Shown: in pieces, positions 1-64,000 of the stretch
How the letters are laid out: every line of letters starts with the position of its first letter
Numbering within the stretch: position 1 is the first letter of the stretch
NCBI RefSeq assembly: GCF_963675395.1
Contig: NZ_OY776222.1
Location: 62,001 to 126,000, forward strand
Reading direction: 5' to 3'
Source of the DNA: an uncultured Vibrio sp.
Lineage (GTDB): Bacteria > Pseudomonadota > Gammaproteobacteria > Enterobacterales > Vibrionaceae
Length of the DNA stretch: 64,000 bases
Program-made: the position numbers and the translations under genes
Notes under the pieces: model-generated
The model's input: the letters and a program-made list of their open reading frames with translations, nothing else
What the model was told of the DNA's origin: nothing
Databases searched by the model: none

Positions 1-109
1 TTTTTCGAACAAATTTTCATGCACTCTTTTCTGAGATTTTAAGTCGGTTTGGAGTGTGGCACGTACAATAAGAATACATTGTGTTAAAAATAGGTCTTGG
101 AATTTCAGC

Positions 110-766
110 ATGTTGAATATGAATTTTACTCAGAGAATTGTGATTGAAACAACTCAACAAGCATGGCTCGCCAGCCCGGCTGCGGGCGTTTGGCGTAAGC
201 CACTAGAGCGTGAAGCGAAAGAATCAGGACACACCACCAGTATTGTAAAATATGAAGCTGGATCACGCTTTGCGACGCATTACCATCCGTTTGGTGAGGA
301 AATTTTCGTACTAGAAGGCGTGTTTTCTGATGAAAATGGTGATTACCCTGCTGGCACTTACATTCGCAATCCACCAGGTAGCCATCATGCTCCCTTCAGT
401 CAAGAAGGGTGTGTCATCCTGGTGAAACTGAATCAGTTTGACCCTCAAGATCTTACTGAAGTACGCATAGATACCAACAAATCAGAGTGGAAGCCGGGAA
501 TTGGTGGGTTGCAAGTCATACCTCTGCATGACTTTGAAAACGAACGTGTCGCGCTTGTGAAGTGGCCGAAGGGCGAACAGTTTCAACATCACCGACACTT
601 TGGTGGTGAAGAAATTTTGGTTTTATCTGGCGAGCTTAAAGATGAACTCGGCATCTATCCCAAGCATACCTGGATGAGAGCTCCACATTTGAGTGAACAC
701 ACTCCGTTTGTCGAGGTGGATACCGTGATTTGGGTCAAGACTGGGCATTTACCGGTTCACAATTAA
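110..766 (+). CDS. Bicupin (ChrR-like cupin) protein
   Basis: Two consecutive cupin barrels are visible. The first has an HYHPFGEE metal-binding motif followed by a PPGSHHAP second motif; the second has HHRHFGGEE followed by SEHTP. This is the ChrR/anti-ECF-sigma cupin fold without the N-terminal zinc anti-sigma domain, so it is probably a metal-binding enzyme or sensor of unknown substrate. The frame is open upstream to 56, but the ATG at 110 or 119 is preferred because conserved sequence begins there and a GGA lies just upstream of 110. It stands alone, and the next gene is convergent. The fold is well supported; the function is not known. Confidence 0.8.
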   Translation: MLNMNFTQRIVIETTQQAWLASPAAGVWRKPLEREAKESGHTTSIVKYEAGSRFATHYHPFGEEIFVLEGVFSDENGDYPAGTYIRNPPGSHHAPFSQEGCVILVKLNQFDPQDLTEVRIDTNKSEWKPGIGGLQVIPLHDFENERVALVKWPKGEQFQHHRHFGGEEILVLSGELKDELGIYPKHTWMRAPHLSEHTPFVEVDTVIWVKTGHLPVHN

Positions 767-809
767 AAAGGCTCGTACGCCCAGATACGAGCCGATACTC
801 ATCAGCTGG

Positions 810-1049
810 CTATGCGCCCATGATCTTGGAATGTAACCAATCTTTCAGTTCAGCACGATTATGTTTCAGTATATTCATCTCGTGATCATCTATGGGGTTA
901 CCTTGCAGTTCCAAAACACGTATTTCTTTATCCAAGGCGTTGTAGTTTCTCACGTTTTCAGCAAAGGACGTATCATTTGCTGACAGATGGGAGATGGTAT
1001 CTGAATGTTCTGGAAATTCATGAGTTAATGAGTGATTTTCACCTAACAT
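810..1049 (-). CDS. YdcH-like DUF465 protein
   Basis: This small soluble protein of 79 residues is rich in charged helix formers. Its C-terminal half has the DUF465 (YdcH) pattern of a short helical hairpin: an LDKEIRVLE helix, a turn at GNPIDDHE, then a second helix LKHNRAELKDWL. Family members are about 70-80 residues long and have no established role. The gene is monocistronic and convergent with the bicupin gene, 43 bp away. Confidence 0.75.
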   Translation of the reverse strand: MLGENHSLTHEFPEHSDTISHLSANDTSFAENVRNYNALDKEIRVLELQGNPIDDHEMNILKHNRAELKDWLHSKIMGA

Positions 1050-1592
1050 ATAGACCTCTTGATGGTGGTTGATGTATATGTTTGCTCACATTTTAAGCAG
1101 CTCAATAATAACCATAGCATTACATTGAACAATATATCGTCGAATTGTCCACACTTTTACTTACTTTTAACCTCAAACAAAATTGAAGTCCTCATCACGA
1201 TTGCCCTGAGACTTTTCGAGCAAGTCAGATCGCTAAAAGTTCCTTCGCAATAAATTATTTTTTCCTTCAAATCAACTTTCTACAGTAAGTGCCTGTTTTT
1301 ATTCACGCCACAACAAATGACGTAATACCTTCCCCCTCGCTCCTATTTGATGGTTCGAAAAGTTAGGTCTATCTTTCAGACAAAGGCATCAACTTTGTAG
1401 CATTAATGCACTCTAAATCAGCAACTTTTGAAAGTGCAGATTTAAAGAGATTCAAAGTGTCGAAGACGTAATATAACAAGTTAACCTGCTACGAAGAGTT
1501 GATCACAACCATTCTGAAAGTCGCGATACCACTCAGACTGATTAGGAAAGATAAGTCCGTCTATCGCGCTAAGCTACAGAGGGGTTATCAGG
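1050..1592. other. Intergenic region without a convincing gene
   Basis: These 543 bases lie between divergent genes. They are AT-rich and carry the promoters of both neighbours. Short open frames exist here but lack ribosome sites and family resemblance. I see no repeat, terminator or RNA gene. Confidence 0.5.
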
Positions 1593-2621
1593 ATGAACAT
1601 TCGAATAACAAGGGGACTCGTCATTACGGGCTTGGCTGTCCTAGTTTCCTATTTTCCCGCTTACTACTCTTACGCGGCAACATCACCAAACTGCAATAAC
1701 ATACTGGCAAACAACCGAACCACTGTCTCACAAAAAATGGTGGCGTTACTCGGTAAGGACATTACTAAATCCAATCGAATTACCACCGTAGTTCCGACAG
1801 CGAAAAATCCGTTCGTAACAGAAGAGTTGGTATCAGTTTCTAATCACGTTTCACCCAATAGTCGCTATCCAAAACGCACGCTAAAAGACATTCAACGGAT
1901 GAGAACTAATTTGGCGCAAGCTGCGAAAGAGGCTGAGCGATTGAAAGGTACCTATGAATTAGCCTTTGTCAGCCTCGTCGATGGCTATTGTAAGTTTTCA
2001 AGCCACAAACTGACCCAATATGCGAAAATAGATTTTGACCATTTAGAAGGCCTTACTCTTTATTCCATTCCAGCGCTAATAGCAATGGCTGACCAGTCTT
2101 ATACCATGGCCAAAAAGCAGAGCAATAAACAGTCGAGCGAATCGAATAATCGTAACAGGGACGAACAACAGAACGAAGAAGCCGCAAGCGCAGTTGCCGC
2201 CGCGAGCTATCAAAATGACAATGTGTTAGTAAAAGTCGAAGATTTTGACGGCTCCAACGTAACGTTCTCAGTAACTAATATCGGCTCTCAGGGCGAATTG
2301 GAACCTCAGTTCAATACATTTGGTGCTTATCGTAATGAAAGCGGAAACCTGCTGTATCGACCGGAATCTCTCCTTATTATTGAAGATACTAATGGTAACA
2401 GCCTGCCAACAATTGGGATCGCTGAGCTTTCCACTCAAGGACGTAAACGTTTATCCATCTCACCAGGAGAAACACGAAAGTTCGTCACACAACTCGTCAA
2501 AAAAGTACCAGAACACACCCAATTAAGCTTAGAGTTTCCGGCTAAGGCGTTGAATACGGAACGATCTTTCTCGTTGTCTTTTACCGACTTAATCGCCATC
2601 GCGACGGCTGATATAAACTAG
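1593..2621 (+). CDS. Secreted protein of unknown function
   Basis: An N-terminal signal peptide is visible: a basic start, a hydrophobic core (GLAVLVSYFPAYYSYA) and an AA-T-like cleavage region near residue 29. There is no lipobox, although a CNN follows soon after cleavage. The mature protein has a helical N-terminal half with two cysteines (around residues 34 and 130), a hydrophilic Asn/Gln/Glu-rich linker near residues 175-200, and a beta-rich C-terminal half with a VKVEDFDGSNVTFSVTN segment resembling an immunoglobulin-like strand pattern. I do not recognise the family. A GGGG-type ribosome site (AGAGGGG) lies about 10 bases before the ATG. It is monocistronic. Confidence 0.6.
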   Translation: MNIRITRGLVITGLAVLVSYFPAYYSYAATSPNCNNILANNRTTVSQKMVALLGKDITKSNRITTVVPTAKNPFVTEELVSVSNHVSPNSRYPKRTLKDIQRMRTNLAQAAKEAERLKGTYELAFVSLVDGYCKFSSHKLTQYAKIDFDHLEGLTLYSIPALIAMADQSYTMAKKQSNKQSSESNNRNRDEQQNEEAASAVAAASYQNDNVLVKVEDFDGSNVTFSVTNIGSQGELEPQFNTFGAYRNESGNLLYRPESLLIIEDTNGNSLPTIGIAELSTQGRKRLSISPGETRKFVTQLVKKVPEHTQLSLEFPAKALNTERSFSLSFTDLIAIATADIN

Positions 2622-2782
2622 TCGAATGAACGCGTTCTAGACTCACTTAACTAACGCAAAGCGGGCTCTACCAGCCTGCTTTGGCACTTCAATGAGATAA
2701 ACAACCCAAACAGTGAAGTACGAAGTAGCAATCTGTTTGTATCTGAGATAAAACGTATAGCGTTGAAAGTGAGGAATAGTAT

Positions 2783-3493
2783 TTGGTTTCTAAGAATAAA
2801 CTGATCCGTTATGTTGCAACGGAAGTCTCTGATGTCTTTAATAAAGAAGATGAACTGATCGCTCAGGTTCAATCCAATCAACTTTCACAAGCATTACTGC
2901 TTTGGCAAGTCAAAAGCCCAACATTGGTTTTGCCAGCGGGGAGAAAGTGGCCGGTCTCGCAAGAATTGCTACACACTTTAGACGAGGCTGGCTGGAAGTT
3001 ATTCTCACGCAAAACTGGCGGTGCTCCAGTCCCTCAAGTACCGGGCATCATCAACTTATCTCACATCTATCATTGGCCAGAAGATCAGCTTTACGACATA
3101 AAAAAAGCCTACCTCGATTTGTGCGCCATCTTAACTGCCTTTTTTGAACAACTTGGCGTTAAGGTCGATGTACACGCCACACCCTATTCGTACTGTGACG
3201 GTGAGTACAACTTAAACATTGCCGGACAAAAAGTCGTGGGTACAGCCCAACGTGTGTTACTGAAAAAAGGGGGAGGAAAAATTGTCTTATCCCAAGCTTG
3301 CATCCTGATTGATGCCAATGTCGACAAGATCGTTGAACCAGTGCGCCTATGTAACCAACTTTGTGGTCACAGCGATGATATTCGAGGAGATGTCCACACC
3401 CCCCTATTCGATCACATAGAACAAAGGCCATCTGTTGACTCGCTATTCCAGCACTTGACCAGTGCGTTTCTGGATCACGCTAATACCAACTAA
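2783..3493 (+). CDS. Lipoate-protein ligase A-like protein (BPL/LplA/LipB fold)
   Basis: The protein shows the biotin/lipoate ligase pattern: a long N-terminal arm, a KTGGAPVPQVPGIINLS core loop, and GQKVVGTAQR holding the lysine that contacts the activated lipoyl/biotinyl adenylate in LplA-type enzymes. It then continues KGGGKIVLSQACILID. It would attach lipoate, octanoate or biotin to an acceptor protein. At 236 residues it lacks the C-terminal accessory domain of full LplA. The start is a TTG near 2783 with a GAGG ribosome site about 8 bases upstream; no ATG is available at the N-terminus. Its true substrate is uncertain. Confidence 0.7.
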   Translation: MVSKNKLIRYVATEVSDVFNKEDELIAQVQSNQLSQALLLWQVKSPTLVLPAGRKWPVSQELLHTLDEAGWKLFSRKTGGAPVPQVPGIINLSHIYHWPEDQLYDIKKAYLDLCAILTAFFEQLGVKVDVHATPYSYCDGEYNLNIAGQKVVGTAQRVLLKKGGGKIVLSQACILIDANVDKIVEPVRLCNQLCGHSDDIRGDVHTPLFDHIEQRPSVDSLFQHLTSAFLDHANTN

Positions 3494-3537
3494 ATCAGAA
3501 GGAGCAACAGGTCAGTATTGCTCCTCGTTCCCCTTAT

Positions 3538-3966
3538 TTAGTGCTCATAATCGTTACGTTCACCAGGCACATCCGAGAAGTACTCGATAAACTCAAACTG
3601 TAACCCGTGATCTTCCATGTAATAGACATTCTTTCTGAACGGGTGCTCAGCCCCTCTATGGTCAAGATCGTACCCTACTTGTCTTAGTCGTTCGATGAGC
3701 GCCTCTACATTTGGTACCACAATTCCCACATGTTTGACGCCAGTAAATTGCGATGTCCAATGGTTTGCATCGCCCTTTCCTCCTGAAGAGATCGCAATAT
3801 AAGAACGGTCATCACCAACGTGAAACCACTCAATAGAGCGACCAAACCAATTATCAATTTTTCCACCGCCACGTACTTCCCATTCAGGAACCGCGGCAAT
3901 TAAAAATTGAATCGTCTTTTGTGCATCCACAACTGAGATATTGGCGTGTTCAACATAACTTTTCAT
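3538..3966 (-). CDS. VOC-family (glyoxalase fold) protein
   Basis: This single vicinal-oxygen-chelate protein of 142 residues has the paired beta-alpha-beta-beta-beta modules. The first is YVEHANISVVDAQKTIQFL, with a metal-type His near residue 7. The second is VKHVGIVVPNVEALIERL, ending in the typical YYMEDHGLQFEFIEY strand with a Glu ligand. It could be a dioxygenase, lyase or isomerase; the substrate cannot be told. It converges with the lipoate-ligase-like gene and is monocistronic. Confidence 0.75.
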   Translation of the reverse strand: MKSYVEHANISVVDAQKTIQFLIAAVPEWEVRGGGKIDNWFGRSIEWFHVGDDRSYIAISSGGKGDANHWTSQFTGVKHVGIVVPNVEALIERLRQVGYDLDHRGAEHPFRKNVYYMEDHGLQFEFIEYFSDVPGERNDYEH

Positions 3967-4193
3967 TGGTGTTTTCCTTTTTTCTTCTCGCTTTCATGTC
4001 CTTACCAAACACTCTAGAACCTCAAGTTAAGTTGAGGTAAAGTGCGATTTTCATTGTAGGTTTAAAAATGAGATGACGATCAAATACGGAAGTAGTTGAA
4101 GCTCGCGCATAAAAGCCTCAGAATGTCGCACTTTTCGCGACGAAACTAATTTCGACGCGTTGTTATCTAACTCGACAATTGAGAATCATACAT

Positions 4194-5729
4194 ATGGGTT
4201 TTACCTCGTTAGGTCTATCTGCTCCAATCCTTAAAGCTATTCAGGAAAAAGGCTACGATACCCCTTCTCCAATTCAGGCTCAGGCAATTCCGGCAATATT
4301 GGAAGGGAAAGACGTCATGGCAGCAGCACAGACCGGCACAGGTAAAACAGCGGGCTTTACGCTGCCAATCCTAGAGAGTTTATCGAATGGACCTCGCGTT
4401 CGTGGTAATCACATTCGCGCCCTGATCCTGACCCCAACGCGCGAGCTTGCCGCTCAAGTACAAGAAAACGTCTTCATGTACAGCCGCCACCTCCCACTTA
4501 CCAGCGCCGTCGTATTTGGTGGTGTAAAGATCAACCCGCAAATGCTGCGCCTGCGCAAAGGTGCGGATGTATTGGTCGCCACGCCAGGTCGACTAATGGA
4601 TCTTTACAGCCAGAACGCGATTAAATTCGGCCAGCTAGAAGTACTGGTGTTGGACGAAGCTGACCGTATGTTAGATATGGGCTTTATTCGCGATATTCGT
4701 AAGATTCTTGATTTATTGCCAAAACAGCGCCAGAACCTACTGTTCTCAGCGACCTTCTCAAATGAAATTCGTGACTTAGCTAAAGGTTTGGTGAACAACC
4801 CTGTTGAGATTTCGGTAAACCCGGCAAACTCTACCGCAAGAACCGTTGAACAATCTATCTACCCGGCAGACGTAAAGAAAAAAGCGCCAATGCTGGTGAA
4901 GCTGATTAATGATGGCGACTGGCGACAGGTACTGGTATTCATGCGCACAAAACATGGCGCAAACCGCCTGGCTAAGTTCTTGGTAGAGCAAAATCTACCA
5001 GCGGCAGCAATTCATGGTAATAAAAGCCAAGGTGCACGTACCAAAGCACTGGCTGATTTTAAATCGGGTGAGATTCGAGTGCTGGTTGCGACTGACATCG
5101 CCGCTCGAGGTATTGATATACCTCAGTTACCGCAAGTCGTGAACTTTGAATTACCAAAAGTTGCTGAAGATTACGTGCACCGCATTGGTCGTACTGGCCG
5201 TGCTGGCGAAGTCGGCAAAGCAATCTCTCTCGTCTGTGCGATTGAAGCTCCAGAGCTTTTCGCGATTGAACGTTTAATTCAGGAAGTGTTGCCTCGTAAA
5301 GAGCTTGATGGTTTCGCACCAACCAATGTCGTGCCAGAGTCAAAACTGGATACACGTCCGATTAAGCCTAAAAAGCCTAAGAAACCTAAAAAGCCAAGAG
5401 CACCACAAGCCGAAGGTGGCAATGCTCAACCTGCAGAGAGAAAGGCATCCAACGGTGCCGGTAAACCTAAGCGCCGTTCTTTTAGTAACGGTAAGGGTAA
5501 CAACAGCGGCAACCAAAGTGGCGCTAACCAAGGCGGTGCGGGTAAACCAAAAGGTAACCGTGAAGGCCAAAGGCATTCAAACACCCAACCAAATGGCAAC
5601 AAGCCAAATGGAAATAAAAGTGGTAATGGCGGGAAGCCAGCTGGTAATCGCAAGCCACAAGGCGCTAAACCAGCCGGCAATAAACCATCGGGTCAGCGTC
5701 GTCAGTCACGCCCTCAAAGCACCAACTAA
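4194..5729 (+). CDS. rhlE: ATP-dependent RNA helicase RhlE
   Basis: A full DEAD-box core is present in order: the Q motif ([10 protein letters not shown]), Walker A (AQTGTGKT), PTRELA, the DEAD motif ([13 protein letters not shown]), SAT, and the C-terminal RecA domain with ARGIDIPQ and HRIGRTGR. Beyond residue 385 follows a long low-complexity tail built of Lys-Pro, Gly-Asn and Lys-Pro-Gly repeats, typical of vibrio RhlE and expected to bind RNA. It remodels structured RNA and ribosomal intermediates, often in the cold. The start is the ATG at 4194, whose product begins MGFTSLGLS as in the family; a TTG at 4179 is less likely. Confidence 0.93.
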
Positions 5730-5776
5730 CGTAACATACGGCGAAAACCTACAAGCCAAATTGCTCAAGTAAAAAA

Positions 5777-5802
5777 GCCCCAATACAACAATGTATTGGG
5801 GC
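5777..5802 (-). terminator. Rho-independent terminator of the dehydrogenase operon
   Basis: A 10-bp stem (GCCCCAATAC / GTATTGGGGC) encloses a 6-base loop. A run of six A on the plus strand at 5771-5776 gives the U-tract for the minus-strand transcript. It lies 36 bp past the end of the minus-strand dehydrogenase gene and may also stop rhlE transcription. Confidence 0.85.
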
Positions 5803-5837
5803 AGAACAAAGGTAAAGACCCTTATGCAATCAAATTG

Positions 5838-6896
5838 TTAAACGACTTGCAATTCACCATTTCGCCAAGGTTCAATCACAACCTTGATGTGGTCATTTGG
5901 AGCCATAAGTTGCTTAAATGCACTTTCAACGCCATCCATACCCACTTTCGCCGTCAGCATTTTCTGCCATGGTACTTTACCTTCCGCAATCGCTTGAAGA
6001 CACTGTTCAAACTCATGTGGCTGATAGTAGTAAGAGAAGCATAGATCAAGCTCTTTTACTGTCGCGTAAGCGTAGTTGACGCTCGTAGGTGCAGTATGAA
6101 TACCAGTAACGACGATGCGAGCACCAGCTGGAGCACGGCGGATAAAGTCATCAATCAATGTATGCTTACCAACACACTCAAAGATAACCAGACGTGAACC
6201 TGTTGCTACTTCGGCACCGATTGCAACTTCATCTTCCTTAGTTGGATTGACGACACGTGTCGCACCAAATTCTTTTGCCAGTTCCAGCTTCTCATCTTGA
6301 ATATCGACCGCCAGAATGTTGGTAACACCACGCAGTTTAAGAGCCGTGATAGCAGCAAGACCAATAGGACCACAACCAACAACCAGTGCAACTTCATCAG
6401 TCTGGATGTCACTACGGTTAACCGCATGCAAACCAACCGCTAGTGGCTCAGTCAATGCCGCAGCTTCTGACGGCACGTTCTCAGGAACAGGCAGAAGCAG
6501 AGCTTCATCAAGCAAGAAGTATTCAGAGTAAGCCCCATGAATCCCCGGAGTCACCCCTACACCAGCACCATTTTGGCTCATTAGGATAGGTACTGAAGTT
6601 ACTCGACTGCCAACGGGTAATGCTTGTTGTGTCTCATCACCGTATTCCACAATTTCCGCACAAAACTCATGACCAAGCATCACTTCAGTATGATCATCCA
6701 TGCTTTCAGACATCACACCAAGCTTGCGGTAAACATCGAATACTTCACCCGTATGTCGCGCAATGTGTAAGTCTGAGCCACAAATCCCACATGCTAAGCT
6801 ACGAACAAGTACTTGGCCTGGAGCTGGCTTCGGCACATCCACTTGCTGCAAGTGGATGCTGCCATCTTGCAAAACGATACTGTTCATGATTGTCAT
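5838..6896 (-). CDS. Medium-chain zinc dehydrogenase (2,3-butanediol/threonine dehydrogenase-like)
   Basis: This is an MDR-superfamily NAD(P)-dependent alcohol dehydrogenase. Catalytic zinc ligands are in CGICGSDLH and GHEF, and the cofactor-binding Rossmann motif is VVGCGPIGLAA. The usual four-cysteine structural zinc lobe is missing: that stretch reads GSRVTSVPILMSQNGAGVG. It probably oxidises a vicinal diol or secondary alcohol to the ketone. The ATG at 6896 has a GGGAGAA ribosome site, and an ATG at 6887 is the alternative. It is last in a three-gene minus-strand operon with a cupin dioxygenase-like gene (5 bp upstream) and an SDR. Confidence 0.82.
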   Translation of the reverse strand: MTIMNSIVLQDGSIHLQQVDVPKPAPGQVLVRSLACGICGSDLHIARHTGEVFDVYRKLGVMSESMDDHTEVMLGHEFCAEIVEYGDETQQALPVGSRVTSVPILMSQNGAGVGVTPGIHGAYSEYFLLDEALLLPVPENVPSEAAALTEPLAVGLHAVNRSDIQTDEVALVVGCGPIGLAAITALKLRGVTNILAVDIQDEKLELAKEFGATRVVNPTKEDEVAIGAEVATGSRLVIFECVGKHTLIDDFIRRAPAGARIVVTGIHTAPTSVNYAYATVKELDLCFSYYYQPHEFEQCLQAIAEGKVPWQKMLTAKVGMDGVESAFKQLMAPNDHIKVVIEPWRNGELQVV

Positions 6897-6900
6897 GGAA

Positions 6901-7413
6901 TTATTCTCCCACTTCGTCACTCAGACCTGCAATCGCACCTGGCTTAATGTAACGTGGAACGATGCCTTGAGCCTTAGCCGCTGCGATAACAACTTGCTCA
7001 ATCCAACTAGAATCCATGATGTTCACAAAATTATCATCTTGGTCAAAGTTGATATTCGCACCTTGAATCACCATAAAGCCGTCTGCACCGCCGGACTCTT
7101 CCGGACAATGGAAAGTATGGATAGAACCGCCAGGCTCATAAAGGTAGCTGCCCGCCGTTTGTTTTTGATCTGGGTATTCAAGGTAGTGCCACATACCGCT
7201 TAACGTGTAAAAATGAACAACCCCGGTGTGGTAGTGCTTCGGCAACGTGATACCCGGTTTGAATATCGCTCGAACCACCCACGTACCGTTTTCTGCATCA
7301 AGAAACAACGGGTAAATATCCACACCCGGTAGCGCATCTTTGATCAGCGACTCTTCGTTTGTGTTCAGGGTCAACAAAAAATCCTGATGATTAATAACTT
7401 CTGGTAATGACAT
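6901..7413 (-). CDS. Cupin, 2,4'-dihydroxyacetophenone dioxygenase-like
   Basis: A single cupin domain carries metal-ligand motifs LPKHYHTGVVHFYTLSG and a later GGSIHTFHCPEES. The overall pattern matches the dihydroxyacetophenone-dioxygenase (Dad)/ChrR-type cupins, iron enzymes that cut a C-C bond next to a hydroxyketone. A hydroxyketone substrate would fit the dehydrogenase and SDR in the same operon, but that is inference. At 170 residues it is normal for the family. It sits between those two genes. Confidence 0.72.
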   Translation of the reverse strand: MSLPEVINHQDFLLTLNTNEESLIKDALPGVDIYPLFLDAENGTWVVRAIFKPGITLPKHYHTGVVHFYTLSGMWHYLEYPDQKQTAGSYLYEPGGSIHTFHCPEESGGADGFMVIQGANINFDQDDNFVNIMDSSWIEQVVIAAAKAQGIVPRYIKPGAIAGLSDEVGE

Positions 7414-7454
7414 AATTTGCTTCCTCGCTATTGTTGTGATTAGACTTCCACGTC

Positions 7455-8216
7455 TTAACCCAGTAGTGGGTATTTAAAATTCTCGAAACCGTCTGATGCA
7501 CTTACGGTACAGCCATTGATGCAATTCGCTTTTTCGCTGACTAAAAATGCAACCACGTTGGCGATTTCTTCTGTTTGAGTAAAGGTATCGCGCATCTGCT
7601 CTTTACGGATGTGCTCCCAAAGACCAAGCGCTTCATATTGACGTAACATTGGTGTATCAACGCGACCCGGAGCAATGGCACAAACACGAATACCCAAAGG
7701 CCCAAGCTCTAAGGCTGCACATTTCGTCATCATGTCAACGGCGGCTTTGCTCACGTTATAGGTGAACGTCATTTCCGCTGCCATTTGCGCGTAAACAGAA
7801 GAAGTATTGAGGATGACACCCGGTGTGCCCTGTGCTTGGAACTGGCGCCCTGCGGCCAGGATTCCGTAATAAACCCCGTTTTGGTTGACCTTAGAAATCG
7901 GCTCGAAATCTGCGACCGGATCATGCTCTAGTAAAGGTTTAGCTAAACCGATTCCAGCGTTGTTGATCATGATATCCAGCTTGCCAAACTCCGCGACTGC
8001 GTGGTTGACCATTGCTTCAACTTGCTGATAATCAGTCACATCTGCCGAAAAGGTTTTTAACGATTTCGGATCAGCGTCTTTATAAACTTCAAGCGACTGC
8101 TGAGAAATGTCGACAGCAAGCACGTTTGCTCCCTGCTCTCGTAGCTTTCCTACGATGGCTTGACCAATTCCACCAGCTGCGCCAGTGACGATCACAGTTT
8201 TGTTCATCAATTCCAT
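7455..8216 (-). CDS. Short-chain dehydrogenase/reductase
   Basis: A classical SDR of 253 residues. The nucleotide-binding motif TGAAGGIGQA lies near residue 11, the NNAG motif near residue 88, the catalytic Ser in NTSSVYAQ, and the Tyr-Lys pair in FTYNVSKAA. The C-terminal region ASDGF is typical. It would interconvert an alcohol and ketone with NAD(P). It is the first gene of the three-gene operon, divergent from the AraC regulator with 128 bp between them. The ATG at 8216 has an AAGGGA ribosome site 6 bases upstream. Confidence 0.87.
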   Translation of the reverse strand: MELMNKTVIVTGAAGGIGQAIVGKLREQGANVLAVDISQQSLEVYKDADPKSLKTFSADVTDYQQVEAMVNHAVAEFGKLDIMINNAGIGLAKPLLEHDPVADFEPISKVNQNGVYYGILAAGRQFQAQGTPGVILNTSSVYAQMAAEMTFTYNVSKAAVDMMTKCAALELGPLGIRVCAIAPGRVDTPMLRQYEALGLWEHIRKEQMRDTFTQTEEIANVVAFLVSEKANCINGCTVSASDGFENFKYPLLG

Positions 8217-8344
8217 TTAGCTTCCCTTCTACGACATGTTATGAAAATGTAACTTAGATCAACTCACTGACACTCACTTGACCTTTTGCGAATAAAATTT
8301 GATATATTGCGATTTACAAACCATTAACATTTAAGAATCGAGAT

Positions 8345-9361
8345 ATGTATATCGTTAGAAGCGGCGCCGCAGATAAATTTGATAGTTTCGTTTCCGAGCT
8401 AGGACAGAATCCGATAGAGATAATGAAACAGGCGGGACTTTCTGCGGCTCAGTTCCGCGATCCTGACACTTACATCGCTAACTCGAGGCTGGCCGAACTT
8501 CTAGAAGTCGCCGCGATACGCTGTCAGGAACCTATGTTTGGTGTGTTACTGGCTCAACGTCAAAGCTTTAATGCCTTAGGTGATTTGCCCATGCTGGTTG
8601 CTCGTGCCGAAACGGTAAGAGAGGCATTAATGCGCGCCAATGACTACCTCTATTTGCAATCTTCCGGTGTAAAGTTCTCGATGACATCACAAGATGAATG
8701 GATGAAACTCGCCCTAACAATTGATACCTACAATGAACAAGAGACTACCCAACTAATGCAAATAAGCGTCATGCAATTAGCGAGGTTTTTGGCAAACTTA
8801 CTCAACATCGATATGAATAGCTTCACCCTATACCTGACTCAGTTTGGTAGCTTGGAAAACCGGAGTGACAGCTCTGTACCCTTTCCCAAAATACGTTTTG
8901 GCGAAAAGTTCAACGGCATCATGCTTAAAGCGAGTCTGCTTGAAACTCGAAACCATCAGGATGAAGACGCGTTAGATAGACACTTCCAGGTGCATCTTAA
9001 ATACCTGCAAAATCGCTATCCGGATAATCTGAGCGATCAAGCCAGAGATATGATTGGGCGATTATTGCCCACAGGTGAATGCAGTGTCGAACAAGTCGCC
9101 CGAGCATTAGACATGCACCCGAGAATGTTACAAATAAGATTAAAACAGCACGGGAAGAATTATAGCCTGCTCTTGAGACAAGTGAGGCAGAGCCTGGCGG
9201 AGCGTCGCCTTAATGAAAATATCCAAAGTATTACCGATATCGCCCTACAACTTGGCTATGCCGAAACGGCGGTATTCAGTCGTCATTTTCGTCAATGGAC
9301 AGGGAAATCACCTAGTCAGTGGCGACAAGAGCACAAATTAGAAAAAGTAAACGAGCACTGA
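8345..9361 (+). CDS. AraC-family transcriptional regulator
   Basis: The N-terminal part (about residues 20-200) is the large ligand-binding domain of the OruR/ArgR type. The C-terminal 90 residues form the double helix-turn-helix, with the conserved ending ITDIALQLGYAETAVFSRHFRQWTGKSPSQWR. It is transcribed away from the SDR-cupin-dehydrogenase operon, so it most likely controls that operon in response to its substrate; this is inferred from position only. No operator was identified in the 128-bp gap. Confidence 0.88.
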   Translation: MYIVRSGAADKFDSFVSELGQNPIEIMKQAGLSAAQFRDPDTYIANSRLAELLEVAAIRCQEPMFGVLLAQRQSFNALGDLPMLVARAETVREALMRANDYLYLQSSGVKFSMTSQDEWMKLALTIDTYNEQETTQLMQISVMQLARFLANLLNIDMNSFTLYLTQFGSLENRSDSSVPFPKIRFGEKFNGIMLKASLLETRNHQDEDALDRHFQVHLKYLQNRYPDNLSDQARDMIGRLLPTGECSVEQVARALDMHPRMLQIRLKQHGKNYSLLLRQVRQSLAERRLNENIQSITDIALQLGYAETAVFSRHFRQWTGKSPSQWRQEHKLEKVNEH

Positions 9362-9410
9362 TATTAGCGCTCTTTTGTCTTCAGTTAGGACATTCACTGA
9401 TACAACTTAA

Positions 9411-9593
9411 GTACAAGTTAAAGCTGGTGACCCACTAATCAAATTTGATCTGCAAAGCATTGCTAACGCAGGTTATGACACAACCACACCGTTTATTGTA
9501 ATGAACAGTGATGAGTACGAATTTGAACTGATCGAACAAGATCAGGAAGACAAACAAATTGAAATTGGACAGCCTGTTATTCAAATGGCTTAA
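9411..9593 (+). pseudogene. C-terminal remnant of a beta-glucoside PTS EIIA domain
   Basis: Translating from 9411 gives about 60 codons running VQVKAGDPLIKFDLQ, then IANAGYDTTTPFIVMNSDEY, ending GQPVIQMA and a stop at 9591-9593. This is the tail of the glucose/beta-glucoside-type EIIA domain (the V-K-x-G-D-x-L-I-x-F-D motif, then A-G-Y-D-x-x-T-P-x-I-V). An in-frame stop lies immediately upstream at 9408-9410, and no start or EIIB/EIIC sequence is present. It sits 12 bp before the phospho-beta-glucosidase gene, where the PTS permease gene belongs. The permease has therefore been deleted except for its end. Confidence 0.85.
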
Positions 9594-9599
9594 GGGTAA

Positions 9600-11042
<1,443 letters not shown>

Positions 11043-11071
11043 AGCGCCAGCGAGAAACTGTAAATAGACAT

Positions 11072-11108
11072 AATGCACCCTGAGCCTGCGGCAAAAGGTG
11101 CATTTTTT
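11072..11108 (+). terminator. Terminator of bglA
   Basis: The stem AATGCACC/GGTGCATT spans 11072-11079 and 11097-11104, with a 17-base loop, followed by a T run to 11108. It lies 30 bp after the bglA stop. Confidence 0.8.
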
Positions 11109-11218
11109 ATCCCTAATTTAACCTCAGACGATAATCGCAATTAGAGAACAGCGGCCAAAACGGGTACTCGTGCTCTATCTGTGTGCGTATAGTGGACTTA
11201 TGTCTAAAATAAGACAAC

Positions 11219-11254
11219 GGTTTACTTTCGCTCAGACAAATAGTGTAAACTGTC
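11219..11254. promoter_or_regulatory. Possible LacI-type operator upstream of lacI gene
   Basis: Imperfect inverted arms GGTTTAC and GTAAACTGTC lie 26 bp before the LacI-family gene start. A LacI repressor commonly binds such an element at its own promoter. The match is approximate and the spacer long, so this is tentative. Confidence 0.3.
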
Positions 11255-11279
11255 ATACCAAAGTGTTTGGGAATAAAAA

Positions 11280-12284
11280 ATGGCGACAATCAAAGACGTA
11301 TGTAAAGCTGCAGGCGTTTCAAAGGCAACCGTATCCAGAGTTATAAATGGAAGCGAATATGTGAAAGATCAGACCCGTGAGTCTGTGTTAGCGGCGATGA
11401 AATCTTTAGGCTATCAACCTAATGCTTTTGCGCGTGCCTTGGCAACCAACAGCTACAATACGTTCGGTTTAATTCTCCCTCATTTTGAAAGTCACTATTT
11501 TGGTTCGATGCTGACAGAAGCTGCAATGGATATGCAAAAAGCTGGCAAGAAATTGTTTGTGATGAACAGCAGCGACAACGCAGAGGGTGAGGAGGAAGCC
11601 GTTCGCTCCCTGAACGCTCATAACTGCGACGCCATTCTGATTTACAGCCGTCATTTGTCCGAGCTACAGCTCTCTACTCTGCAGCAGGAAATAAAAACCC
11701 AACTTATCGTCATCAACCGTGCTCTGGACGATGACAAATTATTCAGCTTTTATTTCGATCAAGAGCAAGTGGCGCGCCTTGCAACTCAATACCTTTTAGA
11801 TCTTGGCCATAAACAGATTGCTTGTATCACCACACCAATGTCGAGCTGTACAGGGCAAAAGCGTCTTTCGGCTTACAAAGAAACCATGGCCAAACATGAC
11901 ATCGAGGTAAATGAAGGACTGGTTTACGAAGGCTATAGCAATCCAGAAAGTGGATATGATGCGACAATTAGACTGATTGATAGTGGCATACCTTTTAGCG
12001 CTATTTTTTCGTGTACCGACTCCATGGCCATCGGTGCTATTCGTGCACTACATGACAAAGGACTAAAGGTTCCTGAAGATATTTCAGTTATAGGCATCGA
12101 TGGTGACCCAACCGCGAGCTTTATGGTACCGCGAATTTCAACGGTAGAACTGCCTATTTTAGAGCTCACGCGCGATGCTATCACTACCGCGCTTACCCTT
12201 AATAAAGAGCAGCAGACCGTTCAAAAACACTTCCTATATCAGGGTTCGCTGCAAATCAGAGAGTCTACTCAAAAACTGAGTTAA
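11280..12284 (+). CDS. LacI-family repressor (AscG/BglR-like)
   Basis: A standard LacI regulator of 334 residues. The N-terminal helix-turn-helix is MATIKDVCKAAGVSKATVSRVING with a hinge helix near PNAFARALA. A periplasmic-binding-like sugar domain follows, including CTDSMAIGAIRALHDKG and the VIGIDGDP motif. Its position behind the phospho-beta-glucosidase gene suggests it controls beta-glucoside use, like AscG. Since the adjacent permease is mostly lost, its present role is uncertain. Confidence 0.9.
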   Translation: MATIKDVCKAAGVSKATVSRVINGSEYVKDQTRESVLAAMKSLGYQPNAFARALATNSYNTFGLILPHFESHYFGSMLTEAAMDMQKAGKKLFVMNSSDNAEGEEEAVRSLNAHNCDAILIYSRHLSELQLSTLQQEIKTQLIVINRALDDDKLFSFYFDQEQVARLATQYLLDLGHKQIACITTPMSSCTGQKRLSAYKETMAKHDIEVNEGLVYEGYSNPESGYDATIRLIDSGIPFSAIFSCTDSMAIGAIRALHDKGLKVPEDISVIGIDGDPTASFMVPRISTVELPILELTRDAITTALTLNKEQQTVQKHFLYQGSLQIRESTQKLS

Positions 12285-12743
12285 TCGCTCGCTTCTGGTC
12301 TAAAAACTTACTATCCCGCGCCTTTCCTTCCTTCAATAGCGCGGGCTTACTCAGTTAAAAACGCGCCGAATTAGCCACTAATCATAAGACTATCGCGGTC
12401 AATCTTTGAGCTGAACTCAAACGGAATCTGTTCACAGGCTCTTCTCAAAAAATCCCAAAGATACATAAACCTACCGATTTAATTTTCCATAATGCACCTT
12501 TGTCGCGAAACGAGTGTCAGCGTTTTTTACATAAAAAAATGCGGCATTAAGGACAAATCTCAACCACACTTGTTTTTATTGATAAGAATTAAAATGACGG
12601 GGAGCAGATAAATGTGCCGATATTTTTAACCATCAATTTCAAGCCATGGTTAAAAATAACGACAGGTCTAAGTGACCTGAGTATGGAATTTGAGGCCTCA
12701 CTTCCGAGGGCGAAGAGCATCGGATTTTCAACAAGGAGAGTGT
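12285..12743. other. Intergenic leader before the ectoine operon
   Basis: About 460 bases have no gene. An arm pair CCCGCGC/GCGCGGG at 12315-12345 could be the lacI transcription end but lacks a T run. The AT-rich half near 12480-12620 should hold the doe promoter; I could not assign boxes with confidence. Open frames reaching upstream of doeA lack ribosome sites. Confidence 0.4.
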
Positions 12744-13931
12744 ATGAGAGGCATTACTATGCATTTTACGTTGGAGGAATTCCAAGAACGTTTATCCAAG
12801 GTTCGACAATCGATGCTCGAACGAGAATTAGATGTACTCATCATTCATGACCCATCCAACATGTCTTGGTTGACTGGGTATGATGGATGGTCTTTTTATG
12901 TTCCTCAATGCGTGATTGTAGGGCCTGAAGGCGAACCAATCTGGTTTGGACGCTACCACGACGCGAACGGTGCTTATCGAACCGCGTATATGTCAGTAGA
13001 AAACATCACCTCCTACCCTGATCATTATGTGATGAACCCACCTCTGCATCCCATGGATTATTTGGTTGAGTCTGTATTGACGCCCCGCTGCTGGGACCGT
13101 GGTCGCATTGGCGTAGAAAAAGACAACTATTACTTTAGTGCGACTGCTTACGAATCGCTTCTTGATCATTTACCGAATGCCCAGTTGCTTGATGCCACAG
13201 GTTTAGTGAATTGGTGTCGTGCCGTAAAATCAGACCAAGAGTTATCGTATATGTACCGCGCGGCACGCATTGTAGAAAACATGCACCGTGTCGCGTTTGA
13301 CATGATAGAGCCGGGTTTGCCAAAACATCACTTGGTGGCAGAAATTAATCGTCAGGCAGTCCTTGGCCACGAGGATCACTTTGGTGACTATACCGCCATT
13401 GTTCCCCTATTGCCTTCCGGTGCTGATGCTGCCGCACCACATCTAACATGGGACGATAGACCGTTCAAAAAAGGCGAAGGTACTTTCTTTGAAATCGCAG
13501 GCGCACACCGACGTTACCATTGTCCGCTCTCTCGCACCATTTTCTTAGGCGAGCCCGATGATAAGTTTAAACGCGCAGATGAAGCTTTGACTCGCGGGCT
13601 TGAGGCTGGTTTAGAGGTCGCAAAACCCGGTAACACTTGTGCCGACATCGCCAATGCATTGAACAAGGTCCTCGATAAAGCAGGTTTTTCACGTGAAGGG
13701 GCTCGTTGCGGTTATCCGATTGGCCTGAGTTATCCACCCGATTGGGGCGAACGGACCATGAGCCTTCGCGACACCGACAAAACCGTTTTGAAAGAGGGCA
13801 TGACGTTCCATTTTATGCCCGGCCTATGGTTTAAAGACTGGGGCCTAGAGACCACGGAAAGCATTGTTATTACCCGCTTTGGCGCAAAAACATTGTGTGA
13901 TTTTCCCCGCCACTTGTTTGTTAAACACTGA
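12744..13931 (+). CDS. doeA: Ectoine hydrolase DoeA
   Basis: A M24 (creatinase/aminopeptidase P-like) protein of about 395 residues, with an N-terminal creatinase-type domain (IIHDPSNMSWLTGYDGW) and a C-terminal pita-bread fold (TFFEIAGAHRRYHCPLSRTI, later MTFHFMPGLWF). DoeA opens the ectoine ring to N-acetyl-L-2,4-diaminobutyrate. The identification is strongly supported by the following doeB, doeX, doeC and doeD in the known order. The ATG at 12744 has an AAGGAG ribosome site 6-7 bases upstream; a second ATG at 12759 is possible. It is the first gene of the operon. Confidence 0.93.
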   Translation: MRGITMHFTLEEFQERLSKVRQSMLERELDVLIIHDPSNMSWLTGYDGWSFYVPQCVIVGPEGEPIWFGRYHDANGAYRTAYMSVENITSYPDHYVMNPPLHPMDYLVESVLTPRCWDRGRIGVEKDNYYFSATAYESLLDHLPNAQLLDATGLVNWCRAVKSDQELSYMYRAARIVENMHRVAFDMIEPGLPKHHLVAEINRQAVLGHEDHFGDYTAIVPLLPSGADAAAPHLTWDDRPFKKGEGTFFEIAGAHRRYHCPLSRTIFLGEPDDKFKRADEALTRGLEAGLEVAKPGNTCADIANALNKVLDKAGFSREGARCGYPIGLSYPPDWGERTMSLRDTDKTVLKEGMTFHFMPGLWFKDWGLETTESIVITRFGAKTLCDFPRHLFVKH

Positions 13932-13978
13932 TTAAAAAGGGTTGAAACGAAGGACTTAGCAAAGAAAGAGGAGTTTGC

Positions 13979-14986
13979 ATGCAAAACAGCTCGATCACAG
14001 CCTCCGTAGACTTTGACCGAGAAGGTACCCAACATGGTTTTCTGACCCTACCTTACTCCCATGACGATTCCGCATGGGGAAACATTATGATCCCGATAAC
14101 GGTGATAAAAAATGGCCCGGGTCCAACATCACTTTTAACCGGGGGAAACCATGGCGACGAATATGAAGGGATAACCAGTCTCTTAAAATTATCGAGTTCA
14201 CTACCGCCTGAACAAATACGCGGACGCGTCATTATTGTGCCAATGATGAATTTGCCAGCGGTTCAGAATGCCTCGCGTACTTCCCCTGTCGACAAAGGTA
14301 ACTTAAACCGCAGTTTTCCCGGTAACCCAGTAGGAAGCGTAACGGAGAAGATCGCCGATTATTTTACTCGCTATCTGGTACCACAGTGCGATTTCGCTCT
14401 GGATATTCATTCAGGAGGAAAAACGCTGGATATCCTGCCATTCGCTGCGGCCCACCGCTTAGAAAACCCACAGCAAGAAAAAGCAAGCATATTGGGAGCG
14501 AAACTGTTTGGCGCCCCTTACACCATGATCATGCTCGAAATGGATGCTACCAGCTTGTATGACACCGCCGTCGAGTCTCAGGGTAAAGTGTTCGTCACGA
14601 CTGAACTACGCGGCGGCGGAACCAGTACACCGCAATCTATTCAATTTGCAGACCGTGGTATTCGTAATTTTTTGCGTTATGCCGGTAACCTTTCTGGAGA
14701 GTACGAGCCACCCAGTCAGCCAACTCAATTACTCGACATGCCCGACGCAGACTGCTACGTGCAAAGTCAGCACAAAGGTATTACAGAGTACCTGTTTGAA
14801 CTTGGAGACGTTATCGAACAAGGCGATGTCATTGTAAGAATCTACTCTATCGAACGAACCGGCGAAGCTCCGATAGAATACCCAGCAGAACGCGACGGCA
14901 TTTTCGCTGCGCGCCGTTTTCCTGCTATGGTCAATATTGGAGATACGCTCGCTGTCATTGCGAAAGATTGCGGAGAATTCATTTAA
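13979..14986 (+). CDS. doeB: N-acetyl-L-2,4-diaminobutyrate deacetylase DoeB
   Basis: A zinc carboxypeptidase-like protein of the AstE/AspA (M14-related) family, 335 residues. Zinc motifs are visible as GGNHGDEYEG (His and Glu) and LDIHSGG (second His). The C-terminal part is a small beta domain (GDVIEQGDVIVRIY). It removes the acetyl group from the product of DoeA, giving L-2,4-diaminobutyrate. An AGAGGAG ribosome site precedes the ATG, 47 bp after doeA. Confidence 0.93.
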   Translation: MQNSSITASVDFDREGTQHGFLTLPYSHDDSAWGNIMIPITVIKNGPGPTSLLTGGNHGDEYEGITSLLKLSSSLPPEQIRGRVIIVPMMNLPAVQNASRTSPVDKGNLNRSFPGNPVGSVTEKIADYFTRYLVPQCDFALDIHSGGKTLDILPFAAAHRLENPQQEKASILGAKLFGAPYTMIMLEMDATSLYDTAVESQGKVFVTTELRGGGTSTPQSIQFADRGIRNFLRYAGNLSGEYEPPSQPTQLLDMPDADCYVQSQHKGITEYLFELGDVIEQGDVIVRIYSIERTGEAPIEYPAERDGIFAARRFPAMVNIGDTLAVIAKDCGEFI

Positions 14987-15038
14987 ACATCTGGCTTACT
15001 TTCGTCAGTATTTCGTCCAAACCAAGAGGAGAATAATC

Positions 15039-15518
15039 ATGCGCCTCGATCGCTACGACGTCAAAATTCTACAGATCCTTCACGACAATGGTCGCATCAC
15101 TAAATCCCATCTTGCGGAAGAGATAAACCTGTCCGTCAGTCCGTGCTGGGAACGGGTTAAAAAACTCGAAGAAGCGGGCATCATTGAGGGTTACGGTGCA
15201 AAGGTGAATACCGATGTGTTATTCAAACGTACTTCTGTCATGGTCGAGGTTTCACTTAAAGAGCACAACGCGCAGGCTTTCAAACGCTTTGAGCAATTGG
15301 TCAGGCATACCCCCGAAGTGACCGACTGCTATGCCACGGGTGGCGGCATTGATTACATCCTCAAAATTCAGTCAGAGGATATCGACCAATACCAGCGATT
15401 GATAGATAACTGGCTGGATTCTGAAGTTGGCATTGAACGCTACTTTACATACATCGTTACCAAAACTATCAAGCGAGATTCAGGTAGTTTAGAGATCAGT
15501 CAAAACGCGTTGTTCTAA
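15039..15518 (+). CDS. doeX: Lrp/AsnC-type regulator DoeX
   Basis: A 159-residue Lrp/AsnC protein with an N-terminal winged helix (DRYDVKILQILHDNGRITKS, then LAEEINLSVSPCWERVKKLE) and a C-terminal RAM domain. The open frame extends upstream into doeB, but the ATG at 15039 is chosen because AAGAGGAG lies 8 bases before it and family proteins start MRLDRYD. DoeX lies inside ectoine-degradation operons and controls them. Here it is third, 52 bp after doeB and 125 bp before doeC. Confidence 0.92.
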   Translation: MRLDRYDVKILQILHDNGRITKSHLAEEINLSVSPCWERVKKLEEAGIIEGYGAKVNTDVLFKRTSVMVEVSLKEHNAQAFKRFEQLVRHTPEVTDCYATGGGIDYILKIQSEDIDQYQRLIDNWLDSEVGIERYFTYIVTKTIKRDSGSLEISQNALF

Positions 15519-15643
15519 AAAGGAAAGTAAAAGCGCTAGTGAGCAGAAAAAATCGCTATTTTCTGTCTTAATAAAGAAAAATTTCATAGTACCCGCCCTC
15601 CCATCAGAAATAATTTATCCCTCTCCTCGATTAGAGTTTAACT

Positions 15644-17209
15644 ATGGACAACGATGCTCGAGAGGGACTTATGGCAGCACTTCACCCGTTTCATAGCAAC
15701 GAAATCAAACATGGCGACGAAGTTAAAGCTTCACACGACATGATGGCAATCATGGAAGACGTACGCTTAGTCAGAGGGTTGGCGTACGTTAATGGCAAAT
15801 GGACCAGCGGTGATAATTTCCACCCAGTGAGTAATCCTGCCGATGATACGGTTATCGGTTATATCACCCGACTTTCCCAGCAGCAACTATATAAAGCTAT
15901 TGATGATGCCGATCGTGCCTTTCGTCAATGGCGCCAAATGCAGGCAGAAGAGCGCGCAGAAATATTAATGCGCTGGCATGATCTGATTCTGCAATCCAAA
16001 CAGGACCTCGCCCGCTTAATGGTAATGGAACAAGGCAAAACCTTGAGCGACGCATTAGGTGAAATAGATTACGGCGCATCGTTTATTCGTTGGTTTGCAG
16101 AAGAAGCACGCCGTAGCTACGGTGAAACCATCCCAAGCCATATACCCAATGCCCAACTTTCCACAATACGCGAACCTATTGGGGTTGCAGCCCTGATTAC
16201 GCCATGGAATTTCCCCAATGCCATGGTAACGAGAAAAGCTGCCGCCGCGTTGGCCATTGGCTGCCCAGTGATCATTAAGCCCGCCAGTGAGACCCCCTTC
16301 TCCTCCTTGGCATTGGCGGAGTTGGCCGATCGAGCAGGATTTCCGGCAGGCGTGTTTAACGTGGTCACTGGTGATGCATCCATGGTTTCTCAGACGCTTT
16401 GTCGCTCCGACAAGGTAAAAGCGCTCTCTTTCACTGGCTCCACTCGCGTTGGCAAACTGCTGCTCCGCGACGCGGCCCAAACCGTGAAGAAATGCAGCAT
16501 GGAGCTGGGTGGCAACGCACCCTTTATCGTTCTGCCAGATATGGAAGTTGAAGCGGCAGCCAAAGCAGCCGTAGACGCAAAATTCCAGACCGCCGGACAA
16601 GATTGCTTAGCCGCAAACCGAATTTTTATCCCGCAGGATAAATACGAGCCGTTCTTAGAAGCCTTTGCCAAACACATGAGCAAGATTGTATTGGGTAACG
16701 GCTTAGACGACCAAGCCACGATGGGACCGCTGATCAATCGAGCGGCTGTGGACAAAGCCCATGACCTCGTCCATGACGCGCTTGATAAAGGAGCGAGATT
16801 AGTCGCGGGGTACCACGACATGGTTCCGGGCAATAACTTCTTCGCGCCGACTCTACTCGCCGATGTGACACCAGAGATGGCAGTCTACCGTGAAGAGAAC
16901 TTTTGCCCCGTCGCAGGCGTGCTTCCTTATCAAGATTTAGATCGCGTTATAGAAATGAGTAACGACACCGAATATGGCCTCGCTGCCTATGTTTATGGCC
17001 ATGACATTCACCTGATCTGGCGATGTATGCGTGGGTTGGAGTTTGGCATGGTGAGTGTAAATTCCGTCAAGATGACAGGTCACCCTATCCCATTTGGCGG
17101 CGTAAAACAGTCCGGATTAGGGCGGGAGGGAAGCCTTCACGGTTTTGAGGAATACAGCGAGATTAAATATTGCTGCTTAGGTGCATTGCCAACAGTCAGT
17201 GGCAGTTGA
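15644..17209 (+). CDS. doeC: Aspartate-semialdehyde dehydrogenase DoeC (ALDH family)
   Basis: An NAD(P)-dependent aldehyde dehydrogenase. The cofactor segment is ITPWNFPNAMVTRKAAAAL, the catalytic Glu is in MELGGNAPF and the catalytic Cys in TAGQDCLAANR. It resembles succinate-semialdehyde dehydrogenases; in this operon it is DoeC, oxidising aspartate-semialdehyde to aspartate. The start is uncertain: 15644, or the ATG at 15671 with GAGGG close upstream. Conserved sequence begins near residue 40. The next gene, doeD, begins 34 bp later. Confidence 0.9.
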   Translation: MDNDAREGLMAALHPFHSNEIKHGDEVKASHDMMAIMEDVRLVRGLAYVNGKWTSGDNFHPVSNPADDTVIGYITRLSQQQLYKAIDDADRAFRQWRQMQAEERAEILMRWHDLILQSKQDLARLMVMEQGKTLSDALGEIDYGASFIRWFAEEARRSYGETIPSHIPNAQLSTIREPIGVAALITPWNFPNAMVTRKAAAALAIGCPVIIKPASETPFSSLALAELADRAGFPAGVFNVVTGDASMVSQTLCRSDKVKALSFTGSTRVGKLLLRDAAQTVKKCSMELGGNAPFIVLPDMEVEAAAKAAVDAKFQTAGQDCLAANRIFIPQDKYEPFLEAFAKHMSKIVLGNGLDDQATMGPLINRAAVDKAHDLVHDALDKGARLVAGYHDMVPGNNFFAPTLLADVTPEMAVYREENFCPVAGVLPYQDLDRVIEMSNDTEYGLAAYVYGHDIHLIWRCMRGLEFGMVSVNSVKMTGHPIPFGGVKQSGLGREGSLHGFEEYSEIKYCCLGALPTVSGS

Positions 17210-17243
17210 GACAAGAAATAAGGATATCAACAGGAGAACGATT

Positions 17244-18650
17244 ATGAGCACGAAAACCCAACAACTTCTAGAGATCGACCGTCAACGCGTATTTCATGCC
17301 TCAACGCATTTAAAGCAGTATGCGTCTGGTGAGCTTCCGGGAAGAATCATTTCCAGCGGACAAGGCATTCAAATCACGGATTTAGAAGGAAATGAACTTA
17401 TCGACGGCTTTGCTGGTTTGTACTGTGTGAATATCGGTTATGGCAGAACCGAGATGGCCGATGCGATTTACCAACAGGCGAAAGAGCTTGCTTATTACCA
17501 CACCTATGTCGGTCATACCAATGAGGCCTTAATTCAACTCTCAGACCGTATCATCAAAATGGCTCCGGACGGCATGAGTAAAGTCTACTACGGCATGTCA
17601 GGTAGTGATGCCAACGAAACCCAGCTCAAATTAGTCTGGTACTACAACAATGTCCGTGGTTTGCCAGAGAAGAAAAAAATCATCTCCCGGGATCGTGCTT
17701 ACCATGGTTCAAGCATCGCTTCGGGCTCCATGACCGGGTTACCACTGTTCCATGCACACTTTGATCTTCCACTTGAGCGTATAAAACACACCATGGCGCC
17801 TTATTATTACCGCCGCGAAGATGACAGCATGTCGGAACTGGAATTTTCCCAATACTGTGCGGATCAGCTTGAGTCGATGATTCTTGCCGAAGGGCCAGAA
17901 ACTGTCGCAGCGATGATAGCAGAACCCGTACTCGGAACAGGTGGTATTGTGCCGCCACCAGAAGGTTACTGGCAGGCGATTCGTAAAGTGCTCGATAAAT
18001 ATGATGTTTTATTGATCGCTGATGAAGTGGTGTGTGGTTTTGGTCGTTTAGGTTCAGACTTTGGCTCGATCCACTATGATATGCAGCCAGACCTTATCAC
18101 GCTCGCAAAAGGGCTAACCTCTGCATACCAGCCGCTTTCGGGCGTGATTGTCGGCGAACGAGTATGGAATGTACTGGAAAGCGGCACGGACCAGTGGGGG
18201 GCAATCGGCCACGGATATACATATTCTGGCCATCCGATGGGGGCAGCTGCAGCCAACTGTAACTTAGATATCATTGAACGAGAAGGCTTAGTGCAAAACG
18301 CAGCGGATGTGGGCGCTTACTTGCAGCAACGTATGAGTGAAACGTTCAAAGATCATCCGCTCGTCGGGGATTCTCGCGGTATTGGTTTATTGCATGCACT
18401 GGAGTTTTCACCAGACAAACTGCGTCGCGCGCACTTTGATCCCAATTTAAAAGTGGGTCCGCAAGTCTCTGCCGCCTGTCTGGAGGTTGGTCTGATTGCA
18501 CGAGCCATGCCTCATGGTGACATTCTGGGCTTTGCGCCAGCGCTTATCACCAGCCGCAACGATGTCGACACTATCGTGGCTAAAGCTCACCGAGCGGTTA
18601 ACAAAGTGATGGACAACCTCGTCACCTCTAAGCAGTGGAACGCCAAATAG
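17244..18650 (+). CDS. doeD: L-2,4-diaminobutyrate transaminase DoeD
   Basis: A class III PLP-dependent aminotransferase of about 468 residues. Markers are the cofactor region YYGMSGSDANETQLKL, the Asp of IADEVVCGFGRLG, the PLP lysine in LITLAKGLTSAYQPLSG, and YTYSGHPMGAAA. DoeD moves the 4-amino group of diaminobutyrate, giving aspartate-semialdehyde for DoeC. The open frame starts at 17181, but the ATG at 17244 has a perfect AGGAG ribosome site and the family N-terminus. It is the last gene of the operon. Confidence 0.93.
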   Translation: MSTKTQQLLEIDRQRVFHASTHLKQYASGELPGRIISSGQGIQITDLEGNELIDGFAGLYCVNIGYGRTEMADAIYQQAKELAYYHTYVGHTNEALIQLSDRIIKMAPDGMSKVYYGMSGSDANETQLKLVWYYNNVRGLPEKKKIISRDRAYHGSSIASGSMTGLPLFHAHFDLPLERIKHTMAPYYYRREDDSMSELEFSQYCADQLESMILAEGPETVAAMIAEPVLGTGGIVPPPEGYWQAIRKVLDKYDVLLIADEVVCGFGRLGSDFGSIHYDMQPDLITLAKGLTSAYQPLSGVIVGERVWNVLESGTDQWGAIGHGYTYSGHPMGAAAANCNLDIIEREGLVQNAADVGAYLQQRMSETFKDHPLVGDSRGIGLLHALEFSPDKLRRAHFDPNLKVGPQVSAACLEVGLIARAMPHGDILGFAPALITSRNDVDTIVAKAHRAVNKVMDNLVTSKQWNAK

Positions 18651-18718
18651 TGCCATACAGACTAATGTTAAGCGCTTTAGAACGTTATAGATTGAAACTG
18701 ATCTTTAACTTCATCGCA

Positions 18719-18840
18719 GTCATTCCAGCGAGCCATAGCGAGACTAGGAATCTAATATCAACATGCTGAAACGGTCTAGGAATTGCCCTAGCAACCAAGC
18801 ACATTGAAAGTAGATTCTGAATCTCGCGGTGAAGAATGAC
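18719..18840. repeat. Imperfect inverted-repeat element (REP/MITE-like)
   Basis: The left arm at 18719-18754 begins GTCATTCCAGCGAGC and ends GACTAGGAATCTA. The right arm at 18811-18840 (TAGATTCTGAATC...GAATGAC) is its imperfect reverse complement, so the whole can fold into a long hairpin. A closely similar arm recurs at 23356-23391 in opposite orientation. It fills most of the 329-bp gap after doeD, which holds no gene. Confidence 0.6.
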
Positions 18841-18979
18841 AGGATGGATTGAATATGCCGGCTTTTACCTCAAAAGTCGGCATTTTATTAGGATATTCAC
18901 CCAGCTTCCCTTTCGCACCCTTTCCTTGCGGATCAGTACTGGTTAAAATAGCAAAAATTGCGTATTAACTGGATTAAAC

Positions 18980-19501
18980 ATGGCAAAACTAACCCTTCAA
19001 GAACAAATGCTAAAAGCTGGCTTGGTTAACGAGAAAAAACTAAAGAAAGCGAAAAAAGGCTCTAAAAAATCCCGCGTTCAGGCACGCGAAGTCAAAGCGG
19101 CTGTTGAAGAAAGCAAACGCCAGCAGTTAGAACGAGATAAAGAGTTAAACAAGCAACAGAATGCTGAGCGCTTAAGTAAAGAGATCAGGGCACAAATCGA
19201 TCAATTGCTCGAGATGAACAAGATTGATTTGAAAGATAGCGACATCAAATACAACTTCACCGACGGTACTTTGGTGAAATCACTGTACGTTGATTCTTTA
19301 GTCCGTGAACAGTTGATCAAAGGTATTTTAGCGATCGCGGTTGTAGGCGAGAGCTATGTAGTGATCCCTCGTGGCGTAGCAAACAAAATCGCGCAACGCG
19401 ACGAGTCCGTGATTATCGATCAAAAAGAACCTGAAGCCGACATTCCAGCAGAAGATGACCCATATGCAGAGTTCGTCGTTCCAGATGATCTGATGTGGTA
19501 A
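18980..19501 (+). CDS. YaiL-like DUF2058 protein
   Basis: A 173-residue soluble protein matching the DUF2058 (YaiL) family. The conserved N-terminus is MAKLTLQEQMLKAGLVNEKK, followed by a very basic coiled-coil stretch (residues 18-75) and a C-terminal YNFTDGTLVKSLYVD, then VIPRGVANKIAQRD domain. The family is described as polynucleotide-associated but its role is unknown. Monocistronic, convergent with the ABC exporter. Confidence 0.88.
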   Translation: MAKLTLQEQMLKAGLVNEKKLKKAKKGSKKSRVQAREVKAAVEESKRQQLERDKELNKQQNAERLSKEIRAQIDQLLEMNKIDLKDSDIKYNFTDGTLVKSLYVDSLVREQLIKGILAIAVVGESYVVIPRGVANKIAQRDESVIIDQKEPEADIPAEDDPYAEFVVPDDLMW

Positions 19502-19524
19502 ACAGACAGTAACGGCTTCGACAT

Positions 19525-19550
19525 AAAAAAGGGAAGCGCGCGCTTCCCTT
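19525..19550 (-). terminator. Terminator at convergent gene ends
   Basis: A 22-base perfect palindrome (AAGGGAAGCGC and its complement, 19529-19550) is preceded by an A run on the plus strand. This makes a hairpin plus U tract for the minus-strand ABC transporter and a hairpin behind the yaiL-like gene. Confidence 0.8.
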
Positions 19551-19591
19551 GTAAAATCCTTAGATTGATCGGATTCCTATACCACCAAATG

Positions 19592-21418
19592 CTACTCTGT
19601 CAGGAACCCACCTGTCTGGTGTTTCCACAACTGAGCATAAACTCCGTTAAGTTGTAGAAGCTCCTGATGCGAGCCTTGTTCGATAACTTGACCATTATCC
19701 ATCACAATCAGACGATCCATTGCAGCGATGGTCGATAAACGATGAGCAATAGCAATCACGGTCTTTCCTTCCATCAAGATCTCTAGGTTTTCTTGAATCG
19801 CAGATTCCACTTCAGAGTCAAGTGCCGATGTCGCTTCATCCATGATCAGGATAGGCGCGTTTTTAAGTAATACACGAGCGATAGCAACACGTTGACGCTG
19901 ACCACCGGACAATTTTACGCCACGCTCACCCACTTCTACGTTATAGCCGACATTACCTTGCTCATCTTTCAGAGTCTGGATAAATTCGTGGGCATGCGCT
20001 TTCTCAGCGGCGGCAATCACTGACTCCATAGAGGCGTTTGGATCACCATACAGAATGTTTTCTTTGATCGAGCGGTGCAACAAAGAAGTATCCTGCGTAA
20101 TCATCCCGATATGCTGACGCAAAGACTCTTGCTCTACTTGTGAAATATCCTGTCCGTCGATGCAGATCTTACCTGAGTTCACATCGTAGAAACGCAATAA
20201 CAAGTTAACCAGCGTTGACTTGCCCGCACCTGAACGACCCACAATACCGACTTTCTCGCCCGGTTTGATCGTCAAGTTTAGGTTGTCAAATACGGCTTTT
20301 TCTTCGCTGTAGTTGAAACCAACGTGATCGAAGCAGATTTCACCTTGTCGAATTTGCAACGGTTTCGCATTCGGTACGTCTTTCACTTCAACGTCGTTCG
20401 AAATCGTGCTGATACCATCTACAACGGTACCAATATTTTCAAACAGTGTACTGACTTCCCACATAATCCATTTCGACATGCCTTGTACACGCAGTGCAAT
20501 ACTGATCCCGATTGCGATCGCACCAATCGTTACTGCCGCGTCCAACCATAGGTAAACGGAAATCACACCAATAGACAGCAGCAGCAAGTAGTTGATTGCA
20601 TCCACACTCAACAGTAAGCAAGTTACCATGCGCATCTGACGGTATACCGTCACCAAAAACTGCTTCATGCTGCTTTCTGCATACTCTAGCTCACGCTGCG
20701 AATGCGCAAACAGCTTAACCGTCGAGATGTTGGTGTAAGAGTCAACAATGCGGCCTGTCATCACAGAACGAGCATCCGCCTGATCGGTCGCTACTCGCTT
20801 CATCTTCGGTATAAAATAGAGCTGGATCAGTACATACAATGCCAGCCAGATAACGATAGGTAGCATTAGCAAACCGTCTGCCTCACCCATCATCCAAATC
20901 ATCGAAACAAAATAAACACTAATGTAGACCAATACATCCAGCAGCTTCATCACAGTTTCTCTCACTGCCAACGCACTTTGCATCACTTTTGTTGCAACAC
21001 GGCCAGCGAAATCTCTCTGGAAAAAACCAACCGCTTGCTTGAGTAAGTAGCGGTGAATCAGCCAGCGAATCGACATTGGATAGTTACCCAGCAGTGTTTG
21101 GTGCATCACCATCGAATGTACAAAGCCTAATGCCGGCATGACGACAACAACCAGGAAGATCATCATCATCATTTGATCGCCCTGATCTTGCCAGAACGTG
21201 GCGCGCTCTTGGTTGGATAGTATGTCGACCAGCTCCCCCATATAGCGCAACAGTGCGACTTCGGTGATCGCAATCAGCGCGCTAAACACCGCCATGACAA
21301 TAAGCGGCACTTCAAAACCACGAGTGTAAAAACGACAAAAGCCAAACAAGGTCTTGGGTGGCTTTTCAGTCTCATGTAATGGGAACGGTTGGGTTAGTTT
21401 TTCAAACCAATTAAACAT
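19592..21418 (-). CDS. ABC exporter, fused membrane and ATPase domains
   Basis: A 608-residue half-transporter. Six membrane segments occupy about residues 35-330, then an ATPase with Walker A GRSGAGKST, signature LSGGQRQR, Walker B ILIMDEATSALD and the H-loop IAIAHRLST. The ATG at 21418 (MFNWFEKL) is chosen over an upstream frame extension. It is divergent from the broken TonB-receptor gene and shares with it a region containing a Fur-box-like sequence. An iron-linked export role (for example siderophore) is possible but only inferred. Confidence 0.87.
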   Translation of the reverse strand: MFNWFEKLTQPFPLHETEKPPKTLFGFCRFYTRGFEVPLIVMAVFSALIAITEVALLRYMGELVDILSNQERATFWQDQGDQMMMMIFLVVVVMPALGFVHSMVMHQTLLGNYPMSIRWLIHRYLLKQAVGFFQRDFAGRVATKVMQSALAVRETVMKLLDVLVYISVYFVSMIWMMGEADGLLMLPIVIWLALYVLIQLYFIPKMKRVATDQADARSVMTGRIVDSYTNISTVKLFAHSQRELEYAESSMKQFLVTVYRQMRMVTCLLLSVDAINYLLLLSIGVISVYLWLDAAVTIGAIAIGISIALRVQGMSKWIMWEVSTLFENIGTVVDGISTISNDVEVKDVPNAKPLQIRQGEICFDHVGFNYSEEKAVFDNLNLTIKPGEKVGIVGRSGAGKSTLVNLLLRFYDVNSGKICIDGQDISQVEQESLRQHIGMITQDTSLLHRSIKENILYGDPNASMESVIAAAEKAHAHEFIQTLKDEQGNVGYNVEVGERGVKLSGGQRQRVAIARVLLKNAPILIMDEATSALDSEVESAIQENLEILMEGKTVIAIAHRLSTIAAMDRLIVMDNGQVIEQGSHQELLQLNGVYAQLWKHQTGGFLTE

Positions 21419-21506
21419 AACAACTACTTCGGTTATATCGATCAAATTTGCTGACGTTTTACTATCTTTTAATGCAAAAGTCAGTAAAATACGCAAACAA
21501 TAATTT

Positions 21507-21526
21507 AAATGATAATAATTACAATT
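21507..21526. promoter_or_regulatory. Candidate Fur box
   Basis: The sequence AAATGATAATAATTACAATT lies between the divergent ABC exporter and TonB-receptor remnant. It resembles the GATAATNATTATC-type Fur site in its GATAAT-AATTA core. Its position in a siderophore locus supports the call. Confidence 0.5.
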
Positions 21527-21563
21527 AAGTTTTATATTTAAAATAATTGTCGGGAATGTATTA

Positions 21564-22163
21564 ATGACAAATCATAACTCTCTCGCCATCGCTGTCCGTA
21601 CGTTGGTTTGTGCAATCGCGCCCGCTGCAGTGGTTTCGTTTATGGCACACGCACAAGATGATTCAACTGAGATGGAAACCATCACAGTCACCGCACAAGC
21701 ACTTAAGGTCGAAACGCCAGCCAAAGAAACACCACGCAGTGTTTCCATTGTCTCTGAAGATGAATTGCGCGTCCGCGCACCGAAAAAATTAGATGAAGCA
21801 TTACGTTATACATCTGGTGTCACGTCTCAACCTTATGGCTCTGATAATGACACAGATTGGTTTAAAGTACGTGGCTTCGATGCCGCAACTTACTTGAACG
21901 GCAACCGTTTGTTCCGTGATGGTTACTACACTTGGCTCGTTGAACCATACGGTTTGGAAAGCGTTGAAGTCGTAAAAGGCCCATCAGCGATTTTATTCGG
22001 TGAATCGGCACCTGGTGGCGTAGTAAACGCCGTGCAGAAAAAGCCAACGTTCACACCACAAGGTGAAGTGAAGGTTGAAGTCGGCAACAACAATCATCAG
22101 TCAGTAGGCTTTGATATCGCCGACGAAGCAAAAGCTTCCGGCTTCCGCAGGGTTAACGTCTGA
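21564..22163 (+). pseudogene. TonB-dependent siderophore receptor, N-terminal fragment
   Basis: The first 190 or so residues of a siderophore receptor are intact: a signal peptide (to about AHAQ, residue 31), a TonB box METITVTA, and a plug domain with VRGFDAATYLNGNRL, EPYGLESVEVVKGPSAILFGE and PGGVVNAVQKKP. At about 22130-22160 the sequence stops resembling a receptor; the frame ends at 22161-22163 and the 22-strand barrel (about 500 residues) is absent. What follows is permease sequence in another frame. The protein cannot form a pore. Confidence 0.88.
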
Positions 22164-23185
22164 TAGCACCGCGCATATTAACACTGTTAAAACTGGGGCA
22201 GGAAGGCGCAGCAGCACGAGGGCTAGCTGTACTCCCTGCATTTGGTGCTTTAATGGTCATGAGCATAATCGTCATGAGCTTCGCGGGTGTGCTGGTCTAC
22301 TCACTAATTACTCATGGAGCAAATGGTATCGAAGTTGCGCTACCAGGAGAGTTTCAGTGGCAACTTCGCTGGCCTCGCATGATAACTGCGCTCACCGTCG
22401 GCATCGCTCTCTCTGTTGCGGGAATCATTTTACAGCGTATTGTCTATAACCCTTTAGCCAGCCCTGACATTCTTGGTGTGTCTGCTGGCGCGACGTTTGC
22501 CATTATTATCACAGGTGTGATTTCCGGCTCTTTAATGGCGACCTTTAGTTGGGGAGTGGCTTTTTTAGGCAGTTTAACGGTCTTGCTGTTGCTGCTTCTA
22601 ATTGGTAAAAGAAGCCAGTTTAATCCTTCCAACTTCATCTTATCGGGTATTGCGCTTTCCGCTCTACTTGAGGCATTAGTCCAATTTGCCTTAGCGCAAG
22701 GATCTGGTGAGAGTTACAAAATTCTATTGTGGCTAACCGGATCTATTTATCGTGTGACCTCGCAGACTGCGGTCATGTTGACCATTGCGGTAGTGATCCT
22801 TTTTGCAAGTGTGTTCGCAATTTCACGTTGGTTAACACTGATTTCTATTGGCCGCGCCTTTTCTAATGCAAGAGGACTAAACCCTACGGTTGCCAACACC
22901 ATAATGCTGACCATTGTTGCCTTACTGTGTGCATTTTCGACCGCTACAGTCGGCCCCGTTTCTTTTGTTGGTCTGGTCGCTCCTCACATGGCGATAATGC
23001 TGGGTGCAAGAAAGGTGAAAGAGCAACTGCTGGTCGGAAGTTTAATTGGTGCCACGCTAATGCTTTGGGCTGATTGGCTAGGTCAGATAGCCATCTATCC
23101 TAGCCAAGTGGCTGCTGGAACTCTGGTCGCAATTATAGGTAGTACTTACTTCTTATTCCTGATGCTTAAAAGTAAGTTCAGTTAG
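22157..23185 (+). pseudogene. FhuB-type siderophore permease, C-terminal half
   Basis: From 22157 a frame opens straight into the middle of a FhuB-like double permease (RLIAPRILTLLKLGQEGAA), with its first ATG at 22253. It continues with the whole second FecCD module: WPRMITALTVGIALSVAG, NPLASPDILGVSAGA, and VGPVSFVGLVAPHMA. Intact FhuB has about 660 residues in two homologous halves; here only the second, about 310 residues, remains. No ribosome site precedes the ATG. It is the other edge of the deletion that removed the receptor barrel and any genes between. Confidence 0.85.
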
Positions 23186-23212
23186 ATAAACAAACCCGCT
23201 CTCAACATAGAA

Positions 23213-23246
23213 AGGCCGTTCGTTGTTAAACGAACGGCCTCTTTTT
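23213..23246 (+). terminator. Terminator after permease remnant
   Basis: A 12-bp perfect stem (AGGCCGTTCGTT / AACGAACGGCCT) with a GTTA loop is followed by TTTTT. It is the preserved 3' end of the former siderophore operon. Confidence 0.9.
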
Positions 23247-23257
23247 ATCTCCCGTCT

Positions 23258-23391
23258 TCCTGAACAGCGACGAAGGAGCGTGATTCAGGAGCTATTTTCC
23301 GCACTCTTTACTTTATGGTCAACGTTATTTCTTTAACGTTTCAGCACACTGCTATTAGATTCCTAGTCTCGCTAAAGCTCGCTGGAATGAC
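23258..23391. repeat. Hairpin and second copy of dispersed repeat arm
   Basis: An arm pair TCCTGAA/TTCAGGA lies at 23258-23290. At 23356-23391 is a 36-base sequence beginning TAGATTCCTAGTCTCGCT and ending GCTGGAATGAC. It is nearly identical to the reverse complement of 18719-18754. It lies between the siderophore remnant and the MscS gene. Confidence 0.55.
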
Positions 23392-23458
23392 ACAGATAAA
23401 AACCGTTACGCGATTGGAATTACTCTCAACATAGCGAGTTATGCATTATCTAAATGAG

Positions 23459-24304
23459 CTATTTGATGTCGACTGGAAACCGTTGTTCATAAAGGTCCAT
23501 AAAATCTTGACGAATCAGATGTTCCAAGTGATTCGCTTTGTCCGTTGGGCAAAAGATCATCACATGCACATTCTGCTCACCCGTTGCGTTACTGGAAATA
23601 TGAATATGTGGCTCTGCTCCTGGCAGGTCGACACCTGCATGCTTTTCAATCATCGTGTTATAACGATGTGCAACGTCGCTGAAGTAGCTACAATGCGCCT
23701 CAATTTTCTCAGTTAATGGCGGCAACAACGGGTACAAATTGACAAAGTCCCTCACCACGACCGAGAAATTATGATAAACATACCGCTTCATAAAATTAAG
23801 GTTCTTCACAGGATAAGTAAAAAACATGCTGTTTGGTAGGGTGGCGGTTTTCCCTGTGTAATGATATTGGCCATGATGAAGGTCGATCTCTTGAATCACG
23901 GTAGCCATCATGTTGTGTTCGATCACCTCACCACATAATTTCCCCACTTCGATCCAGTCTCCGACTCGAAAAGAGCGTGAACTGGCACGCTGAATAGAAC
24001 CGGTAAAACAAAGAATAATTTCTTTTGAGGCCACCACGATCGCGACCGCTATTGCAGTCACACTTAATGCAAACTCACTGATTTCAGACTGCCAAAGAAT
24101 AAATAGAATAAGAAGGGTGACAATAAACGTGCCATTTTTCGTTCTCGACATCCAACTACGTTGTTTTTCAGATAGAAACGCATGATCACCACGAATCATA
24201 GAAAGAATAAACCGACGCGTTAACCACACGACAATTAGAATTAACGAGGTAAATAGCATTTTATGGGCCAGTAGAAAACTGACGACCAACTGCACTTTTT
24301 CCAT
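23459..24304 (-). CDS. MscS-family mechanosensitive channel
   Basis: A small-conductance channel-like protein of about 281 residues. Hydrophobic segments lie at about residues 8-28, 60-78 and 80-100. The pore helix and beta domain follow: SRSFRVGDWIEVGKLCGEVIEH, then a KTATLPNSMFFTYPVKNLNF strand pair, then the cytoplasmic cage. It would release solutes upon osmotic downshift. The ATG at 24304 has an AGGAAG ribosome site. Monocistronic. Confidence 0.82.
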   Translation of the reverse strand: MEKVQLVVSFLLAHKMLFTSLILIVVWLTRRFILSMIRGDHAFLSEKQRSWMSRTKNGTFIVTLLILFILWQSEISEFALSVTAIAVAIVVASKEIILCFTGSIQRASSRSFRVGDWIEVGKLCGEVIEHNMMATVIQEIDLHHGQYHYTGKTATLPNSMFFTYPVKNLNFMKRYVYHNFSVVVRDFVNLYPLLPPLTEKIEAHCSYFSDVAHRYNTMIEKHAGVDLPGAEPHIHISSNATGEQNVHVMIFCPTDKANHLEHLIRQDFMDLYEQRFPVDIK

Positions 24305-24469
24305 TATCAACTTCCTGCTATTGATAAATATTTCTCAGAACAGGCAACAATAGCAAAGATAACTCTAACTTGTCCGATTCAGCGTCTCTAAATGATACAA
24401 AAACACGAAGAATTCGATACAGATGAATCGAACCCTAAGTGTATTGAAGTGAAAACGTCTTTGGGGAAT

Positions 24470-25810
24470 TTAATCTTCTCGAAAAGCTCGATTCATACTA
24501 TCTGTGATTGGTCTAACTAGGTAACTTAGTGGTGTGCGCGGTTCAGATAGGATAAGCACTTCAGCGTTCATCCCCGAAGTTAAGTGATATCTAGCTACAT
24601 CATCTTGAGAAACGGCAATTCTGGCCAGATAGAAATCTTCTTGATCTTGCTGTGTGAGCTTATCGGCAGAAATGGTAAGAACGGTGCCGTCCAACGGTGC
24701 TAAATTTCTCGCGTTTAATGCAGTGACTCTGATACGAGCTTGCTGACCAGGGTTAACTAAATCAATGTCCTGAGGATTCACTCTCGCTTCAACCAGCAAT
24801 TGGTCATTTTGAGGTACCAGTTCTAACAGCGTTTCTCCTGAACCGATCACACCTCTTTCCGTAAATACCTGCATGTTGACGACCCGACCGGAGATTGGCG
24901 CCTTGATAGATGTTCTGGTGACCACATCCTGTGCAGAGCGATACTCTTCTCGAATGCTAACAATTTCTTTTTGGGTGTCTCTCAACTCCTCAACAACTTC
25001 ATTCAGCCTTTGCAGTTTTAACTCTTCGACCTGAGCTTGGTTTTCTTCTAGCCTTTTATTCACCGTAAGAGATTGTCGATCCAGTTGACTAAGCGTACTT
25101 CTCACTTCGGCCGCAAGTCGTTTAAGCTGAAGTAAGGTTGACTTGCCCGAGTATCCTTTCTGTACCAAGGCTTGATTACTCGTGATCTCTTCGTCTATAA
25201 AGTTGAGTCTTTCTCTTTCAATCACTTTAGTTTGCTGAAGGTTTTGCAACTCTAAATTTGCACCGGAAATACTTTGTTCAATAATCCCTAGCTGACTTTG
25301 AAAGTAACGCTGCCTGGCTTCAAAGATCTTACTTTGTACTAGTTGTGCTTCTCGAACGATTTCAACTCGAGGCAGATTATTAAGATCGTCCGACCATACA
25401 ATGGACGGTAATTCATCCAACTCTGCGCTCAGACGGTTCTCTTTGGCGAGCGTATGAATAAACTGTCCGCTCAAAGAGTCTAATCTCGCCATGGCCTGAT
25501 GTTTGGACAATTGAATCAGAGGCTGACCTTTTTGGACCAAATCGCCTTCTTGAACAAACAGCTTTTCGATGATCCCGCCCTCTAAATGCTGAATGGCTTG
25601 TCGTTTACTCAGGACCGAAAAATCCCCATAGGCGATTGCAGCACTCTCTAGCTTTGCTGTTGCTGCCCAAAAACCAACACCACCGATAAAAAGGCAAGTG
25701 GCGACAACTGCCAGAAAAATAGGCTTTTTGAAACTCAGTTGGATTTCAGGAGAAAAGCGATAAACACTGTCAGTGGATGATTTATTGACTGTTGGCAGTT
25801 GATTGCTCAT
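24470..25810 (-). CDS. Type I secretion membrane-fusion protein (HlyD/PrtE type; CabC/MfpC-like)
   Basis: A 446-residue HlyD-family adaptor: one inner-membrane helix near residues 33-50, a lipoyl-like segment (EKLFVQEGDLVQKGQPLIQL), a long coiled coil (about 110-290), and a second half-lipoyl region (IKAPISGRVVNMQVF) with the C-terminal HlyD motif. It spans the periplasm between the ABC transporter and a TolC-type outer-membrane channel, which is not encoded here. Its start overlaps the end of the ABC gene by 29 bp, showing translational coupling. Confidence 0.88.
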   Translation of the reverse strand: MSNQLPTVNKSSTDSVYRFSPEIQLSFKKPIFLAVVATCLFIGGVGFWAATAKLESAAIAYGDFSVLSKRQAIQHLEGGIIEKLFVQEGDLVQKGQPLIQLSKHQAMARLDSLSGQFIHTLAKENRLSAELDELPSIVWSDDLNNLPRVEIVREAQLVQSKIFEARQRYFQSQLGIIEQSISGANLELQNLQQTKVIERERLNFIDEEITSNQALVQKGYSGKSTLLQLKRLAAEVRSTLSQLDRQSLTVNKRLEENQAQVEELKLQRLNEVVEELRDTQKEIVSIREEYRSAQDVVTRTSIKAPISGRVVNMQVFTERGVIGSGETLLELVPQNDQLLVEARVNPQDIDLVNPGQQARIRVTALNARNLAPLDGTVLTISADKLTQQDQEDFYLARIAVSQDDVARYHLTSGMNAEVLILSEPRTPLSYLVRPITDSMNRAFRED

Positions 25811-27503
25811 TTGTCACCCTTGGTATATCCGTTTTGTCTTTACCCATTATGCGTTTCAGTACTTCATCACGAGCGCCGTATAACTTGACTCTCCCATCCG
25901 CCAAATAGAGTAAGCGATCCATCTGCCTTAGCGTACTCGCATTGTGAGCGATCACTATAATGCTCGTTCCTTGCTGTTTTAAATGTGCTATCAGGCGCTG
26001 AAATGCGGCCTCGCCTTCTCCATCAAGGTTCGCATTCGCTTCATCAAATACGACAATAGAAGGCTCACCATATATGGCCCGAGCGAGTGCAACTCTCTGA
26101 CGTTCTCCTCCAGATAAACCACGTCCACGTTCTCCGATAACAAAGTCATAGCCTTTGTTCTTTTTGAGGATCAACTCATGACATCCGGCGAGTTGCGCAG
26201 CACGAATAACTTTGGATGGGTCTTCATCTTTAAAACGCGCGATATTTTCTCTGATGGTTCCAGGAAATAACTCAACTTCTTGAGCAAGATAACCGAAATG
26301 AGCACCACGATCTTCCGCCGCCCAAGTAGAGATCTCCATCCCATCGAGCGTAACTTTACCTGCTGAAGGTTTGATGTTTCCGAGCATCAGCCGCGCTAAT
26401 GTCGACTTACCCGTTCCGGAAGGACCAATCAAACCAACCGAAATGCCCGCGGGAATTGACAACGAAACCGCCGAAAGTACGGGTTCAGTTGCGCCAAAGT
26501 GCCGGTATGTTAACCCGATGAGTTCGTAGTTACCTTGCGGTCTAGGCAATGGCATATCAGACTCATCTAACTTTATGACGGCATCAATATCCTTTAAACG
26601 TTGATAGGAGTTTCTGGCAGACATCGCACCTCGCCACGTGCCAATCGCTTGTTCCATCGGTGCTAATGCTCTGCTCATCAGAATAGAGCTGGCGATCATG
26701 GCGCCAGCGGTAATTTCATGTTGAATCACCAGCCATGCCCCACCACCAAGTAGCGAAACCTGTAATGTGCTACGCACAAATTTGGACAAATTACTGATAT
26801 AAATGGTTTTTCCTGCAACGTTTTCTTCTAACGAATTAACCTGAGTCATACGTGATTGCCACTTTTCTAAAAACGCATTCATCATGCCCATCGCAAGAAT
26901 AGAATTAGAGTTTTGTGTCGCCAGTTCTGCATCATTGATTTGAGAGAGCGCTTTAACCTCGCTCTCTTGTATTGTTTTTCTGGCTAAAGCCTCATTAAGA
27001 ATCCCTAGCCCCAACAGCACAATCGACCCTACCAGAGCAATATGACCCAACAAAGGGTGTAACAAATAGACGAACAGGATGAAAAGTGGCGTCCAAGGCG
27101 CATCCAAAAGAGGATAAGGAGCCTGACTGCTTAAAAAGCCTTTAATGTTTTGAATATCTCTAAGTACTTGAGAAGTAAAACTTGTGCCGGTATGAGACTG
27201 ATATTGGATACTGCGCTTAAGCATAAACACGGAAAGTTTCGTATCCATCCAGTATCCAAACGATTTACTCACCTGAGCACGGGCGATATCAATAATAGAC
27301 ATCGTAAAAAGCGCCGCCACGACAATGACACTAAGTAAAGCGAGTGTGTCTATTGAATATGATGAGAGGACACGGTTGTACACTTGCAACATGTACAAAG
27401 GTATAGAAAGAACAAGTAAGTTGATGAAGAGACTAAAACCAATTAGCAGCCCCATAAGCGCAAATAGTTTTTTCCGCACTTGTTTGAAAACTGTTTTTTG
27501 CAC
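25782..27503 (-). CDS. Type I secretion ABC transporter (PrtD type; CabB/MfpB-like)
   Basis: A 573-residue fused permease-ATPase: membrane segments over residues 15-280, then Walker A GPSGTGKST, signature LSGGERQR, Walker B IVVFDEANANLD and a switch His in IVIAHNAS. PrtD-type exporters move RTX proteins bearing an uncleaved C-terminal signal. The start is a GTG at 27503 with a GGAAG ribosome site. The RTX gene lies 78 bp upstream on the same strand, making it the obvious substrate. Confidence 0.9.
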   Translation of the reverse strand: MQKTVFKQVRKKLFALMGLLIGFSLFINLLVLSIPLYMLQVYNRVLSSYSIDTLALLSVIVVAALFTMSIIDIARAQVSKSFGYWMDTKLSVFMLKRSIQYQSHTGTSFTSQVLRDIQNIKGFLSSQAPYPLLDAPWTPLFILFVYLLHPLLGHIALVGSIVLLGLGILNEALARKTIQESEVKALSQINDAELATQNSNSILAMGMMNAFLEKWQSRMTQVNSLEENVAGKTIYISNLSKFVRSTLQVSLLGGGAWLVIQHEITAGAMIASSILMSRALAPMEQAIGTWRGAMSARNSYQRLKDIDAVIKLDESDMPLPRPQGNYELIGLTYRHFGATEPVLSAVSLSIPAGISVGLIGPSGTGKSTLARLMLGNIKPSAGKVTLDGMEISTWAAEDRGAHFGYLAQEVELFPGTIRENIARFKDEDPSKVIRAAQLAGCHELILKKNKGYDFVIGERGRGLSGGERQRVALARAIYGEPSIVVFDEANANLDGEGEAAFQRLIAHLKQQGTSIIVIAHNASTLRQMDRLLYLADGRVKLYGARDEVLKRIMGKDKTDIPRVTNEQSTANSQ

Positions 27504-27528
27504 GATAACTTCCGTTTAATCGACAATG

Positions 27529-27559
27529 CAGGCGCTAGGCGACTTTGCCTAACGCCTGG
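27529..27559 (-). promoter_or_regulatory. Intercistronic hairpin between RTX gene and its exporter
   Basis: Arms CAGGCGCTAGGC and GCCTAACGCCTG pair over 12 bases with one mismatch. There is no U tract, so it is more likely an mRNA-stabilising or attenuating hairpin than a full terminator. It would allow the secreted protein to be made in excess over the transporter. Confidence 0.55.
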
Positions 27560-27581
27560 ATTGGCTGCCTATTTAAAATGT

Positions 27582-28154
27582 TTAGAAAACAAATAAATCT
27601 GCACCATGAGTGGTGATGTCTGTCTCAGTAATACCAACGAGCTTAACAGTTAAGTCAGCACCATCGGTAAAGATTGCATTACCCGCATTATCGTAACTAA
27701 AGCACAAGTCAGAGAAATCATTCACTGAACAGCTATTAATACGAATCAGATCTTCACCGATAGTAAAGTCAGCAACTTTTGCCTCACCGTGTCCATCATA
27801 ATTATCGGTGAATACAAATACGTCATCGCCTTCCCCACCAACCATAAAGTTGTTACCAGAGCCAGCAACCAGTACGTCGTTGCCGGTGCTACCATTTAGC
27901 GTGTTATCGCCCTGCAACCCATAAAGGATATCATCCCCATGGCCACCAGCCAGGTAGTCATCACCTGTACCACCTCTGATAACATCGTTACCTGCGCCAC
28001 CAACCAAATGGTCATTACCAGCCCCGCCGATCAATAGGTCATCGCCGCCGCCACCAACAAAAACATCATCGCCTTCAAACCCAACAAACAGATCATCTCC
28101 ACCTTCGAAATCAGAGATTACATCCGCTTCAGGTGTACCGTAATAGTCAGTCAT
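27582..28154 (-). CDS. Small RTX calcium-binding protein (CabA/MfpA-like)
   Basis: A 190-residue acidic protein. About eleven RTX nonapeptides run from residue 15 to 115 (units such as GGDDLLIGG, AGNDVIRGG, TGDDYLAGG). These form calcium-filled beta-roll turns. No catalytic or adhesion domain is attached. The end, GADLFVF, fits a type I C-terminal secretion signal (negative residue then hydrophobics). The ATG at 28154 has a strong GGGAG site. With its own exporter and VpsT-like regulators beside it, it resembles the biofilm matrix protein CabA of V. vulnificus and the mfpABC locus of V. parahaemolyticus; that equivalence is inference from recalled families. Confidence 0.85.
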   Translation of the reverse strand: MTDYYGTPEADVISDFEGGDDLFVGFEGDDVFVGGGGDDLLIGGAGNDHLVGGAGNDVIRGGTGDDYLAGGHGDDILYGLQGDNTLNGSTGNDVLVAGSGNNFMVGGEGDDVFVFTDNYDGHGEAKVADFTIGEDLIRINSCSVNDFSDLCFSYDNAGNAIFTDGADLTVKLVGITETDITTHGADLFVF

Positions 28155-28393
28155 TTCTTCACTCCCTTTGTTTCGGCTTAACAATCGAGCACATCTATTA
28201 ATATTATCTCTATTGTATTCGGCCTGATTAGATTGCTTACTGCAACCAAAATTCTAGTCGGCAAGAGAGTGTCTAATAGTTTGAATAAGGCATGATATTT
28301 AAACCTAATACTAATTTAGTAAAACACTATCGGCGTTAGTTAATTTAGTATGAGTTTAACCCCTGTATTGAACGGAATAATATCTCGCTAAGA

Positions 28394-29038
28394 CTATAAA
28401 TTTCTTTTTGCCCAATTCGTGGCTTGAGTTCTATTTTTCACATCCAACTTTCTAAAAATATTATATAAATGAGACTTAATAGTATGTTCGCTGATAAATA
28501 GTGAATCAGCAATCTCCATGTTTGATCCACCATCTTTTAACATTTTCAAAACTTGTATCTCGCGTCGAGTGAGCTCAACCTCTACTGTAGGTTCGACAAT
28601 GGGCGACATTTCTTTTTCTTTATAGTAACTTACCATCTGCTCTAAAAGCCTACGAGGCAACCAGTTATCCCCTTTCATGATGGCGATAAGTCCTTGGCAC
28701 ACCATATCAATAGAATCCCGCGGGCCAAATATACCTTTTACTGCAGGCCAAGATGCTAGTTCTTCGATGTTGAGTTCATGTCCCCGGTTGATCATGATCG
28801 TACCTAGTACTTTACTACTATTCTTTAAGTAAGCTAAAGTTTCAGAATTCATATCAACCGAAAAGTCGACTAGTAAAAAGTAACGAGTTGGAGTGCATTC
28901 ATGATAACTCGGTTTTCTACAATCTAAGATCGTTATTTTTGTTTCAGTATTTATAGAAAGCATTTGCTTAAAGTTTTCACTCTGTAAGCTCTGCTTCGTG
29001 ATCATTAGGACCTCAGGCTTTTCCATTTTCTGTTCCAT
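28394..29038 (-). CDS. LuxR-family regulator, VpsT/CsgD/CpsQ-like
   Basis: The N-terminal 130 residues form a receiver-like domain without an obvious phosphoacceptor pocket. The C-terminal helix-turn-helix is LTRREIQVLKMLKDGGSNMEI, then ADSLFISEHTIKSHLYNIFRKL. In the position where VpsT-type proteins carry the cyclic-di-GMP-binding W-[FLM]-[TS]-R motif, this protein has WLPR (GDNWLPRRLLEQ). It lies 239 bp upstream of the RTX start on the same strand, so it probably activates the RTX/type I genes. By position it would be the CpsQ counterpart of V. parahaemolyticus, but I cannot confirm that. Confidence 0.82.
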   Translation of the reverse strand: MEQKMEKPEVLMITKQSLQSENFKQMLSINTETKITILDCRKPSYHECTPTRYFLLVDFSVDMNSETLAYLKNSSKVLGTIMINRGHELNIEELASWPAVKGIFGPRDSIDMVCQGLIAIMKGDNWLPRRLLEQMVSYYKEKEMSPIVEPTVEVELTRREIQVLKMLKDGGSNMEIADSLFISEHTIKSHLYNIFRKLDVKNRTQATNWAKRNL

Positions 29039-29184
29039 AATGTTTCTCAGACTTTCATTAACTTAATGCTCATTAATTAGTAGTGAGTCATTAACTATCT
29101 AATTCATCCCTAAGTATTAAGAAAGATAGATTACGGGTATTTTTATTTGTTTAAAATTGCAAAATAGTTAAAAACCTAAACAAA

Positions 29185-29214
29185 AAAAGTGTTTCTCATA
29201 AAAGAAACACTTTT
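29185..29214 (-). terminator. Terminator of the upstream LuxR-type gene
   Basis: Arms AAAAGTGTTTCT and AGAAACACTTTT form a 12-bp stem with a 6-base loop. An A run on the plus strand supplies the U tract for the minus-strand transcript. It separates the two regulator genes into separate transcription units. Confidence 0.82.
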
Positions 29215-29278
29215 CTCATTATTTAAATTACATCCAACAAAATCCATAATAGAAATGCTGGCATTAATTTTTATAGAT

Positions 29279-29947
29279 TTAAACAGGTATAGAGTATTCA
29301 GAGATATTCTCTTTTGCCCAGATAAGCGCTTGCACTCTATTCTTTACTTCAATTTTCTTAAAGATGTTGTGTAAGTGAGTCTTCACGGTATTTTCGCTAA
29401 CAAACAACTGTTCAGCGATTTGTTGATTCGACGCTCCCATTGCAAGAAAAGTGATTATTTGCAGCTCTCTTTTGGTTAAGATGCTTGGGGCTTGTTTGTA
29501 GACTGGCTTGCTGTTCTGACGAAGATGAGTAATATATTGCTGCGAAAATTTACGACTGAACCACATATCACCCTGTAAGATCTTATTAATACCAGTTTGT
29601 AGCGTTTGAACATCATCAGAAGTATAAAAAATACCCACTAGCGTGTTCCAAAGAAAAAGCTCTTCCTTAGCGATCGCTCTATCGCAGTTAATCAGGATTT
29701 CTCGAATACCCGTAAATTCTGACTCCTTAAAGCTCCGGTATAACAAAAGCGTATCATCTGTCAGAATACTGAAGTCTAAAATAATGGCTGAAATGGGCTG
29801 ACCTTGAAACGATCGGCTAGTCAGGTTTTCTGGCGTTATCAAAATCACGCTTATGCCGAGCTGAGTTTCTAAAACATCCTTCAATAAAGATGATTGTAAA
29901 CTTCCCTCGGTAATTAAAATGATATCCCCTGTCGTGTGATACTCCAT
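29279..29947 (-). CDS. Second VpsT/CsgD-like LuxR regulator with WFSR motif
   Basis: Same architecture as its neighbour: a receiver-like N-terminus and a LuxR helix-turn-helix (LTKRELQIITFLAMGASNQQI, then AEQLFVSENTVKTHLHNIFKKI). It carries the canonical cyclic-di-GMP-binding tetrad WFSR (GDMWFSRKFSQQ), identical to that known in VpsT. It therefore probably needs cyclic di-GMP to dimerise and bind DNA. The two regulators share pattern and length (222 and 214 residues) and look like an old tandem duplication. A strong terminator lies behind it. Confidence 0.85.
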   Translation of the reverse strand: MEYHTTGDIILITEGSLQSSLLKDVLETQLGISVILITPENLTSRSFQGQPISAIILDFSILTDDTLLLYRSFKESEFTGIREILINCDRAIAKEELFLWNTLVGIFYTSDDVQTLQTGINKILQGDMWFSRKFSQQYITHLRQNSKPVYKQAPSILTKRELQIITFLAMGASNQQIAEQLFVSENTVKTHLHNIFKKIEVKNRVQALIWAKENISEYSIPV

Positions 29948-30103
29948 CCCGCAAACATTCCTCTAGCCATATAGATTGAACTGCACAATAGAGTTGGTTA
30001 GAGCGTTAATAATGTCAAGTATGAAAATAACTAATACGAGCCACTTAACGTATTGATATAGAATGATTTTATCCGAAACTAAGCCAATAAGAATGAAAAA
30101 GGG

Positions 30104-30113
30104 AGTAAGCACT
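30104..30113. repeat. Left target-site duplication of IS4-family element
   Basis: AGTAAGCACT is directly repeated at 31545-31554, immediately outside the two IS ends. Ten base pairs is within the range for IS4-family elements. Confidence 0.92.
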
Positions 30114-30173
30114 CTAATGCCGATCAGTTAAGACTTTAATCGGCAGATCAGTTGAATGATCCTCCCTGTATGT

Positions 30174-30208
30174 AAAAATCCGATAGACCTTGTTTATCGG
30201 ATTTTTTT
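30174..30208 (+). terminator. Hairpin with T run directly before the transposase start
   Basis: Arms AAAAATCCGATA and TATCGGATTTTT (12 bp) enclose a 9-base loop and are followed by T to 30208. The transposase ATG is the next base. Transcripts entering from outside would end here or have their start region folded. IS10 and IS50 use comparable protection against read-through expression. Confidence 0.75.
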
Positions 30209-31534
30209 ATGCACGTTTCTCAAGCCCTCAACATCATCAACAGCTACAAACCAAATCAAGTTGAGACACTCGCAGATCTCCTGCCAATTGAACTCATCAA
30301 TAGTGCTTACGAGCTTACTGACACCGTTACTCTAAGAAAACGAAAGCTAACTTTAGAGTCGATGGCGTGGTTACTGGTTGGCATGGCAATTTATAACGAT
30401 AAGTCCATGGCTGACATTGTAAATATGCTCGATATTGTTGACCGAACAGGTAAACCATTTGTTGCTCCAAGTGCATTAACACAGCGAAGAAAAAACCTCG
30501 GTGAGTCAGCGGCTAAAGCTCTTTTTGAGTGTACGCAAAGTCATTGGTTTAAGCAGGCTAATTTACCAAACTGGAACGGACTCACTCTTCTTGGCGTTGA
30601 TGGTGTCTTGTGGCGAACTGAGGACTCAAAAGAGAACGCTGAAGCGTTTGCAAAGCCTACCAATCGTGACGGTAAAGAAACACAGTATCCACAAGTACGT
30701 ATGGTATGTCAGATGGAATTGAGCAGCCATTTAATCACAGGCAGTGCCTTTGACTGTTATAGCGTCAATGAAATGAAGTTAGCAGAGCAGCTTATAGAGA
30801 CGACACCTGATAATAGTTTAACCCTTTTTGATAAAGGCTTTTACTCCCTTGGCCTACTTCAAGCGTGGAGCTCGCAAGGGATAAATCGACATTGGCTTAT
30901 CCCTATGAAAAAAGGACTCACTTATGACGTCGTTCAGTCTCTTGGCCGCCAAGATAAACTGATAAAACTGAAGAGTAATCCGCAAGCGCGTAAGAAGTGG
31001 CCAGAGCTAGGACAAGAAGTTGTTGTACGTTTAATCACGAGAGTCAAAGATGGTAGGCAATACGATGTTCTCACTTCAATGCTTGACCCTATGCTCTACC
31101 CAAAGTTAGATATCGTAGGCTTATATGGGTATCGTTGGGAAATTGAACTCGGCTACCGTGAGCAAAAACAGTACATGCTTGGTAACCGACTCACGCTTCG
31201 AAGTCGACTCCCTGAATTAGTGAAGCAAGAACTCTGGGGAATACTACTGACCTATAACTTGGTCAGGTATCAAATGGTGCAGATGTGTAATACGTTGAAT
31301 GGAGACTACTTACCCTACCAACTTAGCTTCAATGGGGCATTAGCTCACATCATGCGCCTGATAGTGGGACTTCCATACTCGTCACCAGGAGCAATCCCGA
31401 GGCAACTCCAAAACTTCTACTCAATGAGTGAGAGCTTAATACTTGGACCTAGGCGAGAAAGATCCTTCCCTAGAGTCGTTAAGAAAAAGCCAAGCCGATA
31501 CCCTAGAAAAAACAATGCCGCTCACCTTAAGTGA
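30209..31534 (+). CDS. IS4-family transposase
   Basis: A 441-residue DDE transposase. An N-terminal IS4 domain (about 20-110) is followed by the catalytic core: the first Asp in [13 protein letters not shown], the second in [14 protein letters not shown], and the C-terminal Y-(2)-R-(3)-E-(6)-K signature in [17 protein letters not shown] very basic tail ([20 protein letters not shown]) ends it. No interruption is visible. No ordinary ribosome site precedes the ATG, consistent with weak expression. Confidence 0.93.
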
Positions 31535-31544
31535 ACGGCATTAG

Positions 31545-31554
31545 AGTAAGCACT
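31545..31554. repeat. Right target-site duplication of IS4-family element
   Basis: Second copy of AGTAAGCACT. Joining it to the left flank restores a hairpin, arms AAAGGGAGT and ACTCCCTTT with loop AAGC. This is a Rho-independent terminator shape for the minus-strand gene ending at 31572. Confidence 0.9.
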
Positions 31555-31571
31555 CCCTTTAAGTGGTGAAT

Positions 31572-31772
31572 TTAGTGAATTGGCACTGCATTCTTTTGGT
31601 TAAACTTGCCGAAATACTGCTCTAGAACCTCGGGTGTCAATTTGCCTTCTGCTTCTAGCTTTTTCAGTTCTGCTGCTATCGCCTTCTGCTCTTCTAACGA
31701 AGGTAGCTTCACTTCTTCTTCCTGAGAGACCTCTTGAGACATTTGCTCTAGCTCTTGTTCGAAATCATTCAT
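31572..31772 (-). CDS. Small acidic protein of unknown function
   Basis: A 66-residue protein, highly acidic in the first half (MNDFEQELEQMSQEVSQEEE) and helical. The second half (LKKLEAEGKLTPEVLEQYFGKF) looks like a short helix-turn-helix of helices. I do not recognise the family. It is divergent from the moxR operon. Its downstream terminator was split by the IS. An ATG with a TAAGTA-type weak site starts it. Confidence 0.6.
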   Translation of the reverse strand: MNDFEQELEQMSQEVSQEEEVKLPSLEEQKAIAAELKKLEAEGKLTPEVLEQYFGKFNQKNAVPIH

Positions 31773-32019
31773 AGTACTTACCTAAATATAACCATTGAAC
31801 TTTTAACTCCCTCTATTCTATCCAAGTCTATCGCTTCACGCTACCAAGCATCTCATAAGGGCTATTACTCTGCTTTCATCACCCGCCTTAAAGGCTTGTA
31901 ATACTTGTCAATGACCCAATATTGAAAGGATAGTTTTCAACGTCGTACTGGGAACTTTTTCTACCAAGTAAATGACCAATACTGATAATCAACTCAAATG
32001 GATATCGAGAGCCCACATC

Positions 32020-32976
32020 ATGCATAAATCTAACTTCGAAACGCTTCAACGATACCTCGAATCTCAAATAATTGGTCAACAGGACCTGGTTAAACAATTG
32101 TTGATCGCCCTTCTTGCTGACGGGCATATTTTGGTTGAAGGACCTCCAGGCCTGGCGAAAACCCGAGCCGTTAAATCGCTATCAGACTGCGTTGAAGGTG
32201 ACTTCCACCGCATTCAGTTCACTCCTGATTTGCTGCCGGCAGATTTAACCGGTACTGATATCTTCCGACCTGAGACAGGGGAATTCACTTTTCAGTCCGG
32301 CCCTATCTTTAACTCACTCATTCTTGCAGACGAGATTAACCGAGCGCCGGCAAAGGTTCAGGCGGCGATGCTTGAAGCCATGGCAGAGAAACAAGTCACT
32401 GCCGGGCGCCATACTTATGCGTTGCCTGAACTATTCTTAGTAATGGCGACTCAGAACCCAATCGAACAAGAGGGAACTTACCCGCTTCCAGAAGCACAAC
32501 TAGACCGATTTTTGCTGCATTTAGAAGTGAACTACCCAGACGCGGAGCATGAACTGGCGATATTGCGTATAAACCGAGGGGAAGCGAAAGGGGAAGCGGC
32601 ACTTGAGCGTCCAAGTATCAGTCAACAAGATATCTTCACCGCACGAAAAGAGGTGCTCGATATTCATATGGCCGAAACGATCGAGCAGTACATCGTGCGT
32701 CTGGTTATGGCGACACGTCAAGCTAACGAGTATGACAGCGAGCTGGATAAATGGTTGGCCATGGGTGTCAGCCCCCGCGCCACAATTGCCTTAGACCGAT
32801 GTGCTCGAGCTCATGCTTGGCTCAAAGGGCGTGACTTTGTTTCACCAGAAGACGTACAAACCATGGCATATCCCGTTCTGCGTCACCGTTTACTACTGAG
32901 CTACCATGCGCAGGCAGAAGGCATCAGTGCAAACCAAGTCATTGACAAGTTACTTAACCTTGTTGGCAGCGCGTAA
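32020..32976 (+). CDS. MoxR-family AAA+ ATPase
   Basis: A 318-residue AAA+ protein. Walker A is GPPGLAKTRA, Walker B LILADEINRAPAKVQ, sensor 1 ATQNPIEQEGTYPLPEAQLDRF, and the lid domain contains SPRATIALDRCARAHAWLKGRD. MoxR ATPases act as chaperones for VWA proteins, here encoded two and three genes downstream. The ATG at 32020 is chosen because family proteins begin just before this conserved region. It is the first of six closely spaced genes. Confidence 0.92.
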   Translation: MHKSNFETLQRYLESQIIGQQDLVKQLLIALLADGHILVEGPPGLAKTRAVKSLSDCVEGDFHRIQFTPDLLPADLTGTDIFRPETGEFTFQSGPIFNSLILADEINRAPAKVQAAMLEAMAEKQVTAGRHTYALPELFLVMATQNPIEQEGTYPLPEAQLDRFLLHLEVNYPDAEHELAILRINRGEAKGEAALERPSISQQDIFTARKEVLDIHMAETIEQYIVRLVMATRQANEYDSELDKWLAMGVSPRATIALDRCARAHAWLKGRDFVSPEDVQTMAYPVLRHRLLLSYHAQAEGISANQVIDKLLNLVGSA

Positions 32977-32981
32977 AACAG

Positions 32982-33917
32982 GTGAGCAAGATGTCTGCAA
33001 CACAGCCATTGCCACCTCATGCAAATGGGGTGACATTAAACTTAGAAGAGCTTCTGCATCATCGGACTCAATCGATCCGATGGTTACCACCAGCACAAAG
33101 TCTTTGGTCACAGATGAGCGGGAGCCATACCAGCCGCCAAAAAGGTCGCGGCATGGACTTTATGGAAGTACGCCAATACCAAGCCGGAGATGATATCCGT
33201 AGTATTGATTGGCGAGTCACCGCGCGCACAGGCAAAGCACACACGAAGTTGTTCGCCAAAGACAAAGAGCAAGCGGTGATTATCTACATTGACTTGAGCT
33301 CTAGTCTTCACTTTGGCTCGCGTTATGTATTGAAGTCCGTACAGTTGGCCCACTTCGCCAGTATATTAATCTGGTTAACCTTAGCGAAGAAAGACCGCAT
33401 CGGGGCCGTCATTGATAATGGACATCAGTGCCTGGAGTTCCGTCCCTCTTCATTACAAAAGCAGGGGCTGAGGATCCTAAATGCCATTATCAATACTCAT
33501 AATGAACAGCTATCAGCGATAGAAACAAATGGACGCCGTTCTATGTCTTATTCTCAAGTATTCGAAACACTGCATACGTTAACCCCAAAAGGCAGTGAGC
33601 TGATTCTGCTCAGTGACTTTTCACAAACAGGCGAAAATGAATTGACCCAGCTACGTCGGCTCAGACAACACAACACCGTTAGAGCCATTCAGTTTTTTGA
33701 TCCATTAGAACGAGGAGAGACGGACTTCCGAGGTCAGGTTAAAGCGTCTGATGGTCGTCGTAGTCAGTGGTTTAATTTTGGTTCTAAAGGGGAACGTAGC
33801 GAGCTCGAATCGCATTTTTCGGCACACCAAGAGACTATCAAGCAGCTATGTCATTCGATGGCGATTCCATTTAACAGCCTGTCAAGTGGCTCTCCACTAC
33901 TCAAACAACTAAGCTAG
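32982..33917 (+). CDS. DUF58 protein of the Bat operon
   Basis: A 311-residue protein with the DUF58 core GRGMDFMEVRQYQAGDDIRSIDWRV and a degenerate VWA-like fold beginning VIIYIDLSSSLHFG. DUF58 proteins always accompany MoxR ATPases and are probably partners in the same assembly. It starts 5 bp after the moxR stop. Confidence 0.9.
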   Translation: MSKMSATQPLPPHANGVTLNLEELLHHRTQSIRWLPPAQSLWSQMSGSHTSRQKGRGMDFMEVRQYQAGDDIRSIDWRVTARTGKAHTKLFAKDKEQAVIIYIDLSSSLHFGSRYVLKSVQLAHFASILIWLTLAKKDRIGAVIDNGHQCLEFRPSSLQKQGLRILNAIINTHNEQLSAIETNGRRSMSYSQVFETLHTLTPKGSELILLSDFSQTGENELTQLRRLRQHNTVRAIQFFDPLERGETDFRGQVKASDGRRSQWFNFGSKGERSELESHFSAHQETIKQLCHSMAIPFNSLSSGSPLLKQLS

Positions 33918-33946
33918 CAAGCCTTATTCAAATAGCAGTAATAACA

Positions 33947-34423
33947 ATGACAACAAATAACCAAAGCCTTAACCTTGAACCTTTGATTTTACCTAATGCT
34001 CCAGATTGGTTCCCACTCGCTTGGGGATGGTGGGCACTCATCGCAGGTATTGTCCTGACTATTTTAGGCGTATACCTTTACTTCAAGTGGCGCACTAAAC
34101 GTCTACTCGCAAAAAGAACTGCCTTAACGCTGCTGATAAAATCTGTCACACCTCATACCCCGTCTTCCGCTTTAGAGATCTTACGTCAGGCGGCTTTGAG
34201 CTACTTTCCTCGCGAAGAGATTGCCCCTCTCACTGGTGCAGCTTGGTATGAGTTTCTAGATAGTCATACCGAAGAGAGTCGATTTACAGATAAACAGCAA
34301 CAGTGGCAGACCGCCTTGTATCAGAAACCCTCTCAGGGACAAAATCAGGATTTAATTGAAGACTGTGTTTTCTGGGTAAGCCATGCTTTGCCACCGAAGA
34401 AAAAGGCCAACACCCGTGACTGA
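33947..34423 (+). CDS. DUF4381 membrane protein
   Basis: A 158-residue protein with one membrane helix at about residues 25-47 (WGWWALIAGIVLTILGVYLYFKW) preceded by a short PDWFPLA segment. A helical cytoplasmic domain with EILRQAALSYFPREEIAPLTGAAWYEFLD follows, the DUF4381 pattern. It lies between the DUF58 and VWA genes, 29 bp after the first and overlapping the second by 8 bp. Confidence 0.87.
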   Translation: MTTNNQSLNLEPLILPNAPDWFPLAWGWWALIAGIVLTILGVYLYFKWRTKRLLAKRTALTLLIKSVTPHTPSSALEILRQAALSYFPREEIAPLTGAAWYEFLDSHTEESRFTDKQQQWQTALYQKPSQGQNQDLIEDCVFWVSHALPPKKKANTRD

Positions 34424-35420
34424 ACCAACCTTAGCAACCGGCCTTAGCCAATGGTTGAATATTGAATTTGTCTGGTGGTGGGCACTGTTTTTACTGCCCC
34501 TGCCCTTGCTTGTTTACAAACTGCTGCCGCAAGAAAGCCAGCAAGCAGAGATTAAACTGGCTTATTTACCGGACAATACACACAGCAGAAAACCAAAACA
34601 ATGGCTGCAAAAAGCATTGTCCCTTGCCATATGGGTCTTGTTAGTCATCACCTGCGCGCGACCAGTCTGGTTCGGTCAACCGATAGAGTTTCAACCGAAA
34701 TACCGAGACTTAATGTTAGTGGTTGACCTTTCCGTCTCGATGCAAAAAGAAGACATGAACTTAAACGGTGAGTTTACCGACCGGCTTACCGCCGTGAAAA
34801 AAGTCTTATCTGATTTTGTGGCGAAGCGTAAAGGGGATCGCTTAGGTGTGGTATTGTTCGGTGACCACGCTTATCTGCAAACCCCATTAACGGCGGACCG
34901 AGACACGGTCATGCAACAAATTAACCAAACAGTGATTGGCTTAGTTGGGCAACGAACCGCCTTGGGTGACGGTATTGGTCTAGGAACCAAAACGTTTGTC
35001 GATAGTGATGCGCCGCAGCGCGTGATGATTTTACTCAGTGACGGCGGAAATACCGCGGGTGTTTTAGATCCGATAGAAGCTGCAAAAATCGCGAAGAAAT
35101 ACAACGCCACAATTTATACCGTAGGTGTGGGCGCGGGCGAAATGATGGTCAAAGAGTTTTTCATGACGCGTAAAGTGGACACCGCCGCGGATCTTGATGA
35201 AAAGACCCTGACCCAAATTGCCGAAGTGACGGGAGGTCAATACTTCCGCGCAAGAGATGCGGAGCAGCTTAAAAATATCTACGCAACCATTAATCAATTA
35301 GAACCTGTCTCCAGTGACACCCAAACATGGCGTCCTCAATCCGAATGGTTCCGCTACCCGTTAAGTGCTGCATTGGGGCTGTCCGTGTTGTTATTCTTGC
35401 TAAGGAGAAAACATGGCTGA
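34416..35420 (+). CDS. BatA-like VWA membrane protein
   Basis: A VWA domain lies between membrane helices: N-terminal helices near residues 20-40 and 62-80, the MIDAS metal site VVDLSVSMQKED (DxSxS), a ILLSDGGNTAG second metal motif, and a final helix (LSAALGLSVLLFLLRRK). The likely start is the GTG at 34416, inside the end of the previous gene; an in-frame ATG at 34383 gives an implausible basic extension. The MIDAS is intact, so metal-dependent ligand binding is expected. Confidence 0.88.
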   Translation: MTEPTLATGLSQWLNIEFVWWWALFLLPLPLLVYKLLPQESQQAEIKLAYLPDNTHSRKPKQWLQKALSLAIWVLLVITCARPVWFGQPIEFQPKYRDLMLVVDLSVSMQKEDMNLNGEFTDRLTAVKKVLSDFVAKRKGDRLGVVLFGDHAYLQTPLTADRDTVMQQINQTVIGLVGQRTALGDGIGLGTKTFVDSDAPQRVMILLSDGGNTAGVLDPIEAAKIAKKYNATIYTVGVGAGEMMVKEFFMTRKVDTAADLDEKTLTQIAEVTGGQYFRARDAEQLKNIYATINQLEPVSSDTQTWRPQSEWFRYPLSAALGLSVLLFLLRRKHG

Positions 35421-37299
35421 GTTTATTTTCCTCCACCCTGTTTGGCTTACTGGTCTGATCGCGATTCCCATCGCGCTGACTCTGACTAAAAAATTGACGG
35501 GCAAACGTTCGGCGCTTATAGCCCCCCATTTAGCGAAAGTGTTGGGGCATTCATTGCAATCAAAGCACTACTTTACCCTTTGGGGGATCTCATGGGCCAT
35601 AGCCAGCATTGCACTGGCAGGACCAAGTTGGCAATCGAACCAGCGTCCGAGCTTTAAGTTGAGTCAAAACCGTATCTTGGTGCTCGATATGTCGCGCTCC
35701 ATGTACGCGACGGATATCACACCAAACCGGTTGGCACAAACACGCTACAAGGCACTAGACTTACTGCCGAACTGGAAAGAAGGCACTACAGGGCTTGTCG
35801 CTTACGCAGGTGATGCTTACAGCTTGAGCCCTCTCACGACAGACTCTAATACGTTAGCAGGCATTATCGAGAACTTGTCCCCTGACTTGATGCCTTTTCA
35901 GGGGGCGAATCTACCTTCTGCCATTGAGTTGGCGTTGAATCAGTTTTCGCAAGCCGGGACCAATCAAGGCGACATCATTGTATTGGCCGACGATCTTGAC
36001 GATTCTGAGCTAACCAGCTCACTTAATCTATTGAAAGGCACAAGCTTCCGTGTCTCTGTCCTTGCAATTGGTACTGCAAATGGCGCGCCTATCACCCTAC
36101 CGAATGGCTCCCAACTCAAGAATAACCAAGGGGCAACGGTGATCGCGAAAACCCATCTGAAAAACCTACAGCTGCTCGCCAATGAAACCGGTGGGATCTT
36201 TGTCCCGATTCAGTATAGTAATCGCGATGTGGAAACCATCGCCTCTTTTACCAATAATTCCGGTAATAACCTTGCAGCCAAACAACACGACGATGTACAA
36301 ACTGACTCGCGAATGAACGGGGGTTTTTGGCTGTTACCATTGTTGTTAGTTCCTGCGGCTCTACTTTTCCGCCGCGGTGTAATTTGGCTATTCATTGCAG
36401 GACTCACTCCTATGACTTGGACCGCCAAAGTTGAAGCAAACCCATTCTTAAATGAAAACCAACAAGGTGCCGAGCTCTATCTGCAAGGAGACTATGAACA
36501 AGCACAGCGTGTTTTTACCGATCCAAATTGGAAAGGTGCGGCGAGTTACCAAAGCGGAGATTATGAAATGGCAATCAAAGCGTTTTCTGATAATCCTTCA
36601 TTTGAAGGACGATATAACCTCGCTAATGCTCTGGCTCAAAATGGTCAGCTCGAAGAAGCTGCGGACCTATATAAACAACTGATACAAGAAAGACCAGATT
36701 TCGAATCAGCGAAGAAAAACCTCTCAGTGGTAGAGGAGAAACAGAAGCAGCAGCAACAGCAGCAACAGCAGCAACAGCAGCAACAGCAGCAACAGCAGCA
36801 ACAGCAGCAACAGCAGCAACAGCAGCAACAGCAGCAACAGCAGCAACAGCAGCAACAGCAGCAACAGCAGCAACAGCAGCAACAGCAGCAACAGCAGCAA
36901 CAGCAGCAACAGCAGCAACAGCAGCAACAGCAGCAACAGCAGCAACAGCAGCAACAGCAGCAACAGCAGCAACAGCAGCAACAGCAGCAACAGTCTCAAA
37001 ATGATAAGGATAAAGAGCAAGGGCAGCAGTCACAAAACCAGCAAGACTCTGAAAAGAAAAAGGAAAGCCAACCAAAAGAGTCGGAACGTAACCATCAAAA
37101 CGAGGACAATACGTCGGAGCAAGATGCTCAACCGATGAATGCACAGGCTCAGCCAGAAAAGTCGCATCAGGATGATCCTGAATTCCGCCGTCTGGAGGCA
37201 GTGGAAAGCGCGCGAGATCCAAGCTTTCTAATTCGCGCACAAATGCAGTTGCAAGCACAACAAAAACAACGCCCACAACAAACTCAAAAGGAGTGGTAA
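35413..37299 (+). CDS. BatB/BatC-like VWA-TPR protein with 82-residue polyglutamine run
   Basis: A 628-residue protein. Two N-terminal membrane helices, a VWA domain with MIDAS VLDMSRSMYATD, a helix pair near 305-340 and then TPR repeats (GAELYLQGDYEQAQRVF, YNLANALAQNGQLEEAADLY) near 345-430. A run of 82 consecutive Gln follows at about residues 446-527. After it comes a charged Gln/Lys/Glu-rich tail ending RRLEAVESARDPSFLIRAQM, conserved in the family. The TPR and Gln parts should lie in the periplasm. It overlaps the preceding gene by 8 bp. Many homologues have Gln-rich linkers; a pure run of this size is unusual. Confidence 0.9.
   Translation: MAEFIFLHPVWLTGLIAIPIALTLTKKLTGKRSALIAPHLAKVLGHSLQSKHYFTLWGISWAIASIALAGPSWQSNQRPSFKLSQNRILVLDMSRSMYATDITPNRLAQTRYKALDLLPNWKEGTTGLVAYAGDAYSLSPLTTDSNTLAGIIENLSPDLMPFQGANLPSAIELALNQFSQAGTNQGDIIVLADDLDDSELTSSLNLLKGTSFRVSVLAIGTANGAPITLPNGSQLKNNQGATVIAKTHLKNLQLLANETGGIFVPIQYSNRDVETIASFTNNSGNNLAAKQHDDVQTDSRMNGGFWLLPLLLVPAALLFRRGVIWLFIAGLTPMTWTAKVEANPFLNENQQGAELYLQGDYEQAQRVFTDPNWKGAASYQSGDYEMAIKAFSDNPSFEGRYNLANALAQNGQLEEAADLYKQLIQERPDFESAKKNLSVVEEKQKQQQQQQQQQQQQQQQQQQQQQQQQQQQQQQQQQQQQQQQQQQQQQQQQQQQQQQQQQQQQQQQQQQQQQQQQQQQQQQQQQQSQNDKDKEQGQQSQNQQDSEKKKESQPKESERNHQNEDNTSEQDAQPMNAQAQPEKSHQDDPEFRRLEAVESARDPSFLIRAQMQLQAQQKQRPQQTQKEW
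36748..36993 (+). repeat. Pure (CAGCAGCAA)n tandem repeat encoding polyglutamine
   Basis: This 246-base tract consists of the 9-bp unit CAG-CAG-CAA repeated 27 times plus a final CAG, without a single interruption that I can see. It stays in frame for any whole-unit change. Such perfect tracts expand and contract by replication slippage. Confidence 0.97.
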
Positions 37300-37303
37300 G
37301 CCA

Positions 37304-38950
37304 GTGATGAAAAAAGGCGTAATGCTGGTCTTTGTTCTTTTGACCAGCCTGTTATCGAGTGTTTCGGTAATGGCTCAAAGTCTTGAAGCAAGTGTCAACA
37401 AAACCCAAGCAGTGAAGAACGAAGTAATCAATCTTCGAGTCATGGCGGATACTGAGCTGAGTTCCGATGCGATCGATTTTAGTGTATTAGAAAAAGACTT
37501 TTTCTTAGGGCAACCTCGCTACGGTCGCTCAAGCAACAATATTAATGGTCGCAAATTTTTACGTACCGAGTGGAGTATCTCTATCGCGCCTATGAAGGAA
37601 GGGATATTAACCATTCCAAGCTTTAGCGTAGATGGAATGCGCACTGAGCCAATAAAATTGCGTGTAACCGCTAGCCAAACGGAGCCGAAGCTCGATGAAC
37701 TATTCAGCTTCACAATGAGCGTAGACAACCATACCTTATACCCGCAGCAATCGGCGAGCTTACGTATGCAACTCATAATCAAAGCGGATACTCGTCGCTT
37801 GGACAACCCTAAGATCATTCCTCCGACCATTGATGGAATGAAACTCGAACCCGTTGGAGAAATGCAACAAGGTCAGCAAGTCATGGATGGGCTTGAAGTG
37901 ACGGTTGTAGAGCAATCTTTCCGTCTAACCGCAGATACAGCGGGTACTTACACACTAAATGGCCCGCAACTTACCGGCTCGTACATTTACGGTGATAGGC
38001 TGACAGGATCAACCCAAATATTGCCAATCAAAACCAACGTTGAACAAATGCCAATTACGGTCAAAGCCATTCCTGAGGAGTTCCAGGGTAAATGGTTACC
38101 AGCCTCGGCGTTGGAGATGACGCAAAGTTGGCAAAATGACGCGGGTAACAAGCTATCGCCAAATAGTTTGAATAAGGTAAAACAAGGCTCATCCATCACC
38201 CGCACTATCCAAATCAAGGCACGCGGGACCCAAGCGGAGTTCTTACCTAGAATTGATATCGATTACCCAGCTTCACTGCGTGTATATCCAGAGCAACCGA
38301 AGTTTGAAACAACGCGAGATGGCACTCTGGTCATGACGGTAAAACACGTCATCATACCAACGGAAGCCGGCACTTATTCCCTGCCCGACTATACACTTAA
38401 CTGGTGGAATAGCAGCCAGGACGAAGCCAAACAGGCAACGCTCGATTCCATCGAGCTGGATGTGGAGGAAAGTGATATGGGCTTGATTACGTTGCCAGAA
38501 ACGACTCTGCCACAAACGTCAGTCCCTACAGCGTCCCCGACTCCTCAAAATGGTGTCAATCAGCTATGGCAAGTCCTCACTTTTGTCTTTGCAGGACTGT
38601 GGGTAACGACATCAATCATCACGTTTGTGGTTTGGAAAAAGCGTCCCGCAGCCAATAAAGGTCATGAGGTAGAAACCAAGTCCCTTAGTGGCATTGATGA
38701 GCTCAAAAATGTGATCCAGCAAGGTGACCCTGCAAAGATTGAAAGGGTCGTCAGCGACTACCTACAAGCCAACCGTGAATCGTTGAATTCAGATGTCGTG
38801 GAAGCAGTTAAGCACGATCTTGAAGTGATGAATCAAGCTCGTTTTAGCGCCCAACAACAGCCTTGGAGCTCAGATTCTCTGTTAGCTAATATCGAAAAGT
38901 TATCAAAGTCGAAAAGAACGCAACCTAACCCTCAACTTGAAAAGCTATAA
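37304..38950 (+). CDS. BatD-like oxygen-tolerance protein
   Basis: A 548-residue protein with a signal peptide (MKKGVMLVFVLLTSLLSSVSVMAQ), several beta-rich immunoglobulin-like domains, and one C-terminal membrane helix near residues 420-445 (LWQVLTFVFAGLWVTTSIITF) followed by a cytoplasmic helical tail. The pattern SIAPMKEGILTIPSF and the later IIPTEAGTYSLPDY are BatD hallmarks. It is the last gene of the six-gene operon, 4 bp after the BatB-like gene. The start may be 37304 or 37307. Confidence 0.88.
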   Translation: MMKKGVMLVFVLLTSLLSSVSVMAQSLEASVNKTQAVKNEVINLRVMADTELSSDAIDFSVLEKDFFLGQPRYGRSSNNINGRKFLRTEWSISIAPMKEGILTIPSFSVDGMRTEPIKLRVTASQTEPKLDELFSFTMSVDNHTLYPQQSASLRMQLIIKADTRRLDNPKIIPPTIDGMKLEPVGEMQQGQQVMDGLEVTVVEQSFRLTADTAGTYTLNGPQLTGSYIYGDRLTGSTQILPIKTNVEQMPITVKAIPEEFQGKWLPASALEMTQSWQNDAGNKLSPNSLNKVKQGSSITRTIQIKARGTQAEFLPRIDIDYPASLRVYPEQPKFETTRDGTLVMTVKHVIIPTEAGTYSLPDYTLNWWNSSQDEAKQATLDSIELDVEESDMGLITLPETTLPQTSVPTASPTPQNGVNQLWQVLTFVFAGLWVTTSIITFVVWKKRPAANKGHEVETKSLSGIDELKNVIQQGDPAKIERVVSDYLQANRESLNSDVVEAVKHDLEVMNQARFSAQQQPWSSDSLLANIEKLSKSKRTQPNPQLEKL

Positions 38951-38955
38951 AAAAA

Positions 38956-38974
38956 GCCCCTCATTTAGAGGGGC
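38956..38974 (-). terminator. Terminator at convergent Bat and pst operons
   Basis: The stem GCCCCTC/GAGGGGC has a 5-base loop and is preceded on the plus strand by a run of A, giving a U tract on the minus strand. It ends the pst transcript and probably also the Bat operon. Confidence 0.8.
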
Positions 38975-39016
38975 AAAGTTACCATCGCTTATAGTTATGT
39001 ATTTATGCCAATAAAT

Positions 39017-39766
39017 TTAACCGAAGTCACCGTTTACGTAACCTTGAGTTCGGTCATCTTGTGGGCTGTTGAAGATCACTTGGGTATCGTTGTGCTCAAC
39101 CAGTTCCCCCATCAGGAAGAACGCAGTGCGGTCAGAAATACGACGCGCCTGTTGCATTGAGTGAGTCACGATAACGATGGTGTAGTCCTTCTTAAGCTCT
39201 TCCATCAGCTCTTCAATTTTATGCGTTGCAATTGGATCAAGTGCCGAGGTTGGCTCATCCATTAGGATCACATCTGGTTCCATAGCGATTGTGCGTGCAA
39301 TACACAGACGTTGTTGCTGACCACCAGACAGTCCAAATGCATGCGACTTAAGACGATCTTTCACTTCGTCCCAAAGTGCCGCGCCACGTAGTGAACGTTC
39401 AACCACTTCATCAATGTGCTTTTTGTCTTTAACCCCTTGAGCACGCAAACCGTAAGCCACGTTCTCGTAAATGCTCATTGGGAATGGATTCGGCTTTTGG
39501 AATACCATACCGACTTTAATACGAAGATCCGCGACATCAATATTGCCGTAAATATCTTCTCCATCCATCGCTAGCTTACCAGTGATCTTAACGCCTTCGA
39601 TAAGATCGTTCATGCGGTTCAGACAACGTAGCAATGTCGACTTACCACAGCCTGATGGTCCGATAAGCGCCGTTACCTGACGAACTGGAATAGGCAGGTG
39701 AATGGATTTCAGTGCTTGGTTTTCGCCGTAAAATAGGTCTAGGTTTTCAATGTCAAACTTGTTCAT
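39017..39766 (-). CDS. pstB: Phosphate ABC transporter ATPase PstB
   Basis: A 249-residue ABC ATPase: Walker [11 protein letters not shown]-loop [12 protein letters not shown] (typical of PstB), signature LSGGQQQR, Walker [13 protein letters not shown], and the H-loop [10 protein letters not shown]. It powers high-affinity phosphate import through PstCA. It is the fourth gene of pstSCAB, 60 bp after pstA. No phoU gene follows. Confidence 0.96.
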
Positions 39767-39826
39767 GCTCTTAATCTCTTAAATCTTGAATTCGTGTCTT
39801 TTAACGTGCGTTCTTAATTTGATTTG

Positions 39827-40699
39827 TTAGTAAGTTGCGGTGTTAAAACGTCTTGCAATCAGTTTAGTCACCGTGTTGATCAAAAGTACAACCACGATAA
39901 GCACTGTTGCGGTACCGTATGCCTGATTCCATTCTTCAACGGTAAACAGTTCGGTAGTCAGTTTGTATAGGTGAACGGTTAGCGTACGACCTGAATCGAA
40001 TAGAGAATCAGGAATACGAGCCACCATACCTGCTGTCAGGAACACTGGAGCAGACTCACCAATGACACGACCAATACTAAGAATGACCGAGGTTAAAATA
40101 CCTGGCATTGCGCTTGGAAGAATCAAACGCCAGATAGTGTAGATTTTAGAAGCGCCAAGGCCGTAAGAGCCTTCACGATACGTTTGTGGTACTGCCATTA
40201 GCGCTTCTTCCGTCGTACGGATGATAACTGGCAGAATCAGAATACTTAGTGTCAGTGCACCCGATAGAATCGAGAATCCAAGACCAAGAATTGCCACGAA
40301 GAAAGTCATACCAAACAGACCGAAGATGATCGACGGGATACCTGCCAGGGATTCAGTACAGAATCGAATCACTTTCACCAAACGGCTGCCCACTTTGGCG
40401 TATTCAGTCAGGTAAATTGCCGTCATGATACCCAGCGGTGCGGCCACTGCGATAGATGCGATAACCATATAGATGGTTGACACAATCATCGGGAAGATAC
40501 CATGCTCATCACCAGTACGAGTGTAGTCGTCAGTAATGAAGTTCCAATCTACGTGTTGTAGACCGTTTGATAGGATGTACCAGATAATCCAGAACAAAAA
40601 GCCTACCGTTAATCCAGCCGAGATCCAAACGAAAGCGTTAAAGACGTTATCTTTGAACTGGCGAGCTTGTTTTAGTTTTGCGCGATCCATAATTGTCAC
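39827..40699 (-). CDS. pstA: Phosphate ABC transporter permease PstA
   Basis: A 290-residue membrane protein with six hydrophobic segments and the permease EAA-type loop (VPQTYREGSYGLGASKIYTIW, then RLILPSAMPGILTSV). It starts with a cytoplasmic basic segment. It pairs with PstC, whose gene ends 13 bp upstream. Confidence 0.94.
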   Translation of the reverse strand: MTIMDRAKLKQARQFKDNVFNAFVWISAGLTVGFLFWIIWYILSNGLQHVDWNFITDDYTRTGDEHGIFPMIVSTIYMVIASIAVAAPLGIMTAIYLTEYAKVGSRLVKVIRFCTESLAGIPSIIFGLFGMTFFVAILGLGFSILSGALTLSILILPVIIRTTEEALMAVPQTYREGSYGLGASKIYTIWRLILPSAMPGILTSVILSIGRVIGESAPVFLTAGMVARIPDSLFDSGRTLTVHLYKLTTELFTVEEWNQAYGTATVLIVVVLLINTVTKLIARRFNTATY

Positions 40700-40712
40700 C
40701 TTTAACGAGCGA

Positions 40713-41645
40713 TTACTTCGCTTTTTCTCGGTTTAGGTAAAGAAGTACAGCGTTCAACGACATGATGAAGACCAGCAGTACCACACCAGTTGCGTACAGT
40801 GCGTTCGCGTGAACACCACTTGCGTAAGACATTTCAATCGCAATATTCGCGGTTAGCGTACGTGCAGAGTCCAGAATGCCTTCTGGCATGGCTGGTGCGT
40901 TACCCATCACCATGATGATTGCCATCGTTTCACCCAAAGCACGACCGATACCAAGAATGACACCCGTCATAATTCCCGAACGAGCCGCAGGAACAAGCAA
41001 TTTAAAAATGGTGTAAATTTTTGAAGCGCCAAGTGCCAATGAACCTTCTTTGTATGCACGAGGTACTGCACGGATAGACGTTTCAGAGACCGTAATTACC
41101 GTAGGTAGAATCATCACGCCCAGAACGATGATACCGGCAAGAATTGTGTTACCGGCTGGTACATTGAAGATATTTTGAATCAATGGAACGATGATAACCA
41201 AACCGAAGAAACCATAAACCACCGAAGGGATACCAGCGAGAAGTTCTACGGCTGGACGAATGATGTCAGCCAAACGCTTTGGTGCTATTTCAGCGATAAA
41301 GATAGCGGTCAAAACACCAACCGGAACACCAACCATTACCGCGCCAGCCGTCGAAACGATGGAAGCGACAATCATGGTTGCTACGCCGTAAAGCGCAGGT
41401 GGAAGCCAGTTTTGACCTAAAACGATGCCCGAAACCCCAACTTCTTGAAATGCGGGAATGCTCTCTCGAACAATAAAGTAGGCAATTACGGCTAATGATA
41501 CGATACCGATAACGGCACTGGTGAGGAACAAGCCGTGGAAGATGCGCTCTTTCCAGTCAATACTACGTTTTTCTCGTAGGCGTGGCTTGCTGATAGCTTT
41601 AGCGTCTGTATTCATAAGCTTTTCACTATTTGTCGCGATGGTCAT
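40713..41645 (-). CDS. pstC: Phosphate ABC transporter permease PstC
   Basis: A 310-residue permease with six membrane segments. The EAA-type loop reads VPRAYKEGSLALGASKIYTIF, then KLLVPAARSGIMTGV; the sequence LLAGIPSVVYGFFGL is typical of PstC. The first ~30 residues are cytoplasmic and basic. An alternative ATG (LMNTDAK) lies 10 codons in. Confidence 0.94.
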   Translation of the reverse strand: MTIATNSEKLMNTDAKAISKPRLREKRSIDWKERIFHGLFLTSAVIGIVSLAVIAYFIVRESIPAFQEVGVSGIVLGQNWLPPALYGVATMIVASIVSTAGAVMVGVPVGVLTAIFIAEIAPKRLADIIRPAVELLAGIPSVVYGFFGLVIIVPLIQNIFNVPAGNTILAGIIVLGVMILPTVITVSETSIRAVPRAYKEGSLALGASKIYTIFKLLVPAARSGIMTGVILGIGRALGETMAIIMVMGNAPAMPEGILDSARTLTANIAIEMSYASGVHANALYATGVVLLVFIMSLNAVLLYLNREKAK

Positions 41646-41698
41646 TATAAAAATCTCACGGTTCTGGACAATAGCCAGTGAACACTATGGATAGAAAG

Positions 41699-41724
41699 GC
41701 TCAGCCCTAAACAGCGGGCTGAGC
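41699..41724 (-). promoter_or_regulatory. Intercistronic hairpin between pstS and pstC
   Basis: Perfect 9-bp arms GCTCAGCCC/GGGCTGAGC with an 8-base loop lie just after pstS. There is no U run. It could stabilise pstS mRNA or partly stop transcription, making binding protein exceed permease. Confidence 0.6.
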
Positions 41725-41746
41725 AAAGTTAAGAATCCCGGTAGGA

Positions 41747-42571
41747 TTAGTGGATTGAAATGTAACCGTTTTGGTCAACTAGCTTTTGAGCATCTTCAGT
41801 TAGCATCCAATCTAGGAATTTTTGCGTTTCAGCAGATGGCTGGCCTTCTTTGTAAAGAACAAGGAACGGGCGAGCTACTTTGTAAGAACCGTTCTTAACG
41901 TTAGCCACTGTCGCGTCTACGCTGTCGATTGCTAGAGCGTGAACTGTGTTGTCAACAGTACCTAGAGAGATGTAGCCGATTGAGTATGGGTTAGAAGCAA
42001 CCATAGTTTTCAGAGCACCGTTACCGTTAGCAACTTGAGCGCGTTGAGAAATAGCAGAAACTTTCTTACCAGAAACTTTCATTTTAAGCGCCATGATGTC
42101 TTCGAATGCACCACGAGTACCAGACGCGGTATCACGAGTGATTGCTACGATTGGTTTGTCTTCGCCGCCCACTTCTTTCCAGTTTGATACTTCACCCTTG
42201 TAGATAGAAGTGACTTGCTCCGCAGTCAGGCCTTTAAGCTTGTTTTGAGGGTTAACAACAACTGCGATACCGTCGCGAGCAATTACTTCTTCGATAAGAG
42301 TTGGTTCTTTTTCTGAATCTTTTAGGTTACGAGAAGACATACCTAGATCAGCAGAACCATTTTTTGCTGCTTTTACACCAGCAGAAGAACCTGGGCCTTG
42401 AACTTCGATAAATACTTCTGGGTTCTTCTTCATGTATGTTTCAGAGAAAACTTCCATCAGTGGAGTTACGCTGCTAGAACCCACTGCAGAGATAGTTTCT
42501 TTAGCAGAAACAGGAGTCACTGCCATTGCGCCTAGAAGTGCGATTGCACCGATTACTGTCTTTTTCATCAC
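41747..42571 (-). CDS. pstS: Phosphate-binding protein PstS
   Basis: A 274-residue periplasmic binding protein. Signal peptide MMKKTVIGAIALLGAMAVTPVSA is cleaved near residue 23. Phosphate-binding segments are visible: AVGSSSVTPLME, GPGSSAGVKAA, LGMSSRNLK, and TRDTASGTRGAFE. It is shorter than E. coli PstS and of the type found on vibrio chromosome 2. First gene of the operon. Confidence 0.94.
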   Translation of the reverse strand: MMKKTVIGAIALLGAMAVTPVSAKETISAVGSSSVTPLMEVFSETYMKKNPEVFIEVQGPGSSAGVKAAKNGSADLGMSSRNLKDSEKEPTLIEEVIARDGIAVVVNPQNKLKGLTAEQVTSIYKGEVSNWKEVGGEDKPIVAITRDTASGTRGAFEDIMALKMKVSGKKVSAISQRAQVANGNGALKTMVASNPYSIGYISLGTVDNTVHALAIDSVDATVANVKNGSYKVARPFLVLYKEGQPSAETQKFLDWMLTEDAQKLVDQNGYISIH

Positions 42572-42639
42572 AATTTCCTTAAAGTGGCTTTATTGCCGTT
42601 GTGTTTCACTTGAACGGTGCTCACTTTAGAACTCAAATG

Positions 42640-42677
42640 TGACAGTTGTGTTTCACTTAGTTGAAGCCTCTATGACA
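42640..42677 (-). promoter_or_regulatory. Possible PhoB half-sites upstream of pstS
   Basis: Reading the minus strand, two TGTCA cores (TGTCATAGAG and CTGTCACATTT) lie about 33 bp, three helical turns, apart. This is 70-105 bp before the pstS start. PhoB boxes contain direct TGTCA-type repeats spaced 11 bp, so the match is partial. The remaining 42572-42915 gap holds only the divergent promoters. Confidence 0.3.
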
Positions 42678-42915
42678 CATTATTCATCCCCTATTGGAAA
42701 TAACCGATTAATCTGACGCTTACATATACCCCCAACTCATCTTTACCAATTCCCTACATTTCCATTACAACCTGAATAACCATTGCTAATTTGAACCCTT
42801 TCCATAACATTAGGCTATAGATAAAAAACTCTAACCTATTGATTTAAAAAAGATAGAAATTAGAATCTAACGTTAATTACAAAAACATAATAATTCACTC
42901 AGAATGAGGTTAACC

Positions 42916-44559
42916 ATGCGTCAATTTCTAAGCACGCTATCGATTAAATTACAGGTATTTTTGCCTGTTTTGTTTACTGTCGTCTTACTCGTGATAGGAC
43001 TCACTATTGGAATAAATAAGTTAGATCAAGCATTTAATAAGGTTTCAGAATCCACTCACAGTCTTATCGTTCATAAAGATGAGCTGAGCGCCATTGTCGA
43101 CAATACCTATGCGATGCGCATTAAAGCCATTTACAGCCTTTTTCAAGCCGAGGATGTTCAGTCCCTAAATCAAGTGTTATCAAAACGACAAGCTGAGAGC
43201 CGTGAATTCTTAGATTCCATTAATGATCTGCCTGGCGTTCAGTCAGAAGTCACCGCCATGCGCGAAGCAATGAACCATTATGTTGATTTCACGCGTGTCA
43301 CCATGACACCTTTACTTACTCAAAAGCACGCGAGTCAATACGCCACTGCCGACTTAGAGCAGAAATTAGAGAATGCCATGGAACATTATCGAGTCGCAGG
43401 TGAAGAGATGATTACCGCGATTGATAACCTGTCAGACAAGCTGAATCAGACCGTAATCAGCGACGTCCAAGCCAACGGAAAGATCCATTCTGATACCTTG
43501 ACTCAGAGTACAATATCCATCGCAATTATCCTGTTAGTAGCATCCCTGATTAGCTGGCTGTTAGCCAACTATATTGTGACGCCAATTCGTCACTTACAAA
43601 ACACCATGCGTGAAGTCGCGAAGGGAAACCTGTTAGTTACCGCCGAAGAAATCGGAAAAAACGAAGTATCCCAGCTTGCTCATGATGTGAATCAGACTAT
43701 CATTCAGCTGCGTAACACCGTCGGATCACTGGTTCGTATCAGCGAAGATGTCGCTTCTGCCTCCACCGAGCTCGCAACGGTGATGACCCAGAGCAGTGCC
43801 AATTCCGATAAGGAAAAACAGGAAGTCGAACAAGTTGCCTCAGCGATCAATCAATTGGAATCTGCTGCTACGGAAGTTTCCAACAATGCACAATTGGCAG
43901 ATGGTGCTTCGACAGAGGCTCGACAGATCGCCACAGAAAGCTTAAACATGTTCGAACAGAGTACCCGAGCAAGCGCGAAAATGGCTGATCAGCTTAATGC
44001 AGCTGCGGTGGTTGTCACTTCATTAAAAGAACAATCCGAGCAAATTGGACGTGTTATTGATGTTATTGAAGGCATTTCTGAGCAAACTAATTTACTGGCA
44101 CTAAACGCAGCAATAGAAGCGGCTCGCGCAGGTGAAAGTGGTCGTGGCTTTGCTGTCGTAGCAGATGAAGTGCGCATGCTCGCGGCCAGAACTCAAGAGT
44201 CAACCAAAGAAATCCAGGAGATCATTGAGGAACTTCAGCAACAATCAGGAACAGCAAACGAAAGTATGCACTCTAGCCTGACTATGTTAAAAGACAACCA
44301 AGCTATCGCGGAAGAAGTCAGCCTTTCTCTCAATAACATCAGTAAGTCTATTTCTGATTTGAACACCATGAATACACACGTAGCGACAGCCTCAGAAGAA
44401 CAGAAGCAGGTCACTACAGACATCAACAACAACTTGTCAAATATCTATCAACTGGTCAGTGAGAACGTCACAGGTATTACTCAATCAGCAGCGGCGGCAC
44501 AAGAACTGTCTGGCTTAGCAGAAAAACAGCAACAGGAACTGAAACAATTTCAGATTTAG
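42916..44559 (+). CDS. Methyl-accepting chemotaxis protein
   Basis: A chemoreceptor of about 547 residues: an N-terminal membrane helix (residues 8-30), a helical periplasmic ligand domain (about 35-195), a second helix ([20 protein letters not shown]), a HAMP domain, and the cytoplasmic signalling coiled coil with the conserved tip [20 protein letters not shown] followed by [16 protein letters not shown]. The ligand is unknown; divergence from pstS invites the guess of phosphate but nothing proves it. The ATG at 42916 with TGAGG upstream is preferred over 42904. Confidence 0.93.
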
Positions 44560-44583
44560 ACACGGGCAATTTGTGAATATAAA

Positions 44584-44612
44584 AAAGCTCCGCGATTTTT
44601 GCGGAGCTTTTT
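44584..44612 (+). terminator. Bidirectional terminator after the chemoreceptor gene
   Basis: Arms AAAGCTCCGC and GCGGAGCTTT with a 7-base loop have T on one side and A on the other. It serves both the chemoreceptor gene and the convergent helicase gene. Confidence 0.88.
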
Positions 44613-44643
44613 CTTGGCTAAAATAGGTTTACTATTCTAGAAA

Positions 44644-45999
44644 TTAATCTTCTGCCTTCGGCTCTGCAGGCTTCTTTTTAGGGATAAAGACATCATCACC
44701 GACAGAGACATTTTTGTAGAAGGTCTTGTCACGCTTGACTGGCTTCTTCGCGACTTTCTTAGCCTGAGGACGCGCTTTTTTAGCCGTCGTTTTCTTATTA
44801 CGCATATCCGGTTTTCGCGGCTTAAGCCCTTTGAATTTCCCTTTTAAGTCTTCAAATTCTGAGAACGACAAGTCTTGTTGTAAGTATGCTTCAACACGTT
44901 TAAAGCTATCCCAGTCTTTTGGACCCACAAGCGAAATCGCGTCACCTTTATTACCCGCACGCCCTGTACGGCCAACACGGTGAACGTATTCTTCAGTATG
45001 CTTCGGCATATCAAAGTTAATGACATGCGTGACGGTTGCGATATCCAAACCTCGAGAGGCTACATCGGTGGTGACAAGAATCTTAAACACCGCACGCTCA
45101 AACTGGCTCATAATGGTATTGCGCTGCGTCTGATTTAGACTGCCACTCAATGCAACAGCCTTAAGCTTTTGCTCATTCAGCTTCGCGGTCAGGCGTTCAG
45201 TATCATCACGTGTTGCAGTAAAGATAATCACCTGGCGGTATTCAGCTTCGGCAAGAACACGTTCAAGGATTGCCTCTTTATGATCCAGATGATCACACAA
45301 ATAGAATTTCTGCGTGATGTCTTTGTGCTCTTCGTTAGAGACACCAATAGAAATACGTTTGGGTGCATTCAGCATCTCAGAGGCAATGCTGTTTACTTCC
45401 GCGTGATCGAGCGTTGCCGAGAACATCAAAGTCTGACGGCGACGGTGTTTAGCTGCGTTGTGAATACGACGAAGCTCAGGCGCAAAACCCAAATCCAACA
45501 TACGGTCCGCTTCATCCAGAATCAGAGTTTCTAAACCATCAAGATACAAAGAGCGGTGCTCTAAGTGGTCAGCTAAACGCCCAGGCGTTGCCACGATGAA
45601 TTTAGGGTAACGACGCAGTGCTTTCACTTGATCGTTAAAGTTTTCGCCGCCAAGAATCAAAGTTGCTTCGTAAGACAGACCGACCAGCATCGAGCGAAGC
45701 TCACCATATACTTGTTTGGCCAATTCGCGCGTTGGCGCCAGAATGACAGCTCGAGGGTCTCTAGCAGAAAACGATTTTGTCTTAAGTGACTTGTGAAGCA
45801 TCGGCAATACAAACGCCAAAGTCTTGCCCGAACCCGTTTTCGAAGATGCCAATAGATCCTTGCCTGCAATCGCAACAGGAATTGCTTGCTGCTGGATCTC
45901 AGTCGCTTTTTTGAAATCGTAGTGTTTTAGGTTCTTCAACAATCGGTTGTCTAGGCCTAGATCTTTAAATTGCAAAGTATTCTCCAATAAATCAGTCAA
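44644..45999 (-). CDS. DEAD-box RNA helicase
   Basis: A 451-residue helicase: Q motif (KATEIQQQAIP), Walker A (SSKTGSGKT), [33 protein letters not shown] and HRVGRTGR. A Lys/Arg/Pro-rich tail of about 75 residues follows. It resembles SrmB/DeaD-type helicases used in ribosome assembly; I cannot choose a subfamily. It is distinct from RhlE at 4.2 kb, as tail and Q motif differ. Monocistronic. Confidence 0.9.
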   Translation of the reverse strand: MTDLLENTLQFKDLGLDNRLLKNLKHYDFKKATEIQQQAIPVAIAGKDLLASSKTGSGKTLAFVLPMLHKSLKTKSFSARDPRAVILAPTRELAKQVYGELRSMLVGLSYEATLILGGENFNDQVKALRRYPKFIVATPGRLADHLEHRSLYLDGLETLILDEADRMLDLGFAPELRRIHNAAKHRRRQTLMFSATLDHAEVNSIASEMLNAPKRISIGVSNEEHKDITQKFYLCDHLDHKEAILERVLAEAEYRQVIIFTATRDDTERLTAKLNEQKLKAVALSGSLNQTQRNTIMSQFERAVFKILVTTDVASRGLDIATVTHVINFDMPKHTEEYVHRVGRTGRAGNKGDAISLVGPKDWDSFKRVEAYLQQDLSFSEFEDLKGKFKGLKPRKPDMRNKKTTAKKARPQAKKVAKKPVKRDKTFYKNVSVGDDVFIPKKKPAEPKAED

Positions 46000-46529
46000 T
46001 ATGAGCGCTCTGTAATGTCATTCCGCTCTAACGTAGCAATAAATAAAAGCCCGCTATAATACCGCAAATCATAGGAGTATAGATAGAGATCACACAAACT
46101 AATTATTGAAGAAAATAAAAGTACTTTTGAGGCTCAATCAAGTAAAAGCTGCACAGCGGCGAACTATGCCCTAAACTTAAGTGCATCAATACATGGCTGT
46201 CATATTGATAACGCAGATATTTCGGACTTATCCATGCATATTGTGTTTATTTGCGGATAGAAGCTTTCATTTGCGTCAATATCGTCTAAATTATTGATAT
46301 CAGGAACGTGGCAAAAATACCTGCTAAAAGGACTGTTGTGGGAGCCAATGAAAGGTTGAGTATTGCTTTTTGTTAGGCTCAGGTAAAAGTTAACGTCAGG
46401 TACTCCATGAAATTCTTGGATTTTTTTGACTTTTGCTACATCATGTACTGATACAATGTTTCTACACTTAACCTCGCCTCTAATAATAACCATGGAGCGA
46501 GACTTTCACTATAAGCAAGGAGTTCTTAT
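46000..46529. other. Intergenic region before lpp
   Basis: This 530-bp AT-rich stretch contains the divergent promoters of the helicase and lpp genes. TTGAC at 46426-46430 and TACAAT at 46452-46457 could be lpp promoter boxes, though 20-bp spacing is long. An antisense open frame here has no ribosome site. Confidence 0.35.
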
Positions 46530-46778
46530 ATGAACAAAACGTTGATCGCAGCTGCAGCAACTTCAGTACTTTTACTAGCAGGTTGTGCTTCTTCTGATGA
46601 TGCAGCAACAGCTACTAAACTAGACGAACTAAGCAATCAGGTTAGTATGCTTAACCAGGATGTACAATCTCTTAAATCTGACGTTCGAATGTCTAAAGAC
46701 GCTGCAATGTCTGCACAGGAAGAAGCTGCACGTGCAAATGAGCGTATCGACAACATCGCTCAATCTTACACTAAGTAA
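46530..46778 (+). CDS. lpp: Major outer-membrane (Braun/murein) lipoprotein Lpp
   Basis: An 82-residue lipoprotein. The signal peptide ends in lipobox LLAGC, so Cys19 becomes the lipidated N-terminus. The mature part is a heptad-repeat coiled coil (KLDELSNQVSMLNQDVQSLK) that trimerises, and the last residue is Lys, the attachment site for peptidoglycan. Ribosome site AAGGAG precedes the ATG. The convergent gene encodes an L,D-transpeptidase, the enzyme class that makes this link. Confidence 0.93.
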   Translation: MNKTLIAAAATSVLLLAGCASSDDAATATKLDELSNQVSMLNQDVQSLKSDVRMSKDAAMSAQEEAARANERIDNIAQSYTK

Positions 46779-46792
46779 GTGTTCGTGTTATG

Positions 46793-46815
46793 CCGCGCCT
46801 CACGGCGCGGTTATT
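46793..46815 (+). terminator. lpp terminator overlapping the end of the L,D-transpeptidase gene
   Basis: The stem CCGCGCC/GGCGCGG with a 4-base loop and TTATTT tail lies 14 bp after lpp. Its loop and right arm overlap the last codons and stop of the opposite-strand gene (46800-46802). Confidence 0.85.
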
Positions 46816-47726
46816 TCTACCGGTACTCCATTCTGCGCGGCAATCACAGCTTTTGCCTTCACATCTTTCATACCAAATTCACTCAACCACCAATCCAACT
46901 CTTTTGGTAATTCCAGTTCATCTTTCTTACCGTTACTTCGAGTCAATGGTTCGTGTGCTTCAATAAAGACGCTTCTGTCTGGCTCTAATGCCACTTTAAC
47001 CGGTTGGTTAATAACCCTGACTTTTTCTCCTCGGCGTACTTGTTCAAACAGCCATTCAATGTCACTCGGCTCCATACGGATACAGCCCGCACTAACGCGC
47101 ATGCCGATACCAAAATCTTTATTGGTGCCATGAATCAGGTATTCACCATTCCCGTAGGATAAACGCAGGGCGAACATACCCAATGGGTTATCAGGGCCAG
47201 CAGGAACAACCGCGGGTAGATCAACGCCTTTTGCTTTGTATTCGGCACGGATTGAAGCCGGTGGTGTCCATGTCGGATTAGGTCGCTTTTGACTGACACT
47301 GGTTGACATCACGGGCGTATCACGCCCTATACGGCCGATCCCAACCGGGAATACGTGCACGACGTTCTCGTTAGAAGGGAAGTAGTACAAGCGCAGCTCG
47401 GCCAGATTGATAACGATACCTTGATGAGGAACATCTGGAAGAATGAGTTGGGTTGGTACAGTAAGTACATGCCCTTCCTGAGGAAGAAAAGGGTCTACGC
47501 CTTTATTCGCAGCCATTAAACCCAACATTCCAACGTCATAGAGCTTAGCAATATTGGCCATGGTTTCCCCGTCTTGAACAACGTGGTTTTCAATACGACC
47601 AATGACACGACTGCTGTCTGAGGGTAACTCATACATCTTAGCAAATGACAATCCACTCACTAACGACAATGATACTGATAACAGGGTTCGTTTCGCGATA
47701 CTCATCGATCGCTTTTTGCTAAGCAT
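46800..47726 (-). CDS. L,D-transpeptidase (YbiS/ErfK-like)
   Basis: A 308-residue envelope enzyme: signal peptide to about FA-K (residue 30), a LysM-like motif (VVQDGETMANIAKLYDVG), and a YkuD catalytic domain with HGTNKDFGIGMRVSAGCIRM containing the active Cys. Such enzymes attach Lpp to meso-diaminopimelate or crosslink peptidoglycan. It starts 6 bp after the photolyase stop and probably is cotranscribed with it. Facing lpp tail to tail supports an Lpp-anchoring role, which is inference. Confidence 0.9.
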   Translation of the reverse strand: MLSKKRSMSIAKRTLLSVSLSLVSGLSFAKMYELPSDSSRVIGRIENHVVQDGETMANIAKLYDVGMLGLMAANKGVDPFLPQEGHVLTVPTQLILPDVPHQGIVINLAELRLYYFPSNENVVHVFPVGIGRIGRDTPVMSTSVSQKRPNPTWTPPASIRAEYKAKGVDLPAVVPAGPDNPLGMFALRLSYGNGEYLIHGTNKDFGIGMRVSAGCIRMEPSDIEWLFEQVRRGEKVRVINQPVKVALEPDRSVFIEAHEPLTRSNGKKDELELPKELDWWLSEFGMKDVKAKAVIAAQNGVPVEITAP

Positions 47727-47732
47727 GTCACT

Positions 47733-49148
47733 CTATTCCTTGGCACTTTTGAAGAGCCGTAAGGTTATCTCTCTTTCTGCTTTATGATCAACCATCGGAG
47801 TGTGATAATCCAGTAAAGAAAACTCGTCCCAAGTCCATGGTTTGTGGAGGAACTTGTTCGGTACACTTTTAAGCTCTGGTAACCAATGTCGCACGAAGCG
47901 GCCATCAGCATCAAACTTCTCTCCCTGACTCACCGGGTTAAAAATCCGGAAGTAAGGCTGACCATCGCAACCCGTCGACGCAGACCATTGCCACCCTCCA
48001 TTATTGGCGGCAAAATCACCATCGACAAGTTTACTCATAAAGTAAACTTCACCCCAGCGCCAGTCGATGTGAAGATCTTTAGTGAGAAAGCTTGCGACTA
48101 TCATGCGCAAGCGATTGTGCATCCAGCCCGTTTGGTTTAGCTGACGCATAGCAGCATCGACAATAGGATAACCCGTGGTCCCGGTTGTCCAGCGCTCAAA
48201 TGCTTTCTCGTCGTAAGACCACTGAATCTTTTCTTCCCAATCAATAAAGCCCTTGCCTTTGACTAGCTTGGGTTCAAAGACCAGTAAGTGTTGGTAGAAC
48301 TCTCGCCAGATGATTTCACTTAACCACGTTGCTTTGCCATCCGTTAAATCCGATTGATCATTCTCAGCGAACAACCTAGCAATACATTGTCTCGGTGACA
48401 AAGCGCCAATGGCTAAATAAGGAGAGAGTTGACTGGTGCCGTCGATCGCTGGGAAGTCACGCTGCTCGCGATATTCATCACTTCGCTCACGCGCAAACTC
48501 TCTTAACTGATTGAGAATATCACTCGTTGATGCCAACCAATGCTCACTGGATTCGCGCGGATAGCTGAATGTGAAATTGTCATCAAAACACTTCCCTTCT
48601 ATCGCTTTCAACGTTTGTCGCGAAAGCATTTGTTGTGGATGAGGTTTTGTTACTATTGGTAATTGAAACTTCTGCAGCCAGGCTCGTTTGAAGGGAGTAA
48701 ATACCTTAAAGTATTCACCCTGCTTATTCAGAGCTGTCGTCGGTGCATGAACGCACTTGTCATGAAGTAACTCAAAGCTTGCACCAGACTTATTTAAAGC
48801 GTCAGAGACTTTTCGATCAAGCGCTTGCTCGTTCACTTCGTAGTGGATATTTGCCATTACACCAGTTGCATTTAGAGCCTGGACCCACTGGCTTATCACC
48901 GCAGTGCAATCGGAGAACTTATCGACTTCTGTATACAAAAATGGAATATTGAGCTCGGTGAGTTCTCGATTAAGGTGCTCTAAGCGTCGAGCGATCAGAT
49001 CCGCTTGCATCGGAGCCATATGATGCGCTTGCCACTGCTTCGGAGTTGCAATAAAACAGGCAACAACAGGTTGTCCTGAGTCTAGGGCTGCTTGTAATGC
49101 CGTGTGGTCTAACGTTCTTAAGTCACGTCGAAACCATACCAGAACCAT
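47733..49148 (-). CDS. phrB: Deoxyribodipyrimidine (CPD) photolyase
   Basis: A 471-residue class I photolyase. N-terminal antenna-binding alpha/beta domain (LVWFRRDLRTLDHTAL), then the FAD domain with TTGYPIVDAAMRQLNQTGWM, RMIVASFLTKDL and WQWSASTGCDGQPYFRIFNP. It repairs UV-made pyrimidine dimers with blue light. Its ribosome site overlaps the stop of the MerR gene 9 bp upstream. In E. coli phr likewise follows a DUF1722 gene (ybgA). Confidence 0.94.
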   Translation of the reverse strand: MVLVWFRRDLRTLDHTALQAALDSGQPVVACFIATPKQWQAHHMAPMQADLIARRLEHLNRELTELNIPFLYTEVDKFSDCTAVISQWVQALNATGVMANIHYEVNEQALDRKVSDALNKSGASFELLHDKCVHAPTTALNKQGEYFKVFTPFKRAWLQKFQLPIVTKPHPQQMLSRQTLKAIEGKCFDDNFTFSYPRESSEHWLASTSDILNQLREFARERSDEYREQRDFPAIDGTSQLSPYLAIGALSPRQCIARLFAENDQSDLTDGKATWLSEIIWREFYQHLLVFEPKLVKGKGFIDWEEKIQWSYDEKAFERWTTGTTGYPIVDAAMRQLNQTGWMHNRLRMIVASFLTKDLHIDWRWGEVYFMSKLVDGDFAANNGGWQWSASTGCDGQPYFRIFNPVSQGEKFDADGRFVRHWLPELKSVPNKFLHKPWTWDEFSLLDYHTPMVDHKAEREITLRLFKSAKE

Positions 49149-49157
49149 GATGTCTCC

Positions 49158-49973
49158 TTAGCCGTTCGCTACTGGATCAAGATGAAGTTTCGTTATTACC
49201 TCAGAGCATTGAATCTGATGAGGAAATTGCGCTTGCATCGCTTTTAACACCTCTACCTGTTTGACAGGAAGTGCTTTGTTCGAGAACAAAAAAATACGCT
49301 GATAGCGATCGATGACCTGATGCTCCACCAGACCAGAAATGTCATTAACGTTATCAATTAAGGTCGTGTGATAACCTTGCTCACAAAGTAATGCCGCTTG
49401 AATCCAGCTTTCTGCTTGTCGGTTTTGTTCAAAGCAAACCAGCAAACACTTACCTTTAGAAGAGGCCTTGTTTTCAGAGTCAACAATAAGTGCTAGTCGT
49501 TTAATAAGACACGTCTGAAAAAGACCCATCTGTATTGAACGAAGCGACCCTTTAACGAGCTCTAATGCTTCAAAGATTGGCTCGATAAATTGTTCAACCA
49601 CGAGATTAAGGGGATACTCTTTCATCACCGATGACAGTACACTCTCCGTCTTAGCATGATTAATATCGGATAAAGCGGAAAGCAGTGTTTCAACCTCTTC
49701 CAATGCAGGTGACTCATCGATCATTTCAAACTCACCGCCTTTGCCTAGCAAGCCTTTAACCTTACCAATGGCAATGCCTTTCGCGAGCCAACTTTGTACC
49801 TCTTTGATCGTGTCAATGTCCTGCTGGCGATACAAACGATGGCCTTTCTCTGTTCGCTGAGGTTGAATCAGATTGTATCGCCTCTGCCATGCTCGCAGGG
49901 TGACAGGCTTTACCCCGGTTATCTCTGCAACATCTCTAATTGCGTACAGTTTTTCTTCTGAACTACAAACCAT
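49158..49973 (-). CDS. MerR-family regulator of the photolyase operon (LitR/CarA-like, no B12 motif)
   Basis: A 271-residue regulator. The N-terminal MerR helix-turn-helix reads YAIRDVAEITGVKPVTLRAW, then QRRYNLIQPQRTEKGHRLYR. The C-terminal part has the CarA/LitR-like layout of a helical bundle (about 80-170) plus a Rossmann-like domain (KCLLVCFEQNRQAESWI). It lacks the B12-binding D-x-H-x-x-G and W-x9-E-H motifs of light-sensing LitR/CarH, so it probably does not bind cobalamin. It overlaps the upstream gene by 11 bp and probably controls its own operon through the inverted repeats at 50928-50999. Confidence 0.87.
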   Translation of the reverse strand: MVCSSEEKLYAIRDVAEITGVKPVTLRAWQRRYNLIQPQRTEKGHRLYRQQDIDTIKEVQSWLAKGIAIGKVKGLLGKGGEFEMIDESPALEEVETLLSALSDINHAKTESVLSSVMKEYPLNLVVEQFIEPIFEALELVKGSLRSIQMGLFQTCLIKRLALIVDSENKASSKGKCLLVCFEQNRQAESWIQAALLCEQGYHTTLIDNVNDISGLVEHQVIDRYQRIFLFSNKALPVKQVEVLKAMQAQFPHQIQCSEVITKLHLDPVANG

Positions 49974-50913
49974 AACGTAATCTCATCTCCTGCGGGTGCG
50001 GCGCTAAATATTTTTGCTTCTGTAAATACTCGTCTGGATAAGTATTTAAATAGTGTTTGATGAGGGTTAGCGGGGCAAGTAACGGAAGCACGCCGGTGCG
50101 ATAATCATGAATAACCGTTGCTAACTCTTCTTTCTCATCTTTGGATAATACACGTTTAAAATAGCCCTGCAGATGCATCAACACGTTTGTGTTATTTTTC
50201 CGGCTGGCACGGTTTGAAAGTGCTTTCATCAGCCCCAAACGATACTCTGTATAAAAGTCTTCAATCTCGTACCTGGCAACCTCGGCGACTAAGCGACCCA
50301 AGGCCCGATATGACTCAGGATGATGCGCCATTAGTGTCAACTTATAACGAGAATGGAAATCAATAATTTTGCCACGAGTTGGCTCTCCTGACATGGATTG
50401 ATAAAAGTCATTCAAGCAGTAAACACGAGTAATAAAATTCTCTTTAAGCACCGGGTCGTTTAAACGGCCATCTTCTTCAACAGGCAGCCATGGCATCTTT
50501 TGCATCAGCGTTTGCGTATACAACCCCACCCCCTCCTTAGAAGCATGATGCTTGCTGTAAACTTTCACGCGCTCCATGCCACACGTTGGCGACTTAGCAC
50601 ACACAATGTAACCACACAGCTGCTGATCCTGTAGCTGATCCACTTTCTTTGCAGAGTATGCCAACATATTGTCAGTGTGATCATTCTCAGGATTTTTTGT
50701 TTCAACCAGCGCGATTCGTTCTTCATCTGAGATCAGACGAATCGTAGGTCGAGGGACTGGCATACCAACGCCAACCTCAGGGCAAACAGACACAAAGTCG
50801 AAGTAATTGCTGAGCTCTTTTGTCACAAAGTTACTGACTTTATGACCAGAGTCAAAACGAACACGCTCGCCTAGCACGCAAGAACTGATACCCACTTTGA
50901 TTGAAGATTCCAT
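49963..50913 (-). CDS. DUF523-DUF1722 protein (YbgA-like)
   Basis: A 316-residue fusion: DUF523 in the N-terminal half (GISSCVLGERVRFDSGHK, VCPEVGVGMPVPRPT, and cysteine motif CAKSPTCGMERVKVY) and DUF1722 in the C-terminal half (YKLTLMAHHPESYRALG). The conserved cysteines suggest metal or Fe-S binding; the function is not established, but DUF1722 genes repeatedly sit beside photolyase genes. The ATG at 50913 is chosen over an upstream start that would run into the operator region. First gene of the operon. Confidence 0.88.
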   Translation of the reverse strand: MESSIKVGISSCVLGERVRFDSGHKVSNFVTKELSNYFDFVSVCPEVGVGMPVPRPTIRLISDEERIALVETKNPENDHTDNMLAYSAKKVDQLQDQQLCGYIVCAKSPTCGMERVKVYSKHHASKEGVGLYTQTLMQKMPWLPVEEDGRLNDPVLKENFITRVYCLNDFYQSMSGEPTRGKIIDFHSRYKLTLMAHHPESYRALGRLVAEVARYEIEDFYTEYRLGLMKALSNRASRKNNTNVLMHLQGYFKRVLSKDEKEELATVIHDYRTGVLPLLAPLTLIKHYLNTYPDEYLQKQKYLAPHPQEMRLRYGL

Positions 50914-50927
50914 AATAACGCCATCCC

Positions 50928-50950
50928 TATACAAAAGGTTTTGTTGTATA
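50928..50950 (-). promoter_or_regulatory. Inverted repeat TATACA-N11-TGTATA, candidate MerR operator 1
   Basis: Arms at 50928-50933 and 50945-50950 are exact complements separated by 11 bases. The site lies just upstream of the DUF523 start. It shares arm type and spacing with the site at 50971-50999. Confidence 0.55.
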
Positions 50951-50979
50951 ACTTATAGCAAGCTAGCTACAATTGTACA
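50951..50979 (-). promoter_or_regulatory. Promoter of the photolyase operon
   Basis: On the minus strand, TTGTAC (-35, inside one arm of operator 2) is followed after 17 bases by TATAAG (-10), with TTATAC just after. Spacing is optimal for the housekeeping sigma factor. The two inverted repeats flank it. Confidence 0.6.
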
Positions 50980-50999
50980 AGAAAAAAAGCTGTACAATT
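50971..50999 (-). promoter_or_regulatory. Inverted repeat AATTGTACA-N11-TGTACAATT, candidate MerR operator 2
   Basis: Perfect 9-base arms at 50971-50979 and 50991-50999 with an 11-base spacer (AGAAAAAAAGC). It overlaps the -35 box. Spacer identity with operator 1 points to one regulator binding both. Confidence 0.65.
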
Positions 51000-51310
51000 T
51001 AGTCATTTTACTTAGTCACCGTGGCTTTCGATCACCGCGAGTTAAAAAAGAATTTCCGCTCAAACCACCGATTCTGTGTGCGCAGTCAACAAACGAACGT
51101 CAAGCAAATCGATTGCCTTTTCGCTTTCAACAGATTTAGTTATAATCACTAGAACTAGTTTCCATAAGGGCGTTTTTTGTGACCAATCTCTCAAGGGGAT
51201 GGTGTACTCCCCGATATTATTGCCTCAACGAAAACGAACAAATTCAACAGAATTGGTAACAGGTATCTACACTAGATGCGTTTTATCAAACAGAACTTTG
51301 GAGAGCACTT
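51000..51310. other. Intergenic region upstream of deoD
   Basis: About 310 bases with the deoD leader. ACTAGAACTAGT near 51149 is a small palindrome, and GGGGATGGTGTACTCCCC near 51194 can form a hairpin. Neither matches a riboswitch or DeoR/CytR site I recognise. Confidence 0.35.
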
Positions 51311-52021
51311 ATGGCAACCCCACACATCAACGCACAACCAGGTGATTTCGCTGAAACAGTCCTAATGCCTGGCGATCCGTTGCGAGCTAAATACATTGCA
51401 GAAACTTTTCTGGAAGATGTGCAGCAAGTTTGTGACGTTCGTAACATGTTCGGCTTCACTGGCACTTACAAAGGTAAAAAAGTATCAGTAATGGGCCACG
51501 GTATGGGCATTCCATCATGCTGTATTTACGTACATGAGTTGATCGCTGAGTACGGTGTAAAAAACGTAATCCGTGTAGGTAGCTGCGGCGCGGTACGTGA
51601 CGACGTTAACCTAATGGACGTCGTTATCGGTATGGGTGCTTCAACAGACTCAAAAGTAAACCGTATCCGTTTCAATAACCACGACTTCGCAGCAATCGCG
51701 GACTTCGGCCTTTTAGAAGAAGCCGTGAAACAAGCACGTGTACAAGACGTTCCAGTAAAAGTGGGTAACGTGTTCTCTGCTGACTTGTTCTACTCACCAG
51801 AAGCAGACCTGTTTGAGAAGATGGAGAAGCTGGGCATTCTGGGTGTCGATATGGAAGCGGCAGGTATCTACGGCGTTGCCGCTGACCTAGGCGCTAAAGC
51901 ACTGACTATTCTGACCGTTTCTGACCACATCATCCGTGGCGAAAAACTAAGCTCTGAAGAGCGTCAAAAATCATTCAACGACATGATGAAAGTTGCACTA
52001 GAAACCGCAATCAACATCTAA
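51311..52021 (+). CDS. deoD: Purine-nucleoside phosphorylase DeoD
   Basis: A 236-residue protein of the hexameric trimeric/DeoD family. Motifs: [49 protein letters not shown] and the active Asp in VSDHIIRGE. It splits purine nucleosides with phosphate. It starts with a GAGAG ribosome site. This is probably the chromosome-2 copy, as in V. cholerae. A hairpin follows. Confidence 0.95.
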
Positions 52022-52031
52022 GTCATTATTT

Positions 52032-52054
52032 GCAGCCAGTGCCTAACTGGCTGC
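52032..52054 (+). promoter_or_regulatory. Hairpin between deoD and the zinc-ribbon gene
   Basis: Arms GCAGCCAGT/ACTGGCTGC pair over 9 bases with a 5-base loop, without a T run. It may be an RNA processing or weak stop signal; the two genes could still be cotranscribed. Confidence 0.5.
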
Positions 52055-52079
52055 CCGAATTATCCCAGAGGGGGCGATC

Positions 52080-53549
52080 GTGTCTAACGGCGAACTGCCA
52101 AAAGATGCAGATGGGTTACAACTCAACTTTTGTAAAACATTGGCGTGTGACAACTTTGGATTGAGTGATGCAAAACATTATGTTCTGCAACGTGCTAACC
52201 CTAAACGTCCGGCGATGGTATGCCGTGAATGCGGCGCTTTCCCCCCCTTACTTAACAATCGCGATGTCGTGAACGAACTTCATCGTCTACGGCACGTTCA
52301 TAGTGACGGCTTACCTGCTTGTCGCAATAACGACTGCGAAAACTTCGGACTTTCTGTCCACACACACAAACACCTCTACCATGCGTTTGGCTACAGTGGC
52401 GATCGCCAACGTTACCGTTGTAAAGCGTGTCAAAGTACGTTCGTTGACAAATGGTCCGGCGCAAACAAAAAGCTGCAGTTCCAGGAAAACCTGATGGCTT
52501 TGCTGTTTACTGGTTATTCCGTGCGCGAGATCTGTCGCAAGCTCAGTATCAACCCAAAAACGTTTTACGATCACGTGGACCATATTGCCAGTCGCTGTCG
52601 CCGTAAATTAGCGACCATAGACGCTCGGTGGGTAAACCATGCGAGTCAGTATGAATTAGCGTCAAACTACATCGCTTTGCAGCCAAAGAGTAACAATGGT
52701 GTGTACTGGATCGTCTCGGGCGAAGCACACTCTGGTTACATTCTTTGCCAGCATGTTAACTACGCATCTGATGAAGAGCCAACAGGGTCGCTTGATCACA
52801 ATCCTTACGACCAGGTATCTCGCTTTGTCTCTCAAGAGTACACGGCAGAAACCAGCGAACCGCCAGCCGCACCTTCAAACAAACTTCGTGAACGCATCGA
52901 CCAGAAATACCAAACTATTTTGGCTCGCGGGAATGTGGAAGACCCTCTTGGAAATCTTGCCACCTTTCATTATCCATCAAAAGGGGCGCTGATTCGGCCA
53001 CCTTATACCTCGTACGCGCATTATTTGCATGTCCTTGATATGTGTAGCCCGAGCAAGCGCGTGTCTATCTACATGCCTCAAGATCCGCTACTTCGATCTG
53101 CGGCATTGAGCGTCTGTCTAGCTCGCATCAAAGAGAAAAATATCGACTTAATGTATGTAGACGAAGATCCAGCATGGGACATGAACTTACCATTTGGCAA
53201 AATTGATATTGCGTACATGAGTTGGTGGCGCGACCGATGGGCAATTTCCAACCAAGGCGACAACAGCAAAGGAATTTGTTATCTAGCCGGTGATCACAAT
53301 GAACCTGAAAAATGGTTCAATGTAGCAACAACACGTCAAGTACAGTTCTACCAAAATAGATTCCAGCTACTTTTTGAAAGCTTCATCAACGAGCCGCGTC
53401 GCAAATTAAGACCTGGAGGTCTGCTACCTCTTTTAGACATCTTCAGAGCTTGGCATAATTTGTGCTACCAAGATAAAGAAGGTCTCACTGCGGCTCAAAG
53501 GCTCCAAGTTACTGACGCTCCTTTGACGATTAAACAGCTCCTATCCTAG
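52080..53549 (+). CDS. Transposase-like double zinc-ribbon DNA-binding protein
   Basis: A 489-residue protein. Two related zinc-ribbon units lie at the N-terminus: CKTLACDNFGLS...CRECG, and CRNNDCENFGLSVHTHKH...CKAC. Each has the C-x4-C-x-N-F-G-L-S beginning. A helix-turn-helix follows (YSVREICRKLSINPKTFYDH), as in IS1 InsA/IS1595-like proteins. The C-terminal 280 residues look like a degenerate RNase-H-type domain, but I see no sure DDE triad. No terminal repeats flank it, so it is likely a domesticated regulator. It starts with GTG after GAGGGGG. Cytoplasmic homologues occur at this place in vibrios. Confidence 0.72.
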   Translation: MSNGELPKDADGLQLNFCKTLACDNFGLSDAKHYVLQRANPKRPAMVCRECGAFPPLLNNRDVVNELHRLRHVHSDGLPACRNNDCENFGLSVHTHKHLYHAFGYSGDRQRYRCKACQSTFVDKWSGANKKLQFQENLMALLFTGYSVREICRKLSINPKTFYDHVDHIASRCRRKLATIDARWVNHASQYELASNYIALQPKSNNGVYWIVSGEAHSGYILCQHVNYASDEEPTGSLDHNPYDQVSRFVSQEYTAETSEPPAAPSNKLRERIDQKYQTILARGNVEDPLGNLATFHYPSKGALIRPPYTSYAHYLHVLDMCSPSKRVSIYMPQDPLLRSAALSVCLARIKEKNIDLMYVDEDPAWDMNLPFGKIDIAYMSWWRDRWAISNQGDNSKGICYLAGDHNEPEKWFNVATTRQVQFYQNRFQLLFESFINEPRRKLRPGGLLPLLDIFRAWHNLCYQDKEGLTAAQRLQVTDAPLTIKQLLS

Positions 53550-53694
53550 CAGCCAGAATCATAAGGAGCCATGACGCTATCGATGAGATCTCTGATGATT
53601 TATGAAGTAGTACTTGATCTGCTCTCGTCATGAAATGCGCGCCTAACATTGCAGTTAGGTGTAAATTCCAGTTCGATAGTCATGGAAGTAAACG

Positions 53695-55179
53695 TTGGAT
53701 AGAAGCAAAACTCAGCTAGAATATGAACTAGCACAGCTTAAAGAGCAAATTAGATCTCAACCTGAATCCACTCTGCGCAAAGCTGAGCAGTTACGTGTTA
53801 GAGCAGAACAAGTGTTGTTTATCGAAGGAGAGATCCAAGCCCTTCTTATCATGGCACACTGCTGCTGGTGCGCCATGGATTATTGTCAAGGGCTAAAGCT
53901 CATCAAGACTGCCTACGATAAGCAGATCCAGCTAGAAACCGATGAATACCTTCCAGAGATTCTCCACACATTCGCGCTACAATACTGGGGACAAGCCAAA
54001 TATTTTTCAGCTCAGCAGTACTGGATTAACGCGCTCGAACAGTCCGCCCTTGTCGATAATATCGAAATCCAACTGGAATCACTGATCGGGTTAGGTAACG
54101 TTTGGCGTATCACCGATGAACTCAAACTTGCCGCATCAACCCATGAACTAGCCGTAAAAGTGGCAAACAACCTCCGTGTTTCCTGTCTGGAAGGCAAAGC
54201 CCGTATCTTACTCGCGTGGGATTACTACGTGCTGAAGGATTACGTCAAAATGTTGACTATTCTTGACGGCGCAACGGAAGCACTTAAAGATTATGATGAT
54301 TCGACATGGCAAGCAGAAATATGGGACTTCAAAGGGCTAGCTTTACTGGGATTGGAGAGGCTAGACGCCGCAGAAGTTGCGACGCAAAAAGCGCATCAGA
54401 TCGCGATGGAGCATGACCTCACATGGATGAAAGCGCATTCGTTCATCAGCAGGGCCCGTCTGGAACTTCTGCGTAACAATACCGAAAGTGCCACAAGGTT
54501 GTTGATTGCAGCAGAAGAGTCTGCGCGACATTTTGACAAGGGCGAGTTACTTAGTCAGATTTGCTACCAGCAGTCACGTGTTGCAGAAGAACAAGGTCAC
54601 TTTGAAGTCGCATTCCACGCCTTCAAAAAATACCGAAAACACTCGCTTCAAATGCTAAAAGAGCAAAGGCATCAACTCAGTCAGGATAAAGCGCAAAGCT
54701 CCAAGCGCAAACTGGAGCAGCGCGCTCGTAAACTGATTAACCATATTCGTTCTCAGCATGAGTATGATCCTGAGAAGCACCTCTCTAACCTTGTTTCTGA
54801 AACCTACTGGTGGGAGCAGCTTGTTCTTTTCAAAAGTGAGCTTAAACAGTCAAATCATGCGATTATCATGATCCGTCACGCCGAACCGGCTTTTTTGGAT
54901 GCCTGTACTGAACTCATTCACTCTTTAACCACACCAACCGATTTAGTGTCCCGTCTTTCTACTGACAGACTTGCGATGTTGATAGCGGACAAAGGTCAGG
55001 CTGCTGAAGCAATGTATAAGACGGTCCAGTCCATGATTAGAATTTACCCGTGGGAAAGGCAAGGTCTGAAAGGGCCACAACCCACATTGTATTTACAAGA
55101 TATTCTGACTTTCCCGTTCACATTAGAGCAATTGGAAGAAAGCCATAGAGAGGTAATGAAAAATGGAACAATTGCTTAA
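53695..55179 (+). CDS. TPR protein with degenerate GGDEF-like C-terminus
   Basis: A 494-residue protein, mostly TPR-like helix pairs (about residues 20-330), then a coiled coil (330-365) and a 115-residue end. In that end, the stretch TDLVSRLSTDRLAMLIADKG aligns by eye with the R-Y-G-G-D-E-F-x-x-L-L segment of diguanylate cyclases, but GGDEF is replaced by STDRL. It would be inactive. The start is a TTG at 53695 with GGAAG upstream; no ATG fits. It overlaps the next gene by 17 bp, so the two products are made together and may pair. Confidence 0.72.
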   Translation: MDRSKTQLEYELAQLKEQIRSQPESTLRKAEQLRVRAEQVLFIEGEIQALLIMAHCCWCAMDYCQGLKLIKTAYDKQIQLETDEYLPEILHTFALQYWGQAKYFSAQQYWINALEQSALVDNIEIQLESLIGLGNVWRITDELKLAASTHELAVKVANNLRVSCLEGKARILLAWDYYVLKDYVKMLTILDGATEALKDYDDSTWQAEIWDFKGLALLGLERLDAAEVATQKAHQIAMEHDLTWMKAHSFISRARLELLRNNTESATRLLIAAEESARHFDKGELLSQICYQQSRVAEEQGHFEVAFHAFKKYRKHSLQMLKEQRHQLSQDKAQSSKRKLEQRARKLINHIRSQHEYDPEKHLSNLVSETYWWEQLVLFKSELKQSNHAIIMIRHAEPAFLDACTELIHSLTTPTDLVSRLSTDRLAMLIADKGQAAEAMYKTVQSMIRIYPWERQGLKGPQPTLYLQDILTFPFTLEQLEESHREVMKNGTIA

Positions 55180-56746
55180 TAAAGTAACTCAGGCTGGTAT
55201 TGACCCATCTTCTGTAACGGGTGAAGAAGCGGTTGCACTGTGGAAACATATTCGAGTACATATTGCAGAGACTCGTCTCGAAAAAGCACATTGCTATATT
55301 ATCAGTGCAGAGTATCGCAGAGAGGTAAGACAGCTACACGACAGTATCGCCGAACTGAGACAAGCCCTGGAACATCTCAGCCTCCCAGAGAATGCGGACG
55401 ATATTTTATCGGTCAAGTCGAGTTTGTGTGAACATCTCGTTGAGATCGGTGATTATGATTCAGCGATGGCTGTGTATGTTAAATCAACCAACATCGCGGT
55501 GGACTACGGCTTCATAGACGAATATGTGCTAGCCATCATCGGTATGGGTAACTTGTGTGATGCTTATGGTGATCACGAACGTGCACTACGTTTTTACAAA
55601 AAAATTGAGGCGATAGACCATGCGATCAGCAGCCGATCATTACGTTTACGCTACAAGCTATACATGCTCGCGTGTTATATCAATCTCAAACATACCGATC
55701 ATGCCATGGAGTTACTCACTGAATGTGAAGAGCTCAGTATTTTGGTCAGTGATAAAAACCTCGCAGGTCAAATTCATCTTTACCGAGCCAAACTGCACCG
55801 ATTGAACAATCACTATACCAAGGCGTTACTGTCACTATCTAATGTCCAGTATACTTCGGGTAGCTCTACAACGTTTTGGTTGTCTGCGATGGTCAAAATG
55901 GAAACGGCATACTGTCTGAATGGAAATGGTGATACCTCTTTAGCCAACTTAATGATGGATTCGGTTGAGAAGCGAATAAAGAGACATTCTTCCGCTATGC
56001 TTGCATGCAGTTTTTATAATGCGATGAGCAAAATTAGAGCTTCTCAGGGTCAGTTTGAACTCGCACTAGATTGCGAAAAACGTGCATTTCATATTGAATC
56101 GGAGTTGGTTAAGCGTATTCCTATCTGCGAGTTGGGCTCAACTCAGCTTCGTCGCTTAGATCGCTTTGAATTACAGCTCAAACTTATCCTGTCAGAGATT
56201 GAAAATAGAGAACTCAAAGAGACGACAAAACAACACAAGAACACCGTTGCTCAATTACAACAAGACGTCTTTACTGACCCATTAACGTCTTTGCACAATC
56301 GCCGCTGGTTAGAAGTGAAACTCAAAGACTTGCTGCTTCAAGAGACACGTTTTGCTCTGCTGGTGATTGATATCGACCACTTCAAGTCGATCAATGATGA
56401 ACTGAGCCATTTAGTCGGTGACAAAGCCATCCAGAGCGTTTCTGAACATTTGTCTGAATACTTTAACTTTCCTGAAGCTTCGTGCATTCGCTTTGGTGGT
56501 GAAGAGTTTCTCGTCATTCTTGAAAACGACAAGTTAACGCATGCAGAGCTCCACGCAGACAACTACCGGGAGCGAATTTACCAATACAACTGGAATGACA
56601 TTCTCGGTGAGCGCGGCTTGACGGTTTCGATCGGTATCACAGTTCACCGAGAAGGAGAAAATACGCAGCGTACCTTTTATCGTGCAGATAAAGCGCTTTA
56701 CCGTGCGAAAGCCAATGGCCGCAACCAAGTTTGTACCGAGTTGTAA
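55163..56746 (+). CDS. TPR-GGDEF diguanylate cyclase
   Basis: A 527-residue protein. TPR-like helices fill residues 20-340, a coiled coil lies at about 340-370, and a GGDEF domain ends it: DPLTSLHNRRWLE, LLVIDIDHFKSINDE, the active loop RFGGEEFLVIL and YRADKALYRAKANGRNQV. All catalytic residues are present, so it should make cyclic di-GMP. No RxxD inhibitory site precedes GGEEF. There is no signal peptide or membrane helix: cytoplasmic. It is coupled to the preceding TPR gene. A target could be the VpsT-like regulators in this window, but that is speculation. Confidence 0.9.
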   Translation: MEQLLNKVTQAGIDPSSVTGEEAVALWKHIRVHIAETRLEKAHCYIISAEYRREVRQLHDSIAELRQALEHLSLPENADDILSVKSSLCEHLVEIGDYDSAMAVYVKSTNIAVDYGFIDEYVLAIIGMGNLCDAYGDHERALRFYKKIEAIDHAISSRSLRLRYKLYMLACYINLKHTDHAMELLTECEELSILVSDKNLAGQIHLYRAKLHRLNNHYTKALLSLSNVQYTSGSSTTFWLSAMVKMETAYCLNGNGDTSLANLMMDSVEKRIKRHSSAMLACSFYNAMSKIRASQGQFELALDCEKRAFHIESELVKRIPICELGSTQLRRLDRFELQLKLILSEIENRELKETTKQHKNTVAQLQQDVFTDPLTSLHNRRWLEVKLKDLLLQETRFALLVIDIDHFKSINDELSHLVGDKAIQSVSEHLSEYFNFPEASCIRFGGEEFLVILENDKLTHAELHADNYRERIYQYNWNDILGERGLTVSIGITVHREGENTQRTFYRADKALYRAKANGRNQVCTEL

Positions 56747-57042
56747 ATCGTCTCCCGCTTTTGAACGACATAGCTGTAAATGTTTAAGCAATGGCCAATA
56801 TAACAGCTACACAGCTCTCTGCTGTCCCTCCTAAGTACTGCAATTCTTTTCCATTCCTTCCCTTATAGGTCTATTACTTAAACAAACAGGATCCTAGTGC
56901 GCTAATTGAGCTGGGACAAAGTACCTTGGAGTCAACCGAGCATAAAAGTCAAAAACACTTGATCCATTTATATTTGTATCAAATACTTAAACAACTCATT
57001 TACGTAACTTTTTTCATATAGCAACGAGCACGGGTAAGTAAG

Positions 57043-57420
57043 ATGTTTCTAGATTATTTCGCACTTGGGATACTCATTTTCGTGGCTTTGGTCATTTTCT
57101 ACGGGATCATCGTCATTCACGATATCCCCTATGAAATCGCCAAAGGACGTGAACATCCTCATCAGGACGCCATTCATTACGCCGGTTGGGTGAGTTTGTT
57201 CACTCTCCATGTTTTATGGCCTTTCCTGTGGATTTGGGCAACATTATGGCGTAAAGAACGAGGTTGGGGCTTTAAACAATTAGAACAAGAAACACACGAT
57301 ATTCATCACCGCCTGGAAGAACTTATTGATGAAGTGACCGAATTAAAAAATGAAGTATCGGTTTTGAAGCAACAAACTCAGCAAAAACCGACCACTGACC
57401 TAAGTAAAGAGGAAAAATAA
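57043..57420 (+). CDS. yiaW: DUF3302 inner-membrane protein YiaW
   Basis: A 125-residue protein with two membrane helices (about 5-25 and 47-70) and a C-terminal coiled coil (HHRLEELIDEVTELKNEVS). It matches DUF3302 and precedes a HlyD-family gene exactly as yiaW-yiaV of E. coli. Its stop overlaps the next ATG (TAATG). Confidence 0.85.
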   Translation: MFLDYFALGILIFVALVIFYGIIVIHDIPYEIAKGREHPHQDAIHYAGWVSLFTLHVLWPFLWIWATLWRKERGWGFKQLEQETHDIHHRLEELIDEVTELKNEVSVLKQQTQQKPTTDLSKEEK

Positions 57421-58553
57421 TGGATTTATTGTTGATCCTGACTTATACAGCCTTCTGTATAGCGATTTTCAAAATTTTTAAGATTCCACTTAACAAATGG
57501 TCGGTTCCAACAGCAGTGCTAGGCGGGGTTGTACTGATAGGCACACTCGTGCTTCTCATGAACTACAATCATCCTTTTACGCAGATAGGTAACCAGATTT
57601 ACCCGACAACACCTATCGTTTCTGGTGTTCGAGGTCGTGTAATCGAGGTGCCAGTACAACCTAACCAACCGTTAAAAACAGGCGATGTACTGTTTAGAAT
57701 CGACCCGACGCCTTTTGAGGCCGAAGTGGCACGCCTTGAAGCAAAAGTGAAAGAAGCAAGCCAAGGGGCTTTAGGCTTGCAATCTGGTGTACAGGAAGCG
57801 CGAGCTAGTGTAATCAAAGCTCAAGCCGAACGTGACAAAGCCAAACGTGAGTATGACAGATACCAAAGAGGCTTTGATCGTGGCGCATTCACCGAGCAAG
57901 ATCTGGATACTCGACGCCAAGAATACAAAGCCACAGAAGCGATGCTTGAAGTCGCACTCCAACAGCAAAAACAAGCACAAATCGCGCTAGACTCGGAAGT
58001 CGGTGGTGAAAATACTCAAGTTGCTCAATTGCTTGCCGAGTTACGCAAAGCCGAGTTCAACTTAGAGCAAACGGTGGTTCGTGCTCCGACTGACGGCTAC
58101 GTAACCCAGCTTGCTTTACGCCCGGGCGTAATGGCAGTGCCTCTACCATTGGCACCGGCAATGACCTTTGTTCATACCGAAGACACCCAGTTCTACACAG
58201 GCGCATTTAGACAAAACTCGCTACAACGACTAGAGCGAGGCTTTGAAGCTGAGTTCATGTTCCGAGCAATTCCGGGCCGCGTATTTAAAGGAGAAGTCGT
58301 CGAGGTCATTCCTGCGATTGGTGAAAGCCAGTTCCAAGCTCGTGGAGCCTTGGTAGGTACAGAGGCACTTCGCACCAGTGGACGAGTATTCGTAAAACTC
58401 AAAATCACTGATGATTTAAGTGAATATCATCTCCCGATGGGTACCGCGGTTGAAGTCGCTGTTTACTCAGACAGCTTCCACCATGTTGCTATCATGCGTA
58501 AAGTGCTCATCCGCATGAAGAGCTGGCAAAACTATCTTTACCTCGACCATTAA
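57420..58553 (+). CDS. yiaV: HlyD-family membrane-fusion protein YiaV
   Basis: A 377-residue protein. Two N-terminal hydrophobic segments (about 2-20 and 30-50), a lipoyl half (GVRGRVIEVPVQPNQPLKTGDVLF), a coiled-coil hairpin (about 95-195), the second half (TVVRAPTDGYVTQLALRPG) and a beta-barrel. Family members join inner-membrane pumps to the outer membrane; no pump is adjacent. Translationally coupled to yiaW. Confidence 0.88.
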   Translation: MDLLLILTYTAFCIAIFKIFKIPLNKWSVPTAVLGGVVLIGTLVLLMNYNHPFTQIGNQIYPTTPIVSGVRGRVIEVPVQPNQPLKTGDVLFRIDPTPFEAEVARLEAKVKEASQGALGLQSGVQEARASVIKAQAERDKAKREYDRYQRGFDRGAFTEQDLDTRRQEYKATEAMLEVALQQQKQAQIALDSEVGGENTQVAQLLAELRKAEFNLEQTVVRAPTDGYVTQLALRPGVMAVPLPLAPAMTFVHTEDTQFYTGAFRQNSLQRLERGFEAEFMFRAIPGRVFKGEVVEVIPAIGESQFQARGALVGTEALRTSGRVFVKLKITDDLSEYHLPMGTAVEVAVYSDSFHHVAIMRKVLIRMKSWQNYLYLDH

Positions 58554-58577
58554 TACTTAGGCGATTAATACATGTTC

Positions 58578-58612
58578 AAAAGAGGAGCGAATATCCGCTC
58601 CTCTTTTTTATC
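58578..58612 (+). terminator. Terminator of yiaWV
   Basis: Arms AAAAGAGGAGCG and CGCTCCTCTTTT, a 6-base loop and a following T run. Confidence 0.9.
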
Positions 58613-58782
58613 GACCCTTCCGCGATAGACGTGACTTTACTCACACGACGTCTCAAATAGATCTCGTTCCAATCCCAATCCACTTGGTTGCTGCTAAGCT
58701 GTAAGAGACAGCAAAATTAGCGATAATTCAATGTAATGTAAGTAAATGACACTCAAAGCCGACTACTAAGCAGAGGCTCTCT

Positions 58783-59331
58783 ATGAATTTTTCAAGCAAA
58801 ACTCTCAGCGTTATTGCTACTGGTGCTTTACTCTACGGTATCGGTGGTTTACCCATGTTTGGCGTGCCTGTCTTTGCTAATACAACACTGAAACCAGCCA
58901 TGGCGATATTAGCCGTGTACTCGGTATTATTCGGTCCCATAGTTGGTTTTTTGGTGGGTATTATCGGCCACTGGATCACGGATCAGTTTGCGGGTTGGGG
59001 GGTATGGCTAACCTGGATTGCGGGCTCTGGTGTTGTTGGTCTGGTTATTGGACTATTTCCCTACCTGACACGTCACCGTTTAGACAGGGGGGATTTCCAC
59101 AGGCAAGACTTTATACTTTTCGTAGCTCTAGCGCTTATTGGTAATATTCTGGGTTATGGCTGCTCAGCCTACCTTGATACCATCTTTTATGCAGAACCCT
59201 TTAATAAAGTCCTGACGCAGATGCTAATCATCGCAACAGGAAATACGATTCTCATTGCTCTTATTGGCTACTTCATCATCAGGTCTATCGCTAAACGCAA
59301 TAAGGGCAGCGATAAACTAACAGAGACTTAA
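58783..59331 (+). CDS. ECF transporter S component, UPF0397 family
   Basis: A 182-residue membrane protein with five to six helices. The N-terminal [28 protein letters not shown] and later [19 protein letters not shown] and [17 protein letters not shown] are the UPF0397 pattern, annotated as riboflavin-type ECF substrate-binding protein. Such S components need an EcfT permease and two ATPases; none are next to it here. I see no riboswitch in the 230 bp upstream. Confidence 0.85.
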
Positions 59332-59360
59332 TCGCACCAGCATCATGAGACACAGACACC

Positions 59361-59388
59361 AAAATGGGATGCCAGCGCATCCCATTTT
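59361..59388. terminator. Bidirectional terminator
   Basis: Arms AAAATGGGATGC and GCATCCCATTTT with loop CAGC. A on one side and T on the other allow it to serve both convergent genes. Confidence 0.88.
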
Positions 59389-59425
59389 TAAATCAGGTCA
59401 TCGAAAGTAGATGACGTAATAAGAT

Positions 59426-60607
59426 CTAACTCCATCTCAACACACGAGTTTCGTTGCCTTCTTCTGGCTTGGCAGGAATGTTTAGCGAGAACAACAAACT
59501 CACTGCCGCCATACCAGCCCCGATGTAGAAAACACTTGACGGTGACACCAACCAGATAACACCAAATGTTACTGGGATAACCACCGCAGCAATATGGTTG
59601 ATGGTAAATGCCACACCAGCCGTAGACGCCATATCCGCAGGATCTGCGATCTTCTGGAAGTAAGTTTTAATCGCCAATGCTAGAGCAAAGAACAGATGAT
59701 CCACCACATACAGTGCTGCCGCCCATTCCGCGGTTTGAACCAACCCGTAGCCAACAAAGACAAAAATCAATCCGACGTATTCAAACATCAACGCCTTACG
59801 CTCACCAACAATACCAATAAACCGGCCAATTCGTTTAGCAAACAGGAAGTTAAATAGGTAGTTAATCAAAAATAGTAAAGTGATATCCGCGGCTGAATAA
59901 CCAAATTTCTCTACCATTAAGAATCCCGCAAAAACGGTGAAGATCTGACGACGAGCGCCACTCATAAACGTCAGTGCGTAGTACAACCAATAACGTTTAC
60001 GCAGCACCAATTTTTTATTCTGCGGCACTGTCGATTTAAACTGGGGGAAAGCAAATGCCATCACCAAGATCAACATAAAGCCTATTCCGCCCATAATCAT
60101 ATAGACGTTCTTAAAATCCAGCTTAAGTTGCTCTAGCATGAACCACAACGCACCATAGGTAATCAGAGAAGCAAGCGCACCTACCGAAATAAACTTACCA
60201 AGCATCTCCGGCGCTTCTTCTTTAGACAGCCATTGCAACGAAAGGGATTGCTTTAGCGTTTCAAAGTAATGGAATCCAGTAGACATTAACAAGGTTGTAA
60301 AAAGTAAGCCGTACAGAGAGGAGAAATAACCTGTTATTGCCGTACCAAATGTCAACATGGCGAGAGAGACCAGCATAAAGCGTTGCTCACGAATAAACAG
60401 CAGCACAAATACGGCCGTAAAAGACAAGAAGCCTGGCACTTCGCGGACACTTTGCAACAAACCGATGTCTGAACCATCAAAGTTTGCTTTTTCAATAACG
60501 AAATTGTTGAGCAGCGCCATCCAAGTAGAAAAGGCAATAGGGACAATAATGGAGATCAGCAACAGGAAATTCTGCGGTGTTCTCCAGCCTTGAGATGAGG
60601 TATTCAT
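59426..60607 (-). CDS. MFS transporter
   Basis: A 393-residue protein with about twelve membrane helices in two halves separated by a cytoplasmic loop near residue 195 (FKSTVPQNKKLVLRKR). The conserved G-x-x-x-D-R/K-R-motif is weak. Substrate unknown. Monocistronic. An ATG with an AGGATGC upstream starts it. Confidence 0.83.
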   Translation of the reverse strand: MNTSSQGWRTPQNFLLLISIIVPIAFSTWMALLNNFVIEKANFDGSDIGLLQSVREVPGFLSFTAVFVLLFIREQRFMLVSLAMLTFGTAITGYFSSLYGLLFTTLLMSTGFHYFETLKQSLSLQWLSKEEAPEMLGKFISVGALASLITYGALWFMLEQLKLDFKNVYMIMGGIGFMLILVMAFAFPQFKSTVPQNKKLVLRKRYWLYYALTFMSGARRQIFTVFAGFLMVEKFGYSAADITLLFLINYLFNFLFAKRIGRFIGIVGERKALMFEYVGLIFVFVGYGLVQTAEWAAALYVVDHLFFALALAIKTYFQKIADPADMASTAGVAFTINHIAAVVIPVTFGVIWLVSPSSVFYIGAGMAAVSLLFSLNIPAKPEEGNETRVLRWS

Positions 60608-60690
60608 GATGCATCCTTTAGATATGAAGGCATCATCATAGCTCTAAATGTAACAAATTCGCAATATCATTCTTACTCAGGAAAGAGCGA

Positions 60691-60718
60691 GCTTGAAGAG
60701 TACGAACACTCTTCAAGC
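60691..60718 (-). terminator. Hairpin after napH
   Basis: Arms GCTTGAAGAGT/ACTCTTCAAGC (11 bp) with a 6-base loop, 44 bp past napH. The U run is poor, so termination may be partial. Confidence 0.45.
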
Positions 60719-60761
60719 GCAAAGATTACATACCAACATCATCGAATGAACTAAGAGATCC

Positions 60762-61616
60762 TTACTCGATATGTTTAACGTTCAGGCGATTTTTAAATTC
60801 AAAGACGCGCTCAGGACAAACATCCAAACAGCGCCCGCAGCTGATGCAGTTCTGATCCATTACCCGGCGGTCCCCTTCTTTCAAAGGCAGTCTGAGTACC
60901 TCTGGTTCTGGGCACACATAAAAGCAATCCATACATTTCGTGCAGGCCTCACGTCGAACAGCGGTCACTCTGATGACACTCTTTCTACCGATGACGCCGT
61001 AGGTTGCACCGAGCGGGCATAAGTGGCCACACCAGCCATGTTCCACCAATAACAGATCCAAAACAAAAACGAGCCCAACTAACACCCAACCCGCTCCCAT
61101 ACCAAACACAAGGCCTCTATGTAACGCAGCAACCGGATCGATCCATGTCCAAAGAATCGTGCCAGATAAGGCACTGCCTAGCATCAGAACTGGTATTAAC
61201 CAGTAACGAATAGACGGAGACCAACGGTAACTCGCTTTAATGTTCAGCTTTCTGCGCAACCACCCTGCAAGGTCTGTCACCACATTCAATGGGCAGATCC
61301 ATGCGCAAAATGCTCGTGGCGCAACAATCGCATAAAAAAGAACAACAATGGCAACACCAAGGAGCGCATTAAACTCAGGAACATGTCCGGTAGCCAAAGC
61401 CTGCAGTAGGATCAGTGGATCACTCATGGGAATGGTATCGAACAACATACTAGACGAAAGGTTACCAGAAAAAACACCTAGCGTTGGCCCAGCCATAAAC
61501 AGCGCAATTATTGTAAACTGGCAAAGCCTGCGTAAGATTAGGAATCGGTGCGCTCGCCACCAGCCCAGCTTTTCAATCGCCTCTTTACCAGCATCTTGAG
61601 CTAAGTTTTTAGCCAT
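60762..61616 (-). CDS. napH: Quinol dehydrogenase ferredoxin subunit NapH
   Basis: A 284-residue protein with four or five membrane helices and, in loops, a CxxxCP-type cysteine pair (AFCAWICPLNVV and CGHLCPLGATYG). Two [4Fe-4S] motifs sit near the C-terminus (CTKCMDCFYVCPEPE, CISCGRCLDVCPERV). With NapG it passes electrons from quinol to periplasmic nitrate reductase. The ATG overlaps the napG stop by one base. Confidence 0.93.
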   Translation of the reverse strand: MAKNLAQDAGKEAIEKLGWWRAHRFLILRRLCQFTIIALFMAGPTLGVFSGNLSSSMLFDTIPMSDPLILLQALATGHVPEFNALLGVAIVVLFYAIVAPRAFCAWICPLNVVTDLAGWLRRKLNIKASYRWSPSIRYWLIPVLMLGSALSGTILWTWIDPVAALHRGLVFGMGAGWVLVGLVFVLDLLLVEHGWCGHLCPLGATYGVIGRKSVIRVTAVRREACTKCMDCFYVCPEPEVLRLPLKEGDRRVMDQNCISCGRCLDVCPERVFEFKNRLNVKHIE

Positions 61617-62389
61617 TACTTACCTCCTTTTAGAGACTCTAGTGCACCTGTCGGTACAGGGTTCTCTTCCGGAAGCACATTCTCCAGAGGTTTATTTATC
61701 TCCTGCCAACCGAAGTTGTAGTGGCTACCAACTTTGCCTTTAGCTAAGTCAGTAGGTACGACCTTAATGGCAGAAACATCCAGCACACAAGCCTGCTCGC
61801 ATTTACCACAACCCGTGCAGATATCGGTATTAACGGTTGGAATCAGCTTGGCATGGTAGCCCGTGCGGTCATTATGAATTTTCTCTAAAGTAATCGCTTC
61901 ATCAATAAGAGGACAGACTCGATAACAAACATCACAACGTAAGCCCTGCCAGTTAAGGCACGTTTCATGATCGATGAGTACAGCCGTCCCCATGCGCGCG
62001 TCATCAATGTTGGTTAATTCAGGATCGAGAGCACCACTCGGACACGCCACCACACACGGAATATCATCACACATTTCACATGGTATATTGCGGGCGTTGA
62101 AATATGGCGACCCGGTCGCAACTGGGGACAGTAACGTGGCCAGCTTTAATGTATCGTACGGGCATGCTTGGACACACAACCCGCAACGGATGCAAGCTGA
62201 TTCAAAATCGCCTTCCGGCAGAGCACCTGGCGGCTTTATTGGCACACTTTTGGTTTCGCGGGCTTGGCTTTGTAAAGACTGTAGCCCCAATACACAGGCC
62301 GCTGCACCAACGCCCATTGCAGTTCGAGCAGTATCACGCAAAAATCGGCGACGACTTTGGGACATTTTTGATGGGAAGGATTTCATCAT
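61616..62389 (-). CDS. napG: Ferredoxin-type protein NapG
   Basis: A 257-residue periplasmic ferredoxin. A Tat signal ([10 protein letters not shown]) leads into a hydrophobic stretch, then four [4Fe-4S] motifs: [35 protein letters not shown], the [17 protein letters not shown] cluster, and [14 protein letters not shown]. It works with NapH. No napA, napB, napC, napD or napF is next to the pair. Confidence 0.94.
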
Positions 62390-62846
62390 GTTTCCTCAAA
62401 GAAGCTCCTTTATCAAGTTAAGCATAAATAGCCCGAAACGCAGTGCTTCCCTATACCCCATAAGAGGTAACCCTAACCTCTATTGATTCAAATCAACTAC
62501 AGAGCCTATACACTTCACACTTTGACAACCTTCCTCTTTGCGCTCAAAGCGAATTCGCCACCACTTACTATCAATGCGTAAATCTTTAGTATAAAAATCC
62601 AACAACATTTCAATCTTGTCGGCATGTTCAGCCTTAAATTACTATATAAACTCAAGATAATAAAATTATAACCAATTGATTTTAAAAATATAAATTCGAA
62701 AAAGACTAAGAAATACTATTCCAAATAAAAAAAGCGGCCAGATTAAGTAAAAACAAATACATAGGAGATAAGCATGGAAAGAATCGTACGTCCGACCACG
62801 GTTTAAGATGCAACAGTGCTCTGTACTCGAGGCTTTTTCAATTAGG
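62390..62846. other. Intergenic region upstream of napG
   Basis: 457 AT-rich bases; no large gene. It holds the napG promoter and the short coding start at 62774. No terminator with a clear stem was found. Confidence 0.4.
62774..62806 (+). other. Very short open frame with strong ribosome site
   Basis: AGGAGA lies 5-6 bases before an ATG that encodes MERIVRPTTV then TAA. It could be a leader peptide, or the first codons of a gene truncated by deletion. No homology can be judged from ten residues. Confidence 0.3.
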
Positions 62847-63815
62847 CTACGCTTTCAGTGACGAAATAGCTCTCGCGGTCAATGTTTCTGTGTAGGGGTT
62901 TATTTTCCAATGACCCGGACTCCAGCCTTTTACAAAACGTTGAAAGTCAGCCCAAGCGATAGCAAACAGTGGACGCCACGCTCGCTCGACATCGTTAGGA
63001 TCGAGGTGCGGCTGGTAGATTTGAAGTGCTTGCATCAATTGTGCGAAATAGATATCGAGTACCCAACTTTCCATTTCAGAGCATGCTTCTGGCTCGACCG
63101 CGCTACTCATAAACAACGCGACATCTTTCATAGCACAGCCATGGCCTACGTATTGAAAATCCACCGCTGCAACCGCAGATTCTGAGTCATCAAAACAGAA
63201 GTTTGCTAATTTGGCATCCCCATGGACAATGGTTTGATACTTTGCGCAGGTCAGTGTGTTATCAATTAATATCGCGACTTGTTTTAACTCTCTATCTTGT
63301 AAAGCTTCTAATTCATCAGGACGAGTCGATAAATGCCAATAGGTTCCGGTTTTCCATAGTTTATTGTTGTGAACACCGATATAGCGAGCATGAAAATGTG
63401 CTAACCATGAGAGGCAAGCCTGCAAATGTTTTTTGGACGCTTTAGTCATCACTTTGGGAAATCCCGCTTGCGCGAGATCTTCCATAACGATCAGCCATTC
63501 GTTATCCGCTTGAAAGCATTTCAATCCTTTTGGAATTCGACAGCGTTCATCGATAGGTTGACTAAAATGTTCATACCAACTGACTTCTACCTGATAAGAG
63601 TGCAGCTTACGTTGATGAGAGCGATCGGTATTCCAACCTCGCGGGTGTTCTGATGGTTTAGGAAGCGTCACATGCTTTACAATGACTGAGCCCTTCGGGA
63701 ATTTAAGTCGCACCAGTTCACCGTAACCACCCCAAAGTGATTGAATTACTTCGACCGAAGTGAGTTTACCAAGGTTTCGCTCGTCACCGATGTTTTGGTA
63801 TAGAGGGTTAATCAT
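62847..63815 (-). CDS. Phosphotransferase (APH/choline-kinase fold)
   Basis: A 322-residue kinase-like protein: an N-terminal lobe with VIVKHVTLPKP (ATP lysine), then the catalytic loop HGDAKLANFCF (Asp and Asn) and metal motif VDFQYVG. It phosphorylates a small molecule, perhaps an amino alcohol; its substrate is unknown. It follows the GNAT gene by 8 bp and is likely cotranscribed. Confidence 0.83.
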   Translation of the reverse strand: MINPLYQNIGDERNLGKLTSVEVIQSLWGGYGELVRLKFPKGSVIVKHVTLPKPSEHPRGWNTDRSHQRKLHSYQVEVSWYEHFSQPIDERCRIPKGLKCFQADNEWLIVMEDLAQAGFPKVMTKASKKHLQACLSWLAHFHARYIGVHNNKLWKTGTYWHLSTRPDELEALQDRELKQVAILIDNTLTCAKYQTIVHGDAKLANFCFDDSESAVAAVDFQYVGHGCAMKDVALFMSSAVEPEACSEMESWVLDIYFAQLMQALQIYQPHLDPNDVERAWRPLFAIAWADFQRFVKGWSPGHWKINPYTETLTARAISSLKA

Positions 63816-63823
63816 TTATGCCC

Positions 63824-64000
63824 CTATGCCAATAGATGTGCCCATTGTTGATTTTTACCAATGTAGTGCCCGACATAAGGACAAGCCGGGACAATTTTGT
63901 AGCCCAATGATTCAATTTCTGGCAGCACAGCCTCCATCATCACCTTACCGCAACCTTTACCTCTCAGCTCTTCAGGAACCACTGTTGACGTGATATGCAT
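63824..64000 (-). CDS. GNAT acetyltransferase, C-terminal part (runs off window)
   Basis: The last 59 codons encode ITSTVVPEELRGKGCGKVMM, then a C-terminal VPACPYVGHYIGKNQ with Tyr, ending LLA and TAG. The R/Q-G-x-G-x-G/K motif (RGKGCGK) binds acetyl-CoA; the pattern is that of small YjdJ-like GNAT proteins. The N-terminus lies beyond position 64000. Confidence 0.82.
   Translation of the reverse strand: MHITSTVVPEELRGKGCGKVMMEAVLPEIESLGYKIVPACPYVGHYIGKNQQWAHLLA

Follow-up and report, generated by a model that had tools for sequence, protein, structure and literature searches.

An 82-residue polyglutamine tract in a Vibrio BatB-BatC protein is an unusually long, 9-bp member of a genus-wide repeat known from cholera as a standard typing marker

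Why would a Bat protein from a Vibrio carry 82 glutamines in a row, and is the run an oddity of one genome? We examined this tract in a window of 64,000 nucleotides from an uncultured Vibrio sp. (positions 62,001 to 126,000 of contig NZ_OY776222.1 in RefSeq assembly GCF_963675395.1). We found that it is a 9-bp and unusually long member of a polyglutamine repeat that is present across the genus, and that the counterpart of this repeat in cholera is a standard typing marker.

We begin with the tract itself. Tandem Repeats Finder describes it as a repeat of period 9 with 27.3 copies, 100% matches, 0 indels, and a score of 492 (consensus CAGCAGCAA). Translation gives 27 units of CAGCAGCAA and then CAG, which together code for 82 glutamines, in frame within a 628-aa open reading frame (Table 1). 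This is exactly the uninterrupted 9-bp repeat that the initial annotation had described. It also lies where that annotation had placed it, between the TPR region and a conserved tail, with the BatC-like match (residues 340-486) before it and the conserved C-terminal tail after it. In the entire genome (4,765,384 bases in two contigs), the tract is the sole site with a run of at least eight CAR codons: the scan gave 75 overlapping matches, every one of them inside the tract, and a control pattern gave 0. (On the minus strand, two open frames cross the repeat: 36623-37276, which is rich in valine and alanine, and 36724-37020, which would encode polyleucine. We do not take these as genes.)

The protein had been annotated as a BatB/C-like protein with VWA and TPR domains, and our results agree. 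Pfam identifies both domains (VWA_2, 2e-13; TPR_2, 5e-10). Two NCBIfam models, first BatB (residues 84-278) and then BatC (residues 340-486, which reaches into the tract), hit the protein one after the other, although neither match reaches its curated cut-off (72.8 of 350 bits and 44.1 of 175 bits). In the NCBI listing, these are exception models named for Leptospira. Because a BatB match is followed by a BatC match on the same chain, albeit below the cut-offs, the protein is best called a BatB-BatC fusion. Both Leptospira models match the window's protein, but there the BatB and BatC parts form a single chain that also contains polyglutamine. In the VWA domain, D92, S94, S96, T142, and D193 (the DxSxS, T, and D residues), which we take to be the metal site, are invariant or nearly so in the 69 rows of our alignment. 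Solved BatB structures from Bacteroides share the VWA fold and are the protein's best matches in both sequence and fold (PDB:3ibs, TMt 0.90; PDB:4jdu, TMt 0.87).

The gene's neighbors are also those of a Bat protein: MoxR, DUF58, BatA, and BatD are all present, in the tightly packed order moxR-DUF58-DUF4381-batA-batB/C-batD. The batA-like gene overlaps the BatB-BatC gene by 8 bases, and a gap of 4 bases separates the BatB-BatC gene from the BatD-like gene. Just outside the cluster, an IS4-type transposase gene (30209-31534) is directly upstream of moxR, and an apparent phosphate transport (Pst) cluster, which we named by eye from the translations, adjoins the bat genes (39017-42571, minus strand). 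The window also encodes two adjoining VpsT-like regulators of the LuxR family (28394-29947, minus strand) and a small protein of RTX calcium-binding repeats (27582-28184, minus strand).

Table 1. The bat gene cluster and the parts of the BatB-BatC protein, in window coordinates
Feature	Coordinates	Strand	Basis
MoxR AAA+ ATPase	31972..32976	+	AAA_3, AAA_lid_2
DUF58 protein	32982..33917	+	PF01882
DUF4381 protein	33947..34423	+	PF14316
BatA-like VWA protein	34383..35420	+	PF00092; PF07584 (BatA) below cut-off
Fused BatB-BatC protein (VWA, TPR, polyQ, linker, tail), 628 aa	35413..37299	+	Pfam VWA_2 and TPR; NCBIfam BatB and BatC below curated cut-offs
VWA domain, residues 84-278	35662..36246	+	Pfam; NCBIfam BatB; best solved relatives 3ibs (BatB) and 4jdu
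Predicted membrane hairpin with RRG turn, residues ~303-330	36319..36402	+	Hydropathy and model helices; topology inferred
TPR region, residues 348-445	36454..36747	+	Pfam TPR_2 and TPR_1; model helices
Polyglutamine tract, (CAGCAGCAA)27 CAG, residues 446-527	36748..36993	+	Tandem Repeats Finder and translation
Low-complexity hydrophilic linker, residues 528-588	36994..37176	+	Lowest alignment conservation; pLDDT <50
Conserved C-terminal tail helices, residues 589-616	37177..37260	+	Conservation; model helices 589-601 and 603-616
BatD-like protein	37304..38950	+	PF13584

Is the length of the tract real, or is the true tract shorter or longer than the assembly suggests? Draft assemblies do break at this repeat. 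In six drafts, the contig stops in the tract or a few residues past it (L016, L017, L021, L022, L023, and L025), and many database proteins terminate between residues 444 and 456 (1006 of them in a single cluster). Also, three close loci from drafts or MAGs have only 15-32 glutamines (15 in L005 and 32 in both L003 and L013, which look alike). On the other hand, the window's genome assembled into two contigs, and a pair of equally close relatives with the 9-bp unit and closed, 2-contig genomes have 86 glutamines (L007/G153) and 107 glutamines (L009/G040). An artefact is extremely improbable. The long tract is credible, but for the precise figure of 27 units we depend on the assembly. The repeat itself probably explains why so many drafts and database records contain a truncated version of the Bat protein.

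Polyglutamine of this length had been described as rare in bacteria, but at this Bat locus, a run of glutamines is the rule in Vibrio. We found a homologue of the BatB-BatC protein in 191 of 196 Vibrio genomes and read the best-scoring 150 of them, leaving out the 41 that scored lower. Of these, 137 are intact. (We set aside 8 that are cut by a contig end, 4 that stop before the tail, which we took to be frame breaks, and 1 that is masked.) The longest run among the intact copies has a median of 22 glutamines and a range of 2-107: it reaches at least 5 glutamines in 131 copies, at least 10 in 121, at least 20 in 81, at least 40 in 23, and at least 80 in 7, and 6 copies have fewer than 5. In genomes of at most 5 contigs, which supply 67 of the intact copies, the median is 21. 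A protein collection gives another picture, as none of the 120 homologues listed there (of 566 matches) has a run of more than 11 glutamines. Given how many of the genome copies have at least 10, the collection seems to lack the longer ones, which biases its lengths.

The run also starts at nearly the same position in almost every copy. Among 130 tracts of at least 10 glutamines, 124 start 5-11 residues past the residue that aligns to Asn436, which is right behind the TPR region. In other genera of the family, 19 intact homologues have runs of 3-49 glutamines (27 were read; about 71 genomes had a match). Outside the family but within the order, we found no run of more than 6 glutamines in the 23 homologues that we read (about 74 genomes had a match). 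As far as we read, polyglutamine at this site is a trait of the Vibrionaceae on an older glutamine-rich linker.

Several copies depart from this pattern. Two members of the window's clade, the species of L018 and L025, have a (QQQQQQD)n array with a 21-bp unit where the tract would be. In other clades, the linker after the tract contains repeated QQG, QQN, SQD, or QQS arrays (L053, L067, L082, L083, L087, L102, and others). In L014, L019, L024, and L155, translation stops prematurely, be it upstream of the tract, inside it, or beyond it (two of these genomes have at most 3 contigs), and this could be either a real change or a sequencing error.

The repeat units point to how the tracts are maintained. 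Of 114 tracts with at least 15 glutamines, 100 are built of the hexamer CAGCAA and 9 of the nonamer CAGCAGCAA; of the other five, four are of mixed type and one consists of CAA alone. Among these tracts, the 9-bp unit was seen only in the window's clade, where three mixed tracts either combine 9- and 6-bp units or change phase. Flawless cores, with no off-pattern codon, are found in 108 of the 110 tracts of this size that we classified. The initial annotation had read the purity of the window's tract as a sign of recent and active expansion. Active turnover is upheld by the alleles of orthologues (see below), but since pure cores occur across the genus, a single recent expansion is ruled out as the cause of the purity. 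Instead, the pure cores fit repeated slippage and homogenisation. If the polymerase slips by units of 6 or 9 bp during replication, a tract would stay pure, with each step changing the protein by 2 or 3 glutamines, and gains or losses of whole units would leave the frame intact. (Hairpin energies are suggestive: (CAG)27 folds more strongly than repeats that contain CAA.) We can also rule out on/off phase variation by slippage, because both 6- and 9-bp units preserve the frame. In a contingency locus the frame is switched on and off, and the 9-bp unit of the window's tract keeps it.

Does the number of units vary between strains? We had one genome per species; copy-number variation between strains is shown for orthologues only. 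The most informative orthologue is from cholera. VC4 is a TGCTGT repeat on cholera chromosome 2 with published typing primers (PMC4482140). Both primers match one genome (L115/G034; 4.1 Mb, 2 contigs) exactly, whereas at the second-best site the two primers together have 9 mismatches. From the primer match, this genome is probably V. cholerae. The primer product has 223 bases and 14 copies of TGCTGT, and it brackets the orthologous tract, which is 28 glutamines in the protein. The exact match and the bracketed tract identify the orthologue with a known hypervariable locus. Another marker, VCA0171, has the motif gctgtt (PMC6905556), which is the TGCTGT repeat in another register, and from the motif and the chromosome, we infer that VC4, VcA, and VCA0171 are one locus.

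The cholera repeat was first reported in 2002. Published typing studies describe 19 alleles of VCA0171 among 7th-pandemic isolates (PMC3438101), 7-24 repeats in isolates from Thailand (PMC6125998), and 21 alleles among 170 Kenyan isolates (PMC3358164). Within a single patient in Haiti, 15 of 20 colonies had 13 repeats and 5 of 20 had 14 (PMC3377427). This hypervariable repeat of V. cholerae resembles the window's tract in its gene, in its place after the TPR region, in coding for glutamine, and in staying in frame. They differ in unit and size: the V. cholerae repeat has a 6-bp unit (TGCTGT; 14 copies and 28 glutamines in the matching genome), while the window's tract, at the orthologous place, has the 9-bp CAGCAGCAA and 82 glutamines. 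In a full-text search of mostly open-access literature, no paper mentioned VCA0171 along with "von Willebrand" or "glutamine", and within these searches we did not see the marker connected in print to the glutamines of the Bat protein. The position across the genus and the hint of length compensation (see below) are results of the present analysis.

Two other species have variable arrays as well. In V. alginolyticus, batB is described as ending in 55 copies of GCAACA, and an 18-bp deletion in it is common to eight phage-resistant mutants (PMC8521149). By that description, the array is on chromosome 2, has the same annotation (TPR domain protein in aerotolerance operon), and is of polyglutamine size, but with a 6-bp unit instead of the window's 9-bp unit. 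(That paper terms the 18-bp loss a frame shift, yet 18 is a multiple of 3.) In V. parahaemolyticus, entries with 5, 6, 7, 8, 9, and 11 glutamines appear among the 120 homologues listed, of 566 matches, in the length-biased protein collection. So, the in-frame changes in unit number that had been proposed for the window's tract are seen in its orthologues.

These unit changes might be selected, as graded variation by which Bat activity is matched to stress. The high turnover of alleles in the V. cholerae VNTR would fit, as would the loss that the eight V. alginolyticus mutants have in common. But the authors of the latter study predict no direct relation between the batB deletion and phage resistance (PMC8521149), and a shared deletion may predate the selection. 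Also, we did not find a link between allele and phenotype in the parts of the VNTR literature that we examined. Selected tuning of this kind seems quite unlikely.

We then considered the structure of the protein. In a predicted structure (mean pLDDT 75.6, from 69 sequences), the last TPR helix runs from residue 431 to 504 and is followed by disorder and then by the helical tail (589-616). Confidence in this block is about 88-92 up to around residue 480, but pLDDT falls below 60 towards the distal end of the tract. (Structure models may favor helix for polyglutamine.) Conservation is high in the tail (0.64 for residues 586-616) and in the VWA domain (0.63), while no part of the alignment is less conserved than the linker (528-585; 0.32). 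The start of the tract behind the TPR region, the model, and the conserved tail beyond a variable linker suggest a spacer between two conserved parts.

As for which side of the membrane these parts are on, a hydropathy scan found helices at 4-22 and 301-328 only. The model has helices at 303-318 and 323-330 in a hairpin, and near the N-terminus it adds a second helix (53-69), which is absent from the hydropathy result. With helix 53-69 and the RRG turn, the TPR region, the tract, and the tail would be periplasmic. From hydropathy and the model, we think that this is probably correct, with the caveat that it leans partly on helix 53-69.

A long polyglutamine helix might also pair with others or aggregate, and so cluster Bat complexes in the membrane. 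The general behavior of polyglutamine and the long helix in the model are consistent with this, but the six intact copies with fewer than 5 glutamines argue against it, and we consider it very unlikely. Aggregation had been called conceivable, and nothing in our analysis supports it.

If the tract is a spacer, is the total length conserved? The standard deviation is 19.9 for tract length and 28.8 for the remaining residues beyond the TPR region, with a raw correlation of -0.67 between them. Their sum has a standard deviation of 21.4, versus about 35 expected under independence. Across clade means, the length of polyglutamine is inversely related to that of the remaining linker (rho of -0.95, -0.83, -0.84, -0.81, and -0.73 for 8, 12, 16, 24, and 32 clades; p values for clade means are not free of phylogeny). 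Phylogenetic least squares (PGLS) gives a slope of -0.19 (p = 0.036, n = 137), or -0.32 for closed genomes (p = 0.014, n = 67). When the window's clade is left out, PGLS loses significance (p = 0.21), and under four definitions of the tract, three were significant and one was not (p = 0.27 and 0.18). Also, a point change inside a run shifts residues from the tract to the rest by definition. Independent contrasts between tract and linker found no relationship (r = -0.05, p = 0.58, n = 137; closed genomes, r = -0.04, p = 0.72). We keep compensation only as a deep, clade-level trend.

We read this as fast and nearly free slippage at the tips, under loose limits over the long term. The proposal that the repeat tunes the length of the linker is plausible: some evidence points to a total length that is loosely conserved between clades, but for regulated tuning we have no evidence. 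A stronger version is a self-adjusting ruler, in which the reach from TPR to tail is conserved and fast slippage of polyglutamine replaces lost linker. We hold this as a tentative possibility.

Alternatively, a disordered linker may simply tolerate a slippage-prone repeat, so that the polyglutamine does nothing and its length drifts. The lack of compensation in independent contrasts would be expected, and the range of run lengths in intact genes and the QQG, SQD, QQS, and QQN arrays in the same linker of other clades also fit. However, the run is kept in nearly all of the intact Vibrio copies and nearly always has one start place, and the inverse relationship at the clade level also counts against drift. 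A purely neutral by-product seems somewhat unlikely.

Overall, we lean slightly towards a tether: an in-frame slippage VNTR that would form a length-tolerant connection between the TPR region and the conserved C-terminal helix of the BatB-BatC fusion. The tract would extend the last TPR helix, and the hydrophilic, partly helical tether would hold the C-terminal helix away from the membrane-anchored VWA/TPR part. Single alleles would then be close to interchangeable, and over long times, the total length after the TPR region would be loosely kept (clade medians are 166-203 residues, including the tail).

These results give a repeat known as a typing marker its place in a protein of defined architecture. 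And as a polyglutamine tract is kept at one place throughout a bacterial genus, the function of bacterial polyglutamine becomes testable in a fast-growing laboratory Vibrio such as V. natriegens, whose homologue has 87% identity over residues 1-440. If the tract does act as a self-adjusting ruler, then the cholera typing locus would report the tether length of an envelope machine.
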